DNA of 64,000 nucleotides from an uncultured Lachnospiraceae bacterium (GTDB taxonomy: Bacteria; Bacillota; Clostridia; Lachnospirales; Lachnospiraceae), in assembly GCA_947630925.1 (NCBI GenBank), contig CANRJM010000006.1, positions 62,001 through 126,000 on the forward strand, read 5' to 3'. This document shows, one piece after another, positions 1-64,000 of this stretch; positions within the stretch are counted from its first letter, which is position 1, and each line of letters opens with the position of its first letter. Both the position numbers and the translations under genes were made by a program. The notes below the pieces were generated by a model. That model was not told where the DNA came from. It searched no databases and saw only the letters and a list, made by a program, of their open reading frames with translations.

Positions 1-2
1 GC

Positions 3-290
3 TCTATTTTATTTTTGTTAGGAGAATATAATCTGATCAGCTATGGCCGTTTTAACGATAAAGAAAGAGCAGTAGTCGTTATTAACCGCAGTGAGGAAGA
101 GCGTCAGGTGGATATACCGGTATGGAGACTTGGCGTGATAAGTCAGCAGCGTATGGCAAGCCTGTTTACTACAAACAGGGGAGGCTATTCGGAGGAAACA
201 CAGACATACGCAGTAGATAATGGTTTTATTCATGTCACTTGTCCTCCGGTATCAGGGATTATCATTAAGGATATGGAAACTTTCGTATAG
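3..290 (+). CDS. C-terminal end of a GH13-type alpha-glycosidase (partial)
   Basis: The frame is open to the left edge of the window, so this is the last ~95 residues of a gene that starts upstream. The readable part (LLGEYNLISYGRF..., then RAVVVINRSEEE, ending GIIIKDME) matches the C-terminal beta-domain of neopullulanase/alpha-glucosidase-type GH13 enzymes, where a tract on the cell's own energy (v-v-x-N-R) precedes a short all-beta domain. No catalytic residue lies in the visible part, so substrate specificity cannot be read. A strong hairpin follows 54 bases after the stop. Other carbohydrate enzymes with a similar tail are possible. Confidence 0.6.
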   Translation, partial: SILFLLGEYNLISYGRFNDKERAVVVINRSEEERQVDIPVWRLGVISQQRMASLFTTNRGGYSEETQTYAVDNGFIHVTCPPVSGIIIKDMETFV

Positions 291-343
291 GGAAAAAGAA
301 TGATATAATAAATGGGAATGTAACACGATATAGAAAATGAGAA

Positions 344-388
344 CAATGGAGCGGTACGCCAACTGTTGGTATACCGCTCCATTGTTTT
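344..388. terminator. Bidirectional intrinsic terminator
   Basis: A 13-bp perfect stem (344-356 with 372-384) continues into an inner 5-bp stem (359-363 with 365-369). A T-run follows on the plus strand and an A-rich flank (T-rich on the minus strand) precedes it. It sits between convergent genes and can serve both. Confidence 0.85.
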
Positions 389-403
389 ATGAAAAGGATT
401 TGG

Positions 404-1129
404 TTAATGATTTATCTGTAAATTATTGTCCGTATTTTTCTTTTTCTTTCGTACAATGATTTTACACCGGGCAGTTTTACCGTTTGCAATCCGTGCCATA
501 ACGTATGTGCTGCCGATTTTTTTCCCGTGAATCACACCACGCTTTCCAATGGATACGATTTTGGGGTTTAGAGACCAGAATATCGGTCTTTCTTTTGTGA
601 TGCTTGGCCGGATTGTTACAGATAATTTAGCCTTTTGCCCCTTTCTTATCTTGCGTACGGATTGATGGAACATAATACTCGCCGCATGAGGGGAAACGGT
701 AATTCTGGCTCTTAAAGTTCTTTTTTCTTCAAAAAAGAAAAAAGGGCTCCTTGATATTTTTATGATAATTTTAGCAGTCCCCGAGCGGATACCCGTATAC
801 CGGCATGTGGTATCTGTCTCCTGTTCTACAGAGAGGACAGAAGGATTGTTGCTTCGAAAGGAAATGTTACAGTCTTTTGGGAGATCCGATATAGATAAGA
901 TCTCGCTATCGTCCTGGAAGATATTCCTTGGGTGTTTTTCGATATGGGCGTCGCATGCAAACTTCTTCTGCTTTAAGCGCAGGGAACGCACAGAGGCTTT
1001 CAGAGAAGTTTGTACTGCCGTTTTCTTTATAGCCGTTTTTGTTTTAGCAGCCGAACTTGTCTTTGCCGGCGCAAAAATGAGAAGCAGTATCATACTTCCC
1101 AAAAAAAGTTGTAATTTTTTATTCTTCAT
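404..1129 (-). CDS. Secreted protein with bacterial Ig-like (Big_2-type) domain
   Basis: The protein has 241 residues from the ATG at 1129, chosen because GGAG sits five bases upstream; an in-frame ATG nine codons earlier has no such site. It opens with a signal peptide (MKNKK, a hydrophobic stretch, then a small-residue site near SSAA). The C-terminal ~80 residues carry the pattern of a Big_2-like domain (KGQKAKLSV..., W-S-L-N-P-K-I-V-S-I, G-V-I-H-G-K-K-I-G-S-T). The middle also looks like a diverged beta-sandwich. It is very rich in Lys and Arg, which suggests the cell envelope. No enzyme domain or sorting motif is visible. The exact role is unknown. Confidence 0.6.
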   Translation of the reverse strand: MKNKKLQLFLGSMILLLIFAPAKTSSAAKTKTAIKKTAVQTSLKASVRSLRLKQKKFACDAHIEKHPRNIFQDDSEILSISDLPKDCNISFRSNNPSVLSVEQETDTTCRYTGIRSGTAKIIIKISRSPFFFFEEKRTLRARITVSPHAASIMFHQSVRKIRKGQKAKLSVTIRPSITKERPIFWSLNPKIVSIGKRGVIHGKKIGSTYVMARIANGKTARCKIIVRKKKKNTDNNLQINH

Positions 1130-1221
1130 CAAAACTCCATTCTCGTATTTGATCATACATGTTATATAATTTATTATAACGGAAATTATATTTATTGTAA
1201 AATACTCTGATGGCAGAAACT

Positions 1222-1273
1222 TGTCAAAAAAATCTTTTTTTTGACATAAATTTATGATAGCTTACGGTATGAT
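1222..1273 (+). promoter_or_regulatory. Inverted repeat and promoter-like elements before the two-component operon
   Basis: TGTCAAA (1222-1228) is mirrored by TTTGACA (1240-1246), with A and T runs between them forming an almost continuous palindrome. TTGACA (1241-1246) is followed 21 bases later by TATGAT (1268-1273). A 21-base gap is too long for an ordinary sigma-A promoter but is known for Spo0A-activated ones. An alternative is TTGTCA (1221-1226) with CATAAA 18 bases on. Confidence 0.35.
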
Positions 1274-1349
1274 AAAGATCATATATTGTTGTTACCATGA
1301 AGTGAAGAGATATCGGTTCAATGGTTCAGGAAAGCGAGGAAATTATCGG

Positions 1350-2051
1350 ATGGAGTATATTTTAATTGCAGATGATAATCAGAATATTATTGATATCCTG
1401 ACTACATACGTTAAGAAAGAGGGATACGAGCCGATTGTGGCTAAGGACGGAGTAGAAGCAGAGCGTATGTATGAGGAATATTTACCGGCAGCGATTCTTT
1501 TAGATGTTATGATGCCGTTTAAGGACGGATATGAGGTATGCCGTAGTATCCGTAAAAAATCAAGCGTACCGATTATTCTGATTACGGCGCGGGGAGAAGA
1601 TTTTGATAAGATTATGGGATTGGATATCGGAGCAGACGACTATATTGTTAAGCCGTTTAGCCCGAATGAGGTTATGGCAAGGCTGCGCGCCGTACTTCGC
1701 CGGATTAACCGTTCCGGAGAAGGGGCGGAAGATGGCAATGTAGTGAAGATTAGCAATATGATTGTCAATTTGGAAGAATATTCCTTTTGCATTGATGGAA
1801 AAAGGATTCCTCTTACAAAAAAAGAGATTGAGACGATGTGGACATTTGCGTCCAATCCAAATAAGGTTTTTACAAGAGATAACCTGTTAGACAGTTTGTG
1901 GGGATATGATTATTATGGAGACAGCAGAACGGTAGATTCCCATATTAAGCGTTTGCGGGCAAAATTAGATACCATGGAACATCCCAACTGGTCTATAAAA
2001 ACAATATGGGGCGTAGGATATAAATTTGAGATTAATGAAGAGAGTATTTAA
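1350..2051 (+). CDS. OmpR/PhoB-family response regulator
   Basis: This 233-residue regulator begins at the ATG at 1350 (MEYILIADDNQ), with GAGG ten bases upstream; the frame extends further left but without receiver-domain sequence. The receiver domain (1-~120) shows the acidic pair near residues 7-8, the phosphoacceptor Asp52 in LLDVMMP, and the conserved Lys in IVKPF. The winged-helix DNA-binding domain follows (~140-230), with the typical TRTVDSHIKRLR recognition region. It is followed 34 bases later by a histidine kinase gene, so the two form a two-component system. The target regulon and signal are not visible. The upstream palindrome could be an autoregulatory operator (inference). Confidence 0.92.
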   Translation: MEYILIADDNQNIIDILTTYVKKEGYEPIVAKDGVEAERMYEEYLPAAILLDVMMPFKDGYEVCRSIRKKSSVPIILITARGEDFDKIMGLDIGADDYIVKPFSPNEVMARLRAVLRRINRSGEGAEDGNVVKISNMIVNLEEYSFCIDGKRIPLTKKEIETMWTFASNPNKVFTRDNLLDSLWGYDYYGDSRTVDSHIKRLRAKLDTMEHPNWSIKTIWGVGYKFEINEESI

Positions 2052-2085
2052 GATAGTTTTTCGGTGGAGAAAGGGTGCTTGACGG

Positions 2086-3603
2086 ATGGCGAACAAAGGG
2101 AATGTAAGAATCAGATTGTGGCGGTATATCCAGCGGAATGATGTAGTACTGCACATTTTTACCTCATTTGCATTTGTGCTTGCGCTTACCGGCGGATTGA
2201 TTGGCTGTATCTTTGTATCGTTATATCAGAAAAATTACGTCAATTCTTATACAAAACTTTTGACACGTCAGGGGAAAATTATCTCAAAGCGTGTAGCAAA
2301 TTTTGAAAATAAACAAAAGGAAACGCTTTTTCAAAAATATAGCGTCTATATTGATGAAATGGAACGCGCGGAAAATACGGACGTATGGATTGTAGCCAAG
2401 GAAAGTGCAAATGAACCTCTGGAGGCGGGCTTTGTCAATGCGGATGCAGATCGGGACAATTTATCAAAAGAAACCTACGAGGTATTAAAAAAGGCGTATA
2501 GTGGGAAAATTGCTTCTAATTCCAGTTTTGACAATACATATGGCATGACAACATTAAGCGTAGCCGTACCCATTCAACACATAAAAAGTAAAGAGGTTTG
2601 CGGAGCTGTTCTGATGGTGTCTATGATAGACAGACAGACAATGGGAATCAGCGAAGGGAAATATTTAATTACGCTCAGCGTATTGGCGGCGATTCTGATT
2701 TCTTATATTGTAGCTATCTTTTTCTCAAAATATCTGTCCAGGCCGCTTGAGAAGATTGGTAAGAGAGTGGGGAGTCTGGCGAAAGGGGATTATTCTAAGA
2801 TTCAGGTTAAAAAACCGTATTCCCAGATTGGCATTTTGGAGCATTCCCTGGATCGTTTGGCGGCTAAGTTAAGGCGCGCAGAGAGGGAAAGAGAGGATTT
2901 GGAGCAGGCAAGAAGAGACTTTTTTGCCAATGTCTCCCATGAGCTTCGAACGCCGATTACGGTCATATCCGGATATGCAGAAACTCTGGCGGATGGGATG
3001 ATACAAGAGCAGGAACAGGCGGAGACGTTGTATCGCCGTATGCTTCAGGAATGTCGGGAAATGGATCGGCTTGTTGGGGATTTATTTACGTTATCCAAAA
3101 TGCAGAATCCTGATTTTGTCATTGATATGGAGCCGGTAAGCCTGGTGCAGATTTTCAGGGATGTGATACGGAGAGGACGTGTGATTGGCAAGGAACGGAA
3201 TATTACGATTGCTTTTGAAACTCCGGAAGAAGACACCTGTATGATTATGGGCGATTATGGAAGATTACGTCAGATGTTTATGATTATTGTGGATAATGCC
3301 ATAAAGTTCTCCCGGGAGAACGGCAGAGTTGAGATCCGTATTTTAAAGAAGGATGAAATGTATCATGTTTCGATCAGAGATTATGGGATTGGCATTTCCG
3401 AGGAACAGCAACGGTATATTTTTGAAAAATTTTATACTTCAAAAATGCGTCAAAACGAGAAGGGAACCGGCCTTGGACTGATGATTGCCAAGCAGATTGC
3501 CCTGCGTCATAACAGCGATATAGAAGTCGACAGTGTTTTGCAGGAGGGGACTACGTTTTCATTTTCTTTTCAGGAATGTACATGTTTTGACGGATTTGAA
3601 TAA
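2086..3603 (+). CDS. Membrane sensor histidine kinase
   Basis: The 505-residue partner of the preceding regulator. TM1 is at about residues 23-47, an extracellular sensing domain of ~140 residues follows, then TM2 near 190-212, a HAMP segment, the HisKA dimerisation domain with His285 in VSHELRTP, and an HATPase domain with the N-box Asn404 (VDNAIKFS), G1 (DYGIGI) and GTGLGL. All catalytic parts are present, so it should be an active bifunctional kinase. The extracellular part resembles a single-Cache fold by length only, and the ligand is unknown. No clear hairpin terminator follows the stop. Confidence 0.92.
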   Translation: MANKGNVRIRLWRYIQRNDVVLHIFTSFAFVLALTGGLIGCIFVSLYQKNYVNSYTKLLTRQGKIISKRVANFENKQKETLFQKYSVYIDEMERAENTDVWIVAKESANEPLEAGFVNADADRDNLSKETYEVLKKAYSGKIASNSSFDNTYGMTTLSVAVPIQHIKSKEVCGAVLMVSMIDRQTMGISEGKYLITLSVLAAILISYIVAIFFSKYLSRPLEKIGKRVGSLAKGDYSKIQVKKPYSQIGILEHSLDRLAAKLRRAEREREDLEQARRDFFANVSHELRTPITVISGYAETLADGMIQEQEQAETLYRRMLQECREMDRLVGDLFTLSKMQNPDFVIDMEPVSLVQIFRDVIRRGRVIGKERNITIAFETPEEDTCMIMGDYGRLRQMFMIIVDNAIKFSRENGRVEIRILKKDEMYHVSIRDYGIGISEEQQRYIFEKFYTSKMRQNEKGTGLGLMIAKQIALRHNSDIEVDSVLQEGTTFSFSFQECTCFDGFE

Positions 3604-3641
3604 TTGTTTCCATAAATTTATCATTTTCAAAATTTTTCTAG

Positions 3642-3674
3642 TTGTATTTTTGCCAAAAAGGTATATACTATAAT
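3642..3674 (+). promoter_or_regulatory. Promoter of the 6S-like RNA
   Basis: TTGTAT (3642-3647) is followed 16 bases later by TATACT (3664-3669), and TATAAT (3669-3674) overlaps it. Either -10 places the start just before the RNA's closing stem. Confidence 0.55.
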
Positions 3675-3680
3675 TAAGAT

Positions 3681-3865
3681 AAAAATAAGCCTGGGATGTA
3701 CGAGAACCCCTGATATTTTGAACCTACACCAATTGATTGGGATTCCTACATTTTTGCGATAATGTCAAGCCTCCTTAGCAGTGGAAGACAGATTCGCATA
3801 TGCGGTTGCCCACCTAGCATATGCTAGGAGTCAAAATTCAGGAAACGGCATTTTGGGTGTATAGA
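3681..3865 (+). ncRNA. ssrS: 6S RNA (RNA polymerase-binding regulator)
   Basis: No protein is encoded here. The 5' segment CCTGGGATGT (3690-3699) pairs over ten positions, with G-U pairs, with GCATTTTGGG (3848-3857), giving the long closing stem expected of 6S RNA. Inside are the CTGATATTTTGAACCTACA tract typical of clostridial 6S RNAs and a GCGGTTG...CCTAGCATATGCTAGG hairpin near 3803-3832. A promoter lies directly upstream and a terminator directly downstream, so it is an independent transcript of about 180-220 bases. 6S RNA binds sigma-A RNA polymerase by mimicking an open promoter. The identification rests on recognition and hand-folding; a covariance search with RF00013 would settle it. 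Confidence 0.72.
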
Positions 3866-3873
3866 AAATGATA

Positions 3874-3905
3874 GAGACTACATCGTTAAGGTGTAGTCTC
3901 TTTTT
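3874..3905 (+). terminator. Intrinsic terminator of the 6S-like RNA
   Basis: A 9-bp perfect stem, GAGACTACA (3874-3882) with TGTAGTCTC (3892-3900), is followed by TTTTT. Confidence 0.85.
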
Positions 3906-4013
3906 GGGGTTTCGGTTGCATTACGTGAAAGAGTTTAGTATACTGGTAACGATATGGTTTATGATAACGTATCGAATCTATACATTACAGAGCGAAGAAA
4001 TGGAGGAAGAAAA

Positions 4014-4988
4014 TTGGCACAAAAAGGAGATTTATTATCATATCGGCCGGATATCAAGGTATTGGATGCAACAATTCGAGACGGAGGTCTTGTGAATGAC
4101 TTTTTCTTTACGGATGAGTTTATCAAAAATTTATATAAGGCAAACGTAAAGGCCGGCGTGGACTATATGGAGTTTGGCTACCGGGCGGACAAAGAGATGT
4201 TTCATGAAAGTGAGTTTGGTAAGTGGAAATTTGCGTCAGATGAACATATCCGTGAGGTGGTCGGAGAGAATAATACGGATTTAAAGCTATCGGTTATGGC
4301 GGATGTAGGAAGATGCAACTATAAAGAGGACATTCATGACAGAAGTGAGAGTCCTCTGGATATGATTCGCGTTGCTACTTATGTTAATACGATGCCTGCT
4401 GCAATTGATATGGTAGAGGACGCCAAGAATAAAGGATACGAGGTAACCTGCAATATTATGGCGATTTCCAATGCGAAAGAATCAGATATTGCTGCTGCGC
4501 TTGATATGCTGGGAAAGAGCTGTGTCGATGGGATTTATATTGTGGACAGTTTCGGTTCCCTGTTTCCGGAACAAATTCGTAAGATTTCCGACCAGTATCT
4601 TGAGATCGGCGAAAAATATGGTAAATATATCGGTATGCATGCGCATAATAACCAGCAGCTTGCTTTTGCAAATACGATTGAAGCATGCGCGCAGGGGGTT
4701 TCTTATCTGGACGCTACAATGAGCGGTATGGGACGAGGCGCAGGCAATTGCGCTATGGAACTTCTACTTGGTTTTCTGAAAAATCCGAAATATAAGTTGT
4801 TTCCTGTAGTCCAATTTATTGAAAAAGAAATGGTAGCGTTGCATCAGGAGGGCTTAGAATGGGGCTTTGATATTCCTTATATGCTGACAGGACATTTGAA
4901 TCAGCATCCACGTGCGGCGATTGCAGCAATGAAAGAAGGACGTAAGGATTATACGGAATTCTACAAAGAAATCATTGATAAGGACTGA
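4014..4988 (+). CDS. HMGL/DRE-TIM-type aldolase-domain protein
   Basis: A 324-residue protein. The TTG at 4014 is chosen as start because GGAGG (4002-4006) sits seven bases before it; the nearest in-frame ATG is 60 bases up with no such site. The metal-binding aldolase signature is clear: DATIRDGG near the N-terminus, HAHNN in the middle (His-X-His ligands) and the glycine-rich SGMGRGAGN loop. This family (HMG-CoA lyase, isopropylmalate/homocitrate synthase, 4-hydroxy-2-oxovalerate aldolase) cleaves or forms a C-C bond at a 2-oxo acid or acyl-CoA. The short length, without a regulatory domain, is closest to 4-hydroxy-2-oxovalerate aldolase-like proteins. The substrate is unknown. murI follows four bases on. 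Confidence 0.8.
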   Translation: MAQKGDLLSYRPDIKVLDATIRDGGLVNDFFFTDEFIKNLYKANVKAGVDYMEFGYRADKEMFHESEFGKWKFASDEHIREVVGENNTDLKLSVMADVGRCNYKEDIHDRSESPLDMIRVATYVNTMPAAIDMVEDAKNKGYEVTCNIMAISNAKESDIAAALDMLGKSCVDGIYIVDSFGSLFPEQIRKISDQYLEIGEKYGKYIGMHAHNNQQLAFANTIEACAQGVSYLDATMSGMGRGAGNCAMELLLGFLKNPKYKLFPVVQFIEKEMVALHQEGLEWGFDIPYMLTGHLNQHPRAAIAAMKEGRKDYTEFYKEIIDKD

Positions 4989-4992
4989 AACG

Positions 4993-5766
4993 ATGGAGAA
5001 TAGAGAACCAATCGGTGTATTTGATTCGGGGGTAGGCGGCATCAGTTTGCTTCGTGAATTGGTTAAGATCATGCCAAATGAGAATTATTTGTATTTAGGG
5101 GATTCTCAAAATGCTCCTTATGGTACGAAATCTCTGGAAGAGGTTAGAAGACTGACATTGGAGAATGTTGATATTTTATTATCTCATGGCGCAAAGGCGG
5201 TTGTTGTAGCCTGTAACACGGCTACAAGCGCTGCCGTTGCCATTCTGAGAAAAAAATTTCCGGATCTGCCCCTTGTAGGAATTGAGCCGGCGATTAAACC
5301 AGCGGTATTGTATAAACAAAATTCCCGTGTCGTAGTCATGGCGACGCCAATGACATTGCGGCAGGAAAAATTTCAAAAGCTAATGAAGCAGTATGAAGAT
5401 CAGGCACGTATCGTTCCACTGCCATGTCCCGGGCTGATGGAATTTGTTGAACGTGGCGAACTGGAGGGAGAACGGCTGAAAACGTATCTGGAAAAACTTT
5501 TCCGTCCGGTCCGTAAAGAACCAATTGATTCTATTGTGCTTGGATGTACGCATTATCCCTTTGCAAAAAAGATGATTGAAGAGACGGTAGGACACGAAGT
5601 GGCTATCTTTGACGGAGGAAATGGGACGGCGAGAGAGATGCGCCGTCGGCTGATGGTAGCTGGGAAATTGACGAAATCAGAAAAAAAGGGAACTGTCTCC
5701 TTTTTAAACAGTCGTGATACAGAAGAAGAACGAGAACTATGTGAATTTTTGTTCGCACAGAAATAA
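4993..5766 (+). CDS. murI: Glutamate racemase
   Basis: A 257-residue cytoplasmic enzyme that converts L- to D-glutamate for peptidoglycan. The start at 4993 (MENREPIGVFDSGVGG) has AAGGA eight bases before it. The substrate-loop DSGVGG and both catalytic cysteines are present, Cys74 in ACNTATS and Cys185 in LGCTHYP. Length is normal for the family. It lies four bases after the aldolase gene, so both are probably co-transcribed. Its stop codon abuts the stop codon of the facing minus-strand gene without any spacer. Confidence 0.95.
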   Translation: MENREPIGVFDSGVGGISLLRELVKIMPNENYLYLGDSQNAPYGTKSLEEVRRLTLENVDILLSHGAKAVVVACNTATSAAVAILRKKFPDLPLVGIEPAIKPAVLYKQNSRVVVMATPMTLRQEKFQKLMKQYEDQARIVPLPCPGLMEFVERGELEGERLKTYLEKLFRPVRKEPIDSIVLGCTHYPFAKKMIEETVGHEVAIFDGGNGTAREMRRRLMVAGKLTKSEKKGTVSFLNSRDTEEERELCEFLFAQK

Positions 5767-6183
5767 TCAGAAAATTCGATAATGCGGAATCTGGTATCCA
5801 AGGAGAAGATATTCCATATAGTCGTGCAGAAGTATGGCAGGACAGGATAGTAAAAACCAGAGATTTGAGTATAACAGGCAAATCTGTCCCTGAAAATTAT
5901 ACTGTTGTCCTGAATAATCCCATACATTTAAATGGAGCTGCCGGTTGACGATCATGCCAAATGCCAGCTCAATGCCGGTAATCATAATGCCGCAAAAAAT
6001 CATCTGGCTTACAATGGAGGCGGAATCCCCTAAAACAAACTGGATGACGCCGATTAAGATAAAGCAGAGTCCGCCGGCTAAAAACATGGAGATATGAGAA
6101 TACCCTCTGGCAAGCAGTTCAATACCGCAATATAAAAAACCACCTGTAAAAAACATGATGGCATATGCCTGAAGTTGTGTCAT
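5767..6183 (-). CDS. Small multi-pass membrane protein, putative CmpB-type ABC transporter permease
   Basis: A 138-residue protein with about four predicted membrane segments. The stretch LNVWDYSGQQYNFQGQIC followed by LLYSNLWFLLS is characteristic of the family called putative ABC transporter permease / ABC_trans_CmpB (PF06541, from memory), which despite its name has little functional evidence. An AAGGA-like site precedes the ATG. No transporter ATPase is adjacent. Its last base touches the stop of murI on the other strand. Confidence 0.7.
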   Translation of the reverse strand: MTQLQAYAIMFFTGGFLYCGIELLARGYSHISMFLAGGLCFILIGVIQFVLGDSASIVSQMIFCGIMITGIELAFGMIVNRQLHLNVWDYSGQQYNFQGQICLLYSNLWFLLSCPAILLHDYMEYLLLGYQIPHYRIF

Positions 6184-6455
6184 AATATTCTTCCTTTCTA
6201 TCTTTTTAATGTTCTTTTCATATAATAAATAGTTTCTCTCTAAAATAAATCGTTATACTATAAATATAAAAAAACAAAAATTTTCCTATTTTTTTCGTTT
6301 TTTTTTTTGCACATATTATGATAACATAAAGAATGGAGATAAGAAGCCGATGTATCAGAAGGCGAAAATCTTCCTGTAATAAAGAACTGTAGCGTGAAAA
6401 ATAAACGGGAGTGTCGGTTTTCCGGGCATAAACGTTCTCAAAGTGGAGATGAAAT

Positions 6456-7649
6456 ATGAACGAACAGATTTTAAAAACATTAGACGATGCAATTTCTTCA
6501 AATTTAATAGAAAACAGCAAAGATCCGGATGGCATTGTAGGCGCCGCGGTATGCGTCATACATAAGGGGAATGACGTGTATCGCAAGGAATATGGACAGG
6601 CGGACAAGGAAAAGCAGATACCAATGGCGCCGGACAGCATTTTTCGATGCTATTCTATGACCAAACCCATTACGTCCGTTGCTGTTATGACATTAGTTGA
6701 AAAAGGGCTGCTTGCCCTTTCGGATCCGGTCAGCAAATATCTTTCGGGGTTTCGGAATCAGAAAGTGCTGACCGAGGACGGTCTGGTTCCGGTCGAGAGG
6801 GAGGTTGTTATTCAGGATTTATTAGATATGACAGCCGGAGTGGTTTATCCGGATGCATCTTTTCCGGCAGGAAAAATAATGCAGGATATGATTGATGAAT
6901 ATTACCGCAAAATTTTTGAAGAGGATACGCCGACTACCACGTATGATTTGGCCAATTTAATCGGGCAGCAGCCGCTTGCTTTTCAACCGGGAGAAAGATG
7001 GTGTTACAGTTTTTGCGCAGATGTATTGGGCGCTGTTATTGAGGTAGTGTCGAAAAAGACTTACGGCGAGTATTTAAAGGAGACAATCTTTGAACCGTTG
7101 GGGATGAAGGATACGGATTTTTATGTACCGGAGGAAAAACAGAATCGTTTTTGTCAAAATTACCAATATATGCCGGAAACAAAATCCTTAGAACCTTGTA
7201 CCTGGCAGCATTTGGGATTATCCTATATGCATTTGAAAAAGCCGGCGTTTGAATCCGGTGGAGCAGGTCTGGTCTCTACAGTGGAGGATTATTCCAGGTT
7301 TGTTAAAATGATGCTGGCAAAGGGAGAATATCAGGGAAAAAGGATTTTAGGACGCAAGACAGTTGAATGGATGACCCAGAATCATTTGAATGAGCAGCAG
7401 TTGAAATCTTTTGACTGGGAACAGTTAAAAGGATACGGGTATGGAAATCTGATGCGTGTTATGATTGATGAGGCACACGCAGACAGTTTCGGCTCAAATG
7501 GAGAATTTGGATGGGATGGATGGCTTGGTTGTTATGTCTGCATGGATCCAAAGGAAGAACTTGCCATTATTTACGTTATCCAGAAATGCGGCGGCAATGG
7601 TTTCCGCGATATCGAAGTCATCCGGAATATTGTATATTCGGCATTATAA
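6456..7649 (+). CDS. Serine hydrolase of the class-C beta-lactamase / family VIII esterase type
   Basis: A 397-residue protein. The nucleophile motif S-M-T-K (SxxK) lies near residue 67, followed by a typical helix (PITSVAVMTLVEKGLL). A tyrosine motif YSFCADVLGAVIE stands where YxN is expected, with F/C instead of the usual Asn context, and GWDGWLG near the C-terminus replaces KTG as in many esterases of this fold. There is no signal peptide, so it is probably cytoplasmic. GGAG is seven bases before the ATG. It may be an esterase, D-aminopeptidase-like enzyme or peptidase; beta-lactam hydrolysis is not implied. It stands alone between two long intergenic stretches. Confidence 0.82.
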   Translation: MNEQILKTLDDAISSNLIENSKDPDGIVGAAVCVIHKGNDVYRKEYGQADKEKQIPMAPDSIFRCYSMTKPITSVAVMTLVEKGLLALSDPVSKYLSGFRNQKVLTEDGLVPVEREVVIQDLLDMTAGVVYPDASFPAGKIMQDMIDEYYRKIFEEDTPTTTYDLANLIGQQPLAFQPGERWCYSFCADVLGAVIEVVSKKTYGEYLKETIFEPLGMKDTDFYVPEEKQNRFCQNYQYMPETKSLEPCTWQHLGLSYMHLKKPAFESGGAGLVSTVEDYSRFVKMMLAKGEYQGKRILGRKTVEWMTQNHLNEQQLKSFDWEQLKGYGYGNLMRVMIDEAHADSFGSNGEFGWDGWLGCYVCMDPKEELAIIYVIQKCGGNGFRDIEVIRNIVYSAL

Positions 7650-7827
7650 CGGCCTGCGCCATTAAAAATCCGGATAAAAAAATGGCAACAATTGAAAACG
7701 TTATAAAAAATCATTTCGCAATTTGGAAAGTATATTATTGTTCATTTTACAGATAATACTATTACAAATTCATTACGAAAATAAGATTATTAAGAAAGTA
7801 ACAGTAGAAATGGAGGAAAACTGTAAA

Positions 7828-8373
7828 ATGAAAGCAACAGGAATTGTACGTCGAATAGATGATTTAGGAAGAGTGGTAATACCAAAGGAGATTCGTAGGA
7901 CCCTTAGAATCCGGGAGGCGGATTCGTTAGAAATTTATACGGACAGAGAAGGAGAGATTATTTTAAAAAAATATTCGCCAATCGCTGAAATGGGCGAATT
8001 GGCGAAGCAGTATGTCGATGTTTTAGCACAGATGTCCGGTGTGATTGCGGCGGTAACAGACTGTGAACATTTTATTGCCGTTTCGTTAAGCGGTAAGAAG
8101 GAACTGCTGCAGAAACCGATTCATAAGGACTTGGAAAAGGCAATTATCAACAGGGAAAGGGTGTCAGCCTCTGCAAATTCCGGAAATTACATTAAAGTAT
8201 CGGATGAAGCATCCACTTATGAATATGAAGCGATGTGTCCGATTATTTCGCAGGGAGATGTAATCGGCGGGGTAATTCTTTTATCTAAAAATGCCAATAA
8301 AAAAATTGGCACAGAAGAGGAAAGCCTTGCGGAGTTTACAGCAAATATTCTGAGCAAACAGATTGAACAGTAA
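7828..8373 (+). CDS. spoVT: Stage V sporulation protein T (AbrB-type regulator)
   Basis: A 181-residue transcription factor that tunes late forespore gene expression. The start at 7828 (MKATGIVRRIDDLGRVVIPKE) is preceded by GGAGG eleven bases away. The N-terminal ~50 residues are the swapped-hairpin SpoVT-AbrB DNA-binding domain, nearly identical to the consensus, and the C-terminal ~125 residues form a GAF-like sensor domain. Length matches the family. It has its own terminator downstream. In Bacillus spoVT lies close to the rqcP/yabP block, as it does here. Confidence 0.93.
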   Translation: MKATGIVRRIDDLGRVVIPKEIRRTLRIREADSLEIYTDREGEIILKKYSPIAEMGELAKQYVDVLAQMSGVIAAVTDCEHFIAVSLSGKKELLQKPIHKDLEKAIINRERVSASANSGNYIKVSDEASTYEYEAMCPIISQGDVIGGVILLSKNANKKIGTEEESLAEFTANILSKQIEQ

Positions 8374-8420
8374 AGTTCTGATATCATATTAGCGAAAGAA
8401 ATTAATGCGTAAAGATAGAA

Positions 8421-8453
8421 AACCTCTTTGAAATGCTGCCAAAGAGGTTTTTA
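8421..8453 (+). terminator. Intrinsic terminator after spoVT
   Basis: Ten-base stem AACCTCTTTG (8421-8430) with CAAAGAGGTT (8440-8449), followed by a short T-run. Confidence 0.85.
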
Positions 8454-8562
8454 TTGATGACGGGAAACTGCTTGAAACATGACGGAACGGACCCGGTCAT
8501 AGGAATAAATATGAAAAATATCTGAAAAATGGTATAAATAGGTAATGAATTGGCGAAAAAAC

Positions 8563-8591
8563 TTGACAAATCCCTGTAATAAGGGTATAAA
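8563..8591 (+). promoter_or_regulatory. Sigma-A promoter of the HU gene
   Basis: Perfect TTGACA (8563-8568), a 17-base spacer and TATAAA (8586-8591). This is one of the strongest promoter sequences in the window, as expected for an abundant protein. Confidence 0.85.
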
Positions 8592-8639
8592 TAGAAATGT
8601 AAGTTTTTTACGGAAATATTTTTTGAGGAGGATTTATCC

Positions 8640-8912
8640 ATGAACAAAACAGAATTGGTTGCAGCAATCGCTGAAAAAGCAAGTCTTTCTAAGAAAGATT
8701 CTGAGAAGGCATTAAAGGCATTTATTGATGTTGTTTCTGATGAATTAAAGAAAGGTGAGAAGGTTCAGTTAGTTGGATTCGGTACTTTTGAAGTAATCGA
8801 GAGAGCTGCAAGAGAGGGAAGAAACCCATTGACAGGCGAGAAGATGCAGATTAAGGCTTCTAAGGCACCTAAGTTCAAAGCTGGTAAAGCTTTAAAGGAC
8901 GCGGTAAACTAG
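8640..8912 (+). CDS. hup: DNA-binding protein HU
   Basis: A 90-residue histone-like protein. It shows the complete HU pattern: [14 protein letters not shown], the GFGTFEV turn, the DNA-inserting arm with RNPLTGEKM around residues 61-69, and the basic end [16 protein letters not shown]. It bends and compacts DNA as a dimer. GAGGAGG lies before the ATG. It is flanked by its own promoter and terminator, so it is a single-gene unit set inside a block of sporulation and division genes. Confidence 0.96.
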
Positions 8913-8935
8913 TAGCAGTTTTATGATGAGTGATT

Positions 8936-8968
8936 AGAGGTTGTAAGTGTACAACCTCTTTTCTTTTT
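8936..8968 (+). terminator. Intrinsic terminator after hup
   Basis: Ten-base perfect stem AGAGGTTGTA (8936-8945) with TACAACCTCT (8950-8959), four-base loop, followed by a T-rich run. Confidence 0.88.
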
Positions 8969-9011
8969 ATGAAATGGGAAGAAAAATATTGGGAAAAGGA
9001 GTAAGGACGGA

Positions 9012-9251
9012 ATGCGTTTAGATAAGTATTTGAAAGTATCCAGATTAATTAAAAGAAGACCCGTTGCGAATGAGGCCTGCGACGCAGGCAGGATTATGTT
9101 AAATGGAAAGGTTGCTAAGGCATCGTCTCAGGTTAAAATAGGAGATTGCATTGAGATTTCTTTTGGAGATAAACAGGTTCAGGTTGAAGTTTTAAATATT
9201 GAAGAGACTTGCAAAAAGGATGAAGCAAAAGAGATGTATAAGATGCTGTAA
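9012..9251 (+). CDS. rqcP: S4-domain RNA-binding protein RqcP (YabO/Hsp15-like)
   Basis: A 79-residue single S4 domain protein (MRLDKYLKVSRLIKRRPVAN, then DAGRIMLNGK). RqcP works with RqcH on stalled 50S subunits and is needed for C-terminal alanine tailing of stuck nascent chains. Position just upstream of yabP-yabQ-divIC is the Bacillus order. An AAGGACGGA site precedes the start. Another proposed ribosome-rescue factor gene, mutS2 (RqcU), lies at 47029-49413 in this window. Confidence 0.88.
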   Translation: MRLDKYLKVSRLIKRRPVANEACDAGRIMLNGKVAKASSQVKIGDCIEISFGDKQVQVEVLNIEETCKKDEAKEMYKML

Positions 9252-9315
9252 ATGAAAATATCAATATGATATTGGGACAGAGAAAATTTTTCAGTGCTAA
9301 ATGAGACAGCTTCCT

Positions 9316-9323
9316 CATATACT
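9316..9323 (+). promoter_or_regulatory. Possible sigma-E -10 element before yabP
   Basis: CATATACT differs at one base from the sigma-E -10 consensus CATACANT and would start a transcript about 45 bases before yabP. No good -35 match was found, so support is weak. In Bacillus yabP and yabQ belong to the sigma-E regulon. Confidence 0.25.
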
Positions 9324-9374
9324 AAAGTAGTTGCAGGACAGATTGCATGGAATGAGTATGGGAGGAAGTGTTTT

Positions 9375-9674
9375 ATGGAGGATAGAACCTATGATGATAA
9401 CCGCAGGGGCGGTGTGCATAAGGTGTACCTGAACGCCAGAAAGACAGCAGTTTTATCAGGAGTAAAGGATGTGTTATCTTTTGACGCCAAGGAAGTGTAT
9501 TTGGAGACGCAGCAGGGGATTCTTTTGATACGCGGAGATGAACTTCATGTGAACCGGCTTTCCCTGGAAAAAGGGGAAGTTGATGTAGATGGAAGGATTG
9601 ACAGTTTTGCCTATTCTGACCGAGAAGAAGTGCAGAAGAAGGCAGGTTCTTTTCTTGGGAGGATGTTTCAGTGA
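9375..9674 (+). CDS. yabP: Sporulation protein YabP
   Basis: A 99-residue protein starting at 9375 (MEDRTYDDNRRG), with GGAGG nine bases upstream. The core (RKTAVLSGVKDVLSFDAKEV, then GILLIRGDELHVNRLSLEKGEV) is the conserved YabP fold, related to YqfC. YabP is produced in the mother cell and needed for normal spore cortex formation; its biochemical role is not known. The last four bases overlap the GTG start of yabQ, indicating translational coupling. Confidence 0.9.
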   Translation: MEDRTYDDNRRGGVHKVYLNARKTAVLSGVKDVLSFDAKEVYLETQQGILLIRGDELHVNRLSLEKGEVDVDGRIDSFAYSDREEVQKKAGSFLGRMFQ

Positions 9675-10096
9675 CCGCCATCATCTTAGGACAGGTTCGG
9701 TTTGTTCTGGTTACCGCTTTTTGGGGAATGGTGTTAATGGCCGGATATGATATCTGGCGATTTTTGCGCTGGCTTTTTCCGCACTGCAAATTTGTCATTC
9801 TTGCGGAAGATATTATTTATTGGTGTATTATGTCAGTGCCTACCTATATTGTATTTTATATCTATAATGAGGGAGAAATCCGTTGGTATGGCGTACTGGC
9901 AATATTTTTAGGGGGTATTCTCTATGAAAAAGGGATCAGTTGGCATATTCGGCAATTTGGTTATCACCATTTGACAAAACCTAAAGATCAATTGCTGCAT
10001 TTTTTGCCGCGACTTTGGAAACGGCTGTTAAAACAAAAAAATAAGAAGAAAAAAATCAAAAATAGCGATTGCAAAAGAGAGGAAAATAGTATATAG
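9671..10096 (+). CDS. yabQ: Spore cortex biosynthesis membrane protein YabQ
   Basis: A 141-residue protein starting at a GTG that overlaps the yabP stop. It has about four hydrophobic membrane segments (residues ~5-25, ~40-60, ~68-85) with AFWGMVLMAGYDIWRFLRW typical of YabQ, and ends in a very basic tail (KQKNKKKKIK). YabQ is a mother-cell membrane protein required for cortex peptidoglycan. The order yabP-yabQ-divIC supports the name. Confidence 0.88.
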   Translation: MTAIILGQVRFVLVTAFWGMVLMAGYDIWRFLRWLFPHCKFVILAEDIIYWCIMSVPTYIVFYIYNEGEIRWYGVLAIFLGGILYEKGISWHIRQFGYHHLTKPKDQLLHFLPRLWKRLLKQKNKKKKIKNSDCKREENSI

Positions 10097-10246
10097 TAAA
10101 AGAACTAGGTAAAATGTCCGCAAAGCCTTATAAAATAAGGGACTGGGGCAGATTGGATGAACGGTTTTTAAAGCACAATATATAGTGGAAAATTGATAGG
10201 CATTATACGTTATATTGTAGTATTGCAGAAGAAGGCAGGTGAGATT

Positions 10247-10549
10247 TTGGCACGGAAACGACGTAAGAGATTGAGTAAGGCGACTATTCTGGGGGCGCTG
10301 CTTGTAACGCTGGTCCTATGTTCGACTTTACTGTACAAGCAGAATGTCATGCAGGCCAATGGAAAAGAATATGCGGAGCAACTGAAAGAGCTTGAGAAGA
10401 AAAGCAGGGAGTTGAAAAAGGAAAAAGAAGAACTCAAAGACTTTAAGGATTATGTAAAGACGGATGAGTACGTCGAGGAAGTGGCCAGAGAGAAGTTTGG
10501 TTTAGTTTATAAGGATGAGATTATATTTGAACCGGAAGATGAAAAATAA
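10247..10549 (+). CDS. divIC: Septum formation initiator, DivIC/FtsB family
   Basis: A 100-residue bitopic membrane protein. The TTG at 10247 is chosen because AGGTGA precedes it closely; the frame remains open further upstream. A short basic N-terminus (ARKRRKRLSK) is followed by one membrane helix (~10-30), then a Lys/Glu-rich coiled coil (~38-70) and the YVEEVAREKFGLVYKDEI motif common to DivIC/FtsB. It would act with FtsL and DivIB in the divisome. Its terminator overlaps the stop codon. Confidence 0.87.
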   Translation: MARKRRKRLSKATILGALLVTLVLCSTLLYKQNVMQANGKEYAEQLKELEKKSRELKKEKEELKDFKDYVKTDEYVEEVAREKFGLVYKDEIIFEPEDEK

Positions 10550-10584
10550 AACGTATCAGGAAAAAGATGCGTTTTATTTTTTTT
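10547..10584 (+). terminator. Intrinsic terminator after divIC
   Basis: TAAAACGTATC (10547-10557) pairs with GATGCGTTTTA (10566-10576, one G-U pair), followed by eight T residues. Confidence 0.88.
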
Positions 10585-10651
10585 GGAATATTTTTTGTTT
10601 TCTGACTTCGCAGGGGAGCGGAATTTTTGCAGGATGGAAAGGTGCTAAAAA

Positions 10652-10717
10652 AGTCGAATATTTTTTGGTACAAGCGTCTTTGATTTGACAAAATCTGCAA
10701 AATTAGTTTTCTATACT
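10652..10717 (+). promoter_or_regulatory. Spo0A-type promoter of spoIIE
   Basis: TTGACA (10685-10690) is separated by 21 bases from TATACT (10712-10717). Bacillus spoIIE and spoIIG have the same unusual spacing and depend on Spo0A~P bound at the -35. Two 0A-box-like heptamers fit: AGTCGAA (10652-10658) and, on the other strand, TTTGACA (10684-10690) overlapping the -35, each one mismatch from TGTCGAA or its complement. Function is inferred from this match. Confidence 0.65.
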
Positions 10718-10771
10718 TCTATGCTGCAACGCCTTATTGGGCGAATAGGATTATATAAGAGGTGGGACAAG

Positions 10772-13063
10772 ATGAAAACTATCCAGAAAAAGATGCTAAT
10801 TCAAATCATATTAGGTTTTTTATTGGGAAGAGTAGATTTGTATGGGATGAATCCGATCGGGATTGCATATTTTGCGGCGGGTTATACCGAAGAAGGCTCA
10901 AGGATTCCGGTTGGTATTAGCGTTATATTGGGAATGCTTACCGTTTTTCCAATAGAGAATGTATTGAGTAGTGGAATGGCAATGCTAGCAGTTATTTTTG
11001 CAGTGGATTTATTGGAAAAAAGAAATATTGCGGTACGGATGGGGCATGCTGCACTGCTGCTATGCGCTTCTGTCGGTGTGCTGACTTTTCTGCGGCTGTA
11101 TTTGATGCCGCATGACCGCCTGGATCTTTTCTTAGGACTGTTAGAAACCATTTTGGCTCTGGTGTCCACCAGAGTGCTATATGATGGCCTGCATTATTTA
11201 CTGCATGCCAGAAAGGGACAGAACCTGGGCAATGAAGAAGTCATCAGTTTGGTGCTTCTGGGAGGTTTTGCCGCATATGGAATACCAAATATAAAAATAG
11301 CAGATATGTCATTGCTTTTGGCGGCAATCTATTTTTTGGTACTGGTTATGGGATACTCCTATGGAACAGGCACCGGTGCAATTGCGGGCGCGATGGGAGG
11401 CTGTATCATGGTGGCGTGCGGTTGGGAAAATAATGTAATAGGCATGGTAGCGCTGATGGGAATTTGCGCCGGAATGCTTCGTTCCCAGGGAAAGCTGGTT
11501 CTATGCGGAACTTATTTTTTGGTTTCGGTCATGTTATGTTTTTTGATCCAAGAAGATACTATCCCGTTTGAAGAGATGGAAAGCGTTGCGCTTGCGGGAG
11601 GGATTTTTCTTGTTATCCCCGAAAGATGGATTGGAAAGATACAGATTCATGCAGGCGGCTGGGAAGATAACTGGGAAAGTGAAAGGCTGCAGCATTTAAT
11701 GCAGTATAAATTAAAGGATTTTGCAAAATCGTTTCAAAATCTTTCGGAGTCCCTGTCAAAAGAAGCAAAACTTGCAGCGCCAATCAACAATGGGGAAATG
11801 CGAAACATGATAGACGTTATGGCAAAGGAAGTGTGCGGCCGCTGTGAAAATTCAGAAAATTGCAGAGGGCAGATTGCCTTAAGACGTCCGGAGATGTTTG
11901 GCACGCTTGCTTTGGCACAGGAGCAGGGGCAGATTGTATTAGAACAAATGCCGGTTGATTTTATGAGGGAGTGTATCCATCAGGAACGATTCCTGTCCGA
12001 AGCCAATCAAAATATCCATTTGACAAATGTGCTTTTAGGGTTCCAAAATCGAATGCTGCAAAACCGGCAGGTTATTGCGGATCAGATGAAAGAGGTAGGC
12101 GATATTGTAAGCGATTTATCAGATAAGCTTCCCAGCGTACAGAAAGTTTCGCATGACCTGCAGGAAGAAATGGAGCGGGAACTGCGAAAAAAACGGGTAT
12201 TGTTGACGGATATTGCCTTTTATGAAAAATACGATGGAAGGTTAGAAATACATCTGCGCGGGCGTACATGGCGCGGACGCTATGTTACAACGAGAGAAGT
12301 GGGGGCGGTGATTGCTTCGGTACTCGACAAAAAACTGGTGCCGCGCGAAGAATGCCGAAAGGTCTTTCCGAGAGAAGAAGAAGACTTTGTATTTGAGGAA
12401 TGTGCCAAATTACGCGCTTCCACGGGGGTAAGCCGTGTGCCAAAGGCGGGAGAGGAAATTTCCGGAGATACCTTTTCCTGTATGTATTTGCCGAGCGGAG
12501 AACTTCTGGTTGCGTTATCGGACGGTATGGGCAGCGGCAAAGATGCCTGCGAAGAGAGTGAACAGGTTATTGACCTGCTGGAGCAGATGACAGAAGCGGG
12601 ATTTTCGGAAACTTCTGCATTAAGGCTGATTAATTCTATTTATATGACGAGAGAAGAAAACGGGGGATTTACAACAGCGGATATTATGGTGTTAAATCTG
12701 TACCGGCAAAACTGCCATTTTGTAAAATGCGGTGCAAGCACTACCTTTTTATTTCATCAGGAGGAAGTTGAGAAGATAGAAGGAGAGGCGCTTCCGATTG
12801 GCGTTATGAATAATATAGAGCCGTATATGAGAAAAACGGAGATATCTTCGGGAGATTATGTTATAATGATGACAGATGGCGTGGCAGACAGTTTTCTGTC
12901 AGAGGAGTTTGAATTAGAGGAGCTTATCTGGGGATATCTGGAAAGAAAAATAAGTCCGCAGGATATGTCAGACAGAATCTTAGAAGAGGCTGTTGCGCGT
13001 TGGAAGGGAGAACCGGATGACGACATGAGTGTTTTGGTAGTCAGATTGTACGAAAATGGTTAA
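10772..13063 (+). CDS. spoIIE: Stage II sporulation protein E (PP2C phosphatase)
   Basis: A 763-residue protein. The ATG at 10772 has AGGTGG six bases upstream. About ten membrane segments fill residues ~10-300, a central oligomerisation domain with a C-x2-C-x5-C cluster (CGRCENSENC) follows, and the C-terminal ~200 residues are a PP2C-type phosphatase with the metal-binding motifs SGDTFSC, ALSDGMGSGKDACEES and MTDGVADSF, ending EPDDDMSVLVV. SpoIIE sits at the polar septum and dephosphorylates SpoIIAA to switch on sigma-F in the forespore. It is followed by tilS as in Bacillus. Strong evidence that the organism sporulates or recently did. Confidence 0.96.
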   Translation: MKTIQKKMLIQIILGFLLGRVDLYGMNPIGIAYFAAGYTEEGSRIPVGISVILGMLTVFPIENVLSSGMAMLAVIFAVDLLEKRNIAVRMGHAALLLCASVGVLTFLRLYLMPHDRLDLFLGLLETILALVSTRVLYDGLHYLLHARKGQNLGNEEVISLVLLGGFAAYGIPNIKIADMSLLLAAIYFLVLVMGYSYGTGTGAIAGAMGGCIMVACGWENNVIGMVALMGICAGMLRSQGKLVLCGTYFLVSVMLCFLIQEDTIPFEEMESVALAGGIFLVIPERWIGKIQIHAGGWEDNWESERLQHLMQYKLKDFAKSFQNLSESLSKEAKLAAPINNGEMRNMIDVMAKEVCGRCENSENCRGQIALRRPEMFGTLALAQEQGQIVLEQMPVDFMRECIHQERFLSEANQNIHLTNVLLGFQNRMLQNRQVIADQMKEVGDIVSDLSDKLPSVQKVSHDLQEEMERELRKKRVLLTDIAFYEKYDGRLEIHLRGRTWRGRYVTTREVGAVIASVLDKKLVPREECRKVFPREEEDFVFEECAKLRASTGVSRVPKAGEEISGDTFSCMYLPSGELLVALSDGMGSGKDACEESEQVIDLLEQMTEAGFSETSALRLINSIYMTREENGGFTTADIMVLNLYRQNCHFVKCGASTTFLFHQEEVEKIEGEALPIGVMNNIEPYMRKTEISSGDYVIMMTDGVADSFLSEEFELEELIWGYLERKISPQDMSDRILEEAVARWKGEPDDDMSVLVVRLYENG

Positions 13064-13081
13064 GCATAAATGGAGATTAAA

Positions 13082-14560
13082 ATGAATTCTAACATTTACC
13101 AAAGAATTGAGATATATTGTGAGAAGCATAAACTATTTCAAAAGGGGGACGGAGTCATTGTAGGACTGTCCGGTGGAGCAGATTCTGTATTTCTGCTCTA
13201 TGCACTGACTATTCTCCGGGAAACATGGAACTTAAGGCTTCATGCCGTACATATCAATCATGGGATACGGGGGAGGGAGGCGCTTCGCGATCAGGAATAT
13301 TCCGTAGCGCTTGCCAAGAGACTGGGGGTTCCGTGTGAGGTATATCAGGCAGATATTCCGGATATGGTAAAACGGGAGCATTTGTCAGAGGAGGAAGCCG
13401 GCAGGAGATACCGTTACCATTGTTTTGAACAATGCAGAAAAGAGAAGGCGTGTACTTCTATTGCAGTAGCGCACCATCAGGAGGATCAGGCAGAAACTGT
13501 GCTTTTTCAGATGCTGCGGGGCAGCAGTCTCCGCGGGTTGGGCGGTATGCGTCCGAAGCGCGGCAATATTGTCCGTCCGCTTTTGGAAGTCAGCCGGCAG
13601 GAGATTGAACGGGAGTTGGCACGCATACAGATTTCCTATTGTCAGGATTCTACCAATCAGCAGGATATTTATGCGAGAAATATTTTGAGGCATCATGTAA
13701 TACCGTATTTGCAAGAGAAGATACAACCGGCGGCAACCGCGCATATTGCAGAGTGCGCAGCGCATTTGCAGGGGGTTATGGACTATATGGAGGAACAGGC
13801 GGAGAAGGCGTATTGTCAGATTGTCCGTAAAACAGAAGAAGGTTTGGCGTTTTCCGGCAATGCATTCACAGCCCTTCATCCGGCATTGCAAAGAGAACTG
13901 GCTGTAAAAATAATAGAAGAACTTGCCGGGAAGAGGAAAGATATTACAAAGGCGCATATACAGGCAGTATGCCGTCTGGCGCAGGGCGGCACAGGAAAAA
14001 AGCTGTCTCTTCCGTACGCAGTACAGGCAGAAAAATCCTATGACATGGTACTGTTTTTTCGAAAAGACGGGCAGCAGGATTTTGGCTTTCAGGGATTGGA
14101 AAAAGCGATTCCTGTCGTATGCGGACAGCCGTATCGGCTGATGGGGGTACAAGGGCGGCCTGTTACTGTTATTTTTGAGAAGAAGGAGAGGAAAAATTTA
14201 TTAGAAAACGAATTAAAAAACTACTGTACGAAATGTTTTGATTATGATAGAATGGTTACTATGCCAATATTGCGACGCCCTGCACAGGGGGATTATCTCT
14301 GGCTGGACAGTTCGGGGAAAAGAAAAAAGTTAAGCCGTCTTTTTATTGATGAAAAGATTCCGGCGAATCAGCGCAGGGAAACAATCGTGTTGGCAGAGGG
14401 AAGCCATATTTTATGGGTACCGTTATTGGATCGATGCAGTGCCTATTATTATGTTACCGGTAAGACGCAGGAGATTATGTGTGCCAGTCCGGTGCCACAG
14501 GATATCCAGGAGCAGGAAATACGGAAGAAAGGTGGACGTTATGAAAGAGGTCATACATGA
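13082..14560 (+). CDS. tilS: tRNA(Ile)-lysidine synthase
   Basis: A 492-residue cytoplasmic enzyme that attaches lysine to C34 of the AUA-reading tRNA-Ile. The start at 13082 has GGAG six bases upstream; a nearby ATG at 13070 lacks a site. The ATP-pyrophosphatase P-loop SGGADS is at residues 30-35, with HINHGIRG downstream and the family block HHQEDQAETVLFQMLRGSSLRGLGGM. The C-terminal TilS domain is present, so the length is full. The last 20 bases overlap hpt. Confidence 0.95.
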   Translation: MNSNIYQRIEIYCEKHKLFQKGDGVIVGLSGGADSVFLLYALTILRETWNLRLHAVHINHGIRGREALRDQEYSVALAKRLGVPCEVYQADIPDMVKREHLSEEEAGRRYRYHCFEQCRKEKACTSIAVAHHQEDQAETVLFQMLRGSSLRGLGGMRPKRGNIVRPLLEVSRQEIERELARIQISYCQDSTNQQDIYARNILRHHVIPYLQEKIQPAATAHIAECAAHLQGVMDYMEEQAEKAYCQIVRKTEEGLAFSGNAFTALHPALQRELAVKIIEELAGKRKDITKAHIQAVCRLAQGGTGKKLSLPYAVQAEKSYDMVLFFRKDGQQDFGFQGLEKAIPVVCGQPYRLMGVQGRPVTVIFEKKERKNLLENELKNYCTKCFDYDRMVTMPILRRPAQGDYLWLDSSGKRKKLSRLFIDEKIPANQRRETIVLAEGSHILWVPLLDRCSAYYYVTGKTQEIMCASPVPQDIQEQEIRKKGGRYERGHT

Positions 14561-15074
14561 AATGATTTCCGAAAAACAGATTGAGGAAAAAATTGAAGAG
14601 CTGGCAAAACAGCTCAATCGGGATTATGAGGGAAAAAGTTTACATCTGATTTGTATTTTAAAGGGCGGTGTTTTTTTCTTTACGGAACTTGCCAAAAAAA
14701 TCAAGGTACCGGTTACTGTTGATTTTATGGAAGCATCAAGTTATGGCAATGCAACTGTAAGTTCCGGCGAGTTAGCCATAGACAAGGATTTGGATGAGGT
14801 CATAATAGAAGGAAAGCATTGTTTGATCGTAGAGGATATTATTGATTCCGGCAATACGCTGAGTCTGGTAAAGAAAATGCTTATGGCAAGGAATCCGGCA
14901 AGTCTTAAGTGCTGCACATTGTTAGATAAACCCGATAGAAGGGAAGTTGAGATAGAGGTAGATTATAAAGGATTTATCATACCGGATCGTTTTGTGGTAG
15001 GATATGGATTGGATTATGCAGAAAAGTATCGAAATCTTTCTTATATAGGAAATTTGGAGTTTATAGAAGAATAA
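14541..15074 (+). CDS. hpt: Hypoxanthine phosphoribosyltransferase
   Basis: A 177-residue purine-salvage enzyme that makes IMP (and GMP) from hypoxanthine or guanine and PRPP. The ATG at 14541 is preceded by AAGGTGG five bases away and lies inside the end of tilS. The PRPP-binding loop VEDIIDSGNTL and the flexible loop with MEASSYGN are clear, and LKGGVFFF occupies the usual place. The tilS-hpt-ftsH order is the standard Firmicute one. Confidence 0.94.
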   Translation: MKEVIHEMISEKQIEEKIEELAKQLNRDYEGKSLHLICILKGGVFFFTELAKKIKVPVTVDFMEASSYGNATVSSGELAIDKDLDEVIIEGKHCLIVEDIIDSGNTLSLVKKMLMARNPASLKCCTLLDKPDRREVEIEVDYKGFIIPDRFVVGYGLDYAEKYRNLSYIGNLEFIEE

Positions 15075-15091
15075 TTTAAAGGAGATTTTTC

Positions 15092-17104
15092 ATGAAGAAA
15101 CAGATGAAAACAAACGGCATTGGATTTTATATTCTGATTCTTGCTATTATTTTTGCAGCAGTATATGCTTCCGGTATGTTTTCACAATCCTCTGGAAGCA
15201 ACTATAATCTTTCTACATTTATAGAGGATGTTAGGGATTCAAACGTAGAATCCGTAAAGATTCTTCAAAATGAGGAAGTGCCGACAGGGGAAGTAACAGC
15301 AGTCCTGAAGGGAAAGAAAAGGGTCAGTTTTTATGTGTCTGATGTCAAAGAGGTTGAACAGATTATATTAAATGATGAGCAGCTTTCTAAACATTATGAG
15401 GTACAGGATATACAAAAACCTTCATGGTTCCTGACGACCCTTCTGCCATATGGTTTGATTGCCATAGCTATTTTCTTTCTCATTTCTTTTATCTCAGCGC
15501 AATCTGCAGGAGCAGGCGGAAGCAATGCCAAGATGATGAATTTTGGCAAGAGCCGTGCGCAGAGAATTGATCCGGATGAACACACGAAACGTTTTCGTGA
15601 TGTAGCGGGACTAAAAGAGGAAAAGGAGGAGTTAGAGGAGATTGTAGATTTTCTGGCAAATCCACAGAAATATACGGGTGTTGGCGCGCGCATCCCAAAA
15701 GGAATCCTTCTGGTAGGACCTCCGGGTACCGGTAAGACACTTCTTGCCAAGGCGGTGGCAGGAGAAGCCGGCGTGCCGTTCTTTAGTTTGTCCGGTTCAG
15801 ATTTTGTAGAGATGTTTGTCGGCGTTGGCGCTTCGAGAGTAAGAGACATGTTTGCGGAGGCAAAGAAGAATGCGCCTTGTATTGTATTTATTGATGAAAT
15901 TGATGCGGTTGCAAGGAAGCGTGGTTCCGGATTGGGAGGCGGACATGATGAACGGGAACAGACCTTAAACCAGATGTTGGTTGAGATGGACGGTTTCGGA
16001 GTCAATGAAGGAATTATCGTAATGGCGGCGACAAATCGTGTTGATATTCTGGATCCTGCGATTCTCCGTCCGGGACGTTTTGACCGGCGGGTATCGGTTG
16101 GAAGACCGGATGTCCGTGGGCGAGAGGAGATTTTGGAAGTTCATGCAAAGGGGAAACCGTTGGGGGATGACGTTGATTTAAAAAGGATTGCGCAGACAAC
16201 GGTTGGTTTTACCGGCGCAGACCTTGAGAATCTGTTAAACGAGGCGGCCATTGTATGCGCCAAGGATAATAGGAAATATATTGAACAGGAAGATATCAGC
16301 AAATCCTTTATTAAAGTTGGTATCGGAAAAGAAAAGAAAAGTAAAATTATCTCAGAGAAGGATAAGAAGATTACGGCTTATCATGAAGCCGGTCATGCAA
16401 TTTTGTTCCATGTTCTGCCGGATGTGGGCCCGGTGCATATGGTATCGGTTATTCCGACAGGCAGTGGAGCGGCGGGTTATACCATGCCATTGCCGGAGCG
16501 GGATGAAATGTTTATGACAAAAGGAAAAATGATGCAGGATATTATTGCAAGTCTGGGTGGAAGAATTGCAGAGTCTCTTATTTTTGACGATATTACAACC
16601 GGAGCTTCTCAGGATATTAAGCAGGCTACGTCAACGGCCAAGGATATGGTTACAAAGTATGGTTTTTCCGATGCGCTGGGCATGATTAATTATGCAGATG
16701 AAGCAGAAGTGTTTATAGGCCGTGATTACGGTCATACAAGCCGCGGATATAGCGAAGAGGTTGCAAAGACGATTGACAGTGAGGTCAAGAAGATTATCGA
16801 TCATGCCTATTCGGAGGCAAAAAGAATTTTAGAAGAGCATATGGACATTCTTCATACCTGTGCAGAACTGCTGATGGAAAAAGAGCGGATTGACCGTGCG
16901 GAATTTGAAGCGCTTTTCGGAGAGACAGCGGAAACGGAAGAATTGCCGCAGGAGGAGCTTTCACAGGAGAACCTTCCGGGCGGGGAAAGAAAGGAAAACG
17001 AGGAAGTTCATAAAGAAGGCGCCGAAGAAGATATCAATGAAGAAAACGTTAATCAAGAAAAACCCCATGAGGGAACTTCTCAAAAGAATTTCCCATCGGA
17101 ATAG
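15092..17104 (+). CDS. ftsH: ATP-dependent zinc metalloprotease FtsH
   Basis: A 670-residue membrane-bound AAA protease that degrades damaged membrane and regulatory proteins. TM1 is at ~10-28 and TM2 at ~115-137. Walker A GPPGTGKT is at 209-216, Walker B is VFIDEIDA, the second region of homology contains [20 protein letters not shown], and the zinc site HEAGH is at 431-435. The last ~60 residues are an acidic Glu/Gln-rich tail without family match, unusual but probably only a linker. AAAGGAG precedes the ATG. Confidence 0.97.
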
Positions 17105-17284
17105 ATGGCAAAAGAGATATGTTTCAGGGGGATACGGGGGCGTGAAAGAAAAAACGGCGAAGGGCGGAAAAATTTTGTTCAATTTTGAAACGAGATTCGT
17201 CATTTCTTTCCGGATGCGGTGTCAGAATGCACAAAAACTAATAGGAAAAAAAAATAGTTTTGTGCACACTTTAATTGCGTGCAC

Positions 17285-17397
17285 TGCTATACTAACCATT
17301 GTAAACCCCAATACATTTATATAATTTTTTGCTACACCCCATAAGTAACAAAAATACCTTCTCCAAAAGAGGAATTGCTTTTGCAGTTCCTCTTTTG
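17285..17397 (+). ncRNA. Candidate small RNA or leader upstream of the M15 peptidase gene
   Basis: The 333-base gap after ftsH contains an extended -10 (TGCTATACT, 17285-17293) and, about 70 bases further, an 11-bp hairpin followed by T residues. This would make a ~100-base transcript starting near 17300. No frame here looks coding. It may be a free small RNA or an attenuator for the downstream gene. The rest of the gap (17105-17284) shows nothing recognisable. Confidence 0.35.
17364..17397 (+). terminator. Intrinsic terminator hairpin
   Basis: CAAAAGAGGAA (17364-17374) pairs with TTCCTCTTTTG (17387-17397); the T-run is inside the 3' arm. It could end ftsH read-through or the candidate small RNA. 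Confidence 0.7.
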
Positions 17398-17437
17398 CAT
17401 TGTCTAAATTACCGGAATATAGAAAGGAAATGAAATT

Positions 17438-18112
17438 GTGAAGAAAAAATGGATAGGAGTTTTATGTATGCTGGCAATGATATCGTCATTCTTTCATCAG
17501 ATACCAATGACGCAGGCGGCTGTATATAAAAAGAGTTTTACCTTTCAGAAACTGCCTGCGCGTATTAAGAAAAAGATTACCGGCGTTTCGTATCGGAAAA
17601 ACCGTTATATTTCGTATGATGATTTGCGTTATGTCCGGGTACGTTACTATAATTTTTCGGGAAAGGTTAAGAGCGGCGAACTCATCGTGAATAAGAAAAT
17701 AGCAAAAAAGACGGTAAAGATATTTTATGAATTATATCGGATTAAATATCCGATACAGCGGATGAAGTTAGTCGATGTGTATGGAGCGGATGACGAAGCG
17801 TCGATGCGCGCTAATAATACCTCTGCTTTTAATTTTCGGACGGTTGCCGGAACCAATCGATTGTCAAAACATGCACTTGGTCTTGCGATTGATATTAATC
17901 CGCGCATCAATCCGTATATTAACAGCAAAGGAGTTTTAGCGCCGAAGAATGGTAAAGTATACCGTATCCGTGATAAAGAGAAATGTAGGGGGAAATACGC
18001 TAGACATATGATTCAAAAAAACAGCAAAATTACAAAAATCTTTAAAAAATACGGTTTCACATGGGGCGGAGACTGGAAGTACAGTAAAGACTATCAGCAT
18101 TTTCAGATATAA
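17438..18112 (+). CDS. Secreted M15-family peptidoglycan peptidase (VanY/CwlK-like)
   Basis: A 224-residue exported protein. The GTG start at 17438 follows AAAGGAAATG; the nearby ATG is out of frame. A signal peptide covers residues 1-~28 (cleavage near MTQAA). The zinc-binding motif of the M15_4 family is visible: SKHALGLAIDINP (His and Asp ligands) and DYQHFQ at the very end (third ligand), with WGGDW in between. Such enzymes cut peptide stems in peptidoglycan as L-Ala-D-Glu or D-Ala-D-Ala peptidases. Which bond is cut cannot be told. Confidence 0.85.
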   Translation: MKKKWIGVLCMLAMISSFFHQIPMTQAAVYKKSFTFQKLPARIKKKITGVSYRKNRYISYDDLRYVRVRYYNFSGKVKSGELIVNKKIAKKTVKIFYELYRIKYPIQRMKLVDVYGADDEASMRANNTSAFNFRTVAGTNRLSKHALGLAIDINPRINPYINSKGVLAPKNGKVYRIRDKEKCRGKYARHMIQKNSKITKIFKKYGFTWGGDWKYSKDYQHFQI

Positions 18113-18138
18113 AAAGGGCAACGGCAGCACCGTTGCCC
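18111..18138 (-). terminator. Terminator of the minus-strand tRNA-Trp unit
   Basis: GGGCAACGG (18116-18124) pairs with CCGTTGCCC (18130-18138). The T-run is on the minus-strand exit (five A residues on the plus strand at 18111-18115), so it terminates leftward transcription. Confidence 0.8.
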
Positions 18139-18196
18139 TAACAAGAAATGTGAAGCATTTCCTGTCGAAATCCCGCCACACTGCGGGCAGTTTTTA

Positions 18197-18267
18197 CAGG
18201 GGTGGAAGGAATCGAACCCTCCTCTGGAGTTTTGGAGACTCTTATTCTACCGATGAACTACACCCCT
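18197..18267 (-). tRNA. tRNA-Trp (CCA anticodon)
   Basis: On the minus strand a full cloverleaf can be folded: acceptor AGGGGTG with CACCCCT, D-arm GTTC...GAAT, anticodon loop CTCCAAA with anticodon CCA, and T-arm GAGGG TTCGATT CCTTC with discriminator G. The anticodon stem has one apparent mismatch at its base. The CCA tail is not encoded. It has its own promoter and terminator. Confidence 0.93.
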
Positions 18268-18303
18268 GGATGGGTCTTTATCGCTTTGCTAAGCGACTTT
18301 GAA

Positions 18304-18332
18304 AGTATACTATATTGTAAATCAGATGTCAA
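18304..18332 (-). promoter_or_regulatory. Promoter of tRNA-Trp
   Basis: On the minus strand TTGACA (18332-18327), a 17-base spacer and TATACT (18309-18304) form a near-consensus sigma-A promoter about 30 bases before the tRNA. Confidence 0.85.
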
Positions 18333-18515
18333 GATTAATTCATAAAATTTATCAAATTTGAAAAAGACTTTTAGTTTACTTTTTTTGGAATCCATGTTAT
18401 ATTTAAAATTAAGTGTTTTATAAAAATCGACATATTATCGCCATTTTTAATAAGTATGCTTATAGACAAGTAGAAAAGAACAGGCTGCATTGTGTAATGT
18501 GAAGGAGGCAATAAG

Positions 18516-21500
18516 ATGAAAGGAATTCTGGTAAATTGTGGAAGGAAGGTCATGGTTTGCGCTGCACTGATTACTGTTTTGGCGGCAGGAGAAAAAGCGC
18601 AGGCTGCGGAGACGGCGTCGCTCCGGGTAATCTCTACGACAGATATCCACAACCAGATTAATGACGAAAATTACGAAGGGGCGACTAAAAACAGAAACAA
18701 ATCACTGGCACGTTTGAATACCATGATTAAAGGAGCAAGGGCAGAGGTAACCCGCGGAACCAGTATTACGGTTGATGTAGGGGATTCCGTATATGGTTAT
18801 GGCGCAGAGATAGTCATGGGAAGCATGCAGAATCCAAAGGATACCCTGCAGCCGATATTTGCTGCTATGAGTAAAGTGGGATATGATGCAATTACGTTAG
18901 GCAATCATGATTTTGATTACGGATACGCCTTTATAAAAAAACAGTTGGAACAATCAGGCTTAAATAAAGTTTGTGTCGTATCGAATGTAAAAAGCTCCGT
19001 GGATAATTCGTATCCATGGCAGAGAACGAAGATAATTACGAAACAGGTGAAGACCTCAGCCGGAAAGATCATCAATTTGAAAATCGGCGTGCTGGGCGTG
19101 ACCAGATCACAGTTATCAGATAGTTATGATTATAATGGTATTTTACAGGGCGAAAGCCTTTTGGCAACAGCCCGTACACAGGCTGCCGCATTAAAAAAGC
19201 AGGGGGCGGACATTGTAGTTGCTTTGGGACATTGTTCCATGGGAGATGAAAATGCTGTGGACAGTGATTCTGATGTAGGTTATGCATTGTCTAAAATTAG
19301 TAATATTGACTGTGTTATGTTAGGGCATCAGCACCGCAATTATCCATCGGATGATGTTAATTCAAAAATATTTTATGAATTATCCGGCATTGACAGAGTG
19401 AATGGCCTGACCAATGGGAAGCCGGTCGTAATGGTAGCGGATCATGCGTCAGGTATTGGCGTTGCGGATTTGCAGTTAAAAATCAGCAATGGAAAGGTCA
19501 CGGTTACGGGGGCAAACGCCGAAGTAAGAAAATGTTCCGGCCTGGTCATGGAAGATCCGGAGATTGCAAACGTTACAGACAATACCGATTCTATGGTAAA
19601 AGCAACATATCAGAATATTATGGCAAATGTTGCATCCAATGCGGCGATTACCGGATATTTTGGCCCGTTGGAGGATAATTATGCGTTACAATTAAATAAT
19701 GAGGCGAAGATTCGTTTCGGCTTACAGTACATACACAGCAGCGTGGGTTCAAACTATGCCAAATATCATGTTATTGCCGCAACGAAGTTTTATCTGGATG
19801 GAAGTGAAGGAAAAGATAATTATTTAGAGGTAGGGGATACCTTTACCAAAAAAGATGTTTTGAATACACAGGAGTATCAGCACAATAACAATTATGTCTA
19901 CTGGATTACCGGAGCGCAGTTAAAAAGATGGTTGGAGTGGTCTTCCAGTATATATGCGCAGAAGGATAACAAAATTACTTCCGATACGGTATTAAGCCGG
20001 CTGATGCAGGAGAACAATGCATCTTCCATTGTATCTAACAGTTGGTTGAATAACTGGGGAGCCTTTGAGATATTTGATGGTCTGGAGTATACGATCGATG
20101 CATCGCAGCCGCCCCGCTACAATATTTCCGGAGAGGAAATCAATCCAAAGGCGTCCAGAGTCAAAAATCTGACGTATAATGGAAAGGCAGTTGCCAATAC
20201 GTCAAAGTTTATTTTGGTCGATAATAATATTTCTAAGACAGCGGCGGTCCGTAGTGAGTTATACAACCAGAGACTGACTGCGAAGGCGTCCAGAACGGCT
20301 TCCTATTTAGAAAGCTATGTTAGAGAGCTTGGGGAGTTTGGTATTTTGACAAATCAGGCAGATCATAACTGGTCTGTATCCTTTGGAGGAACATCAAAGC
20401 ATATTGTACGTTCCAGCTCATTATCTGAGAAGTATGCTCTGTTGCAGCCGTGGTATAAGAGTACTTTAAAGATGACAGACAATTATGCATATTATGAAGC
20501 AGATTTATCAGAAGGAACCGCGGAAGAAGATACATATGGTCCGTTACTTGTATTGTCGCCGTCAACGACTCAGATAACGAATAAAAATGTAGTAGTATAC
20601 ATTCAGGCGTCTGATGCCTCCGGCATATCAAAGATCAGTTATTTGCAGGGCCAGCACCCGGCGGAAGATGCCGCGTGGTCTGCAGCAGGCAAAGTAAACA
20701 ACAATTCATTGACGGTTTCACAAAACAGTATATATTCGATTTGTGCGACAGACGGAAAGGGAAACCGGACCGTGAAATATATTGATATATGGAATATTAA
20801 TACAAAAATATTAGAAGTACCGACGATTGATAAATTCAGCAATAAGATGACCAAGGTTACCGGGGAAGCTCAGGCGGGGTTGACAGTACATGTTACCGCA
20901 TCCGGTAAAAATTATACGACAACGGCAACTTCTAAGGGAACTTATTCCTGCAATGTCAATAAGCAAAAGGCTGGGAAAGTGATTTCCGTATATGTCTCTG
21001 ATAAGACCGGAAGGAAGAGCAGCGCAGTTAAGACAACGGTTTTACGGCGTGGTCCTAACTCGCCAAGTTTAAATGCAGTCACAAATAAAACGAAAACGAT
21101 TACGGGCAATATAAACGATACGAATACCACGGTTTTAGTATATATTGATAACAGGGTATATCTGCCGAAATCACGGGGCGTTTCCGTTTACCGGGAGTGT
21201 AAAAAATACAATAAGAACAAAAAGATTTATTATGCTTCCAAATATAAGGTGGCGAAGGGCGTTTACCATATTACCATATCTGTGCCGAAGGCAAAGAAGA
21301 CAATCAAGGTGTTTGCAGTTGATTCGAAAGGAAGGTGCAGTCTGGTCACAAGCCGAACTGCAAAAGAGGCAGCACCAAACGAACCGGAGGTTAATACAAT
21401 CTGTGATGCAGAAAAGTATGTAACCGGAAAGATTCCTTCTTCCAGGAAAGCATGTAAGGTTACGGTAAAGTGCGGTAAGAAAAAATATAGTGCCAAGAGC

Positions 21501-22151
21501 AAGAAAAACGGAAAGTTCCTTGTAAAGACAAAGGGATTTAAAGCGGGTTCGATTGTGTATGTATCTGCAACGGATACCAAGAATGGTAAGAAACGTACCA
21601 GTATTTCCGTGAAATGCAAGGTTGGTTCACAGTACCAGTATATTTCCAAAGACAGTAAGATTACAGTGAAATCTGTAAGCAACCGTTCTAGTGTAATAAG
21701 AGGAAAGGTTTCTACTGCGGGAACGGTATATATTAATTATGGTAAGACAAGTGCAGAGTTGGATTTGAACAAAAACGGTTCCTTTACCTATTCTCTGCCG
21801 AAGCCTTTGACGGGAGGTACTGTCGTGTATGTAGCGCGCCATAATAAGGCAACCGGCGAAGTGGTAGAGGTAAAGAAGATTACTGTTAAAACAAAGAAGC
21901 CTGCTAAGCCGAAGGTGATTACCCGAAAAGTGGATGCGTCTACCGAAAAGATTTCTGTCCTTGCAGGAGAAAAGGCAACGGTGATCGTAAAGGTTGGAAA
22001 GAAGACGATAAAACAGACGGTTTGTAAATACAGCAGGAAGAAAAAGGGGTATGTATACAGTATTAAAATACCAAAAGGAAAGGATAAACTGGTCTGCTGT
22101 GTCAGGAATGCTGCCGGAAACAGTAAAAAGGTAACGGTCAAAAAAGGATAA
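18516..22151 (+). CDS. Large secreted bifunctional metallophosphatase / 5'-nucleotidase with Ig-like modules
   Basis: A 1211-residue exported protein with GGAGG before the ATG. The signal peptide spans residues 1-~30 (cleavage near AQAAET). A metallophosphoesterase domain follows with the dimetal motifs TTDIHNQ, VDVGDSV, GNHDFDYG, ALGHCSM and GHQHRNY, then the 5'-nucleotidase C-terminal substrate domain to about residue 660. The final third is made of Ig-like beta modules, increasingly Lys-rich. Such enzymes dephosphorylate nucleotides, UDP-sugars or cyclic nucleotides outside the cell. No LPXTG motif or S-layer domain is visible, so retention may be through the basic modules (inference). Confidence 0.88.
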   Translation: MKGILVNCGRKVMVCAALITVLAAGEKAQAAETASLRVISTTDIHNQINDENYEGATKNRNKSLARLNTMIKGARAEVTRGTSITVDVGDSVYGYGAEIVMGSMQNPKDTLQPIFAAMSKVGYDAITLGNHDFDYGYAFIKKQLEQSGLNKVCVVSNVKSSVDNSYPWQRTKIITKQVKTSAGKIINLKIGVLGVTRSQLSDSYDYNGILQGESLLATARTQAAALKKQGADIVVALGHCSMGDENAVDSDSDVGYALSKISNIDCVMLGHQHRNYPSDDVNSKIFYELSGIDRVNGLTNGKPVVMVADHASGIGVADLQLKISNGKVTVTGANAEVRKCSGLVMEDPEIANVTDNTDSMVKATYQNIMANVASNAAITGYFGPLEDNYALQLNNEAKIRFGLQYIHSSVGSNYAKYHVIAATKFYLDGSEGKDNYLEVGDTFTKKDVLNTQEYQHNNNYVYWITGAQLKRWLEWSSSIYAQKDNKITSDTVLSRLMQENNASSIVSNSWLNNWGAFEIFDGLEYTIDASQPPRYNISGEEINPKASRVKNLTYNGKAVANTSKFILVDNNISKTAAVRSELYNQRLTAKASRTASYLESYVRELGEFGILTNQADHNWSVSFGGTSKHIVRSSSLSEKYALLQPWYKSTLKMTDNYAYYEADLSEGTAEEDTYGPLLVLSPSTTQITNKNVVVYIQASDASGISKISYLQGQHPAEDAAWSAAGKVNNNSLTVSQNSIYSICATDGKGNRTVKYIDIWNINTKILEVPTIDKFSNKMTKVTGEAQAGLTVHVTASGKNYTTTATSKGTYSCNVNKQKAGKVISVYVSDKTGRKSSAVKTTVLRRGPNSPSLNAVTNKTKTITGNINDTNTTVLVYIDNRVYLPKSRGVSVYRECKKYNKNKKIYYASKYKVAKGVYHITISVPKAKKTIKVFAVDSKGRCSLVTSRTAKEAAPNEPEVNTICDAEKYVTGKIPSSRKACKVTVKCGKKKYSAKSKKNGKFLVKTKGFKAGSIVYVSATDTKNGKKRTSISVKCKVGSQYQYISKDSKITVKSVSNRSSVIRGKVSTAGTVYINYGKTSAELDLNKNGSFTYSLPKPLTGGTVVYVARHNKATGEVVEVKKITVKTKKPAKPKVITRKVDASTEKISVLAGEKATVIVKVGKKTIKQTVCKYSRKKKGYVYSIKIPKGKDKLVCCVRNAAGNSKKVTVKKG
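20530..22148 (+). repeat. Six diverged Ig-like modules in the 5'-nucleotidase C-terminus
   Basis: Six modules of about 75-110 residues can be marked by their recurring beta pattern (V-x-G-x-V/I ... G-x-Y/F ... V-Y-V-x-x-x-D-x-x-G). Module starts are near 20530, 20815, 21055, 21370, 21650 and 21895. Identity between them is low, so they are ancient duplications. They resemble bacterial Ig-like Big families that space or anchor surface enzymes. Confidence 0.6.
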
Positions 22152-22172
22152 GGAACATGCGGAGGGAAAGAA

Positions 22173-22484
22173 ATGAATCCAAGAAAGTCTCTCTATGATA
22201 TTACTTCCTTTTACGATAAATGGGCTGTTTTAAAAGCGAGCTATGAAGGGATGCGCTATCAGGTGGAGCGCGCTGGAAGCGAGGAAGAGAGTGTTTTAAA
22301 AGTTTCCATTTGGCCGGAACCATTCTGTTATGAAAAAACACCCAAAGAACAGATGCAGATAAAAGAATTTGCTTATTCGACAGAAGGGTTGGATGAAGTG
22401 TATGACTGGCTGTGTGCCAGTTATACCGAACGGCAGGAATATTGGGAGCATGCCAGGGATTTTCCTTTTGAGGGTATCTTATAA
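22173..22484 (+). CDS. Conserved small protein of unknown function
   Basis: A 103-residue soluble acidic protein with GGAGG before the ATG. It opens MNPRKSLYDITSFYDKWAVLKASYEG and has a high share of aromatic residues, including four Trp. No domain is recognised. It lies 21 bases after the 5'-nucleotidase gene and 29 before nth, and I believe similar short proteins accompany nth in other Lachnospiraceae (memory, unverified). Confidence 0.7.
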   Translation: MNPRKSLYDITSFYDKWAVLKASYEGMRYQVERAGSEEESVLKVSIWPEPFCYEKTPKEQMQIKEFAYSTEGLDEVYDWLCASYTERQEYWEHARDFPFEGIL

Positions 22485-22513
22485 ATGTTTAAAATTCTGG
22501 GAAGGAAATCGTG

Positions 22514-23149
22514 ATGACAACGAAGGAAAAAGAAAGAGTAACGAGGATACTTGCGCTTTTGGATCAGGAATATGGAACAGAATACCGATGCTATCTGAAT
22601 TATGAAACGCCATGGCAGTTGTTGATTGCGACGATGCTGAGTGCGCAGTGTACCGATGCCAGAGTCAATATTGTGACAAAAGATCTGTTTGTAAAATATC
22701 CGACATTAGAAGCATTTGCAAATGCGGACTTGGCAGAACTAGAGCAGGATATTAAATCGACTGGATTTTATCATAATAAAGCTAAAAATATCATTGCGTG
22801 TACGAGGAAACTGGTCGAAGAGTTTCATGGGGAAGTACCGGGAGACTTAGATGACCTGATTTCTCTGGCAGGAGTTGGACGGAAGACGGCGAATGTAATC
22901 CGCGGAAATATTTTTCATGAAGCAAGTATTGTAGTTGATACGCATGTGAAACGAATTTCAAAAAAGCTTGGATTTACCAGGGAAGAGGATCCGGAGAAGA
23001 TAGAATTTGCATTGATGAAGGTGCTGCCGAAGGATCACTGGATTTTATATAATATCCATATTATTACATTAGGACGTTCTATCTGTACTGCGCGCAATCC
23101 AAAATGTGGAGTATGTTTTTTGAGGGAGGAATGTCCGGGCGCAGAGTAG
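22514..23149 (+). CDS. nth: Endonuclease III
   Basis: A 211-residue DNA glycosylase/AP lyase for oxidised pyrimidines. The ATG at 22514 has AAGGAA eight bases before it; a GTG directly before is less likely. The helix-hairpin-helix LISLAGVGRKTANVI carries the catalytic Lys124 and VVDTHVKR carries the catalytic Asp142, equivalent to Lys120 and Asp138 of E. coli. The C-terminal 4Fe-4S loop has the C-x6-C-x2-C-x5-C spacing (CTARNPKCGVCFLREEC). Complete and canonical. Confidence 0.95.
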   Translation: MTTKEKERVTRILALLDQEYGTEYRCYLNYETPWQLLIATMLSAQCTDARVNIVTKDLFVKYPTLEAFANADLAELEQDIKSTGFYHNKAKNIIACTRKLVEEFHGEVPGDLDDLISLAGVGRKTANVIRGNIFHEASIVVDTHVKRISKKLGFTREEDPEKIEFALMKVLPKDHWILYNIHIITLGRSICTARNPKCGVCFLREECPGAE

Positions 23150-23162
23150 TCTGTTTTGACGT

Positions 23163-23771
23163 TTAGCATTCCAGTTTACACAGTTTTAATTGTTTTACAA
23201 TAGAATCTTTTAAAGTAATCTCTGATTTTTCTACAGTTGCGATTAGTTCATCGATTTTATCCGGAGAGTTTTCCCGGGCATAGATATTTCCAAGTGTTAT
23301 AAAGACATTGGAGATATCGCTTCCGATGGAAAGCGAATATTTCATGATTTCTTTTGTGCGGGCGAAATCCTCATGCTCATACAGGTATTTTCCCCATTTA
23401 TTCAGGGCGTGGATAAAGTAGAGAAAGTTTTGGTCGCAGTTTGATAGCTCTTCCAGATTGGCAAAACCATATTTTTCTTTTAAGTCCGTATTGGTATAGC
23501 CGGACAGATTGAGCATTTTGCGGGCGGCGCATTCTTTTACTTCTTTTTGTAGCTGTTGTTCTGTTTCGTCGATTGGTTCGATGAAGGGAAGAGCGTCTTC
23601 AGGAACTTTCAGATAAGGGAGAGAACTGATATCCTGTCGGCGGACGAAGTTTGCCTGTTCTTCCCTTGCCCAAAAGGCGGTATTTTTTTCAGAATAGTCA
23701 GAATGGTTCTGTTTTAACTTGACGCGTAACCAGATAACGAATACAATGATGCATATAAGGAAGATGGGCAT
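23163..23771 (-). CDS. Membrane-anchored protein with TPR-like C-terminus, unknown function
   Basis: A 202-residue protein. One N-terminal membrane helix (MPIFLICIIVFVIWLRV) is followed by a charged linker and, from about residue 100, a helical region with TPR-like spacing (FLYFIHALNKWGKYLYEHEDFARTKEIMKYSLSIGSDISNVFITLGNIY). An AAAGGA site precedes the ATG. It is convergent with nth (13-base gap) and divergent from a tiny membrane-peptide gene 41 bases away. No family recognised. Confidence 0.65.
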   Translation of the reverse strand: MPIFLICIIVFVIWLRVKLKQNHSDYSEKNTAFWAREEQANFVRRQDISSLPYLKVPEDALPFIEPIDETEQQLQKEVKECAARKMLNLSGYTNTDLKEKYGFANLEELSNCDQNFLYFIHALNKWGKYLYEHEDFARTKEIMKYSLSIGSDISNVFITLGNIYARENSPDKIDELIATVEKSEITLKDSIVKQLKLCKLEC

Positions 23772-23812
23772 GTTTTTTGTTCCTTTCTAAATCAAATGAC
23801 GGGAGGCATTAT

Positions 23813-23917
23813 ATGAATTTTTTTAATCCAAAAAACCAAAAGAAAATTGCAGCAGTAATCTGCATTTTATTGGTAATTGTGATGATTGTTCCAATGGTAT
23901 TGGGATATCTATATTAG
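23813..23917 (+). CDS. 34-residue single-pass membrane peptide
   Basis: ATG at 23813 with GGGAGG eight bases upstream opens a frame of 34 codons ending in TAG. The peptide has a polar basic head (NPKNQKK) and one hydrophobic helix (IAAVICILLVIVMIVPMVLGYL). A terminator begins seven bases after the stop, which supports a real gene unit. Its size and layout recall Prli42-like stressosome peptides, but the sequence match is not good enough to name it. Confidence 0.6.
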   Translation: MNFFNPKNQKKIAAVICILLVIVMIVPMVLGYLY

Positions 23918-23923
23918 GATTTT

Positions 23924-23954
23924 AAAGGGCAACGTGCAGACGTCGCCCTTTTTT
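23924..23954 (+). terminator. Intrinsic terminator after the membrane peptide gene
   Basis: AAAGGGC-A-ACGT pairs with ACGT-C-GCCCTTT (one mismatch), followed by a T-run. Confidence 0.8.
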
Positions 23955-23999
23955 AAATATACAGAATATACGAAATGTTGTCAAATTTTATGGAAATAT

Positions 24000-24029
24000 T
24001 TGACTTGCCAATTTATTATGGTGTGATAA
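24000..24029 (+). promoter_or_regulatory. Candidate promoter of the VanW-protein gene
   Basis: TTGACT (24000-24005), an 18-base spacer and TGATAA (24024-24029). It overlaps an inverted repeat, GTCAAAT and ATTTGAC with 11 bases between, described under findings. Confidence 0.4.
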
Positions 24030-24089
24030 AATGGACGCATAAGCAAGACAATAAAAATTAGAATATGATATTACTTCTGGAGGAAGAGT

Positions 24090-25628
24090 ATGACGAGTAA
24101 AAATAAAAAATTGACGATATTATTTGCCGCAGGATGCTTATGCATTCTGATCCTTGCCGGAATGACGGGCATGATGGCAAATGATATATTTGGCAATCAT
24201 GATAAAATAGCAGACGGAGTAAAGATTAACGGCGTGGACGTTGGCGGGTTGACGAAGGCAGAGGCAGAAAAAAAGATTTTTGATTATAAAGAAAAACTGG
24301 AGAACCGTCAAGTTATCATCAATATTGATGATGCGCAGGAGGTAGAGGCAGAAGCAAAATTACTGGGATTTTCCTGCGAGATCAAGGATACGGTAGACAA
24401 GGCATATGAATTAGGGAAGTCAGGCAGTATTTTTTCTGGTCTGCAGAAGATTAGCGAGGAAGATAAGACAAAATTGAAGTTGTCTGTCGAAGTGGATGAG
24501 GATATTTTGAAGGAATATATTCAGGAGAATTGTAAGAAGTTTGATGTAAAGGCAAAAAATTCAAAATTAAAATTGAAAAACGGAACGTTTCAGGCAACAA
24601 AGTCACGGGATGGTCGGGCAATTCAAGTAGAAGATACGGTAGCGGTCATTGCGCATGATCTGAAAAAAAAGTTAGATGTGGAACCTTTGAAGATATCTGC
24701 GGTTGTACAGGTGAAGAAAGCGAAATATACAAAAGAACAGGTGGCAAAATGTAAAGACCTGCTTGGAAAATATTCTACTTCCTATGCAACGTCAACTGCA
24801 GCCAGGGCAAATAATGTAAAAGTGGCGGCAGGGTATATTAATGGTACGGTCGTGTACCCCGGAAAAACTTTTTCCGTTATTAAAACCATCAAGGAACGTA
24901 CAGAGGAAAACGGTTATCAGTCGGCGCCGGAGTATTCCAGTGGAAAAGTGGTAGAAGGGATAGGCGGTGGAGTATGTCAGGTATCTACAACATTGTATAA
25001 TGCCGTGATTAATGCGGAATTAGAAGTAGTAGAGCGTTCTCCCCATTCTATGGTAGTAGCGTATGTAGATGTATCGAGGGATGCGGCAATTTCAGGCGAC
25101 TATAAGGATTTTAAATTTAAAAACAATACAGATGTGCCGATTTATATTGCCGGTGCGGCGGATGGAGGAGTCTTATCTTTCCGGATATATGGGGAGGAAA
25201 CCAGAGCCGCGAACCGGACAATCCGTTTTAAGTCCGAGATTTTGGAAACAATACAGCCGGGAGAGGCAAAGATAACGGAGGACAGTACGAAACCGGAATC
25301 GTACCGCTCTGTAACACAGTCGGCACATGTTGGTTATCGCGCTAGATTGTGGAAGATTGTATATATAGATGGAAAACGAACCGAGAAGATACAGCTCAAC
25401 AGCAGTGTGTATGATGCGGAGCCGGAATATATTACGGTAGGGAAACAGGCAAAGGCAACGGAGAAACCGAACAGTACCGACAAACCGAAAACAACAAAGA
25501 AACCAAAAGAAAGTACAAAGCCTAAAAAAACACAGAAGCCAACGAGTACGAGCAAGCCGGCAGAAACAGCCAGTCCGACAGCAGCCAGTAAGCCGAAGGC
25601 GACACAGAAGCCAAAGAAAGGCCGGTAA
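24090..25628 (+). CDS. VanW-family exported protein with peptidoglycan-binding-like domains
   Basis: A 512-residue protein with GGAGG before the ATG. A membrane anchor or signal covers residues ~8-32. Two YoaR-like/PG-binding_4-like segments follow (NGVDVGGLTKAEAEKKI near 50), and the VanW domain spans ~245-380 with the hallmark GIGGGVCQVSTTLYNA. A G5-like stretch follows, and the last ~65 residues are a low-complexity Lys/Pro/Thr/Ser tail that could thread through the wall. VanW domains occur near vancomycin resistance genes but also widely in spore-formers without resistance, and their activity is unknown. There are no van genes nearby. Confidence 0.88.
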   Translation: MTSKNKKLTILFAAGCLCILILAGMTGMMANDIFGNHDKIADGVKINGVDVGGLTKAEAEKKIFDYKEKLENRQVIINIDDAQEVEAEAKLLGFSCEIKDTVDKAYELGKSGSIFSGLQKISEEDKTKLKLSVEVDEDILKEYIQENCKKFDVKAKNSKLKLKNGTFQATKSRDGRAIQVEDTVAVIAHDLKKKLDVEPLKISAVVQVKKAKYTKEQVAKCKDLLGKYSTSYATSTAARANNVKVAAGYINGTVVYPGKTFSVIKTIKERTEENGYQSAPEYSSGKVVEGIGGGVCQVSTTLYNAVINAELEVVERSPHSMVVAYVDVSRDAAISGDYKDFKFKNNTDVPIYIAGAADGGVLSFRIYGEETRAANRTIRFKSEILETIQPGEAKITEDSTKPESYRSVTQSAHVGYRARLWKIVYIDGKRTEKIQLNSSVYDAEPEYITVGKQAKATEKPNSTDKPKTTKKPKESTKPKKTQKPTSTSKPAETASPTAASKPKATQKPKKGR

Positions 25629-25665
25629 TCATGTGGTTAAGTTTATGGAGAAAAGTGAGGGCCAG

Positions 25666-26658
25666 ATGGAGATAGGGAAAATACCTGAGAACGTCCTGAA
25701 AAGAACGGTACTCAAACAGATCCGGCACCGCCGCAGCGAGGTGCTTCTTCCTCCCGGCGTAGGAGAGGACTGTAGTGCGGTGGAACTGAAAGAGGGAGAG
25801 ATTTTTGTCTGCTCCGTGGATCCCATTACTGCAACGGGAAAAGGCAGCGGAAGGTTTGCAGTTCATATTGCTGCTAACGATCTGGCGTCCTCCGGCGCAG
25901 AGCCGATAGGAATCATGACAAGTATTCTTTTGCCTCCCGGAACAAGGGAAATTCGTTTACGCGAGCTAATGTCAGATATGGAAGCGGTCTGCGCTTCCTT
26001 GAATCTTGAAATTTTGGGCGGTCATACGGAAGTATCGGATGCAGTGAACCGCACGGTCGTCACGGTAACCGGCATTGGCAGGATAAAAAAAGAGAATTTG
26101 TTGTCTACCGGCGGTTTGCAGCCTGGAGATGAGTTGGTTATGACGAAATGGGTAGGTCTGGAAGGAACTGCAATTATTGCGGAAGAGAAGAGGGAAAAAC
26201 TGTTAGAAACGCTGCCGAAGGAATTGATTGAAGAAGCGGCTTCCTTTTCAAAATATCTTTCGGTAGTGGAGGAAGCAAGGATTGCAATGAAGATCGGGGT
26301 AAGTGCGATGCATGATGTGACGGAAGGAGGAATCTTCGGGGCATTGTGGGAGATGGGCGCTGCCGCCGGTGTTGGAATCACAGCAGAATTAATGAAAATT
26401 CCAATTCGTCAGGAGACTGTAGAAGTCTGTGAAATTTTTGATATCAATCCTTATCAGATGATGTCAAGCGGCTCTATGCTGATTGGATGCAGACAGGGAA
26501 ACTTGCTGGTGGGGGCGCTGCAAAAAGCAGGGATTCCGTCAGCCGTGATTGGAAGAGCGACAGATACAAATGACAGAATTGTGATCAATGGGGAGGATAC
26601 TCGATTTTTAGTTCCTGCCGGAAGCGACGAATTATATAAAATTTATGAAGCGAGGTAG
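25666..26658 (+). CDS. AIR synthase-related protein (HypE/ThiL-like)
   Basis: A 330-residue protein starting at 25666 (MEIGKIPENVLKR), preceded by GAGGG; 11 codons further upstream are open but lack a site. It has the two-domain PurM/HypE fold: PGVGEDCSAVEL near the N-terminus binds ATP, followed by AANDLASSGAEPIG, GGHTEVSD and MHDVTEGGIFGAL. HypE proper ends in a cysteine used for cyanide transfer; this protein ends YKIYEAR, so it is not a HypE for hydrogenase maturation. It presumably uses ATP to activate a C=O group on an unknown substrate. It starts an operon with lrp, an aminotransferase and trmL. Confidence 0.82.
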   Translation: MEIGKIPENVLKRTVLKQIRHRRSEVLLPPGVGEDCSAVELKEGEIFVCSVDPITATGKGSGRFAVHIAANDLASSGAEPIGIMTSILLPPGTREIRLRELMSDMEAVCASLNLEILGGHTEVSDAVNRTVVTVTGIGRIKKENLLSTGGLQPGDELVMTKWVGLEGTAIIAEEKREKLLETLPKELIEEAASFSKYLSVVEEARIAMKIGVSAMHDVTEGGIFGALWEMGAAAGVGITAELMKIPIRQETVEVCEIFDINPYQMMSSGSMLIGCRQGNLLVGALQKAGIPSAVIGRATDTNDRIVINGEDTRFLVPAGSDELYKIYEAR

Positions 26659-26661
26659 AAT

Positions 26662-27147
26662 ATGGAAAAGCAGATTTTAGATGCAATCAGTAAAAACAGT
26701 CGTTTTTCGACAGAGGATTTGGCGGCGATGTTAGCCGTTGACGAAGAGACAATTCGGAAAAAGATACAGGAAATGGAAGAAGACAATGTAATTTGCGGTT
26801 ATCCTACTCTGATTAATTGGGATGAAACGGATTGCGAAAAGGTAACTGCCCTGATTGAAGTAAAGGTAACGCCGCAGCGCGATATGGGATTTAATAAAGT
26901 GGCAGAGAGAATTTACCGCTTTGATGAGGTAGAGAGTGTTTATTTAATGTCCGGCGGTTTTGATTTGACAGTTATTATTGAAGGGAAAAGCATGAAAGAA
27001 GTTGCGCGTTTTGTATCAGAGAAGCTGTCGACCTTGGAATCGGTAAACAGTACGGCCACTTATTTTGTGTTAAAAAAATATAAAGAACATGGTTTGATTA
27101 TGACAAAGGACAAAAATGAACAGGAAAGGATGCTGATTACACCATGA
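26662..27147 (+). CDS. Lrp/AsnC-family transcriptional regulator
   Basis: A 161-residue protein with GAGG before the ATG. The N-terminal ~55 residues are a winged helix-turn-helix (STEDLAAMLAVDEETIRKKIQEME), the rest the ligand-binding RAM domain with the GGFDLTVIIEG pattern. These proteins form octamers and sense amino acids. It starts three bases after the AIR synthase-like gene and its stop overlaps the aminotransferase ATG, so it may control or be co-regulated with amino acid metabolism by that enzyme (inference). Confidence 0.9.
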   Translation: MEKQILDAISKNSRFSTEDLAAMLAVDEETIRKKIQEMEEDNVICGYPTLINWDETDCEKVTALIEVKVTPQRDMGFNKVAERIYRFDEVESVYLMSGGFDLTVIIEGKSMKEVARFVSEKLSTLESVNSTATYFVLKKYKEHGLIMTKDKNEQERMLITP

Positions 27148-28313
27148 GAGATCCATTGTCGAAAAAGATAACGCAGATTGAGCCATCCGGTATTCGTAAA
27201 TTTTTTGATATTGTCAGTGAAATGAAGGATGCGATTTCTCTTGGCGTGGGAGAGCCGGATTTTGATACGCCATGGCACATCCGGGAGGAAGGGATCTATT
27301 CTCTGGAAAGGGGAAGAACGTTTTATACTTCGAATGCAGGCTTAAAAGAATTAAAGCGGGAGATTGCGCTGTATTTGGACCGGCGTTTTCATCTGCAGTA
27401 TGATTATGAATATGAAATCATAATGACAGTCGGCGGAAGTGAAGCGATTGATGCCGCATTTCGCGCAATGCTGGATGCGGGGGATGAGGTTTTGCTGCCG
27501 CAGCCGTGTTTTGTCTCCTATGAGCCATGTGTGGTGTTGGCGGACGGCGTACCGGTCCGCATTGAATTAAAGGAAGAAAACCAATTTAAGCTGACAAAAC
27601 AGCAGATTTTAGACGCTGTGACAGAAAAGACAAAACTGCTTTTGCTTTCCTATCCGAATAATCCTACCGGCGCAGTTATGTCGAAGGAGGATTTAGAGGA
27701 AATTGCAGAAGTTGTCATAGAAAATGATTTATATGTCATTTCCGATGAAATCTATTCGGAGCTTACATATTGCGGAAATCATGTTTCTATTGCCTCTTTG
27801 CCGGGTATGAAGGAAAGAACGATTGTAATCAATGGTTTTTCAAAATCGTATGCGATGACGGGATGGCGTTTGGGATATGCCTGCGGTCCAAGGCGCATGA
27901 TGGAACAGATTTTTAAGATTCATCAGTTTGCGATTATGTGCGCCCCTACTACTAGCCAGTATGCTGCGATTGAGGCGGTTAGAAATGGGGATGAGGATGT
28001 TCATAAGATGCGCATGGCGTATAACCAGCGCAGAAATTTTATCATGAAAGCTTTTCGGGAAATGGGGCTGCAATGTTTTGAACCTTTTGGTGCGTTTTAT
28101 GTATTTCCGTCAATAAAAGAGTTTGGCATGACTTCGGAGGAATTTGCAAATCGTTTATTACAGGAGGAAAAAGTTGCCGTTGTGCCGGGAACGGCGTTTG
28201 GAGCATGCGGAGAGGGCTATCTTCGCATATCTTACGCATATTCTATTGACGATTTGAAGGTGGCATTAGGCCGTCTGCAAGATTTTATAGAAAGGCTTCG
28301 CCGGGAACAGTAA
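27144..28313 (+). CDS. PLP-dependent class I/II aminotransferase
   Basis: A 389-residue enzyme. The ATG overlaps the lrp stop (ATGA). Landmarks: substrate-arm SLGVGEPDFDTP, SNAGLKELKREI, SYPNNPTGAVMS with the pyridine-contacting Asn, VISDEIYSELTY with the Asp/Tyr pair, and FSKSYAMTGWRLGY with the PLP-binding Lys. It resembles PatA/AspB-type enzymes that act on aromatic amino acids or N-acetyl-diaminopimelate or alanine. The substrate cannot be decided. Confidence 0.9.
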   Translation: MRDPLSKKITQIEPSGIRKFFDIVSEMKDAISLGVGEPDFDTPWHIREEGIYSLERGRTFYTSNAGLKELKREIALYLDRRFHLQYDYEYEIIMTVGGSEAIDAAFRAMLDAGDEVLLPQPCFVSYEPCVVLADGVPVRIELKEENQFKLTKQQILDAVTEKTKLLLLSYPNNPTGAVMSKEDLEEIAEVVIENDLYVISDEIYSELTYCGNHVSIASLPGMKERTIVINGFSKSYAMTGWRLGYACGPRRMMEQIFKIHQFAIMCAPTTSQYAAIEAVRNGDEDVHKMRMAYNQRRNFIMKAFREMGLQCFEPFGAFYVFPSIKEFGMTSEEFANRLLQEEKVAVVPGTAFGACGEGYLRISYAYSIDDLKVALGRLQDFIERLRREQ

Positions 28314-28330
28314 AAGGAATTGGGAATGCT

Positions 28331-28834
28331 ATGTTAAATATTGTATTATTAGAGCCGGAAATACCGGCAAATACCGGGAATATCGGAAGAACCTGCTGCG
28401 CAACAGGAACGCGTCTTCATCTCATTGAGCCGATGGGATTTCAGATAAACGATAAAATGCTGAAACGGGCAGGACTGGATTACTGGCACAATCTGGATGT
28501 TACTGTTTATGACTGCCTTGCTGATTTTTTTGAGCAAAATCCAGATGCTGTCAGCAGTATGTTTATGGCCACAACGAAGGCAAAGAAGAATTACTCGGAA
28601 GTATCATATCCGAAGAATGCTTATATTATGTTTGGCAAGGAAAGCGCAGGGATTCCGGAGAAGATTTTAGTGGATTATGAGAAGACGGCAATTCGTATTC
28701 CAATGAATGAAAAAATTCGTTCATTAAATCTTTCTAATGCCGTGGCAATTGTGCTTTACGAGGCATTGCGTCAAAATCAATTTTTCTCTATGCAGACGGA
28801 GGGAAATCTACATTATCTGCACTGGAAAGAATAA
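28331..28834 (+). CDS. trmL: tRNA (cytidine/uridine-34-2'-O)-methyltransferase
   Basis: A 167-residue SPOUT methyltransferase. The N-terminus MLNIVLLEPEIPANTGNIGR, the middle FGKESAGIP and the end IRIPMNEKIRSLNLSNAVAIVLYEA are the three SPOUT signature blocks that build the trefoil knot and bind SAM. It methylates the wobble ribose of tRNA-Leu isoacceptors. It follows the aminotransferase by 17 bases and is the last gene of this run, ended by a bidirectional terminator. Confidence 0.94.
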   Translation: MLNIVLLEPEIPANTGNIGRTCCATGTRLHLIEPMGFQINDKMLKRAGLDYWHNLDVTVYDCLADFFEQNPDAVSSMFMATTKAKKNYSEVSYPKNAYIMFGKESAGIPEKILVDYEKTAIRIPMNEKIRSLNLSNAVAIVLYEALRQNQFFSMQTEGNLHYLHWKE

Positions 28835-28865
28835 AAAGGACAGGCTGAATCGCCTGCCCTTTTTT
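28833..28865. terminator. Bidirectional terminator between trmL and the Hsp70-like operon
   Basis: AAAAGGACAGGC pairs with GCCTGCCCTTTT around a six-base loop; T-runs are present on both exits. Confidence 0.85.
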
Positions 28866-28888
28866 GCAACGCTGGTTTTCCCCTTGTT

Positions 28889-31800
28889 TTAATAATTTAA
28901 TTCTACACGTACAATACTTTCCAATATTTTTGAGGAATCAAAGTTATCATTTGCAATAACGGTATATTCAATCGTATCCGGCGAAACAGCGCGGTAATAG
29001 ACGCCTGCATTTTCATATGGCTGCGTTAATCGGCAGTTTTTTCGATATGCATCATAAATACTCATAGTACCATTAGCCGCCTCGGAACGAGCAGAATAAT
29101 AAATGGCGAAATCTTCTGTAGAGGCGTCGCATAGATAGGTCCATTTGTTATATGGAAGCGTTGTATCGGAAATCACATGGAACAGATTTTTCTTTTTATA
29201 GCCGATATAGAAACGGAAACAAATATCGGAAGATTTTTTTGTAACATCTTGGCTCTGTGGCATAATTACCTTAATACGACCGCCTGGCCGTCCCTCTAAC
29301 AGACCAAATGCAACGCCGGTCTTTCCATTTGGCCTTGTAATCGAGGATAGGATGTCTTCTTCAGAAGATGTCTGCACGTTGCCATGTGCAAGGTCGCCGA
29401 TATCGGTTGCGCTTTGTGCCAGAGTTTCCAGCGCGGACGGCGGGTTCTTTTGGGAAGAAACATCAGCGGCGGATTTCTTGGCTGTTTCTATTCCTGATAG
29501 GACTTTAGCGGATGGATCCTCTGCCTTTTCCGGCTTTGCCATACCAAGCGCAGGGTGTAGACGGAAGAAATCGCTCCCGATCGAATCATTGACATTGTGC
29601 CGCAAATCATTTGCATAGGTAATCATATAGGTTTCAAACAAATCTGTCAGTATTTGTGAGCGGCTTCCGTTTCCTGCCAGAAAGATATGGACACAGTGGA
29701 TATCTGTCCCCAGTTTCCCCTTAAATGTAACTTTCAGACATTCAAAAAAGTTGGCAATACCCAATTCAATCCGTTTATATAGTAACTTATCCAAAACGGA
29801 AATATTCACGGCAAGCTCATAGTTTAATTTCTGCTCCCCGGTACGGGTAAAGAGCGGAAGCTTGATTTTTCCGGTCTGATACATAGAAGTATAATTTTTA
29901 TCGCGCTCCCAGAATGGACGGAGTTTTTCCATCAGTTGTCTTGTATTTAATTTTGCTTCCTGGGAATTGGTTATCAGGGATTCGCTTCCCGGAAATGGTT
30001 TGCATTCCGGTGGGAGCGAGAAAGTAATGTTATCCTCGCGAAGTTTATCCTGGTTTGCGCGGAACACTTCATACGACATCAGTTGCAGAAGATTTTCTCC
30101 TCCTAAGTACTGATCGCCGCCACTGCCGTAACATTCCAGAACATAATCGTATCTTCTGCTGTCGGCGTCATCCGGAGAGTGCCAGTGACCAAAATCAAAA
30201 TCCGTAGTGCCGCCGCCAAAATCAAAGATTCCATAGTAAACCTCATCCTCGCCGTTCTCCAGATCAAATCCATATTCTTCTAAAGCGCAGATTGCATATG
30301 CAGCCGGTTCCGAGGTGCCTTTTATAACGCGGAACTGCTTCATGATTTCTTTATTATGCAGAATGGTTTCCGGCAGTGATTTCTTTATGCCCCGATAAAA
30401 ACTGTCTATAATTTTATCACATATGGAACGCTCAAAGGTAACAGGGAAAGAGAGAAGATAATTCAGGAAAATTCCATTGTGCATATTATTAATGGCAAGT
30501 CCGATATAGTATGCATAAATTTCAATTGGATTAAAATCATTCTCTCCAATTTCAGAAAATGGAGGAAGCGAGATATCATTTCCGGATTTGTCCTTCAGGC
30601 GGATCTGCTTCTTCTGGCTTCCGGCCCATTGTTTCAGTTCATTAAAGTAAGTATAATAATCATTGCTGGTACTGTTCATCATACTGTTTATGGCACTGTG
30701 AGAAATCGTTAAATCTTCCCAGAGCGTATCTGGACGACCTTCTTTCTGGCGGTAATGCTCCATAAAACGTTCTAGATTGATTAACTCCATAACCGTAGGG
30801 TTTTCGTATTGCATTAAATCAATTTTTTTAGAAAAATGGCTGGTTCCAATTCGCATCGGAATGATTTGTTCGGAACTGTCCTGATATACTACAACGGTGC
30901 TTTTTGTACCAAAGTCAATACCGATAATCCCGTTTGTTCGGATATCGGCTGCCGGATTTCTTGCTATCATTGGAGTTTTGATTTTTGCAGTATATTTATA
31001 AGAAGTGTACTGATCCTGCCAAAGCCCCCAGTGCCCACGGTTTGGATCAATCAGAATATTTTCGTCATAACGGTCAAAGTCTGCACGCAACTGATCGCAG
31101 GCAAGCAGATGGTCTTTTAAGATCTGTATGGTAGATTCCGAAAGATTGTCAAGCGCGATGGTTTTTTCATTGACGTCATATAAGAAAGAAGAACGGTATG
31201 CGTTGTCAGAAATAAATTTGGCCTCTCCGTTCATGATACTTTCTAAAATAATATCTTCCCGGATTTTTATGGTGTTATCAACCCATTCAAAGCAATCTTT
31301 ATTGGTTTGATAGAGAGAAAGCACATGTTCGTAGGTAGAGATCAGTTCAGAAGGTAGATCGTCAGGTATCAGCTCATAATTCATCCAGAAATACAACGTT
31401 TTTGTATAAGAAATGGATTCACTGTCCATACCGTTTAATCGGTATATCGGAATATGATAGGATTCTAATTTAGAAAAACCGTTCCACCGTTTCGTACGGA
31501 TACCGTCTGCGTGGATTGCTTTCCGAAAATCCATTATGGTAAAAAAGGCATCCATCAGATATTCCGGGCAGAAATCGTATAATTTTTCCATTTTACCGCC
31601 AAAGGAACGTTTAAATTCATTGATTGTCATCAGAGTTCCGGTGTAATTTCCAAACTCTTCATGAAAAGTAATGGGATCGTAAGGCCGCTTTAGAGAACAG
31701 TGTCCCGGTTCAAAATCATTCAGATTTGGAAACAGTGCAACGCAGGAATTGTTATAGAGAACATCCTGATTGCTAATATAAAACCAATCTGATTTCTTTA

Positions 31801-31954
31801 GGTGTTCTGTAATATACTTGCGCATGTTTTCAAAAAATGCCGTTAACAGTGCGGATTGCTTTTTGGTTAAAATAGGAATATGTTCTTCTACAACTTCGTG
31901 GAAAAGTTCCTCGCCAATTGCAATTTTATCTACCTGTTTTGTTGAAATGTTCAT
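28889..31954 (-). CDS. Very large Hsp70-like ATPase with unique N- and C-terminal regions
   Basis: A 1021-residue protein with AAGGAGG before the ATG. Residues 1-~340 match nothing I know and are mixed helical. An Hsp70/actin-type ATPase core then begins: phosphate-1 loop GIIGIDFGTKSTVV (342-355), connect-1-like GTSEPAAYAICALEEYG (~547), phosphate-2 loop GIFDFGGGTTDFDFG (~575-589) and an adenosine motif IFLAGNGSRS (~748). The key Asp, Gly and Thr residues are all present, so ATP hydrolysis is likely. There is no canonical substrate-binding domain; the C-terminal ~230 residues have a low-complexity linker and then a beta-rich part. It is co-transcribed with an upstream GrpE-like gene. Function unknown; a specialised chaperone or assembly factor is the natural guess. 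Confidence 0.75.
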   Translation of the reverse strand: MNISTKQVDKIAIGEELFHEVVEEHIPILTKKQSALLTAFFENMRKYITEHLKKSDWFYISNQDVLYNNSCVALFPNLNDFEPGHCSLKRPYDPITFHEEFGNYTGTLMTINEFKRSFGGKMEKLYDFCPEYLMDAFFTIMDFRKAIHADGIRTKRWNGFSKLESYHIPIYRLNGMDSESISYTKTLYFWMNYELIPDDLPSELISTYEHVLSLYQTNKDCFEWVDNTIKIREDIILESIMNGEAKFISDNAYRSSFLYDVNEKTIALDNLSESTIQILKDHLLACDQLRADFDRYDENILIDPNRGHWGLWQDQYTSYKYTAKIKTPMIARNPAADIRTNGIIGIDFGTKSTVVVYQDSSEQIIPMRIGTSHFSKKIDLMQYENPTVMELINLERFMEHYRQKEGRPDTLWEDLTISHSAINSMMNSTSNDYYTYFNELKQWAGSQKKQIRLKDKSGNDISLPPFSEIGENDFNPIEIYAYYIGLAINNMHNGIFLNYLLSFPVTFERSICDKIIDSFYRGIKKSLPETILHNKEIMKQFRVIKGTSEPAAYAICALEEYGFDLENGEDEVYYGIFDFGGGTTDFDFGHWHSPDDADSRRYDYVLECYGSGGDQYLGGENLLQLMSYEVFRANQDKLREDNITFSLPPECKPFPGSESLITNSQEAKLNTRQLMEKLRPFWERDKNYTSMYQTGKIKLPLFTRTGEQKLNYELAVNISVLDKLLYKRIELGIANFFECLKVTFKGKLGTDIHCVHIFLAGNGSRSQILTDLFETYMITYANDLRHNVNDSIGSDFFRLHPALGMAKPEKAEDPSAKVLSGIETAKKSAADVSSQKNPPSALETLAQSATDIGDLAHGNVQTSSEEDILSSITRPNGKTGVAFGLLEGRPGGRIKVIMPQSQDVTKKSSDICFRFYIGYKKKNLFHVISDTTLPYNKWTYLCDASTEDFAIYYSARSEAANGTMSIYDAYRKNCRLTQPYENAGVYYRAVSPDTIEYTVIANDNFDSSKILESIVRVELNY

Positions 31955-32008
31955 ATGTGCCTCCTTCTCTCTATCTGAAACATCAATGTAATTTATTGGG
32001 CAGAAATA

Positions 32009-32566
32009 TTAATCAATCTCTACTACTGCTTTTTTTATAATTTCTCCGGTAAATGCATTTGTCAGACCGGTCAGTAAAATATTGGATACAGTACCGGCAG
32101 GCTTGCTTTTTTGTGTACGGATATGCATGTCCATATCGAAAGTATCGCCAATTGCAACCTGCTGTATTCCAAGGACGGGCGAATCATTCGTTCCGTTATA
32201 CAGATGCACAAAATAAGAAATGATTTCAGATAATATAGCTACGTCTGCCATATTGTCTTTCAGAGCTTCTGTCCGGGCAAATTCCCAAAGGGCATCAATA
32301 TTTCCCGGTTGGACGCCGCATGCTAAGAACTCTTCAAAAGAAACGCCTTTAAAAATCCCGCTCAAAGCGTCCTTGGATGGTTCCGACAAACTTTGATATC
32401 GGTAAAACGTATGCGTTTGACGTTGAAAGATTCCCTTAAATTGAAAATACTTTCCCTTATATTCGTCACGAAGTTTTTCGGTCTGTAACAGTTGTTCCCG
32501 TACAGCCTGCAAATCCTGCTGCAGAGCATGGATCTGCATATCCATATCTGTTTGCTGCTTTGTCAT
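32009..32566 (-). CDS. GrpE-like protein paired with the Hsp70-like ATPase
   Basis: A 185-residue protein. The ATG at 32566 follows GGGGG five bases away; an ATG four codons earlier has no site. The N-terminal ~45 residues are a coiled coil (LQQDLQAVREQLLQTEKLRDEYKGK), the middle is helical, and the C-terminal ~60 residues match the beta-domain pattern of GrpE: LGIQQVAIGDTFDMDMHIRT..PAGTVSN...EIIKKAVVEI versus GQPFDPxxHxAx...PxGTVxxVxxxGY...RVxRPAxVxV. GrpE is the nucleotide exchange factor of DnaK, so this looks like a dedicated exchange factor. It is the first gene of the minus-strand operon. Confidence 0.6.
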   Translation of the reverse strand: MTKQQTDMDMQIHALQQDLQAVREQLLQTEKLRDEYKGKYFQFKGIFQRQTHTFYRYQSLSEPSKDALSGIFKGVSFEEFLACGVQPGNIDALWEFARTEALKDNMADVAILSEIISYFVHLYNGTNDSPVLGIQQVAIGDTFDMDMHIRTQKSKPAGTVSNILLTGLTNAFTGEIIKKAVVEID

Positions 32567-32608
32567 AAATACCCCCATAAATCATAAAATACAACACTGC
32601 CTTTCTTT

Positions 32609-32617
32609 AGTATAACA
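32609..32617 (-). promoter_or_regulatory. Extended -10 of the GrpE-like/Hsp70-like operon
   Basis: On the minus strand TGTTATACT (32617-32609) is an extended -10 about 40 bases before the GrpE-like start. No good -35 is present, as is usual for this class. No CIRCE-like heat-shock operator was seen. Confidence 0.5.
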
Positions 32618-32736
32618 TATGATAAAAAGCGAGGGAAGAAAAATTATTCCTAAATTCTTATCTTTTATTAAGTGGAAGCCGGATTTTGACGAAGTAAATA
32701 TTGTAGACAATAGCTAAATTAGAAAAGAGGTATTCA

Positions 32737-35700
32737 ATGCATATAAATAATCTCGCCGTTTATGAGAAACAGGCAGTGGAAAAGCAGGATCATAAAAAGG
32801 TTCAGGGCATGGTAAGCAAAGGGGCAAAACAGACGGCCGGCTTGTCAGATGCCGTTTCTGTTGCGCCAGGCATACAGAACGATGTTTCAGGAATTTATCT
32901 TCCCGATGGCGCTGTGTCAGCCGATACGGATACCGTAGAGGCAAAGCAGCAGGGGAAGGAGACGCTCGCTGTGCTGACCGATGCGGATTACGAGGAACTT
33001 GAGAAGGAAGAAGGCTCTGTTCTGGACGCCAATCAGAAAAGTATTGAGCGCGCAGTGGAGAAAATCAAAGAACAGAAGGCGATGGATGCCAGACAGCTAC
33101 AGAAAAGCCTTGAGGTTCGGGAAGAGTTTCAGGAAGAGCTGGAGAGGATACAGACCTTAGGATTTTTGTCCCAGAAGAGCGAGGCGCAGTTAAGGCAGAT
33201 TATGGAAGAAGCGGGGATTCCGGTAACGGAGGAGACGCTTTTACAGATTTTTTCTGCCCTTGGGATGGCCAAGGATGCGCTGGAGATGACCGATCAGTCA
33301 AGGGCATATCTGATTGAACAGCAGTTAGAACCAACCATTGAGAATCTGTATCAGGGAAAGCATTCCGCTGCCGAAGGGCAGACGATGCAAAATGTCAATG
33401 CGCAGGAATTTTCAGGTTATGAGGAGCAGATACGAAAAATTTTAGAGTCGTGCGGCAGGTTGGATGAAACCGGAATGGAACATGCAAGATGGCTTTTTGC
33501 CAGGGAACTTCCAATCGATGAGACAACTTTAGGTCAGATGGAGAAACTGCAGGAGGTTTCGGAAAGCGTTACCATGTCTAAGGTGCTGGAGCAGATTTTC
33601 GTCACCATGCTGTCGGGAAATCCGGCAAAAGCTGCAAATCTGGATGTAAGACCATATCATGCGGCAAAGGAAGCCGTGTTTGGGTTCGCGGACATATCGG
33701 AGGAAGCCATTGTTTCAACAGCGGAGCTGGCGGAGAAGACGGAAGAGGAAATTACGATAAATTTGAAACTACTGCAGGAGCAGCAGGAAAAGACGGAAGC
33801 GGATTCCTCAAAGCAACAAAATCATATTCCGTTAGTTTACACCGACGATATGACTCCGCAGGAGATATTGGAAGTGACGTTGAAACGGCAGTTGGAGGAA
33901 ATCCGTCAGAAGATGACGGTACAGGCTGCTATCCGCATGGAGCAGAAGGGGATATCGCCTGATACGGAATCTCTGGAGAAAATCATTGAGGAACTCCGTA
34001 ATATTGAAACTATGTATTATAGCAGAAAGATTGGTATGGAGACGGAGGCATTGGCAGACGACGAAAGGGATTTGTTTCAGGAAACGTTGTCAAAAACGGC
34101 AGATATTGCAAATTCGCATGCTGCGCTTCTTGGAACCGGAGTCCGTCAGCGCGAACTGCTAACCGTCAATGAACTGCATGCCGCAGTTGGGAGCGTGGCG
34201 GCAAATCGAAAAGAATGGCAGGGCGTATATGAAACGGTTGCTACGGAGGTCAGAACGGATTTAGGAGATTCTATTCGAAAAGCATTTCAGGGCATTCCGG
34301 AAATTTTGCAGGATATGGGAATGGAGAATACAGAAGCAAATGAGCGTGCCGTAAGGATTCTTGGCTATAACGGTATTGCTCTTACCGAGGAAAATATCAG
34401 CCAGGTAAAACTGTTTGATGCGAAGGTAAATCGGATGATTGAAAATATGAAACCTTCAACTGTGCTGGAGTTGATACACAGAGGAGAAAATCCGCTGGAA
34501 ATCCCATTGGACCGGTTAAATGAAGAATTAGAGGAAATCAATCAGGGCAGGGATGCAGTTTCTGATGAAAAATACAGCCGTTATCTGTGGCAGTTGGAGA
34601 AAAAGAACCAGATCACACCGGAAGAGCGAGCCGGTTATATTGGCGTATATCGTCTTCTGAGCCAGATTGAAAAATCAGATGGCGCTGTTATCGGCGCTGT
34701 TATGGAGACGGAGCAGGAACTGACGCTTGGAAATCTCTTGAAACAGGCGCGGACGAGAAAGGGTTCGGGGATCGATTACCAGGTTGGCGAGACAACGGGA
34801 CTTCGTGAGTCCGTTTCGGGGAAATCATCTATTACAGATCAGATTGCACTGGGATTTTCCCAACATCAGCAGGATTTGGTTTCCAAAACATTAGAGGAGA
34901 TGACGCCGTCTAAATTAGAAGAAATGACAGATGGTCATTTAGAGCGTTTGTTGGGGCTTTCACTGGAGGAACTCTATGATGGGCTGTCTGCCGCGCAGGA
35001 TGACGAGACGCTGAACAGGGAATACTATCAGGAGAAAGCAGCAGAGCTCCGTGAGATAATGGAGCATAGCGGGACTGCGTGCGAATTTCTGGAAAAAATG
35101 CAGGCAGAGAGTACCGTTGGAAATATTTTGATTGCAAAAATGATGCTTGAGGAAGGATATTCTGTTTATCAGGAGTTCTACGACAGTAGAAAGAAACTGA
35201 CGAAAGAGGAGCGGGAAGAGTTGGAAGAAACAGTGGACTCTTTCGACGAAAGCATGGAAGACGAGGAAGCGCTGAATGCACAGTGTGCAAAATCGGAAAA
35301 AATTATGGAAAAACTTCTTACGAAATCTTCCGAACGAGCCGATATAAGTTTTGAGGAATTTAGAAAGTTTCAGCAGATTAAACGGGGGATTCGTCTGGAA
35401 GGCGTATTCCGCAGTTCCCACAGTTATGATATTCCGATCCGTACGGGGGACGGCATTACGTCGCTGAATCTTACCATTGTCCGTGGCGCAGATGAGTCAG
35501 GGAGGATTCAAGTGTCAATGGAAGATGAGGAATTTGGTAATATTGCCATGGACTTTAAAGCGTCAAATGAAAGCGTAAAAGGACTGGTGCTCTGTGATAG
35601 GAGACAGGGATTTGATGCGTTGCAGGCGCAGCAGGAGACTTTGGCTGCCAATTTGGAGTATGCCGGATTTCAAGTCAAAAACATTTCTTATGGAATGGAT

Positions 35701-35823
35701 TTCAAGTCGAGAAATGAATTGCTTCCGGAAGCCGTACAGGCACAAGAAGCAGAAACCGGACGTTTATACCAGATCGCGAAGATATTGGTGCGTTCGGCGG
35801 CAGCAGTAATACAGAGAAAATAG
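32737..35823 (+). CDS. Large flagellin-linked protein with FliK-like C-terminus
   Basis: A 1028-residue soluble acidic protein, GAGG six bases before the ATG. Most of it is helical and Glu/Gln-rich with repeated ~90-residue units of the form helix-GI-x-x-T-x-E-x-I (for example EEAGIPVTEETLLQIFSALG and GYNGIALTEENISQ). The last ~120 residues (SLNLTIVRGADESGRIQVSM, GNIAMDFKASNESVKGLVLCD, YAGFQVKNISYG) follow the pattern of the Flg_hook domain of FliK. It lies 27 bases before flagellin. From memory databases call such proteins DUF6240. A flagellar hook-length or export role is plausible but unproven. No signal peptide. Confidence 0.65.
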   Translation: MHINNLAVYEKQAVEKQDHKKVQGMVSKGAKQTAGLSDAVSVAPGIQNDVSGIYLPDGAVSADTDTVEAKQQGKETLAVLTDADYEELEKEEGSVLDANQKSIERAVEKIKEQKAMDARQLQKSLEVREEFQEELERIQTLGFLSQKSEAQLRQIMEEAGIPVTEETLLQIFSALGMAKDALEMTDQSRAYLIEQQLEPTIENLYQGKHSAAEGQTMQNVNAQEFSGYEEQIRKILESCGRLDETGMEHARWLFARELPIDETTLGQMEKLQEVSESVTMSKVLEQIFVTMLSGNPAKAANLDVRPYHAAKEAVFGFADISEEAIVSTAELAEKTEEEITINLKLLQEQQEKTEADSSKQQNHIPLVYTDDMTPQEILEVTLKRQLEEIRQKMTVQAAIRMEQKGISPDTESLEKIIEELRNIETMYYSRKIGMETEALADDERDLFQETLSKTADIANSHAALLGTGVRQRELLTVNELHAAVGSVAANRKEWQGVYETVATEVRTDLGDSIRKAFQGIPEILQDMGMENTEANERAVRILGYNGIALTEENISQVKLFDAKVNRMIENMKPSTVLELIHRGENPLEIPLDRLNEELEEINQGRDAVSDEKYSRYLWQLEKKNQITPEERAGYIGVYRLLSQIEKSDGAVIGAVMETEQELTLGNLLKQARTRKGSGIDYQVGETTGLRESVSGKSSITDQIALGFSQHQQDLVSKTLEEMTPSKLEEMTDGHLERLLGLSLEELYDGLSAAQDDETLNREYYQEKAAELREIMEHSGTACEFLEKMQAESTVGNILIAKMMLEEGYSVYQEFYDSRKKLTKEEREELEETVDSFDESMEDEEALNAQCAKSEKIMEKLLTKSSERADISFEEFRKFQQIKRGIRLEGVFRSSHSYDIPIRTGDGITSLNLTIVRGADESGRIQVSMEDEEFGNIAMDFKASNESVKGLVLCDRRQGFDALQAQQETLAANLEYAGFQVKNISYGMDFKSRNELLPEAVQAQEAETGRLYQIAKILVRSAAAVIQRK

Positions 35824-35850
35824 CATGTCTATGACAAGAAGGAGGATTTC

Positions 35851-37212
35851 ATGAGAATAAACCATAATATTTCTGCACAGTTGGCCAATGTAAATTTAAA
35901 GAGAACAAACCGGAGAATGTCTTCGACTTTGGAGAGTTTAAGTTCTGGTTACAAGATTAATAAAGCGGCAGATGATTCTGCGGGTATGGCGATATCCAAT
36001 AAAATGCGCACACAGATCCGCGCCCTGGATCAGGCATCCAGGAATGCTGGGGATGGTCAGTCCGTGCTTCAGACGGTAGAAGGGTCTTTGACGGAAATTG
36101 AAAATATGATTCAAAGAATGCGTGAATTGAGTGTACAGGCGGCAAATGATACATATATCGTGGGAGACCGTCAGACGATTCAGGATGAGATTGACGCTTT
36201 GATGGATGAAGTTGACCGTATTGCGGGCGATACGGAATTTAATGGAAAAGGGTTATTGGACGGTTCCTGCTCCAGAGCGGTTACTTTCAGTGAAAATGGT
36301 TTTCAGGAACTCTCTATATCCGACGGAGTTGGGAGAGGTTCTTATGAAATTGAAGTAACGCAGGTTGCAGCAGCGGCAACGGCAACATTTACTTATGCAC
36401 GTCCAAGTGAAGGAAGCGTTAATTACAAGCTGAATGGAGAGACTATTACCCTTTATGCATCAGATACGGAGGAAGAAGCTTTTGAAAAATTTCTAAACGT
36501 TTGCAACAGTATGGGCATTGATGTAGACGGAGATGCGAGTACCGGAAGCCTTCAACTTGAAACAAAGGCAAAAGGTTCTCGTCAGATGATTGAAATTGAA
36601 GATGAAAATGGAACTCTTGTCAAAACACAGGGAGAAGACGCAATGGTCGAGGCAACAAGTGGATTTTCTACGGGTATCGTTTGCCGCGGCGATGGCGAAA
36701 CAATTACATTAAAGGATAATTCAGGCTTTGAAATGCAGATAGCGCTTTCTGAAAATGTTGCGGTGGGGACTGAATCCCAAATCCGGGTATATGACGCCGG
36801 TTCCATGAAGCTTCAGATTGGCGCAAATGAATCGCAGAATATATCTATTGATTTTCAGGCAATTTCCTGTGCATCTCTGCAGTTTAGGGAGTTGGATGGA
36901 GATAATAAGGTAAACGTCTGCTCCGGTCTGGGAGCGCAGAATGCAATTACTGTTTTTGATGAGGCAGTTAAGACGGTTTCTGCATATCGTTCGCAGTTAG
37001 GAGCTTATACAAACCGTCTCGAAAGTACGGTGGACAGCTTAGATATCAGCAGTGAGAATGTTACAGAAGCAATGTCGAGAATTACAGATACCGATATGGC
37101 TGCGGCGATGACAGAGTATACGCAGCAGAATGTATTGGTACAGGCGGCGACTTCCATGCTTGCGCAGGCAAATAACAGACCGCAGACTGTAATGAGTTTA
37201 CTGCAGGGTTAA
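35851..37212 (+). CDS. hag: Flagellin
   Basis: A 453-residue filament subunit, GGAGG before the ATG. The N-terminal D0/D1 region is textbook (MRINHNISAQLANVNLKRTN, SLSSGYKINKAADDSAGMAI, QRMRELSVQAAND), and the C-terminal helix ends QQNVLVQAATSMLAQANNRPQTVMSLLQG. The central part (~150-360) is a variable surface domain and contains five cysteines, which is unusual for flagellin. It is probably co-transcribed with the upstream large protein; the gap is only 27 bases. Confidence 0.94.
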   Translation: MRINHNISAQLANVNLKRTNRRMSSTLESLSSGYKINKAADDSAGMAISNKMRTQIRALDQASRNAGDGQSVLQTVEGSLTEIENMIQRMRELSVQAANDTYIVGDRQTIQDEIDALMDEVDRIAGDTEFNGKGLLDGSCSRAVTFSENGFQELSISDGVGRGSYEIEVTQVAAAATATFTYARPSEGSVNYKLNGETITLYASDTEEEAFEKFLNVCNSMGIDVDGDASTGSLQLETKAKGSRQMIEIEDENGTLVKTQGEDAMVEATSGFSTGIVCRGDGETITLKDNSGFEMQIALSENVAVGTESQIRVYDAGSMKLQIGANESQNISIDFQAISCASLQFRELDGDNKVNVCSGLGAQNAITVFDEAVKTVSAYRSQLGAYTNRLESTVDSLDISSENVTEAMSRITDTDMAAAMTEYTQQNVLVQAATSMLAQANNRPQTVMSLLQG

Positions 37213-37260
37213 AATAATAAAAAAAGTGCAGCAGGAAACAAAAAATTTCAGAGAATTAGT

Positions 37261-37306
37261 GAAACCTGATGGCAGATGTGGTATGATATATCTGTTGTCA
37301 GGTTTC
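37261..37306 (+). terminator. Hairpin between flagellin and FliS genes
   Basis: GAAACCTGA (37261-37269) pairs with TCAGGTTTC (37298-37306), and an inner CAGAT (37273-37277) with ATCTG (37290-37294). Only a short T-run follows, so it may be a weak terminator, an RNA-stability element or a site setting the flagellin to FliS ratio. Confidence 0.5.
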
Positions 37307-37337
37307 TTTCGAGTAGATGGAAAGAGGAGGACGTGAA

Positions 37338-37817
37338 GTGAATCAGGAACAAAAAAGGGAATATGCAACCAGAATATCGCAGGCGAACAGAAGTGATTTA
37401 GTAGTTATTATTTATGAATTATTTCTGATCTCTATTGAAGAAGCGCATGAATATTTCAAAAAGGGAAAACAGGACAAAGGAGTAGAATGCGTAAAACGTG
37501 CGGAAGGATTTTTGCAGGAACTGATGGGCAGCCTGGATATGCGGTATCAGATTGCAGAAGAGTTGATGCGCTTGTACCGTTATGTTTATGAACAACTGAT
37601 ATTTTCTGTGATCCGGCGCAAGTTGGTAAATGAAGAAACAGTAATAGAAGTGATGCAAAAATTAAAGGATGCGTTTATCGAGGTGGCGAAAGAAGATACA
37701 TCGGATCCGGTAATGGAAAATACACAGCAGATTTATGCCGGACTAACGTATGGAAGAGGCTCATTAAATGAAGTTTTATTGTCCGATCATGAGTCAGAAC
37801 GGGGATATAAAGCATAG
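37338..37817 (+). CDS. fliS: Flagellar export chaperone FliS
   Basis: A 159-residue helical protein. The GTG at 37338 follows GGAGG at seven bases; seven further codons upstream lack a site. The sequence EYATRISQANRSDLVVIIYELFLISIEEA has the FliS start pattern (A-x-r-i-x-x-A-x-p-x-e-L-v-x-m-L-Y) and four helices. FliS binds the C-terminal end of flagellin and prevents premature polymerisation. It is diverged from the usual ~130-residue FliS and longer by ~30 residues. Confidence 0.8.
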   Translation: MNQEQKREYATRISQANRSDLVVIIYELFLISIEEAHEYFKKGKQDKGVECVKRAEGFLQELMGSLDMRYQIAEELMRLYRYVYEQLIFSVIRRKLVNEETVIEVMQKLKDAFIEVAKEDTSDPVMENTQQIYAGLTYGRGSLNEVLLSDHESERGYKA

Positions 37818-37843
37818 AAAAAGAAGATTCAAAGAGGTGTGAT

Positions 37844-39325
37844 ATGAAAGGGAGAGCAGCAGGCGTTTTATTGCCAATCAGCAGTTTACCGTCAAAATAT
37901 GGGATTGGAACACTGGGAAGGGAAGCGTTTCGGTTTGTGGACCGGCTTGCTATGGCGGGACAGAAATACTGGCAGGTACTTCCGGTTGGGCCTACCAGTT
38001 TTGGGGATAGTCCGTATCAGTCATTTTCAGCTTTTGCAGGAAATCCATACTTTATTGATTTGGAGCGGTTGATCGAGGAAGGTCTGTTAAGCAGAGAGGA
38101 TGTAGAATCCTGTGACTGGGGAAGCGATTCTTCTGATATTGACTATGAGAAATTATATAACAATCGTTTTGTGATACTTCATAAAGCGTATCGTGCATGT
38201 GACTTTGAACATGACAAGGAGTATCGGAAATTTTTGAAAAAGAGCAGATATTGGCTGGACGATTACTGCCTGTATATGGCGCTGAAATTTTATTTTGGCG
38301 GCAGGGAATGGCTTGCATGGGAAAAAAATATCAGGATGTATCATAAGGAAGCGGTCCGGCATTATCAGAAGCTTTTAAGCGATGAGATTAATTTCTGGAA
38401 ATTTTGTCAGTATAAATTTTATGTGCAGTGGAAGAAGCTGAAAAAATATGCGAACAGCCAAAATATAAAAATCATTGGAGATATTCCGCTTTATATGGCG
38501 TTAGACAGCGCAGATGTTTGGGCGCACAGCGATTTATTTGAGTTGGACGAGAGAAAAAAGCCAATTCATGTCGCCGGTGTACCCCCGGATTGTTTTTCCG
38601 AGGATGGACAGCTTTGGGGAAATCCTTTATATAACTGGAAACAGATGAAGAAGAACGGGTTTCAGTGGTGGGAGGAACGGATGCGTTCCAACGCCGCATT
38701 GTATGATGTCATACGAATCGATCATTTTATTGGAATCGTAAACTATTGGTCAGTACCGGCAGGGAATGATACTGCTATAAATGGCAGGTGGAAAAAAGGT
38801 CCGGGTAAAAAACTGACGGATGTGATAAAGAAGGCGACAGCGGGCTCAGAAATCATTGCGGAGGATTTAGGCGTAGTCGGGCCGAATGTACGTAAGCTGA
38901 TTGAAAAAACCGGATGGCCGGGCATGAAAATCCTGCAGTTTGCCTTTGACGGAGATGAAACCAATGAATATCTGCCGCATAATTTTAAAACAACAAATTG
39001 CGTCGTATATGGCGGAACGCATGATAATGAAACCATGGTTGGATTTTTCCGGGATAAGACAGAAAAAGAAATCAAATATCTGAAAAAATATTTTATGATC
39101 TCGGAGAAAAAGCAAATTCCTCTGGCAATGCTGCGTGCGGGATATGCAAGTATTGCAGATACCGCAATTTTTCAGATGCAGGATATCCTGGGACTTGACA
39201 ATTCGGCGCGGATGAATTTTCCGTCTACCGTTGGAACAAATTGGCGTTGGCGTATGCTTCCGGGGCAGTTTGCAGAAGAACACATAAAAATGCTCCATAA
39301 ATTATGTTTGCTCTATAATCGTTAA
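37844..39325 (+). CDS. malQ: 4-alpha-glucanotransferase (amylomaltase, GH77)
   Basis: A 493-residue enzyme that moves maltodextrin segments between glucans. GH77 blocks are clear: RAAGVLLPISSLPSKYGIG, YWQVLPVGPTSFGDSPYQS, FAGNPYFID, DIPLYMALDSADVW, the catalytic region IRIDHF (nucleophile Asp), AEDLGVVGP (acid/base Glu) and GTHDNETMVG (third Asp). AGGTGTG precedes the ATG. It begins 26 bases after fliS, so sugar metabolism and the flagellin unit may share a transcript. Confidence 0.95.
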   Translation: MKGRAAGVLLPISSLPSKYGIGTLGREAFRFVDRLAMAGQKYWQVLPVGPTSFGDSPYQSFSAFAGNPYFIDLERLIEEGLLSREDVESCDWGSDSSDIDYEKLYNNRFVILHKAYRACDFEHDKEYRKFLKKSRYWLDDYCLYMALKFYFGGREWLAWEKNIRMYHKEAVRHYQKLLSDEINFWKFCQYKFYVQWKKLKKYANSQNIKIIGDIPLYMALDSADVWAHSDLFELDERKKPIHVAGVPPDCFSEDGQLWGNPLYNWKQMKKNGFQWWEERMRSNAALYDVIRIDHFIGIVNYWSVPAGNDTAINGRWKKGPGKKLTDVIKKATAGSEIIAEDLGVVGPNVRKLIEKTGWPGMKILQFAFDGDETNEYLPHNFKTTNCVVYGGTHDNETMVGFFRDKTEKEIKYLKKYFMISEKKQIPLAMLRAGYASIADTAIFQMQDILGLDNSARMNFPSTVGTNWRWRMLPGQFAEEHIKMLHKLCLLYNR

Positions 39326-39333
39326 GGAAAGAT

Positions 39334-39361
39334 TTGTTTTTTTTCTAAAATATGTTATGAT
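39334..39361 (+). promoter_or_regulatory. Candidate sigma-A promoter of the chemotaxis receptor gene
   Basis: TTGTTT (39334-39339), a 16-base spacer and TATGAT (39356-39361). It is not a sigma-28 motif. Confidence 0.5.
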
Positions 39362-39423
39362 AAGGGTAAGGATATATTGGCTGGTTTATTTGGCAAAAGA
39401 CACAAGCAGGAGGAGGAATCAAA

Positions 39424-41166
39424 TTGAAGAAGACGATAAAGATAGGAACGATGCTTAAGCTAATGTATGGGATTATGCTGTTTTTCGTGATTCTTGTTGG
39501 AGGAATCGGATATCAGATTATATCAATAGCAAATACTACCGGCGATACGTTGTATGTGGCATATGGAAAGTCACAGGGCGATATGGGGTCTGCATTTGCC
39601 AGTTTTGAATCCGTAAAATGTGCTTTGCGTAATACTTTATATTTATACAGCAATAACAAGGAGAAGCAGCAGTCGGCAATCCAGACCTTAAATGAGGCTG
39701 AGGAGGCGATGTATCGCTACCTTGACATTGCAGAAGAGGAAATTGTAGATGATGAAATCTTAAAGATGCTTTCTGAAGCAAGAAAGAACCTTGATTCTTA
39801 TATTGCAGATGTTGATATTTGTCTCCAGCAGGTTAGTGAAAATAAAATAGAGGATGCAAGACTTCATCTTTTAAATAATGGTGTTGACTCAGCAAATGCG
39901 GCGGAGGATACCATTTCTTCCATGATTACCAAATTGGATAAAAAGGCGGTAAAGGAGCAGGAAAAATTTGCCAGCGTGCAGGATATTGGCAATCTCATTA
40001 TCCTGATTGCAACGGTTGCCAGTTTCTTAGTGGTGCTTTTCGGTGTCAGTTATTTATTGAAGCATATCAGAAAACCGTCCGTACAGCTTGCGGAAGCTGC
40101 CATGCGGGTAGCTAAGGGCGAAGTCGATGTGGAGATTCCAACAGAAATTTCTATCCTGGAGATGGCGAAGTTGTCGGAGGCTTTCCGCGATATGATAGAG
40201 AATCTGAAGCAGCAGGCGAAAGTTGTACGGCAAATTGCAGAAGGAGATTTAAGCGCAGAGTTGAAGGCGCATTCAGAAGGCGATGCTATTGGAACTGCGT
40301 TGGAAAAACTGCTTCAGGATGATAACAGGGCATTTCATGCGATTCGCAATGCAACCAATCAGATCAGTCTTGGTTCAAGCCAGATTGCAGCAGCCAGTCA
40401 GACGCTTGCGCAGGGCTCTACAGAACAGGCAAGCGCTATTCAGCAGATTGCAGCGTCTATTACGGATATTGCAGGAAAGACGAAAGATAATGCCAATCAG
40501 GCAGACGAAGTGAATCGAATTATTTTAGAGGCAAAGGATAATGTTATCGCGGGAAATGACCGTATGAAAGAGATGGTATCTGCGATGAAAGAGATCAACG
40601 AAGCATCGGAAAACATCCAGAAAATCATCAAGGTCATTGACGATATCGCATTTAATACAAATATTTTAGCGCTGAATGCAACAGTCGAGGCAGCGCGTGC
40701 AGGAGAGCAGGGAAAAGGCTTTGCGGTAGTTGCCGAAGAAGTCCGCAATTTGGCGGGACGTTCTGCGGAAGCATCTAATCAAACCGAGGAAATGATTGAG
40801 GATTCCATTATTAAGGTAAAACGTGGCGGAGAACTTGCAGAACAGACAGCAGAAGCTCTGAAGGTTGTTTCTGATATTATTGAACAGATTACGCAGTTGA
40901 GCGGGGATATTGCCAAGGCATCTAACGATCAGGCAAGCGCGACCGCGCAGATTGATCAGGCGCTGATGCAGGTATCGCAGGTTGTTCAGACAAACTCTGC
41001 TACAAGCCAGGAATGTGCGTCTGCGAGCGAGGAATTATCCGGTCAGGCAAGAGGTTTGAATCAGGAGCTTTCAAAATTCCGATTAAAAGACGTGATTGGG
41101 AATATGCCGTCGCAGTCGTTGGAATACGCAGAACCGAATATGTTGGAAGGAAATATGAAATACTAG
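39424..41166 (+). CDS. Methyl-accepting chemotaxis protein
   Basis: A 580-residue receptor. The start is TTG at 39424, with AGGAGGAGGAATC upstream. TM1 (~12-36), a periplasm-like four-helix-bundle sensor (~40-185), TM2 (~188-212), HAMP (~213-265) and a cytoplasmic signalling hairpin follow. The conserved tip is present as [39 protein letters not shown], split here into its parts. No periplasmic ligand domain beyond the four-helix bundle. It probably signals to CheA encoded elsewhere. Next to flagellar genes. Confidence 0.93.
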
Positions 41167-41261
41167 TGGAGTGTATTACCCGTGTTTTGCGGGGATGGAA
41201 TGTTATTGCACACAATATGCATGATTTCATTTTTCCAAATGTGATTTCCGTATTTTTCTTC

Positions 41262-41290
41262 TTGACAAGAAAAAATACTTATATTATATT
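41262..41290 (+). promoter_or_regulatory. Promoter of the thrS T-box leader
   Basis: TTGACA (41262-41267), a 17-base spacer and TATATT (41285-41290). Confidence 0.75.
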
Positions 41291-41296
41291 ATGACT

Positions 41297-41547
41297 AACA
41301 CGTTGACGAGAAAAGTAGTTACATGCGTGATTTCAGAGAGAGATGGGAAAAAGAGAACTTTTACATGCTGGGACATCTTATCACAATGTAATGAAGACCA
41401 CCTCAGAGTGACTTTAATACAGTCCGGTAGACACCGTTATTGTCAAATGAAGTTGTGGCGCAGCAAGTATTTTTGATAGACGCCAAACAAGGGTGGAACC
41501 GCGGAATTATTTCGTCCCTTCTGATGTATTTCAGAAGGGACTTTTTT
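41297..41547 (+). ncRNA. T-box riboswitch of thrS
   Basis: The leader begins GACGAGAAAAGTAG, then holds the AGAGAG bulge, a distal stem I and the T-box proper AAGGGTGGAACCGCGG (41489-41504). Two overlapping ACC triplets at 41397-41402 sit in the specifier region and match threonine. The terminator is GTCCCTTCTGA (41514-41524) with TCAGAAGGGAC (41531-41541), then six T residues. Uncharged tRNA-Thr stabilises the antiterminator and lets thrS be read. Confidence 0.93.
41514..41547 (+). terminator. Regulated terminator of the thrS T-box
   Basis: 11-bp perfect stem with a T-run; its 5' arm overlaps the region that pairs with the T-box sequence in the antiterminator. Confidence 0.9.
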
Positions 41548-41607
41548 CATGGAATAGGAATTGCAGGGAATGCAAGCAGTAGAAATGGAAATGGAGGTAA
41601 AAACAGA

Positions 41608-43581
41608 ATGAAAGTAACATTAAAGGATGGTTCTTTTAAGGAATATGACCAGCCTATGGCTGTCATTGACATTGCAAAAGATATCAGCGAGGGACTTGCC
41701 AGGGTAGCATGTGTAGCGGAAGTAGATGGTCAGACGGTTGATTTAAGAACGATAGTGGAGAAGGATTGTAAGTTAAATATTCTGACTTTTGATTCTGATG
41801 CGGGGAAGAAGGCGTATCGCCATACCTGCGCCCATGTTTTGGCAGAGGCGGTAAAGAATCTCTATCCGGATGCCAAGTTGACAATTGGGCCGGCGATTGA
41901 AGACGGATATTACTATGATTTTGATATGCCGAGCCTTGACAGGGAGGCTTTGGATGCAATTGAACAGGAAATGAAAAAAATCATAAAAAAAGGGGAAAAA
42001 TTGGAACGTTTTACCCTTTCGAAAGAGGAAGCTGTCCGTTTGATGACAGAACGTAATGAGCCATACAAGGTAGAGATGATTCAGGAACATCCGGATGAGG
42101 ATATTCTGACATTTTATCAGCAGGGAGATTTTATTGAGTTTTGTGCCGGGCCTCATCTGATGTCAACTAAGCCAATCAAGGCGTTTAAGTTGATTTCTTC
42201 CTCAGGGGCATATTGGCGGGGTGATGAAAAAAATAAGATGCTGACGCGTGTTTATGGGACTGCATTTCAGAAAAAAGCGGATTTGGATGCGCATTTGGAA
42301 CATTTGGAGGATATTAAAAAACGTGACCACAACAAATTAGGCAGGGAGATGGAATTATTTACAACGGTAGATGTCATTGGACAGGGACTGCCTTTGCTCA
42401 TGCCAAAGGGCGTAAAAATAATACAGAAACTACAGCGTTGGATTGAAGATCTGGAGGATAATGAGTGGGGATATGTCCGTACAAAGACGCCGCTGATGGC
42501 AAAATCGGATTTATATAAGATTTCTGACCACTGGGGACATTATAAGGAAGGAATGTTTATCCTGGGAGAAGAAGATGAAGAGGGCAACAGCATATCCGGT
42601 AAAGAGGTGTTTGCGCTGCGGCCGATGACATGTCCGTTCCAGTATTATGTTTACAAAGCATCGCAGAAGTCCTATCGTGATCTGCCATATCGCATGGGAG
42701 AAACTTCTACCTTGTTCCGTAACGAAGATTCAGGAGAGATGCATGGATTGACGCGCGTCCGCCAGTTTACAATTTCAGAAGGGCATTTGGTCTGTACGCC
42801 GGAACAGATTAAGGATGAGTTTAAGGACTGCGTCAGGCTTGCAAAATATTGTCTGACTACGCTTGGCTTAGAAGAAGATGTGACGTATCGGATGTCAAAG
42901 TGGGATCCGAATAATAAGGAAAAATATATGGGAACAGCAGAAGACTGGGATCATGTTCAGGATGCAATGCGTGAAATATTAGACGAGATTGGTATCGATT
43001 ATACAGAGGAATCCGGAGAAGCGGCCTTTTATGGTCCAAAGTTAGATATACAGGCAAAGAATGTATATGGGAAGGAAGATACCATGATTACCATTCAATT
43101 AGATATGTTCTTGTCGGAACGGTTTGATATGTATTATATTGATCAGAATGGCGACAAAAAACGGCCGTATATTATCCATAGGACTTCAATGGGATGTTAT
43201 GAACGCACTCTTGCGTGGCTGATTGAAAAATATGCAGGTAAGTTTCCAACCTGGCTTTGCCCGGAGCAGGTACGCGTATTGCCTATTTCTGAAAAATATG
43301 CGGCGTATGGTCAAACAGTCTTGGAGGAATTAAAGAAAAATGGAATTGATGCTTCCATGGATAACCGTTCGGAGAAGATCGGTTATAAAATCCGGGAGGC
43401 ACGTCTTGACAAGCTTCCATATATGCTTGTAGTAGGAGCCAAAGAAGAAGAGGAAGGAAAGGTTTCTGTAAGGAGCCGCTTTGCCGGAGATGAGGGACAG
43501 AAAGAGTTGTCTGTTTTCATTCGTGATATTTGCGAAGAAATCCGGACAAAAAGAATTCGTCCGATAGAGGTTGAAGAATAA
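41608..43581 (+). CDS. thrS: Threonine-tRNA ligase
   Basis: A 657-residue class II synthetase. The ATG at 41608 (MKVTLKDGSFKEYDQPM) has GGAGG ten bases before; the frame upstream runs through the T-box and is not coding. Domains: TGS (1-~60), editing domain with HTCAHVLAEAV (~60-240), catalytic core with RPMTCPFQYYVYK and the class II motifs, and the C-terminal anticodon domain (VRVLPISEKY...DKLPYMLVVGAKE). Regulated by the T-box. Confidence 0.96.
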   Translation: MKVTLKDGSFKEYDQPMAVIDIAKDISEGLARVACVAEVDGQTVDLRTIVEKDCKLNILTFDSDAGKKAYRHTCAHVLAEAVKNLYPDAKLTIGPAIEDGYYYDFDMPSLDREALDAIEQEMKKIIKKGEKLERFTLSKEEAVRLMTERNEPYKVEMIQEHPDEDILTFYQQGDFIEFCAGPHLMSTKPIKAFKLISSSGAYWRGDEKNKMLTRVYGTAFQKKADLDAHLEHLEDIKKRDHNKLGREMELFTTVDVIGQGLPLLMPKGVKIIQKLQRWIEDLEDNEWGYVRTKTPLMAKSDLYKISDHWGHYKEGMFILGEEDEEGNSISGKEVFALRPMTCPFQYYVYKASQKSYRDLPYRMGETSTLFRNEDSGEMHGLTRVRQFTISEGHLVCTPEQIKDEFKDCVRLAKYCLTTLGLEEDVTYRMSKWDPNNKEKYMGTAEDWDHVQDAMREILDEIGIDYTEESGEAAFYGPKLDIQAKNVYGKEDTMITIQLDMFLSERFDMYYIDQNGDKKRPYIIHRTSMGCYERTLAWLIEKYAGKFPTWLCPEQVRVLPISEKYAAYGQTVLEELKKNGIDASMDNRSEKIGYKIREARLDKLPYMLVVGAKEEEEGKVSVRSRFAGDEGQKELSVFIRDICEEIRTKRIRPIEVEE

Positions 43582-43640
43582 AGTGAAAACAGGATTTCTG
43601 TGCATTTTATGGGAAAAAGGAAGAAAATACTAAAAATATG

Positions 43641-43669
43641 TTGAAAAATCAGGTAAGAAAGCATAGAAT
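43641..43669 (+). promoter_or_regulatory. Candidate promoter of pfkA
   Basis: TTGAAA (43641-43646), 17-base spacer, TAGAAT (43664-43669). Confidence 0.5.
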
Positions 43670-43776
43670 AGAATTATTATGGTCTGAAATGACTGATAGA
43701 ATAAAAAAATATGGAAATATATGTTTTGCAGTATGATAAAGATATGATGCAGAATAGGATAGGAATGGAGGAAGTT

Positions 43777-44772
43777 ATGATTGATTGTAAAGGCAGGATT
43801 GCAGTGTTGACAAGCGGCGGAGATGCACCGGGAATGAATGCGGCAGTCCGTGCAGTCGTGCGTACCGGCATTGCAAAGGGGTATGAGGTTTTTGGTGTCA
43901 GAAGAGGTTACAATGGCATTTTAAATAAAGAAATGAAACGTATGACTTTTCATGATGTGTCAGAAAAATTACAGCATGGCGGAACTTTTCTTTTTACGGC
44001 GCGCAGTGTAGAATTCGGAAAGGAAGAGGGAAAGCAGAAAGCGGCAGAAATCTGCAGGGAAATGGGGATTGATTCTCTGGTAGTGATTGGCGGAGACGGT
44101 TCTTTTAAAGGTGCAAGAGATTTATCCAAATATGGAATTAATGTAATAGGGATTCCGGGAACTATTGATTTGGACATTGCATATACAGATTATACGATAG
44201 GTTTTGATACTGCTGTTAATACGGCGATGGAAGCAATCGACCGTTTGCGCGAAACTTCAAACTCCCATGAACGCTGCAGCGTAGTTGAAGTCATGGGACG
44301 TTCCGCAGGATATATCGCCCTCTGGTGCGGTATTGCAAATGGCGCAGAGGAAATTCTTCTGCCGGAAAAATTTGACAATGATTATGATAAGTTGATTGAA
44401 GAAATTAAGAAGAACCGTGAAGCGGGTATGACGCATCAGGTTGTTATCAATGCGGAGGGTGTCGGACATTCTAACAGTCTGGCAAAACGAATTGAGGAAG
44501 CCACCGGCATTGAGACCAGAGCAACGATTTTAGGTCATTTACAGCGTGGCGGAAGTCCAACGGCACGCGACCGTGTTTATGCTTCCATTATGGGGGCTTA
44601 TGCGGTAGATATTATTGCTCAGGGAAAAAAGAACCGCGTAATCGGATACAGGCAGGGACAGGTGTATGATGTGGATATTTTTGAAGCCTTCCAGATGAAA
44701 AAAAGTATTGATGATTATCAGTATCAGGTTGCCGGAATTTTAGGAACAAGATGTGATTATAAAAATATGTAG
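43777..44772 (+). CDS. pfkA: 6-phosphofructokinase
   Basis: A 331-residue glycolytic kinase starting at 43777 (MIDCKGRIAVLTSGGDAPGMN) with GGAGG upstream. ATP-binding GGDGS (106-109 region) and the catalytic block GIPGTIDLDIAYTDYTIGFDTA are visible; catalytic Asp131 and Asp133 are kept, but the usual Asn between them is Leu132. MGRSAGYIALW is the fructose-6-phosphate block. The GGDGS loop points to ATP rather than pyrophosphate as donor (ATP-type has Gly at 108). Confidence 0.93.
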   Translation: MIDCKGRIAVLTSGGDAPGMNAAVRAVVRTGIAKGYEVFGVRRGYNGILNKEMKRMTFHDVSEKLQHGGTFLFTARSVEFGKEEGKQKAAEICREMGIDSLVVIGGDGSFKGARDLSKYGINVIGIPGTIDLDIAYTDYTIGFDTAVNTAMEAIDRLRETSNSHERCSVVEVMGRSAGYIALWCGIANGAEEILLPEKFDNDYDKLIEEIKKNREAGMTHQVVINAEGVGHSNSLAKRIEEATGIETRATILGHLQRGGSPTARDRVYASIMGAYAVDIIAQGKKNRVIGYRQGQVYDVDIFEAFQMKKSIDDYQYQVAGILGTRCDYKNM

Positions 44773-44792
44773 ATGAAACAATGAAAAAAGTC

Positions 44793-44825
44793 AGAGGTGT
44801 CCCGATTTGCGGACACCTCTTTTGC
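44793..44825. terminator. Terminator between pfkA and the convergent histidine kinase
   Basis: AGAGGTGTCC (44793-44802) with GGACACCTCT (44811-44820), T-run on the plus side; on the minus side a T-run also follows after four bases. Confidence 0.87.
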
Positions 44826-44872
44826 TTTTCTGCATTGGCAGTATATTTTGGATGACGGGAATGTTTCGGAAC

Positions 44873-46285
44873 TTAATCGGTACGATTTTTAGGAAGTGAA
44901 AATATAAATTCTGTTCCGACGCCTTCTGTACTGATTGCATTAATATTTTCGCCATGCGCTTCAATGATTTCCTTTACGATGGAGAGACCAAGACCAGTGC
45001 CGGTCTTATCCTTTCCGCGGGAAAGATCTGTTTTATAAAAGCGGTTCCATATTTTTGAGATATTTTCCTTTGGTATGCCAATGCCGTTATCTTTGACAGA
45101 TACAAATACCTTATGGTTTTGCTCATAGGTATGGATCTCGATCACGGAATTGGGAGAACTGAATTTAATGGCGTTATCCAGCAGATTTTGAAGTACCAGT
45201 TCGATTTTTGCATGATCGCCATAGACGAAAAGTTCCATTTGGTTAAAAATCAGCTCAATAGAAATCGTTTTCTCCATACATCGCTGTTCAAAAGGCGCAG
45301 TGGCATTGCGAATTGTTAAGTTGATGTCAAAAGGTTCCTGTTTCAGCGCAAAGTCATTTCCATCTAACCGGCTGAGTTCCAGAAGCTCTATCGTCAGTTT
45401 CGTCAGACGTTCTACCTCAAATAAAATAATATGAAAATACTTTTCCTGCATTTCCTGCGGGATGGTACCATCTGCAAGCGCTTCCGTATATCCCTTGATG
45501 GATGTTAGGGGGGAGCGGAAATCATGCGATACATTGGCGATAAAATTCCTCTGATAATCAGACAGACTGTTCATGCGTTCCCCTAAAAACTGAATTGCAG
45601 AGGCGAGCTCTTCGTAGTCTCCGCGTGGAAACTGTCCAATGGGATAATCAATCTGTCCGTCTGCATATTTTCTTGCCGCTTTTAACATTCTGCGCAAAGG
45701 GGATGCTGTCTGATAATATAAAAAGAAAAATACCGCAGCGATAACAATTAATACAATACAAAGGCAAATAATGATAATATCAATATAGTCCACCGCTGCA
45801 TGATGCAGAGTATCGGCAGGTAGCATCAGTACAACATAACCGGTCGTATCCAGGGAATCTATCATTGGATAAATTACCGTAATCATTTCTTCCTGTATCA
45901 GTCCCTTTGGATTTTTGCCAACAATTGTCTGATTCGACAGGAAAGAAGGATCATATTGATTAATCAATTTATTTTCCAATGAAGGATTGGAGCCGGAGTC
46001 CAGCAGGATTCGTCCTTCCGGTGATACAATCCAAATCCGTATCTTTGTCAGATCCTGCAGTGAAAGAAATTGTTTCCGCAGGGCATCCCTGGAAGTGTCC
46101 AAAAGGTGGATATCCGGAATCACTTCTTTGACAATGCTCTCTGCATCTTCGTATAGTTTTGTTTGCTCACGAATAACCAGTCTGTTATAAATAGCAGATA
46201 GGCCATATGTGTTTAACATAACCAGCATAAGCAGGGTAATAAAAAGATAGGAAATGATAAATTTCCATTTTATGCTTTGTTTCAT
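44873..46285 (-). CDS. Membrane sensor histidine kinase
   Basis: A 470-residue kinase. TM1 at ~8-30, extracellular sensor domain ~31-163, TM2 ~164-191, HAMP ~192-245, HisKA with His254 in NVSHDFRSP, and HATPase with NLLDNAIKFS, DNGIGIP and GTGLGLSI. Its ATG overlaps the regulator stop by four bases (ATGA), GGAG upstream. The layout resembles WalK/PhoR-type sensors, but there is no PAS domain. Signal unknown; downstream of mutS2 and the regulator in one operon. Confidence 0.92.
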   Translation of the reverse strand: MKQSIKWKFIISYLFITLLMLVMLNTYGLSAIYNRLVIREQTKLYEDAESIVKEVIPDIHLLDTSRDALRKQFLSLQDLTKIRIWIVSPEGRILLDSGSNPSLENKLINQYDPSFLSNQTIVGKNPKGLIQEEMITVIYPMIDSLDTTGYVVLMLPADTLHHAAVDYIDIIIICLCIVLIVIAAVFFFLYYQTASPLRRMLKAARKYADGQIDYPIGQFPRGDYEELASAIQFLGERMNSLSDYQRNFIANVSHDFRSPLTSIKGYTEALADGTIPQEMQEKYFHIILFEVERLTKLTIELLELSRLDGNDFALKQEPFDINLTIRNATAPFEQRCMEKTISIELIFNQMELFVYGDHAKIELVLQNLLDNAIKFSSPNSVIEIHTYEQNHKVFVSVKDNGIGIPKENISKIWNRFYKTDLSRGKDKTGTGLGLSIVKEIIEAHGENINAISTEGVGTEFIFSLPKNRTD

Positions 46286-47007
46286 ACATTACTCCGTATT
46301 TCATGGTATTCAAACTTGTATCCGATGCCCCATACTGTTGTCAGATTCCAGGCGGGATGTTCCGGAAACTTTTCCCTCAGCCGTTTGATATGTACGTCTA
46401 CCGTCCGGGTATCGCCAATATAATCGTAGCTCCAGATGTGGTCTAACAGTTGCTCCCTGGTAAAAACCTGATTGGGATGTGACGCAAGGAAATAAAATAA
46501 TTCCAGTTCTTTTGGAGGCATATCGACAACATTGCCGTTGTAATGGACAGAGTAATCTGTTAAATTGATAGACAGACCCGGGAAGGTTACTTTTTCTACC
46601 GGGAGGTCGTCATCCGGAACCTGTGTTGTATTCGTCGGCTGAAAGCGCCGTAGTACGGCTTTTACCCGTGCAATCATTTCCTTAGAATCAAACGGTTTCA
46701 TAATATAATCATCTGCGCCGAGCTCCAATCCCAATACCTTATCGAAAACCTCCCCCTTTGCAGAAAGCAAAATAATAGGGAGATTAGAAAATTTGCGTAT
46801 TTCGCGTAATACCTCATAGCCGTCCATTCCGGGCAGCATGATATCTAACAGAACAAGGTTCGGCCGATAGCTTTTCACAGCAGAAAGGGCGGATTCGCCA
46901 TCATAAACAATCTTTGTATCAAAACATTCTTTTGTCAGGTATAATTGAATCAGATCAGCAATGTTTTCGTCATCATCTACAATTAAGATTTGAGATTTAT
47001 CTGCCAT
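46282..47007 (-). CDS. OmpR/PhoB-family response regulator
   Basis: A 241-residue regulator with GGAGG before the ATG. Receiver domain with acidic residues 11-13, phosphoacceptor Asp55 (LLDIMLPGMDG), and Lys in IMKPF; winged-helix domain with TRTVDVHIKRLREKFPEHP and WGIGYKFE at the end. It is 21 bases after mutS2 and translationally coupled to its kinase. Confidence 0.93.
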   Translation of the reverse strand: MADKSQILIVDDDENIADLIQLYLTKECFDTKIVYDGESALSAVKSYRPNLVLLDIMLPGMDGYEVLREIRKFSNLPIILLSAKGEVFDKVLGLELGADDYIMKPFDSKEMIARVKAVLRRFQPTNTTQVPDDDLPVEKVTFPGLSINLTDYSVHYNGNVVDMPPKELELFYFLASHPNQVFTREQLLDHIWSYDYIGDTRTVDVHIKRLREKFPEHPAWNLTTVWGIGYKFEYHEIRSNV

Positions 47008-47028
47008 ATCTTTTTTTCCTCCATACGG

Positions 47029-49413
47029 TTACGATTTAAATTCTACTATTGTAACACCCATATCTCCTTCGCCAAATTCGCCCAGACGATATGATGCGAC
47101 ATATTTTGTACGCTTTAGATGATTATGGACAGCTTTCCGCAGAGCGCCGGTACCGCGTCCGTGAATCACGGTAACTTTTGACATATGCGCCAGATAGGCG
47201 TCGTCCAGATATTTGCCAAGTACGGGAAGCGCCTCGTCAACTGTCATGCCGATTAAGTTAATCTCTTGATGGATATGAGCCGCTTTATCCATACGGATTT
47301 TACCGCTGCCTGTTTGTTTCGTACCCTCCGGTTTTTGTTTTGGCTGCCGGATCAGTTCAATATCATTGATATTTACCTTTGTACGGAGCAGGCCTGCCTG
47401 TACAAATAAGTCGCCTTTTTCGTTGGGGAGCGTACTGACTGTTCCGACAGAATTAAGCGATAGAATGCGGATATCTGCGCCTATCATCAAATCGGAAGCT
47501 TTGATTTTTTTGCCTGTTTTCTTTGGCGTGTTTTTTGAAGTGGAAGTATTTTTGCTTTTTATCTGTTCCCGCAGCTTTGCGCGTTCCGCCTCCATTTCAT
47601 GGATATGCTTATCGCTCTTTGCCCATTTTGTATATTTACGAATCGTATCGTCTGCATATTCTTTTGCTTCGGAAAGAATTTTTTCTGCCTCCGCATTTGC
47701 ATTTGCTAAAATCCGTTCTTTGGTATGCTCCAGTTTTTCTGTTTTCTCGCGGAGTTGTTTCTTCAGTTCTGCAATTTCCTTGCGTCCCCGTGCTGCGGCT
47801 TCCTGCTCTTGTTCCAACTGCTGCCGGGTGTTTTCCAGACCGCTCAGGATGTCTTCGAAAGCCTGCGCGTCAGATGTAACACGTTGTTTCGCATCGTTTA
47901 TGATGCTGTCCGGCAGTCCAAGTTTTCCGGAAATAGCAAATGCATTACTTTTTCCGGGAATACCTATGAGCAGGCGGTAGGTAGGACGGAGTGTCGTTAC
48001 GTCAAATTCGCAGCTGGCATTCTCTACATCCGGCGTCTGCAGGGCATATAGTTTCAACTCACTGTAATGCGTTGTTGCCATGACGATAGAGTGTCTTGCG
48101 TGCAGATTGGACAAAATAGAGGTGGCAAGGGCGGCCCCTTCCACGGGATCCGTACCGGCTCCCAGTTCGTCAAACAGCACAAGACTGTTTTGATTTGCCT
48201 GTTTGAGAATGGATACGGTGTTTACCATATGTGAGGAAAAAGTACTTAAATTCTGCTCAATACTCTGTTCGTCTCCAATATCAGCATAGACCTCTTCAAA
48301 TATCCGTAGACATGAGCCGTCAAAGGCAGGAATGTGTAAACCCGCCTGTCCCATTAGTGTAAAAAGCCCTACTGTTTTTAAGGATACTGTTTTTCCGCCG
48401 GTGTTGGGTCCGGTAACGACCAGAAGGGAAAAATCTTTTCCAAGCTGTAAATCAATAGGTACAACTTGTTCCGGTGGAATCAAAGGGTGTCTTCCCTTCT
48501 TGATTAAAATATAGCCTTCCTCCGGAAATTTTGGCTCTGTTCCTTTCATGGTTTTAGAAAGAGAAGCTTTGGCAAAAATAAAATCCAGTTTGGATAAAAT
48601 CTGAAAATCCTGTTCGATAAAGAAGGCTTGTTCTGCTGTACGGTTGCTCAGGTCAGCCAGTATTTTTTCAATTTCTTCCTGTTCCTTTAACTCCAGTTCC
48701 CGAATTTCGTTATTTAATTTTACCACAGATGTCGGCTCCATAAAAAGGGTGGATCCGGTAGATGACTGGTCATGCAGCATACCATGAAAGGAGGAACGAT
48801 ACTCTGCCTTGACCGGCAAACAATATCTGCCGTTTCGCATCGTAATAATGCTGTCCTGCAGCATATTTCTGGCTGAACTGTTTAGAATCTGGTTTAGCTG
48901 TTCATGAATACGGTCGCTGGCATGTTTTAAACTTTGACGGACTTTCGAAAGTCCAGGGCTGGCGTCATCTGCCACTTCTTCCTCTGCCGGAATGCAGCGG
49001 CGGATTTCATTCATCAGAGGAGACAGGGGTTCGATCAATTGATAATATTCGTTTAAGGAATCGCCGGTTTCCTCCTGTTCATTTAAACTTTTACGAAAAT
49101 ATGCCTTTACACTGCCGGCGGTATTCAGAAGTTTTGAGATAGAAAGCAATTCTCCGATTCCCAGGATAGAACCCAGTTCCAGAAGTTTCAGGCTTTCCCG
49201 TATATCGGTAATCCCCTGATAGGAAATATCGCCCTGCGTCAGCAGATGTGTCAGCGCATCAGAGGTTTCTCTCTGTTCTTTTTGAATCGCTTCACGGTTT
49301 GTATAGGGAAGCAGTTCGCTGCAATATTTTTTTCCCGGAGCAGATCCGGCGTGGTTTTTCAGCAGTTGTATTATTTTATCATACTCGAGAGTATGGAAAA
49401 CTTTCGGATTCAT
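47029..49413 (-). CDS. mutS2: MutS2 (RqcU) ribosome-collision / endonuclease protein
   Basis: A 794-residue protein. The MutS-type core shows Walker A TGPNTGGKT, Walker B LFDELGAGTDP and ATTHYSELK; a long coiled coil follows (~510-600) with Lys/Glu-rich residues, and a C-terminal Smr domain begins near 715 with VIHGRGTGALRKAV. There are no mismatch-recognition domains, as expected for MutS2. In Bacillus it splits collided ribosomes and was proposed to feed RqcH. Here it heads the minus-strand operon with a two-component system. Confidence 0.94.
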   Translation of the reverse strand: MNPKVFHTLEYDKIIQLLKNHAGSAPGKKYCSELLPYTNREAIQKEQRETSDALTHLLTQGDISYQGITDIRESLKLLELGSILGIGELLSISKLLNTAGSVKAYFRKSLNEQEETGDSLNEYYQLIEPLSPLMNEIRRCIPAEEEVADDASPGLSKVRQSLKHASDRIHEQLNQILNSSARNMLQDSIITMRNGRYCLPVKAEYRSSFHGMLHDQSSTGSTLFMEPTSVVKLNNEIRELELKEQEEIEKILADLSNRTAEQAFFIEQDFQILSKLDFIFAKASLSKTMKGTEPKFPEEGYILIKKGRHPLIPPEQVVPIDLQLGKDFSLLVVTGPNTGGKTVSLKTVGLFTLMGQAGLHIPAFDGSCLRIFEEVYADIGDEQSIEQNLSTFSSHMVNTVSILKQANQNSLVLFDELGAGTDPVEGAALATSILSNLHARHSIVMATTHYSELKLYALQTPDVENASCEFDVTTLRPTYRLLIGIPGKSNAFAISGKLGLPDSIINDAKQRVTSDAQAFEDILSGLENTRQQLEQEQEAAARGRKEIAELKKQLREKTEKLEHTKERILANANAEAEKILSEAKEYADDTIRKYTKWAKSDKHIHEMEAERAKLREQIKSKNTSTSKNTPKKTGKKIKASDLMIGADIRILSLNSVGTVSTLPNEKGDLFVQAGLLRTKVNINDIELIRQPKQKPEGTKQTGSGKIRMDKAAHIHQEINLIGMTVDEALPVLGKYLDDAYLAHMSKVTVIHGRGTGALRKAVHNHLKRTKYVASYRLGEFGEGDMGVTIVEFKS

Positions 49414-49618
49414 AAATTGTACCTTTCTTCGAATATCATTCTTTCAATATAATACACCAAATGATAGAAGAATAGCAACAGATATCGTATTTTTGGTTAA
49501 CAACTTATTCATATAATATTCATAAGTTTATTGTAGACTATCTTTATGGGATAAAAATTGCAAGTAACGCAGAGCGGTATGCCGAAAAGAAAAGCCAATT
49601 GGCATTGAGGTAGAAGTT

Positions 49619-50884
49619 ATGTTGAATGGGAAGAAAAAAAATGTTTCTCATCAGGAGGAAAAATATCAGTTTATCAGAGAGCAGATTCGCCCCCAGAGAA
49701 AAAAGAAAATATTGGTTTGGTTAGGCCGTTTTATTATGATAGCTGCGATGGCCTGTATTTTTGGCATGATTGCAGGAACAATCATACTCTATATGCAAAA
49801 GCAGAGTCGGGAGACACAAGAGACGGCGGACGGATCCGATGTTCTTTATTCGGCGTCCCCTATTCCTACGGCTGATCCGGCTCACGTACAGTCTGATGAA
49901 GTTAGGAAAGCTGAAATAAGTTTAAAGAGAATGAACCGCTTATCTGAGAGAATGGCTGCAATCGGAGAGGAAGCCGGTTCCGCTATTGTCAGCGTCGAAG
50001 TCCGTGATAATGTGCAGAATTTTTTAAAGCAGGATATCAAAGACGGCAGAGAATCTGTTTTTGGTATTATTGTCAGAGAAACAAAGAACTATTTTTATAT
50101 TATTACGACTTGTGATATTTTGAAAGGACAGCCATCTGTAAATGTCCGACTGGAACACGATATTTTGATAGAAGCGTCGGTTTTAGGAAACGATCCGCAG
50201 ATTAATCTGGCTGCCATAAGAGTAAAAAAATCAGAAATCAGCCGCTCTGCTCTGTCTAAGCTGACAGTGGCAAAATTTGGAGATGGGCAGGATCTGAAAA
50301 AAGGAACGAATATTGTTGCCATCGGCTGTCCAAATGGTATTTTAAATTCTGTTGTAACCGGGAGCGTTACCAATAATAAAATTTATGCACCGGTTATGGA
50401 CAGTGAGGTGGAGCTGCTTACAACGGATATATTGTATTCTGCGGAAGGAAACGGCGTGGTAATGAATTTGAATTCTGAGATTGTTGGGTTTATCACAACG
50501 GAATTTTTGGAGATGACAGGGACAGCCGGCGTATCTTTCCTGAATATATCCAGCATTTCTGCAATGTTGGATAATCTGCAAAGGACGAATAAAAAATCAT
50601 TTATTGGTTGCGAAGGACGGAGTATCAGCAAAGAAATGGCGGCGTCACATCATATGGCGGCGGGCGCCTATATTACAGATGTTTACTCTGATTATCCGGC
50701 TTATGCCGGCGGAATGCGTATTGCAGATGTTATTACGAAATTTGACGGTCAGCCCATCCATAGGATGTCGGAAATCTATCAAATCATAGCGAGGCATAAA
50801 AAAGGAGATGTTTTGCGCTGCACGGTCTGGCGTAAATCAGGAAGTACGGCAACCACAAAAGAGCTGCAAATCAAGTTGGGCTGA
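49619..50884 (+). CDS. Degenerate HtrA/DegP-like protein (inactive protease fold plus PDZ)
   Basis: A 421-residue protein with GAGG before the ATG. One membrane helix at ~31-58, a low-complexity extracellular linker, then a trypsin-like fold (~115-315) and a PDZ domain (~330-420, YITDVYSDYPAYAGGMRIADVITKFDGQPI). Alignment by hand to HtrA shows the triad lost: YIITTCDIL puts Asp166 for the catalytic His, DPQINLAAI puts Asn196 for the Asp, and SAEGNGVVMNLNSEIVG puts Gly277 for the Ser. It is likely a sensor or scaffold rather than a protease. It is monocistronic and divergent from mutS2. Confidence 0.82.
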   Translation: MLNGKKKNVSHQEEKYQFIREQIRPQRKKKILVWLGRFIMIAAMACIFGMIAGTIILYMQKQSRETQETADGSDVLYSASPIPTADPAHVQSDEVRKAEISLKRMNRLSERMAAIGEEAGSAIVSVEVRDNVQNFLKQDIKDGRESVFGIIVRETKNYFYIITTCDILKGQPSVNVRLEHDILIEASVLGNDPQINLAAIRVKKSEISRSALSKLTVAKFGDGQDLKKGTNIVAIGCPNGILNSVVTGSVTNNKIYAPVMDSEVELLTTDILYSAEGNGVVMNLNSEIVGFITTEFLEMTGTAGVSFLNISSISAMLDNLQRTNKKSFIGCEGRSISKEMAASHHMAAGAYITDVYSDYPAYAGGMRIADVITKFDGQPIHRMSEIYQIIARHKKGDVLRCTVWRKSGSTATTKELQIKLG

Positions 50885-50888
50885 TCCT

Positions 50889-51989
50889 TCATGCTTCCGT
50901 TTTGTCCAACAGAACGGAAAGCAAGGCGTCGTTGTCTTTTTTCTGCATAAAACAGAAGCGGATATACCGGTTATTTAGAAAAGGAAAAGAGGAACAATCC
51001 CGTATCATCATCCCTTTTTGAATGGCTTTTTGAAACAGAATCTCGCTGCTCATTTCCTCCCGCAGGCTGCGCAGAAGAATGAAATTTGCGTGCGGCGGAT
51101 AATACTGAAAGATATCTTTATGGGCATCAAGAATAGAGCAGATCCGTTTCCGCTCAGAGGAGATTAGCTGCGTGGTTTTTTGGATATATTGTTTATCGTT
51201 GAACATAATTTTACCGGCGATGGCCGCTAATGAGTTGATCGTCCATGGTTTTTGGCAGTCTCTTATCCGTTTTAAGAGAGCTTCGTTTGAGCAGACTGCA
51301 TAGCCTAAACGCAGTCCCGGTGCAGCGAAAAATTTAGAAACGCCTCGAATGACAATCAGATTTTTATTTGCCTTTACCAAAGGAACGGAAGTGATCTTAT
51401 CATAGCATTCTGTAAATTCCACATAAGTTTCATCAATCATAATAAAGATATGATTTTCGCTGCAGCAATCTGCAATCTCCTGTATGACATTTTGCTCTAT
51501 TTGTGAAGAAGTAGGATTGTTGGGGTTACAGAGGACCAGTAAATCGATGTCAGGCGTTAATGCCGCATAAAGCGCTTCTTTCTCAAGAGCAAAGTTCTTT
51601 GATTCCTGAAGCGGGAAATAGGTCGCATGGCCTCCGCATAAGGTGATTTCGTGTTCATATTCTGAATACGTAGGGCCTATGATCAGTGCATTTTTAGAGT
51701 GGAGCTGTTGGATGATAAGGGAAATCAAGTCCGTAGAGCCGTTTCCAACCAGAATATCGTCCGGACGGGTATCCGTATAATCGGCAATGGTATTTCGGAG
51801 GGAAGTATATTCCCTGTCGGGATATTGACTGATCGCATCAATGTGTGATGCCAGTTCATCCCGCAGTCTGTAGGAGATGCCAAGAGGATTGACATTTGCA
51901 GAAAAACGAATCACATCTTCTTTTTTTATCCCATATTTCTGCTGGATTTTTTCCAAATCACTGCCATGAAAATATTCTTTCTGCTCCAT
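50889..51989 (-). CDS. CobD/HisC-type PLP-dependent aminotransferase or decarboxylase
   Basis: A 366-residue fold-type I PLP enzyme. The ATG at 51989 has GGAG nine bases before; earlier ATGs do not. The opening YFHGSDLEKIQQKYGIKKEDVIRFSANVNPLG is typical of CobD (threonine-phosphate decarboxylase of cobalamin synthesis), and LVLCNPNNPTS, MIDETYVEF, RGVSKFFAAPGLRLGY show the PLP Asn, Asp and Lys. HisC is the alternative. No cobalamin or histidine genes are near. It ends four bases from the facing HtrA-like gene. Confidence 0.8.
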   Translation of the reverse strand: MEQKEYFHGSDLEKIQQKYGIKKEDVIRFSANVNPLGISYRLRDELASHIDAISQYPDREYTSLRNTIADYTDTRPDDILVGNGSTDLISLIIQQLHSKNALIIGPTYSEYEHEITLCGGHATYFPLQESKNFALEKEALYAALTPDIDLLVLCNPNNPTSSQIEQNVIQEIADCCSENHIFIMIDETYVEFTECYDKITSVPLVKANKNLIVIRGVSKFFAAPGLRLGYAVCSNEALLKRIRDCQKPWTINSLAAIAGKIMFNDKQYIQKTTQLISSERKRICSILDAHKDIFQYYPPHANFILLRSLREEMSSEILFQKAIQKGMMIRDCSSFPFLNNRYIRFCFMQKKDNDALLSVLLDKTEA

Positions 51990-52146
51990 TATTGTTTTCT
52001 CCATCCTTTCCATTTTGTATCAGTAAGGCAATTGTGAAACGTTCCTCTCGTCGATAGCCATTGGAATATTTTTCCAAAAGGCCAAATCCATGATTCTGCC
52101 CGTATCATTATAGCATCAATGTTTTTATCATACAAGCGACTGCGAC

Positions 52147-52176
52147 TTGAAAGAAATACCGGAAAAGTGATATACT
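52147..52176 (+). promoter_or_regulatory. Promoter of the DUF5717/Hsp70-like operon
   Basis: TTGAAA (52147-52152), 18-base spacer, TATACT (52171-52176), giving a ~45-base leader before the first gene. Confidence 0.6.
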
Positions 52177-52226
52177 GTTATTAAGTATAATTGGCGGATT
52201 GCTACGAAAATTATCCGGGAGGAACT

Positions 52227-55200
52227 ATGAGAGAAAAGATAAGTCAGGCTGCAAAAGGCGTATTTGGATATGAGAGCTCCGATTTGCAGATTTCTGTTGC
52301 TGAACTTCAGATTGAAATCAACGCAGGAGAAAGGATACAGGGGAGTATTAGCATTACAAATGAATTATCGCGTTATATGAGAGGGTCGGTCAATACAGAC
52401 TGCCATTTTTTGGAATTTCCGGAAAATATGTTCCAGGGGGTAACGAATGAGGTCTCTTATATTTTCCATGCGGAGACGCTGCAGCCGGGCGAAACGGTAA
52501 GGGGAAACATCTGCATTATTTCTGACTGCGGCACTAAAAAAATTCCGGTAACAGTAACGATCGGCGTACCCTTTTGCGAAGTTTCTACAGGCAAAATCAA
52601 AGATTTATTTCATTTTACAAATTTGGCAAAGGAAAATCCAGACGAGGCTGCAAGCTTATTTCGGAATCCGCATTTTGAGGAAATCTTTTTGTATCGCGAC
52701 AATGCCAATATTGCTCTTTATAGGGGGCTTTCCAGGGGCACCAGTAAGGGAATGGCAATGGAAGAGTTTTTGATTGCCATCCATAAAAGACTGCCAATCC
52801 GGCTGCGTGTTGATAAAAGCGATTTCCGGTATAAAGATTGTGAAAAAAGTTTTACGGATCATTTTGTCATGACAAAGGATAACTGGGGATTTGAGGAATA
52901 TCATATAAAATCGGATAGTAGTTTTGTGGTACCGGAGCATAAAATCGTATGGACGGATGATTTTATGGGAAATACATATTCCGTACCATTTTTAGTGGAT
53001 ACCGATAAGATGGTGCCAGGGGAAAATTATGCAAGGATTACGATTTCTACGGTAAGACAGAAAATAGAAATTACGATAGCAGCAAATAAAGCGGGGGACG
53101 GCCATGAAGCTATGGTTCTGCACCTTCAGAGGCAACGGCAGATATACAGGTTGATGCATTTGTATCTGGAATTTTGTATGGGACATATCTCCAATGAGGA
53201 ATATTTAAGTGAGGCGGGAGAAGTCGTGCTGGAGATGGAAAAGTCCGGCATGACACTGGTCAATCAATTATTCCGGGTGCATCTTGGAATGATGGAACAC
53301 CGTGATACTGTAGTAAAGAGTGGTCTGGCCTTTTTGGAAACCCAAAAAGAGAAACTCAAAACAAAGGGAGGACTGTTATACTGTGCATATTTATATTTGC
53401 GCGGTCTGTGGGCGGATGATGATGAGGTAGCCGCTGCGTGTGTCCGTAAGATTGAGGGATACTATCAAAAAGACCAAAAGAACTGGAAATTACTCTGGTT
53501 TTTATTATATCTGTCGCCAGAGTTTCAGTCAGAAAAAAGGAAGTTGGAAGAGATTGTAAAGATGTTAAATGATTCCTGCCGGAGTCCGATGTTGTATATT
53601 GAAATATGCAGTATCTTAAATGAGTCGCCGGATTTATTGCTGGATTTAAGTTATGGTATTTGTCAGGCGCTTCACTGGGGATGCCGGCAGGAATATTTGG
53701 GGAAAGAGCTTGCGATGCGTTACTGCTATCTGGCAGGCAGGTTGAAACTATTTTCTAAAGTGGTACTGAATGATCTGTGCAGATTATATGAGCAGTACCG
53801 GGAGGAAGAAATTTTGGCGGCTGTCTGCAAAATGCTGATGAAGGGACAGGTAACGGATAAAAAGGCGTTTTATTGGTACAATTTGGGGATAGAACATAAT
53901 TTGAAGCTGACGGATTTATATGAGTACTATATGTATTCGATTGACGGGCATCAGGAAATTACATTACAGGACAGTACACTGCTGTATTTTTTGTATGACA
54001 ATCATTTGACGGTTACCAAGAAGGCGATGTTATATGCCTATATCATACAAAAGAAAGATACATTGGATGAGACGTATGATTCTTATCGTGCGATTATGGA
54101 AGAATTTACGTTATCACAGTTGGAGGCGGGCCGCATGAGTAATGATCTTGCGGTACTCTATGAGGAATTTGTGAAAGAAGAGTGTATCAACGAACGGATT
54201 GCAAGACAACTGCCGGAAGTTATGTTCTGTCACGAAATCTTCTGTGAAAATCCGGATATTATCGGTGTTTATGTGACGCACCGGGAATTGGAAGGAGAGG
54301 AATTTGTACCTTTCGTAAACGGACGCGCGGTAGTACATATCTTTACAGAGCATTATCGGATTTTTTTGGCCGATCAGCTAGATAACCGGTATGTGCAGAG
54401 TGTTCCCTATACTTCCAATAAGATGCTGCACTTGGATCATTTGGCAAAGAGCTGCATGGAGAAGAATGCAGAAGATTATCGTCTGCTTTTATATCTTCAG
54501 GACAGGGCGGAACGGATGAACCAACGAGGCAAAGAAATGATGGATGTCCGGAGGCGGGCGCTGACGATTCCAAACATAAGCCGGTATCATTATAAAAAAA
54601 CCTTTTGTATGTTGGTACGGTATTATTATGATAATTTTGAAGGAGATTATCTGGATGAGGCGCTTGCAAATCTGGACTGGGCTGTCGTAAATCCTTCGGA
54701 TAGGAAACAATTTGTGGAATACTGTATTGTAAGACGTTTCTTTGGCAAAGCAATGGAGGGGATTGAGCAATATGGTTATGAGAAGTTAGAGGGAAAGCAG
54801 CTTTTAAAGGTAGCGTCCCGGTTCTTTGCAGAGAACATGGATCAGGAAAATACAAGTTTGGTCAAATTAGCATGGTTTATTTTTGGGACAGGTCATTTTG
54901 ATGAAAATCTCATGAAATATCTTTGTAAATATTACCTTGGCAGTATTCATGAGATGGTACGGATATGGCGTTATGCAAAAGGTTTTTCCATAGAAATGGA
55001 AGGGTTTGCAGAGCGGATTTTGGGGCAGATTATTTTTACCGAGGAAATGTGCCCGGATGCATATGAGGTATTTTATGAATATTATGAATCCGGCAGGGAC
55101 AAGCTTCTGATTTTGGCGTTTATGAAATTTTTTGCTTATAAATACCTGGTTCATAACTGGATGCTTTCCCAAAAAATGTTTTCTTATTTTTATAAAGAAG

Positions 55201-55778
55201 TACAGTTGCAGGAAAATCCGCTTTGTCTGATTGCAGTGTTAAAGTTTTTAAGCCAGGGGGGAAAACTGACAGAGGAAGAAAAACAGTTTGCTGATTATAA
55301 TATCAGTAAGCTGTATGAAAAGAAAATGATTTTTCCGTTTTACAGGGATTTTTATGGAAAAATATCGCTGCCAATCCATATCTTGGATGAGTATTATGTA
55401 GAATATACCGCCAATCCGGAATACGAAGTCAGAATTCATTATCTGGTTTCTTCCGGATATGAGAAGGACGAATATGTAACGGAGACAATGCGCGATATTT
55501 TTTATGGGATTCGTGTAAAAGAGTTTGTACTTTTTCAGGACGAGGTTTTGCAATATTATATTTCAGAAGTGCGTCCGGAGGGAGAAGTGATCACAAAGAG
55601 CGCTACTGTCAGTTTTGACGAGACGATGGATAATGAAAGGACCAGCAGCCGATACCATATGTTGAATCTGATGATGATTGCCCGGGAGATGAAGGAAGAA
55701 GGGACGCTGATTGATTTGATGAAAGAATATGCACAGATGCAGGAAAATGTCAACCTACTGTTTAAACCGTTGGAGTAG
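52227..55778 (+). CDS. Giant beta-sandwich plus alpha-solenoid protein (DUF5717-like)
   Basis: A 1183-residue cytoplasmic protein, GGGAGG before the ATG at 52227. Residues ~18-130 are a beta-sandwich (LQISVAELQIEINAGERIQG, YIFHAETLQPGETVRGNICI), residues ~220-300 a second beta domain, and ~300-1050 a long run of helices spaced like a solenoid of TPR-type repeats, with a beta-rich C-terminus. There are no catalytic motifs. From memory it matches the family DUF5717, known from Lachnospiraceae. First gene of a four-gene operon; likely a scaffold in a complex with the downstream Hsp70-like protein. No signal peptide. Confidence 0.7.
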   Translation: MREKISQAAKGVFGYESSDLQISVAELQIEINAGERIQGSISITNELSRYMRGSVNTDCHFLEFPENMFQGVTNEVSYIFHAETLQPGETVRGNICIISDCGTKKIPVTVTIGVPFCEVSTGKIKDLFHFTNLAKENPDEAASLFRNPHFEEIFLYRDNANIALYRGLSRGTSKGMAMEEFLIAIHKRLPIRLRVDKSDFRYKDCEKSFTDHFVMTKDNWGFEEYHIKSDSSFVVPEHKIVWTDDFMGNTYSVPFLVDTDKMVPGENYARITISTVRQKIEITIAANKAGDGHEAMVLHLQRQRQIYRLMHLYLEFCMGHISNEEYLSEAGEVVLEMEKSGMTLVNQLFRVHLGMMEHRDTVVKSGLAFLETQKEKLKTKGGLLYCAYLYLRGLWADDDEVAAACVRKIEGYYQKDQKNWKLLWFLLYLSPEFQSEKRKLEEIVKMLNDSCRSPMLYIEICSILNESPDLLLDLSYGICQALHWGCRQEYLGKELAMRYCYLAGRLKLFSKVVLNDLCRLYEQYREEEILAAVCKMLMKGQVTDKKAFYWYNLGIEHNLKLTDLYEYYMYSIDGHQEITLQDSTLLYFLYDNHLTVTKKAMLYAYIIQKKDTLDETYDSYRAIMEEFTLSQLEAGRMSNDLAVLYEEFVKEECINERIARQLPEVMFCHEIFCENPDIIGVYVTHRELEGEEFVPFVNGRAVVHIFTEHYRIFLADQLDNRYVQSVPYTSNKMLHLDHLAKSCMEKNAEDYRLLLYLQDRAERMNQRGKEMMDVRRRALTIPNISRYHYKKTFCMLVRYYYDNFEGDYLDEALANLDWAVVNPSDRKQFVEYCIVRRFFGKAMEGIEQYGYEKLEGKQLLKVASRFFAENMDQENTSLVKLAWFIFGTGHFDENLMKYLCKYYLGSIHEMVRIWRYAKGFSIEMEGFAERILGQIIFTEEMCPDAYEVFYEYYESGRDKLLILAFMKFFAYKYLVHNWMLSQKMFSYFYKEVQLQENPLCLIAVLKFLSQGGKLTEEEKQFADYNISKLYEKKMIFPFYRDFYGKISLPIHILDEYYVEYTANPEYEVRIHYLVSSGYEKDEYVTETMRDIFYGIRVKEFVLFQDEVLQYYISEVRPEGEVITKSATVSFDETMDNERTSSRYHMLNLMMIAREMKEEGTLIDLMKEYAQMQENVNLLFKPLE

Positions 55779-55807
55779 AGACATTACGATAAAAGGAGGC
55801 AGGGAGC

Positions 55808-57091
55808 GTGAAAGAGGACAGAACATTACTGGTTGGAATTGATTTAGGCGCGCGTATTACGCAGATGAGCTGTTTTGACTTTACCACCTTTGAACCGGTT
55901 TCTATTGGACGAAAGATTGGAGATGAGAGGAAACCGGAGATACCTACTGCGCTGAAAGTGGATCCTGTTTCAGGAGAATGGTTTTGGGCTGATGAGGAAT
56001 GTGCGGGAAGGGAAAATCTAATCTGTTTCCCTCATCTTTTGTCAGATGTTATGCGGGAAGAAACGATTGAAATAGGGGAGTATTCCTTTGAAGGATATCA
56101 GGTTTTAAAGCGTTTTTTAGTAAAACTGTTAAGTATTTTGAAGGAATATGAACCGAACCGGACCATAAAAAAGCTGGTCGTTACTTTGGAGACAAGGGAA
56201 AAACGGCTGGTGGAGTATCTGACGAAAATCAGTGAAGAAATCGGAATACCTAAAGGCGGTCTGGTTGTACAGAATCATCGGCAAAGTTATATGTATTATG
56301 CAGTCAGCCAGCCGAGGGAGTTATGGCTGAATAATGTCGGACTGTTTGAATTAGAAGGCGACAGCCTTCTGTATTCGCAAATTAATATAGACCGTAAAAC
56401 GGAGCCATATATTATCGGCGTGACACAGAAGAATTTATCCGAAGATATTCAATGGGAGGCGTTGGCGCAGGAAGACGAACAACAGGCAGCTTATGCATTT
56501 TTAAACGCTGCGAATACCGTGCTTTATAAACAGCTTGTTACAACCATCTATGTTACAGGAAGCGGGTTTGAACGTCCGTGGGCGCATGAGAGTTTAAAAA
56601 AGTTGTGTTCCGGACGGAGAGTGTTCCGCGGACAGAATCTTTTTACAAGAGGAGCCTGCTATGCTGCCCGGGAACTGTCGGGAGAAGGGAAATTAGATCA
56701 TTGTCTTTTCCTGGATGAAGAAATGATCGCGAGCAATGTATCCCTTCGTGTTTACCGTGATGCGGAAATGCAGGAGACCCTGCTTGCCAAGGCGGGCTCT
56801 CTTTGGAATGAAATAGACAGTAGCGTTGATGTGATACCGGATGATGAGAATGAACTGCAGATTACCATTCAGGATGTTTTAAAACATGAAATACGTGTAC
56901 ATATGCTTTCTTTAAGCGGGTTTGCCGGAAGGGAGAATAAGATGACACGTTTTACAATACGTATTCGGTTTGCAGATAAAGACACCTGCATTGTGACGCT
57001 TAAGGACAATGGATTTGGCGAGTTTTGTCCGTCAAGCAACCGAGTGTGGGAACGTTATATCCAGTTGGAGGAAAGTACATGGGAAAATTAA
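55808..57091 (+). CDS. Degenerate Hsp70/actin-fold protein (DUF5716-like)
   Basis: A 427-residue protein. GTG start with AAAGGAGG eight bases before. The ATPase-core landmarks align with Hsp70: phosphate-1 LLVGIDLGARITQM (7-20), connect-1-like NHRQSYMYYA (~156-165), phosphate-2 position GLFELEGDSLLYS (~178-190), and adenosine motif IYVTGSGFERPW (247-258) followed by GQNLFTRGACYAA. At phosphate-2 the usual D-x-G-G-G-T is E-L-E-G-D-S, so hydrolysis is doubtful. The final ~130 residues are beta-rich. From memory the family is DUF5716. It may be a nucleotide-binding switch. Confidence 0.7.
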   Translation: MKEDRTLLVGIDLGARITQMSCFDFTTFEPVSIGRKIGDERKPEIPTALKVDPVSGEWFWADEECAGRENLICFPHLLSDVMREETIEIGEYSFEGYQVLKRFLVKLLSILKEYEPNRTIKKLVVTLETREKRLVEYLTKISEEIGIPKGGLVVQNHRQSYMYYAVSQPRELWLNNVGLFELEGDSLLYSQINIDRKTEPYIIGVTQKNLSEDIQWEALAQEDEQQAAYAFLNAANTVLYKQLVTTIYVTGSGFERPWAHESLKKLCSGRRVFRGQNLFTRGACYAARELSGEGKLDHCLFLDEEMIASNVSLRVYRDAEMQETLLAKAGSLWNEIDSSVDVIPDDENELQITIQDVLKHEIRVHMLSLSGFAGRENKMTRFTIRIRFADKDTCIVTLKDNGFGEFCPSSNRVWERYIQLEESTWEN

Positions 57092-57918
57092 TACAGTGTG
57101 CCGGCCGTGTTGCGAAAGTACCGTATCATTTCCGGCTGACAAAAACAAATGTATATTCAATCGAAGAAGTCTGTTATTATATCAGGCATAATATTTACAT
57201 GATGCAGGAAGAGATTTTTGACAGAAACTTTGTAATGTGGGTGCGCAGTGAACTGCATATGGAGGAAACAGCAGATAAGCTGGAACGGCTGATACAGGAG
57301 CAGCATGATATCCGGGATATCGTAGTGACTATTTGCTGTAGCTGCGATTACTATGAAGAGGAAGAAATTAAAGAATTAGTTCATATTATGGAAAAAATGG
57401 ATCATCTTCCCATGTATGAACGTAAAAAACGAAAGGGGGATCATTACCTGTGCTGCCAATCATACGAAAAGGCGATTGAGGAATACGAAAAGATTTTTGA
57501 GAGTGATGAGATATTACAGGCGGAGGCAGTTACATATGGCGCTCTCTTTCATAATATGGGAGTCGCTTATGTTAATATTGGAGAGTTCCATAAGGCGTCA
57601 GAACTTTTTTTAAAGGCGTATGAGAAAAATAACCGTGAAGAATCGCTGGCGCAATGTCTGTATGCGCTTCGTCTGTGTAAAGATGTAAAATCCTTTAAAA
57701 AGCTAATCGGCGATTTGGAAATTTCCAACGAAAGGCAGGGAGCATGGGAGAAAGAATATCAGCATGCTTTGAAAATCAGCGCTGCGCAGAGAACAGTGCA
57801 GCAGATTGAACGGCTTAGGGATTTAATACAAAAGGGCAACGTAGAGGAATATTATAATAAGGTACAGCGTTTTATTATGGATTGGAAAGAGGAATATCGA
57901 AGGCAGATTAGCGTATAG
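57079..57918 (+). CDS. TPR-containing protein of the Hsp70-like operon
   Basis: A 279-residue protein. The ATG at 57079 has GGAGG in the end of the previous gene, which it overlaps by 13 bases. Residues 1-~110 are an unrecognised helical domain (KVPYHFRLTKTNVYSIEEVC...). Residues ~125-200 are TPR units (EKAIEEYEKIFESDE and HNMGVAYVNIGEFHKASELFLKAYEKNN), followed by a long charged helix. TPRs bind peptides or other proteins, often Hsp70 tails. Unknown partner; co-translated with the Hsp70-like gene. Confidence 0.75.
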   Translation: MGKLIQCAGRVAKVPYHFRLTKTNVYSIEEVCYYIRHNIYMMQEEIFDRNFVMWVRSELHMEETADKLERLIQEQHDIRDIVVTICCSCDYYEEEEIKELVHIMEKMDHLPMYERKKRKGDHYLCCQSYEKAIEEYEKIFESDEILQAEAVTYGALFHNMGVAYVNIGEFHKASELFLKAYEKNNREESLAQCLYALRLCKDVKSFKKLIGDLEISNERQGAWEKEYQHALKISAAQRTVQQIERLRDLIQKGNVEEYYNKVQRFIMDWKEEYRRQISV

Positions 57919-57936
57919 CATATTGGAGGAAAAAGT

Positions 57937-59202
57937 ATGGCTTTTTGGAGCGGAAAGAAGAAAAAGCAGCAGGAAGAAGAGGAACTTAGGAAAGACGCGG
58001 AGAAAACATTTGGGAAAATCCGTAAACAAAAGTTGGCTCTGCAGAAAAAGAAGCAGGAACAGGCGCAGCAGAAGGAGACAGAGGAAAACAGCAATCCGTT
58101 GGAAAAATACCGGACAGAGATTGTGAAACCGGTGTATAAAAACGATCAAAAACGCTATGTTACCGAATGCTGTCAGGCAATCGGGGAGGCAGATCTGCAG
58201 ATAGAGAAGATACGCGGGGAATATCAGAAGGTTACAGACCACCTGTTGGATATCCAAAAAATGGAACGGATGGAGAAAGAAGACCATAAGGCGCTTTTAG
58301 AGTCTGCTAAAAATATTGTAAAACTGACAAAGGAACGCAGCCAATATAAAGAACGTCATCTTTCGATATCAGATAGCGTGATTCGCAGGTTTGAACTTTA
58401 TGATGAAGAACTTGTAGATGCGATTAAAAAAATGTATGCATCTGAGGAATATCAGAAAGCAATTGACGGAGATATGGAAAAGCTGCGGGAGGAAAAGAAA
58501 AAGCTTCGTCAGGAAAAAAAAGAGATCGTAGAGAAGCAGAATGCATTAAAAAGTATTGCGAAAGTATTTGTTTTTTTGGTTTTTTCTCTGTTTGTCCTTT
58601 TTTTGGTGATATACTATATTATGGGAATTGATATGACATATCCGTATTTGGGGACGATTTTGTTTGCTGCCGTTGTATCGACGCTGCTTTTTGTGGAATC
58701 CAACCGTAACCGCCGCGATATGATTATTGCCGAACGTAAGACAGATAAGGCGGTCAGCCTTCTGAATCAGGTTAAGATTAAATGCGTCAACAACCTGAAT
58801 CTGCTGGATTATAACAAGGAAAAATTTGGCGTTAAGGACGCCGCCGATTTTGAACATCTCTGGAACGAATATTGCAAGGCAAAGGAATATGAAAGAAAGT
58901 TTCGTGAAAATACAGAACAGCTAGATTATTATACCAATGAATTGCTGACCATCCTAAAGGAACATGGAATCCAGGATCGTGAAATCTGGGTTGGTCAGGC
59001 GCCGGCTATCGTTGACAGCAGAGAAATGGTAGAAATCCGTCATGAATTAAATACACAACGGCAGAAGTTAAGGGATCAGATTGCATACAACGAAGATATG
59101 AAACGGGAATTTGTGCATGGCATTGATGAACTGATACGGGAAAATCCGGAGAACAAACAGGAGTTATTGGATATTGTGGAGAAATTTAGTGTTAGCAATT
59201 AG
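57937..59202 (+). CDS. Membrane-anchored coiled-coil protein of the Hsp70-like operon
   Basis: A 421-residue protein starting MAFWSGKKKKQQEEEE. A highly charged N-terminal segment and coiled coils (~15-205) lead to two closely spaced membrane helices (~207-228 and ~235-252, MGIDMTYPYLG between), then more coiled coil (~265-420). Both long arms would face the cytoplasm. There are no catalytic motifs. Eighteen bases after the TPR gene and last of the operon. It could dock the complex to the membrane. Confidence 0.75.
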   Translation: MAFWSGKKKKQQEEEELRKDAEKTFGKIRKQKLALQKKKQEQAQQKETEENSNPLEKYRTEIVKPVYKNDQKRYVTECCQAIGEADLQIEKIRGEYQKVTDHLLDIQKMERMEKEDHKALLESAKNIVKLTKERSQYKERHLSISDSVIRRFELYDEELVDAIKKMYASEEYQKAIDGDMEKLREEKKKLRQEKKEIVEKQNALKSIAKVFVFLVFSLFVLFLVIYYIMGIDMTYPYLGTILFAAVVSTLLFVESNRNRRDMIIAERKTDKAVSLLNQVKIKCVNNLNLLDYNKEKFGVKDAADFEHLWNEYCKAKEYERKFRENTEQLDYYTNELLTILKEHGIQDREIWVGQAPAIVDSREMVEIRHELNTQRQKLRDQIAYNEDMKREFVHGIDELIRENPENKQELLDIVEKFSVSN

Positions 59203-59212
59203 AAAATAAATG

Positions 59213-59244
59213 TTGACAGGGTAACTTTTTTGTGCTAGTATAAT
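59213..59244 (+). promoter_or_regulatory. Candidate promoter of the infC operon
   Basis: TTGACA (59213-59218) and TATAAT (59239-59244) are both consensus, but 20 bases lie between them, longer than the usual 16-18. An activator or an alternative -35 may be involved. Confidence 0.5.
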
Positions 59245-59250
59245 TATCGC

Positions 59251-59386
59251 TGTGTAAACAGACAAAGTAGAGTTTATCCGCTCTCACCTTAGCACGAGAA
59301 AGTGACTTGGGTTCTTATTCTTTGCTTTCATTAAGAAATAAGTTTTATTTTAAGGAACGCGGATAGCTTTACTATCTGCGTTTTTT
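59251..59386 (+). ncRNA. infC operon leader with regulated terminator (L20-leader-like)
   Basis: A ~135-base untranslated leader precedes infC. It ends in a hairpin AACGCGGATA (59356-59365) with TATCTGCGTT (59373-59382, one G-U pair) and a T-run. In Firmicutes infC-rpmI-rplT is feedback-controlled by ribosomal protein L20 through such a leader (RF00558). The fit to that RNA family was not tested here. Confidence 0.6.
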
Positions 59387-59419
59387 GTATGTTATAACAA
59401 TATTTGGAGGTGTACGGAC

Positions 59420-59926
59420 ATTAGCGATTTGATGATTAATGAAAAAATTAGAGACAAGGAAATCCGTTTGATTGGTCAGGAGGGAGAACAGTTAGGCATT
59501 ATGTCTTCCAGGGAGGCTATGAAGCTTGCGAGAGAAGCGGGGCTAGACCTGGTAAAGGTTGCGCCGACTGCAAAGCCGCCGGTATGTAAGATTATTGATT
59601 ACGGAAAGTACCGTTACGAGATGGCTCGTAAGGAAAAAGAAGCTAAGAAAAAACAGAGAACGATGGAAGTGAAAGAGGTACGTCTTTCTCCGAATATTGA
59701 TACAAACGATTTGAACACGAAGGCGAACCAGGCCAGAAAATTTATTTCCAAAGGAGATAAGGTCAAAGTTACATTGCGCTTTCGTGGACGCGAGATGGCA
59801 CATGTTAATTACAGCAAACAGATTTTGGATGCATTTTATGAGAAGTTGGAGGATGTCGCTGTCATTGACAAGGCGCCGAAGATGGAAGGTAGAAGCATGG
59901 TCATGTTTTTATCTGAGAAACGCTAG
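59420..59926 (+). CDS. infC: Translation initiation factor IF-3
   Basis: A 168-residue factor that keeps ribosomal subunits apart and checks the start codon. The likely start is ATT at 59420 ([12 protein letters not shown]), nine bases after GGAGG (59406-59410); the in-frame TTG (59429) and ATG (59432) are 18 and 21 bases away. Rare AUU starts for IF-3 allow it to down-regulate its own synthesis, as in E. coli. The N-domain, linker [15 protein letters not shown] and C-domain with [12 protein letters not shown] are complete. Confidence 0.92.
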
Positions 59927-59961
59927 TTTTTTTGTATAAAAAGATTAAGGAGGAAAAGATT

Positions 59962-60162
59962 ATGCCAAAAATGAAGACAAAGCGCGCAGCAGCAAAGCGT
60001 TTTAAAACAACAGGAACAGGTAAGCTGATGAAGATGAATGCAAACAAAAGCCACATCTTAAACAAGAAGAGCGCAAAGAGGAAAAGAAACCTCAGAAAGG
60101 CTGTTCCGGTGGACGAGTCAAATGTAAAGATGATGAAGAGATTATTACCATATTCAAAATAA
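59962..60162 (+). CDS. rpmI: 50S ribosomal protein L35
   Basis: A 66-residue basic protein ([22 protein letters not shown] ... NLRKAVPV), complete and canonical. The ATG at 59962 follows AGGAGGAAAAG. It lies 35 bases after infC and 18 before rplT in the standard operon. Confidence 0.97.
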
Positions 60163-60180
60163 TGAAGGAGGAGAGTTAAT

Positions 60181-60537
60181 ATGGCACGCGTAAAAGGCGG
60201 TTTAAATGCAAAGAAGAAACACAATAGAGTATTAAAACTGGCAAAAGGCTACAGAGGAGCCAGATCAAAGCAGTATAGAGTAGCAAAGCAGTCTGTCATG
60301 AGAGCGCTTGCTTCTTCCTTTTCCGGAAGAAAAGAGAGAAAGAGACAATTTAGAAGATTATGGATTGCACGTATTAATGCGGCTGCTCGTCTGAATGGTC
60401 TTTCTTACAGCAAATTTATGTATGGATTAAAGCTTGCAGAGATTGACATTAATCGAAAGATGCTTTCCGAAATGGCAATTAGTGATCCGGAAGGATTTGC
60501 AGCATTGGTAGAAGTTGCAAAATCAAAGGTCGCTTAA
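60181..60537 (+). CDS. rplT: 50S ribosomal protein L20
   Basis: A 118-residue protein ([57 protein letters not shown]). It binds 23S rRNA early in assembly and also represses this operon through the leader RNA. AAGGAGGAGAG precedes the ATG. Confidence 0.97.
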
Positions 60538-60553
60538 TCGTAAAATGTTATAA

Positions 60554-60598
60554 AGCCGCAGAAAATGATAGGGATATCGTATTTTCTGCGGCTGTTTT
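60554..60598 (+). terminator. Terminator of infC-rpmI-rplT
   Basis: 13-bp stem AGCCGCAGAAAAT (60554-60566) with ATTTTCTGCGGCT (60581-60593), followed by GTTTT. Confidence 0.88.
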
Positions 60599-60672
60599 GC
60601 TGTTTAGAGGGAATCTTCTTTCCGTTTTGTTTCCTGTAAGGAACAATGGAAGGCATTCATGTGGGATTTCCC

Positions 60673-60700
60673 TTGACAAACGGCGCAGTTTTCATGTAAA
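60673..60700 (+). promoter_or_regulatory. Candidate promoter of the valS T-box leader
   Basis: TTGACA (60673-60678), 16-base spacer, TGTAAA (60695-60700). Confidence 0.5.
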
Positions 60701-60707
60701 CTGTGTC

Positions 60708-60983
60708 TGAATGTAAATTCATGGAAGAGGAGGAGTACAGGGAAAGCCCTTGCAGAGAGAGCGGTCCGTTGGCTGGGAGACCGTTTAGACGTGTATTTTC
60801 CTGGAAGGTAGCCTTGGAGAAGCGTTTCTGAACATTGCAGTAGGAAATGCCGGTTCGTCCCGTTATAGACGAAAGAGATAGTCTATGGAGACAGGGATGC
60901 GTATTTTCCCATGGATGACATAGATAAAACAAAGGTGGTACCGCGTAGATGATTCGCCCTTTGCCGATTGGCAGAGGGTTTTT
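60708..60983 (+). ncRNA. T-box riboswitch of valS
   Basis: The 460-base stretch before valS has no gene. It contains the T-box sequence AAGGTGGTACCGCG (60932-60945), a stem I with GAGGAGTACAG, AGAGAGAG and the GAAGGTAGCC specifier block, where GTA (60808-60810) would read as valine. The terminator is CCCTTTGCC (60957-60965) with GGCAGAGGG (60970-60978), then five T residues. The terminator/antiterminator switch is controlled by uncharged tRNA-Val. Confidence 0.92.
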
Positions 60984-61058
60984 GTTTTTTATGAAAAGCC
61001 CTGCATGGGAGGCGGCGGAAAAGACTTGCATATATTTTATTGAGAAAGGATAAAAAAG

Positions 61059-63698
61059 ATGGCAAAAGAATTAGAGAAAAATTATAACCCTGGCGACATA
61101 GAGAAGAGGACCTATGAAAAATGGCAGGAGAAAAAATATTTTCACGCAGAGGTAAATCGGGATAAGAAACCGTTTACCATTGTGATGCCCCCGCCAAATA
61201 TCACGGGGCAGCTCCATATGGGACACGCACTGGACAATACGCTGCAGGATATCCTCATTCGATTCAAGAGAATGCAGGGTTACGAGGCATTGTGGGTGCC
61301 CGGAACGGATCACGCCTCTATTGCCACGGAGGCAAAAGTGGTGGAGAAGTTAAAGGAGCAGGGGATATCCAAAGATGATATCGGCAGGGAAAAGTTCCTG
61401 GAGTATGTGTGGGACTGGAAGAAACAGTACGGTGGCCGAATCGTAGATCAGTTAAAGAAGATTGGTTCCTCCTGTGACTGGGACAGAGAGCGTTTTACCA
61501 TGGACGAGGGCTGTTCCCGGGCTGTGAAGGAAGTTTTTGTCAAACTCTACAACAAGGAACTCATTTATCGGGGCGAGCGGATTATCAACTGGTGTCCCAA
61601 GTGCCTTACCTCCATCTCCGATGCGGAAGTGGAGTATGAAGACCAGGCGGGACATTTTTGGCATCTGCGCTATAAGACCACGGATGGAACCGGATATATT
61701 GATTTAGCGACTACCCGTCCGGAGACTCTTTTGGGCGATACTGCAGTGGCGGTAAATCCCAAGGATGAGCGATACAGGGACATGGTTGGGAAGACGTTGG
61801 ACCTGCCTCTGGTACACCGTCAGATTCCTATTGTGACGGATGACTATGTAGATATGGAATTTGGTACTGGCGTAGTTAAGATTACGCCGGCGCACGATCC
61901 AAACGACTTTGAAGTGGGACTTCGTCATCATTTGGAAGTGATTAATGTACTGACGGAGGATGCTAAAATCGTTGCAGATTATCCAAAATACGCAGGCATG
62001 GACCGTTATGAAGCGCGTAAGGCTATTGTGTCAGACTTAGAAGCAGAAGGTGCGCTTATTAAAACGGAAGCGCATGAACACAATGTTGGTACCTGTTACC
62101 GTTGCGGCACTACTGTTGAGCCGCGCGTTTCCAAGCAGTGGTTTGTAAAGATGAAGGATTTGGCAAAGCCTGCGATTGAAGCAGTGAAGAAGGGCGACAC
62201 CAAATTTGTACCGCCTCACTTTGATAAGACCTATTATCATTGGCTGGAGGGGATTCGGGACTGGTGTATTTCCAGACAGCTTTGGTGGGGGCATCAGATA
62301 CCAGCGTTTTATTGTGATACCTGTGGGGAAATGATTGTAACAAAGGAAGATGCGGCGGTTTGTCCGAAATGCGGTAAGCCGATGCGCCAGGATCCGGATA
62401 CGCTTGATACCTGGTTTTCGTCTGCATTATGGCCGTTTTCAACATTAGGCTGGCCGGATAAAACGGAGGAAATGGACTATTTCTATCCAACCAGTACACT
62501 GGTTACCGGGTATGATATCATCTTCTTCTGGGTAATCCGCATGATGTTTTCTGGATTGGAACATACGGGAGAGGTTCCTTTTAAGACTGTGTTGATTCAC
62601 GGCCTGGTACGTGATTCTCAGGGGAGAAAGATGAGTAAATCCCTTGGGAATGGGATAGATCCGTTAGAAGTGATTGAAAAATACGGCGCAGATGCGCTCC
62701 GCTTTACGCTCGTTACCGGAAATGCTCCGGGGAATGATATGCGTTTTTACTGGGAACGTGTAGAAGCAAGCCGTAATTTTGCAAATAAAGTGTGGAATGC
62801 GTCCCGTTTTATTATGATGCATCTGGGAGACGCTGCGATTATAGAGCCGGAAAAAGAGGATTTGGAAATAATCGATCAGTGGATTTTATCCGATGTGAAC
62901 ACGCTTGTCAAAGAAGTAACGGAAAATATGGATAAATATGAGCTTGGCATTGCTGTTCAGAAGATTTATGATTTTATCTGGACAGAGTTCTGCGACTGGT
63001 ATATTGAACTGGTAAAACCAAGGCTGTTTAAGAAAGAGGAACATCCAAAGTCAGCCAATGCTGCTTTTTGGACGTTAAGAACCGTATTGATTGATTCTTT
63101 AAAGTTATTGCATCCGTATATGCCTTTTATTACGGAAGAGATTTTTTGTACCTTGCAGTCAGAGGAAGATTCCCTGATGATTTCAAGCTGGCCGGTATAC
63201 AAGGCGGAATGGCACAATGAAGCAGCCGGTCAGAAGACAGAACTGATGAAGAATCTAATCCGCGGCATCCGAAATATCCGCACAGAGATGAATGTAATGC
63301 CTTCCCGCAAAGCAAAGGTATATATTGTTGCGGATGATGAGGAGACGTATGAATCACTTAAAAATTTAGTTCCTTCATATGAGCATATGATTTTTGCATC
63401 CGAGGTTTGCATACAGATGGATAAGGCAGGAGTGGAGGAGAATGCCGTATCTGTTGTTATTGACAAGGCTTCCGTTTATATGCCGTTGGCCGATTTGATT
63501 GATTTTGATAAGGAAAAAGAACGTCTGACAAAGGAAAAGAAACGTTTGGAGGGCGAGCTGAAGCGTGTCAACGGAATGCTTAGCAATGAGAAATTTATGA
63601 GTAAAGCTCCGGAAAAAAAGATTGCGGAGGAAAAAGAAAAGCTGGCGAAATACGAAAGCATGATGGCAAAAGTTATGGAAGAATTGGCGGCGCTGTAA
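61059..63698 (+). CDS. valS: Valine-tRNA ligase
   Basis: An 879-residue class I synthetase. Signature motifs: PPPNITGQLHMGHAL (HIGH box as HMGH), the CP1 editing domain (~190-330), a zinc site with C-x2-C pairs (CDTCGEM and CPKCGKP), the KMSKSLGN loop (KMSKS at ~527), and a C-terminal coiled coil (EKKRLEGELKRVNGML). The first ~700 bases use more CCC, CTC and GAC codons than the rest, so it may be a recombinant gene. Regulated by the T-box. Confidence 0.96.
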   Translation: MAKELEKNYNPGDIEKRTYEKWQEKKYFHAEVNRDKKPFTIVMPPPNITGQLHMGHALDNTLQDILIRFKRMQGYEALWVPGTDHASIATEAKVVEKLKEQGISKDDIGREKFLEYVWDWKKQYGGRIVDQLKKIGSSCDWDRERFTMDEGCSRAVKEVFVKLYNKELIYRGERIINWCPKCLTSISDAEVEYEDQAGHFWHLRYKTTDGTGYIDLATTRPETLLGDTAVAVNPKDERYRDMVGKTLDLPLVHRQIPIVTDDYVDMEFGTGVVKITPAHDPNDFEVGLRHHLEVINVLTEDAKIVADYPKYAGMDRYEARKAIVSDLEAEGALIKTEAHEHNVGTCYRCGTTVEPRVSKQWFVKMKDLAKPAIEAVKKGDTKFVPPHFDKTYYHWLEGIRDWCISRQLWWGHQIPAFYCDTCGEMIVTKEDAAVCPKCGKPMRQDPDTLDTWFSSALWPFSTLGWPDKTEEMDYFYPTSTLVTGYDIIFFWVIRMMFSGLEHTGEVPFKTVLIHGLVRDSQGRKMSKSLGNGIDPLEVIEKYGADALRFTLVTGNAPGNDMRFYWERVEASRNFANKVWNASRFIMMHLGDAAIIEPEKEDLEIIDQWILSDVNTLVKEVTENMDKYELGIAVQKIYDFIWTEFCDWYIELVKPRLFKKEEHPKSANAAFWTLRTVLIDSLKLLHPYMPFITEEIFCTLQSEEDSLMISSWPVYKAEWHNEAAGQKTELMKNLIRGIRNIRTEMNVMPSRKAKVYIVADDEETYESLKNLVPSYEHMIFASEVCIQMDKAGVEENAVSVVIDKASVYMPLADLIDFDKEKERLTKEKKRLEGELKRVNGMLSNEKFMSKAPEKKIAEEKEKLAKYESMMAKVMEELAAL

Positions 63699-63712
63699 AG
63701 CACCGCCTTTTT
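63686..63712 (+). terminator. Terminator overlapping the valS stop
   Basis: GGCGG (63686-63690) with CCGCC (63703-63707), inner GC/GC pair, T5 follows; the TAA stop lies in the loop. Confidence 0.75.
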
Positions 63713-63728
63713 GAATGCCATTATCAAT

Positions 63729-64000
63729 TTATAATAAACATGCTACAAGATTACTGTTTTCCGGTAGATATATTTCCGGAATTTTTTGATTTTCAGAACC
63801 AAAGTTATGCTTTGCAAAAATACTGCAGATAGAATCATATGTGTCCTGTGTGAATTTTAAAGACAAGGTAGTGGCAATCTGGCTAAATAATGCCGGAGGT
63901 ATGGTATATCCCCATTCATCAGAATCTTCTGCATTGAACAGTTTTGGAGACAGTTGTGTCGTAACGCCGGTATCTTTGTTATCAATAAAAAGTTCAATAT
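63729..64000 (-). CDS. C-terminal end of an unknown protein (partial)
   Basis: A minus-strand frame is open from the right edge to a TAA at 63729-63731, giving the last 89 residues of a gene whose start is beyond the window. The sequence (IELFIDNKDTGVTTQLSPKL ... IYLPENSNLVACLL) has no recognised motif. Open length, normal codon use and convergent layout with valS support it as real coding sequence. Confidence 0.65.
   Translation of the reverse strand, partial: IELFIDNKDTGVTTQLSPKLFNAEDSDEWGYTIPPALFSQIATTLSLKFTQDTYDSICSIFAKHNFGSENQKIPEIYLPENSNLVACLL

Follow-up and report, generated by a model that had tools for sequence, protein, structure and literature searches.

The A–D locus and its gene families

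We analyzed a 64-kb stretch of DNA (hereafter the window) from an uncultured Lachnospiraceae bacterium, in which four genes, named A to D here, follow each other closely. The genes and the putative promoter preceding them are as follows:

52147..52176, + strand: candidate operon promoter (TTGAAA, 18 nt, TATACT), consensus match only
52227..55778, + strand: gene A, 1183 aa, DUF5717_N and DUF5717 (ORF list and Pfam)
55808..57091, + strand: gene B, 427 aa, DUF5716, predicted pseudo-Hsp70; GTG start after aaaggagg
57079..57918, + strand: gene C, 279 aa, TPR protein; ATG start after ttggagg
57937..59202, + strand: gene D, 421 aa, predicted coiled coil plus a membrane hairpin of two helices; ATG start after attggagg

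An initial annotation, made from the sequence alone, had described these four genes as an operon. The ORFs confirmed its gene boundaries and the spacing of 29 (A/B), -13 (B/C) and 18 (C/D) bases, and an operon organization is supported. Gene A starts with an ATG preceded by a Shine-Dalgarno sequence; an alternative TTG, 36 bases upstream, would give a protein of 1195 aa. The promoter-like site is sigma-70-like, matches 10 of 12 consensus positions and has a TG before the second hexamer, in a scan whose total of 29 sites is about that expected by chance (mean of 27.7 in shuffled sequences). Downstream of D lie infC, which has its own promoter-like site at 59213-59241, rplT and valS. Because one promoter-like site precedes A and a separate one precedes infC after D, genes A to D look like one transcription unit.

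Other features of the window are a 6S RNA at 3685-3863, T-box leaders at 41294-41522 and 60713-60964, of which the latter directly precedes valS, and an HtrA/DegP-like protein encoded at 49619-50884 (+ strand). The last is a possible pseudo-protease that seems to lack the catalytic residues, having SAEGNGVV at the expected GNSGG and TTCDIL at the expected histidine motif (by eye).

The families DUF5716 and DUF5717 named in the initial annotation were borne out by Pfam. Protein A matches PF18984 (E 2.6e-290) and PF18983 (6.6e-88), and B matches PF18980, DUF5716_C (E 7.6e-102); the whole-protein scores (965.7 and 295.3 bits for A, 340.7 bits for B) are above gathering. A sequence search of the PDB with the A and B profiles gave no match, and neither A, B nor D was confidently assigned to a named system by Pfam, NCBIfam or PADLOC, which supports the initial annotation. 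TPR matches in A were found only in one distant orthologue (locus L067); A is probably a scaffold with a TPR-like solenoid. For protein C of the window the TPR scores are below the Pfam cut-offs, and its orthologues are clearly TPR proteins, so that the earlier description of C held. Protein D matches no Pfam family; its two hydrophobic segments (residues 207-225 and 235-253) agree with the two membrane helices that had been noticed before.

Distribution and conservation of A, B and C

The A profile matches 147 of 150 Lachnospiraceae genomes (one per genus), mostly with a single match each, and 124 of the 126 better-assembled ones; one of the three misses is a genome that is 98% complete. Hence, A belongs to the core genome of the family and not to a mobile island. 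Among 196 genomes sampled from the order, A is present in 93, B in 89, both in 88 and neither in 102; A and B thus occur together in 88 of the 94 genomes that have at least one of them. No A or B was detected outside the order among the genomes sampled from the class (341) and the phylum (299): the 13 class genomes matching the C-terminal profile of A, and the four phylum genomes matching the B profile, all belong to the window's family.

Of the order's 88 further B-positive genomes, 40 had their gene neighborhood read, namely 20 of 21 of the window's family and 20 of 67 of other families, with the latter loci chosen mostly by score. Twenty-one loci are of the reduced type present in the window; 20 come from Lachnospiraceae and one from G167, a genome classed in a different family. 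The order A-B-C is found in 20 of the 21 loci and D in 16; in the remaining locus without the A-B-C order, L045, an opposite-strand frame masked B, which is present by profile. This is a consequence of our gene picker, which takes the longest non-overlapping ORFs, so that opposite-strand frames hid B in L045 and C in at least two of the named loci described below (L095 and L142). The non-Lachnospiraceae locus (L047, in G167 of family f8) has a Lachnospiraceae-type operon, and no other sampled f8 member matched A; contamination (5% by table) or transfer are possible origins.

A second set of named loci consists of the best 80 of 270 matches, mostly Lachnospiraceae/Acetatifactor with a few MAGs of other taxa. 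B was called in 75 of these 80, and the five uncalled cases (opposite frame or other reason) were excluded from the adjacency count. Among these 75 loci from the best 80 of 270, 55 contain A-B-C-D and 13 A-B-C without D; of the other seven, four are cut at contig ends, two have C masked by an opposite frame (L095 and L142, counted as "no C") and one has neither C nor D called. The A-B-C order is present in 69 of the 75. The gene-neighborhood check proposed earlier therefore supports co-conservation in Lachnospiraceae for A, B and C, and not for D. Co-conservation and operon order do not prove that A, B and C form one complex.

The neighboring genes of the A–D loci gave no hint of a function. 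Frequent downstream neighbors in Lachnospiraceae are purF, purB and purC (representatives checked) and a purA-like cluster (by eye); upstream are ABC-transporter-like genes (by eye), and elsewhere valS or infC. The presence of SpoIVA in the window genome would fit a component of sporulation or of the spore structure, an explanation that we regard as highly improbable: A and B are present in all 22 Lachnospiraceae of the order sample, but 11 of these have no match to SpoIVA, and among the other 11 the match of G083 (E 5.0e-4) falls far short of the cut-off. Moreover, SpoIVA-positive families such as f2, f13, f17 and f21 have no A or B match.

A larger Hsp70 operon in other families of the order

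In 19 loci of other families, the orthologues of A, B and C are part of a larger operon, which the initial annotation did not include. Its order is A, Hsp70a, a coiled-coil protein ending in a GrpE domain, B, Hsp70b, Hsp70c with a VWA part, and C. Over these 19 loci, the C-terminal part of A (A_C) was found in 17, Hsp70a in 17, the GrpE coiled coil in 18, B in 19, Hsp70b in 19, Hsp70-VWA in 17, C in 15 and an adjacent D in three; several of the absences are due to contig ends or, in family f19, to inserted genes. In that family (L056, L057 and L058), the operon is interrupted by ORFs on the same strand that are unrelated to it, several of which, by eye, start like lipoproteins; the Hsp70 genes read there are unbroken.

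In at least 10 of the 19 loci, A is split into A_N (~400 aa) and A_C (~900 aa); it is a single ORF in L065 and L070. A candidate ORF for A_N in L051 turned out to be metK and was dropped. The C orthologues are mostly 381-413 aa long in the full operons, versus 279 aa in the window. The three Hsp70s retain their nucleotide motifs, unlike B, and those of L067 match DnaK models far below NCBI's cut-offs. The VWA part of Hsp70c has DTTGSM and TDAPPH in all eight aligned rows, and outside the order its profile gave weak matches (45-67 bits) in nine of 245. A motif search restricted to the 40 loci found no J-domain-like ORF beside the operon.

Genome-wide counts follow the same division. GrpE-domain matches number at least two in 10/10 full-operon genomes and one over the cut-off in 10/10 Lachnospiraceae and in 6/6 others, and Hsp70 match segments number 8-11 in eight full-operon genomes, 3-7 in ten Lachnospiraceae and 2-4 in six others. 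A few Lachnospiraceae (G028, G052 and G118) have additional Hsp70 genes elsewhere, a point against the proposal made below. Separately, the 7.7-Mb genome G172 (f5) contains five GrpE-domain matches, four besides the normal grpE, which suggests further copies of the machine or of the exchange factor.

B is a predicted Hsp70 without canonical nucleotide motifs

By profile and structure model, B is Hsp70-like, in agreement with the earlier view of a degenerate protein of the Hsp70/actin fold, although the Pfam Hsp70 model (PF00012) itself gives no match to B of the window. The model, whose alignment contained 62 relatives out of 74 full-length B proteins (an alignment for A had 53 out of 69), predicts an actin-like nucleotide-binding domain followed by SBD-beta, as in DnaK/Hsp70. 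In contrast to DnaK/Hsp70, B has neither canonical phosphate loop, no subdomain IIB and no alpha lid. The loops of the window protein read GIDLGARIT (canonical GIDLGTTNS) and LFELEGDSLL (canonical DFGGGTLD). TTNS or GGGT is present in none of the 40 aligned B rows; some full-operon B proteins retain parts of the loops, such as GIDMGTKST and VDYGGEEIR. Subdomain IIB, where GrpE grips Hsp70, is deleted in all 21 reduced-type B proteins and retained in all 19 full-operon ones; its span is 15 residues in the window, versus 77 in Hsp70b of L067.

Lacking the canonical loops and subdomain IIB, B is unlikely to be the "nucleotide-responsive core" that had been proposed for it, and the loss of the ATP motifs is compatible with nucleotide binding by another route, which B may use. 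B also diverges fast (23-29% identity to the window protein within the family), so that a working substrate groove would at the residue level be a conjecture.

A different way of keeping an ATP cycle would be a borrowed motor: B might pair with the housekeeping DnaK, as Hsp110/Sse1 does, and bring DnaK-DnaJ-GrpE to a scaffold of A and C. We consider this unlikely. Hsp110 works with ATP bound, and B has neither canonical phosphate loop nor subdomain IIB; its Hsp110 matches are tied with those to DnaK and Ssz1 and hence do not discriminate. Since what B would need as a partner of the Hsp110 type has been lost, we rank ATP-free holding of client proteins by A, B and C above a borrowed DnaK motor.

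Direction of change and selection

In a tree of 46 sequences, the reduced-type B proteins cluster together (100/100), with the full-operon B of L052 as their sister (100/99); Hsp70b lies on the opposite side of the tree. From this tree and the gene content we infer that genes were lost in the Lachnospiraceae line, which is the simpler history when Hsp70b is taken as the outgroup; the rooting depends on this paralogue, and the branches of L050, L070 and L051 are long. The operon of the window is thus very probably, judging from gene content and sequence, a reduced form of a larger machine, from which the GrpE protein and all three Hsp70s are missing.

The loss of motifs and subdomain together with the fast divergence of B could also be signs of a decaying remnant without function, a possibility to which we give almost no credence. 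A is kept in 147 of 150 genera, and 20 of 21 reduced-type loci have conserved the A-B-C order, as have 69 of the 75 named loci drawn from the best 80 of 270 matches. Furthermore, dN values are 0.095-0.27; of the 20 gene comparisons, 14 have a saturated dS, and in the other six, where dS is near saturation (1.4-3.0), dN/dS is low, at 0.045-0.091. With the caveat of the near-saturated dS, these values support purifying selection.

Gene D is not specific to A, B and C

The D profile matches 16 of 22 genomes, made up of 10/10 with the full operon, 3/7 Lachnospiraceae and 3/5 without A and B; the four D-negative Lachnospiraceae had been picked for this search since their locus had no D. Among ten further loci, D lies directly upstream of valS on the same strand in seven (L174, L176, L177, L178, L181, L182 and L183, the last with an intervening 89-aa frame), with gaps of 103-893 bases. 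This linkage, for which valS was confirmed in three of the seven, includes two genomes without A or B, and a C-D-valS arrangement is present in L052, L063 and L070. Because D sits before valS without A or B and is absent from some A-B-C genomes, it is not specific to A, B and C, and looks like an older valS neighbor that was kept with them in most of the Lachnospiraceae loci read.

These results also bear on the machine that was originally proposed, in which B is the nucleotide-responsive core of a four-part, membrane-docked complex including D. The actin-like fold of B and the adjacency of all four genes in 55 of the 75 named loci with B called (from the best 80 of 270) speak for it. We nevertheless think it very unlikely, since no canonical phosphate loop is left in any of the 40 B rows, subdomain IIB is absent, and D is missing in five of 21 reduced-type loci and present in three of five tested genomes without A and B. 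A dedicated membrane dock was thus not upheld; D looks like an accessory gene, and docking by D is possible, and not required.

Discussion

Searches of the open-access literature yielded no description of DUF5716 or DUF5717, consistent with the earlier remark that these families have no assigned function, nothing on Hsp70 with GrpE in Lachnospirales, no experiment or co-purification with any of these proteins, and, among papers on Myxococcus chaperones and on core or essential genes of Lachnospiraceae, nothing on A to D. For an operon with Hsp70, GrpE, VWA and TPR proteins, they yielded one paper alone (eLife 2020, PMC7159879), and the full multi-Hsp70 operon has apparently not been described before.

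According to PMC7159879, GAP1-N2 systems resemble the full operon in combining operonic HSP70, GrpE, an HSP70-domain-only protein and TPR, and MoxR-vWA ternary systems combine a MoxR AAA+ protein with a vWA partner. These parallels would fit a conflict or defense system. There are several differences: besides B, three Hsp70s are encoded in the full operon, which has no GAP1 or GTPase; A is core genome in its family; and the VWA part occurs, in the full operons scanned, solely fused to Hsp70c, with no AAA+ match. The GAP1-N2 systems also feature an FNIII protein fused to DnaJ or TPR, to which A, a DUF5717 protein with TPR matches in a distant orthologue only, may or may not correspond. Neither a GTPase nor an AAA+ domain was detected by Pfam among the operon proteins of the window, L070 and L067. 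GAP1-N2 is absent from G000 and from 10 of 11 other genomes, that is, from 11 of the 12 tested, and the match in the twelfth (G088) lies on another contig, so that membership was rejected. PADLOC gave no match to the window proteins, and two of eight L070 proteins, both Hsp70s, match PDC-M61B weakly. Unlike defense islands, A is present in nearly every genus, mostly with one match. A role in defense therefore appears improbable to a high degree.

Atypical Hsp70s with specialized duties of their own are known from Myxococcus (StkA, SglK and CsdK1/2 with GrpS; PMC4319316, PMC10313047), and the full-operon Hsp70s are similar in being specialized bacterial Hsp70s. The passages on these chaperones mention no A, B or VWA-Hsp70 architecture. 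The analogy that we draw for B is with Ssz1, an atypical Hsp70 that forms part of the ribosome-associated complex of yeast. The analogy has its limits: structure 4gni of Ssz1 is titled with ATP and magnesium bound, and B lacks canonical phosphate loops; Ssz1 has as its partner a J-protein located at the ribosome (Zuo1), and our data contain no ribosome link for A to C.

Starting from the observed gene content, homology, loss of motifs and subdomain, and co-conservation, we propose that an Hsp70 machine specific to the order has left A, B and C as its scaffold, which survives under selection without the motors and would hold clients without ATP (probability of the explanation as a whole roughly 0.55). 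The complete machine would be driven by its three Hsp70s, whose motifs are intact and of which one carries a VWA part: they would go through ATP cycles on clients that the A solenoid and the TPR protein C bring together. Nucleotide exchange on these Hsp70s would be the task of the coiled-coil protein with its GrpE-like end, and the role of B would be structural or regulatory. In the Lachnospiraceae line, the motors and the exchange factor would have been lost, and B would have lost the subdomain gripped by GrpE. The remaining A-B-C set would hold a client or partner through the substrate-binding half of B and the repeats of A and C, with no ATP cycle of its own, and D, where present, would anchor the complex close to the membrane. 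Descent from an Hsp70 machine whose motors are gone is the firm part of this proposal, and the present mechanism is the weak part: ATP-free client holding akin to Ssz1 is suggested by analogy, and we put it forward tentatively, at less than even odds. That Lachnospiraceae stripped the motors from an order-specific multi-Hsp70 machine and made it an ATP-free core housekeeping complex, a structural device, has in our estimate somewhat less than an even chance.

Few bacteria are as common in the human gut as Lachnospiraceae. With the link to the full Hsp70/GrpE/VWA operon, two DUF families without a function become the subject of a chaperone hypothesis that can be tested. The paired loss of GrpE and of the subdomain that it grips amounts to a test, made by nature, of what an Hsp70 still requires after its ATP cycle has been dropped and, if our proposal is true, a chaperone machine would have been turned into a structural device within a single family, the Lachnospiraceae.
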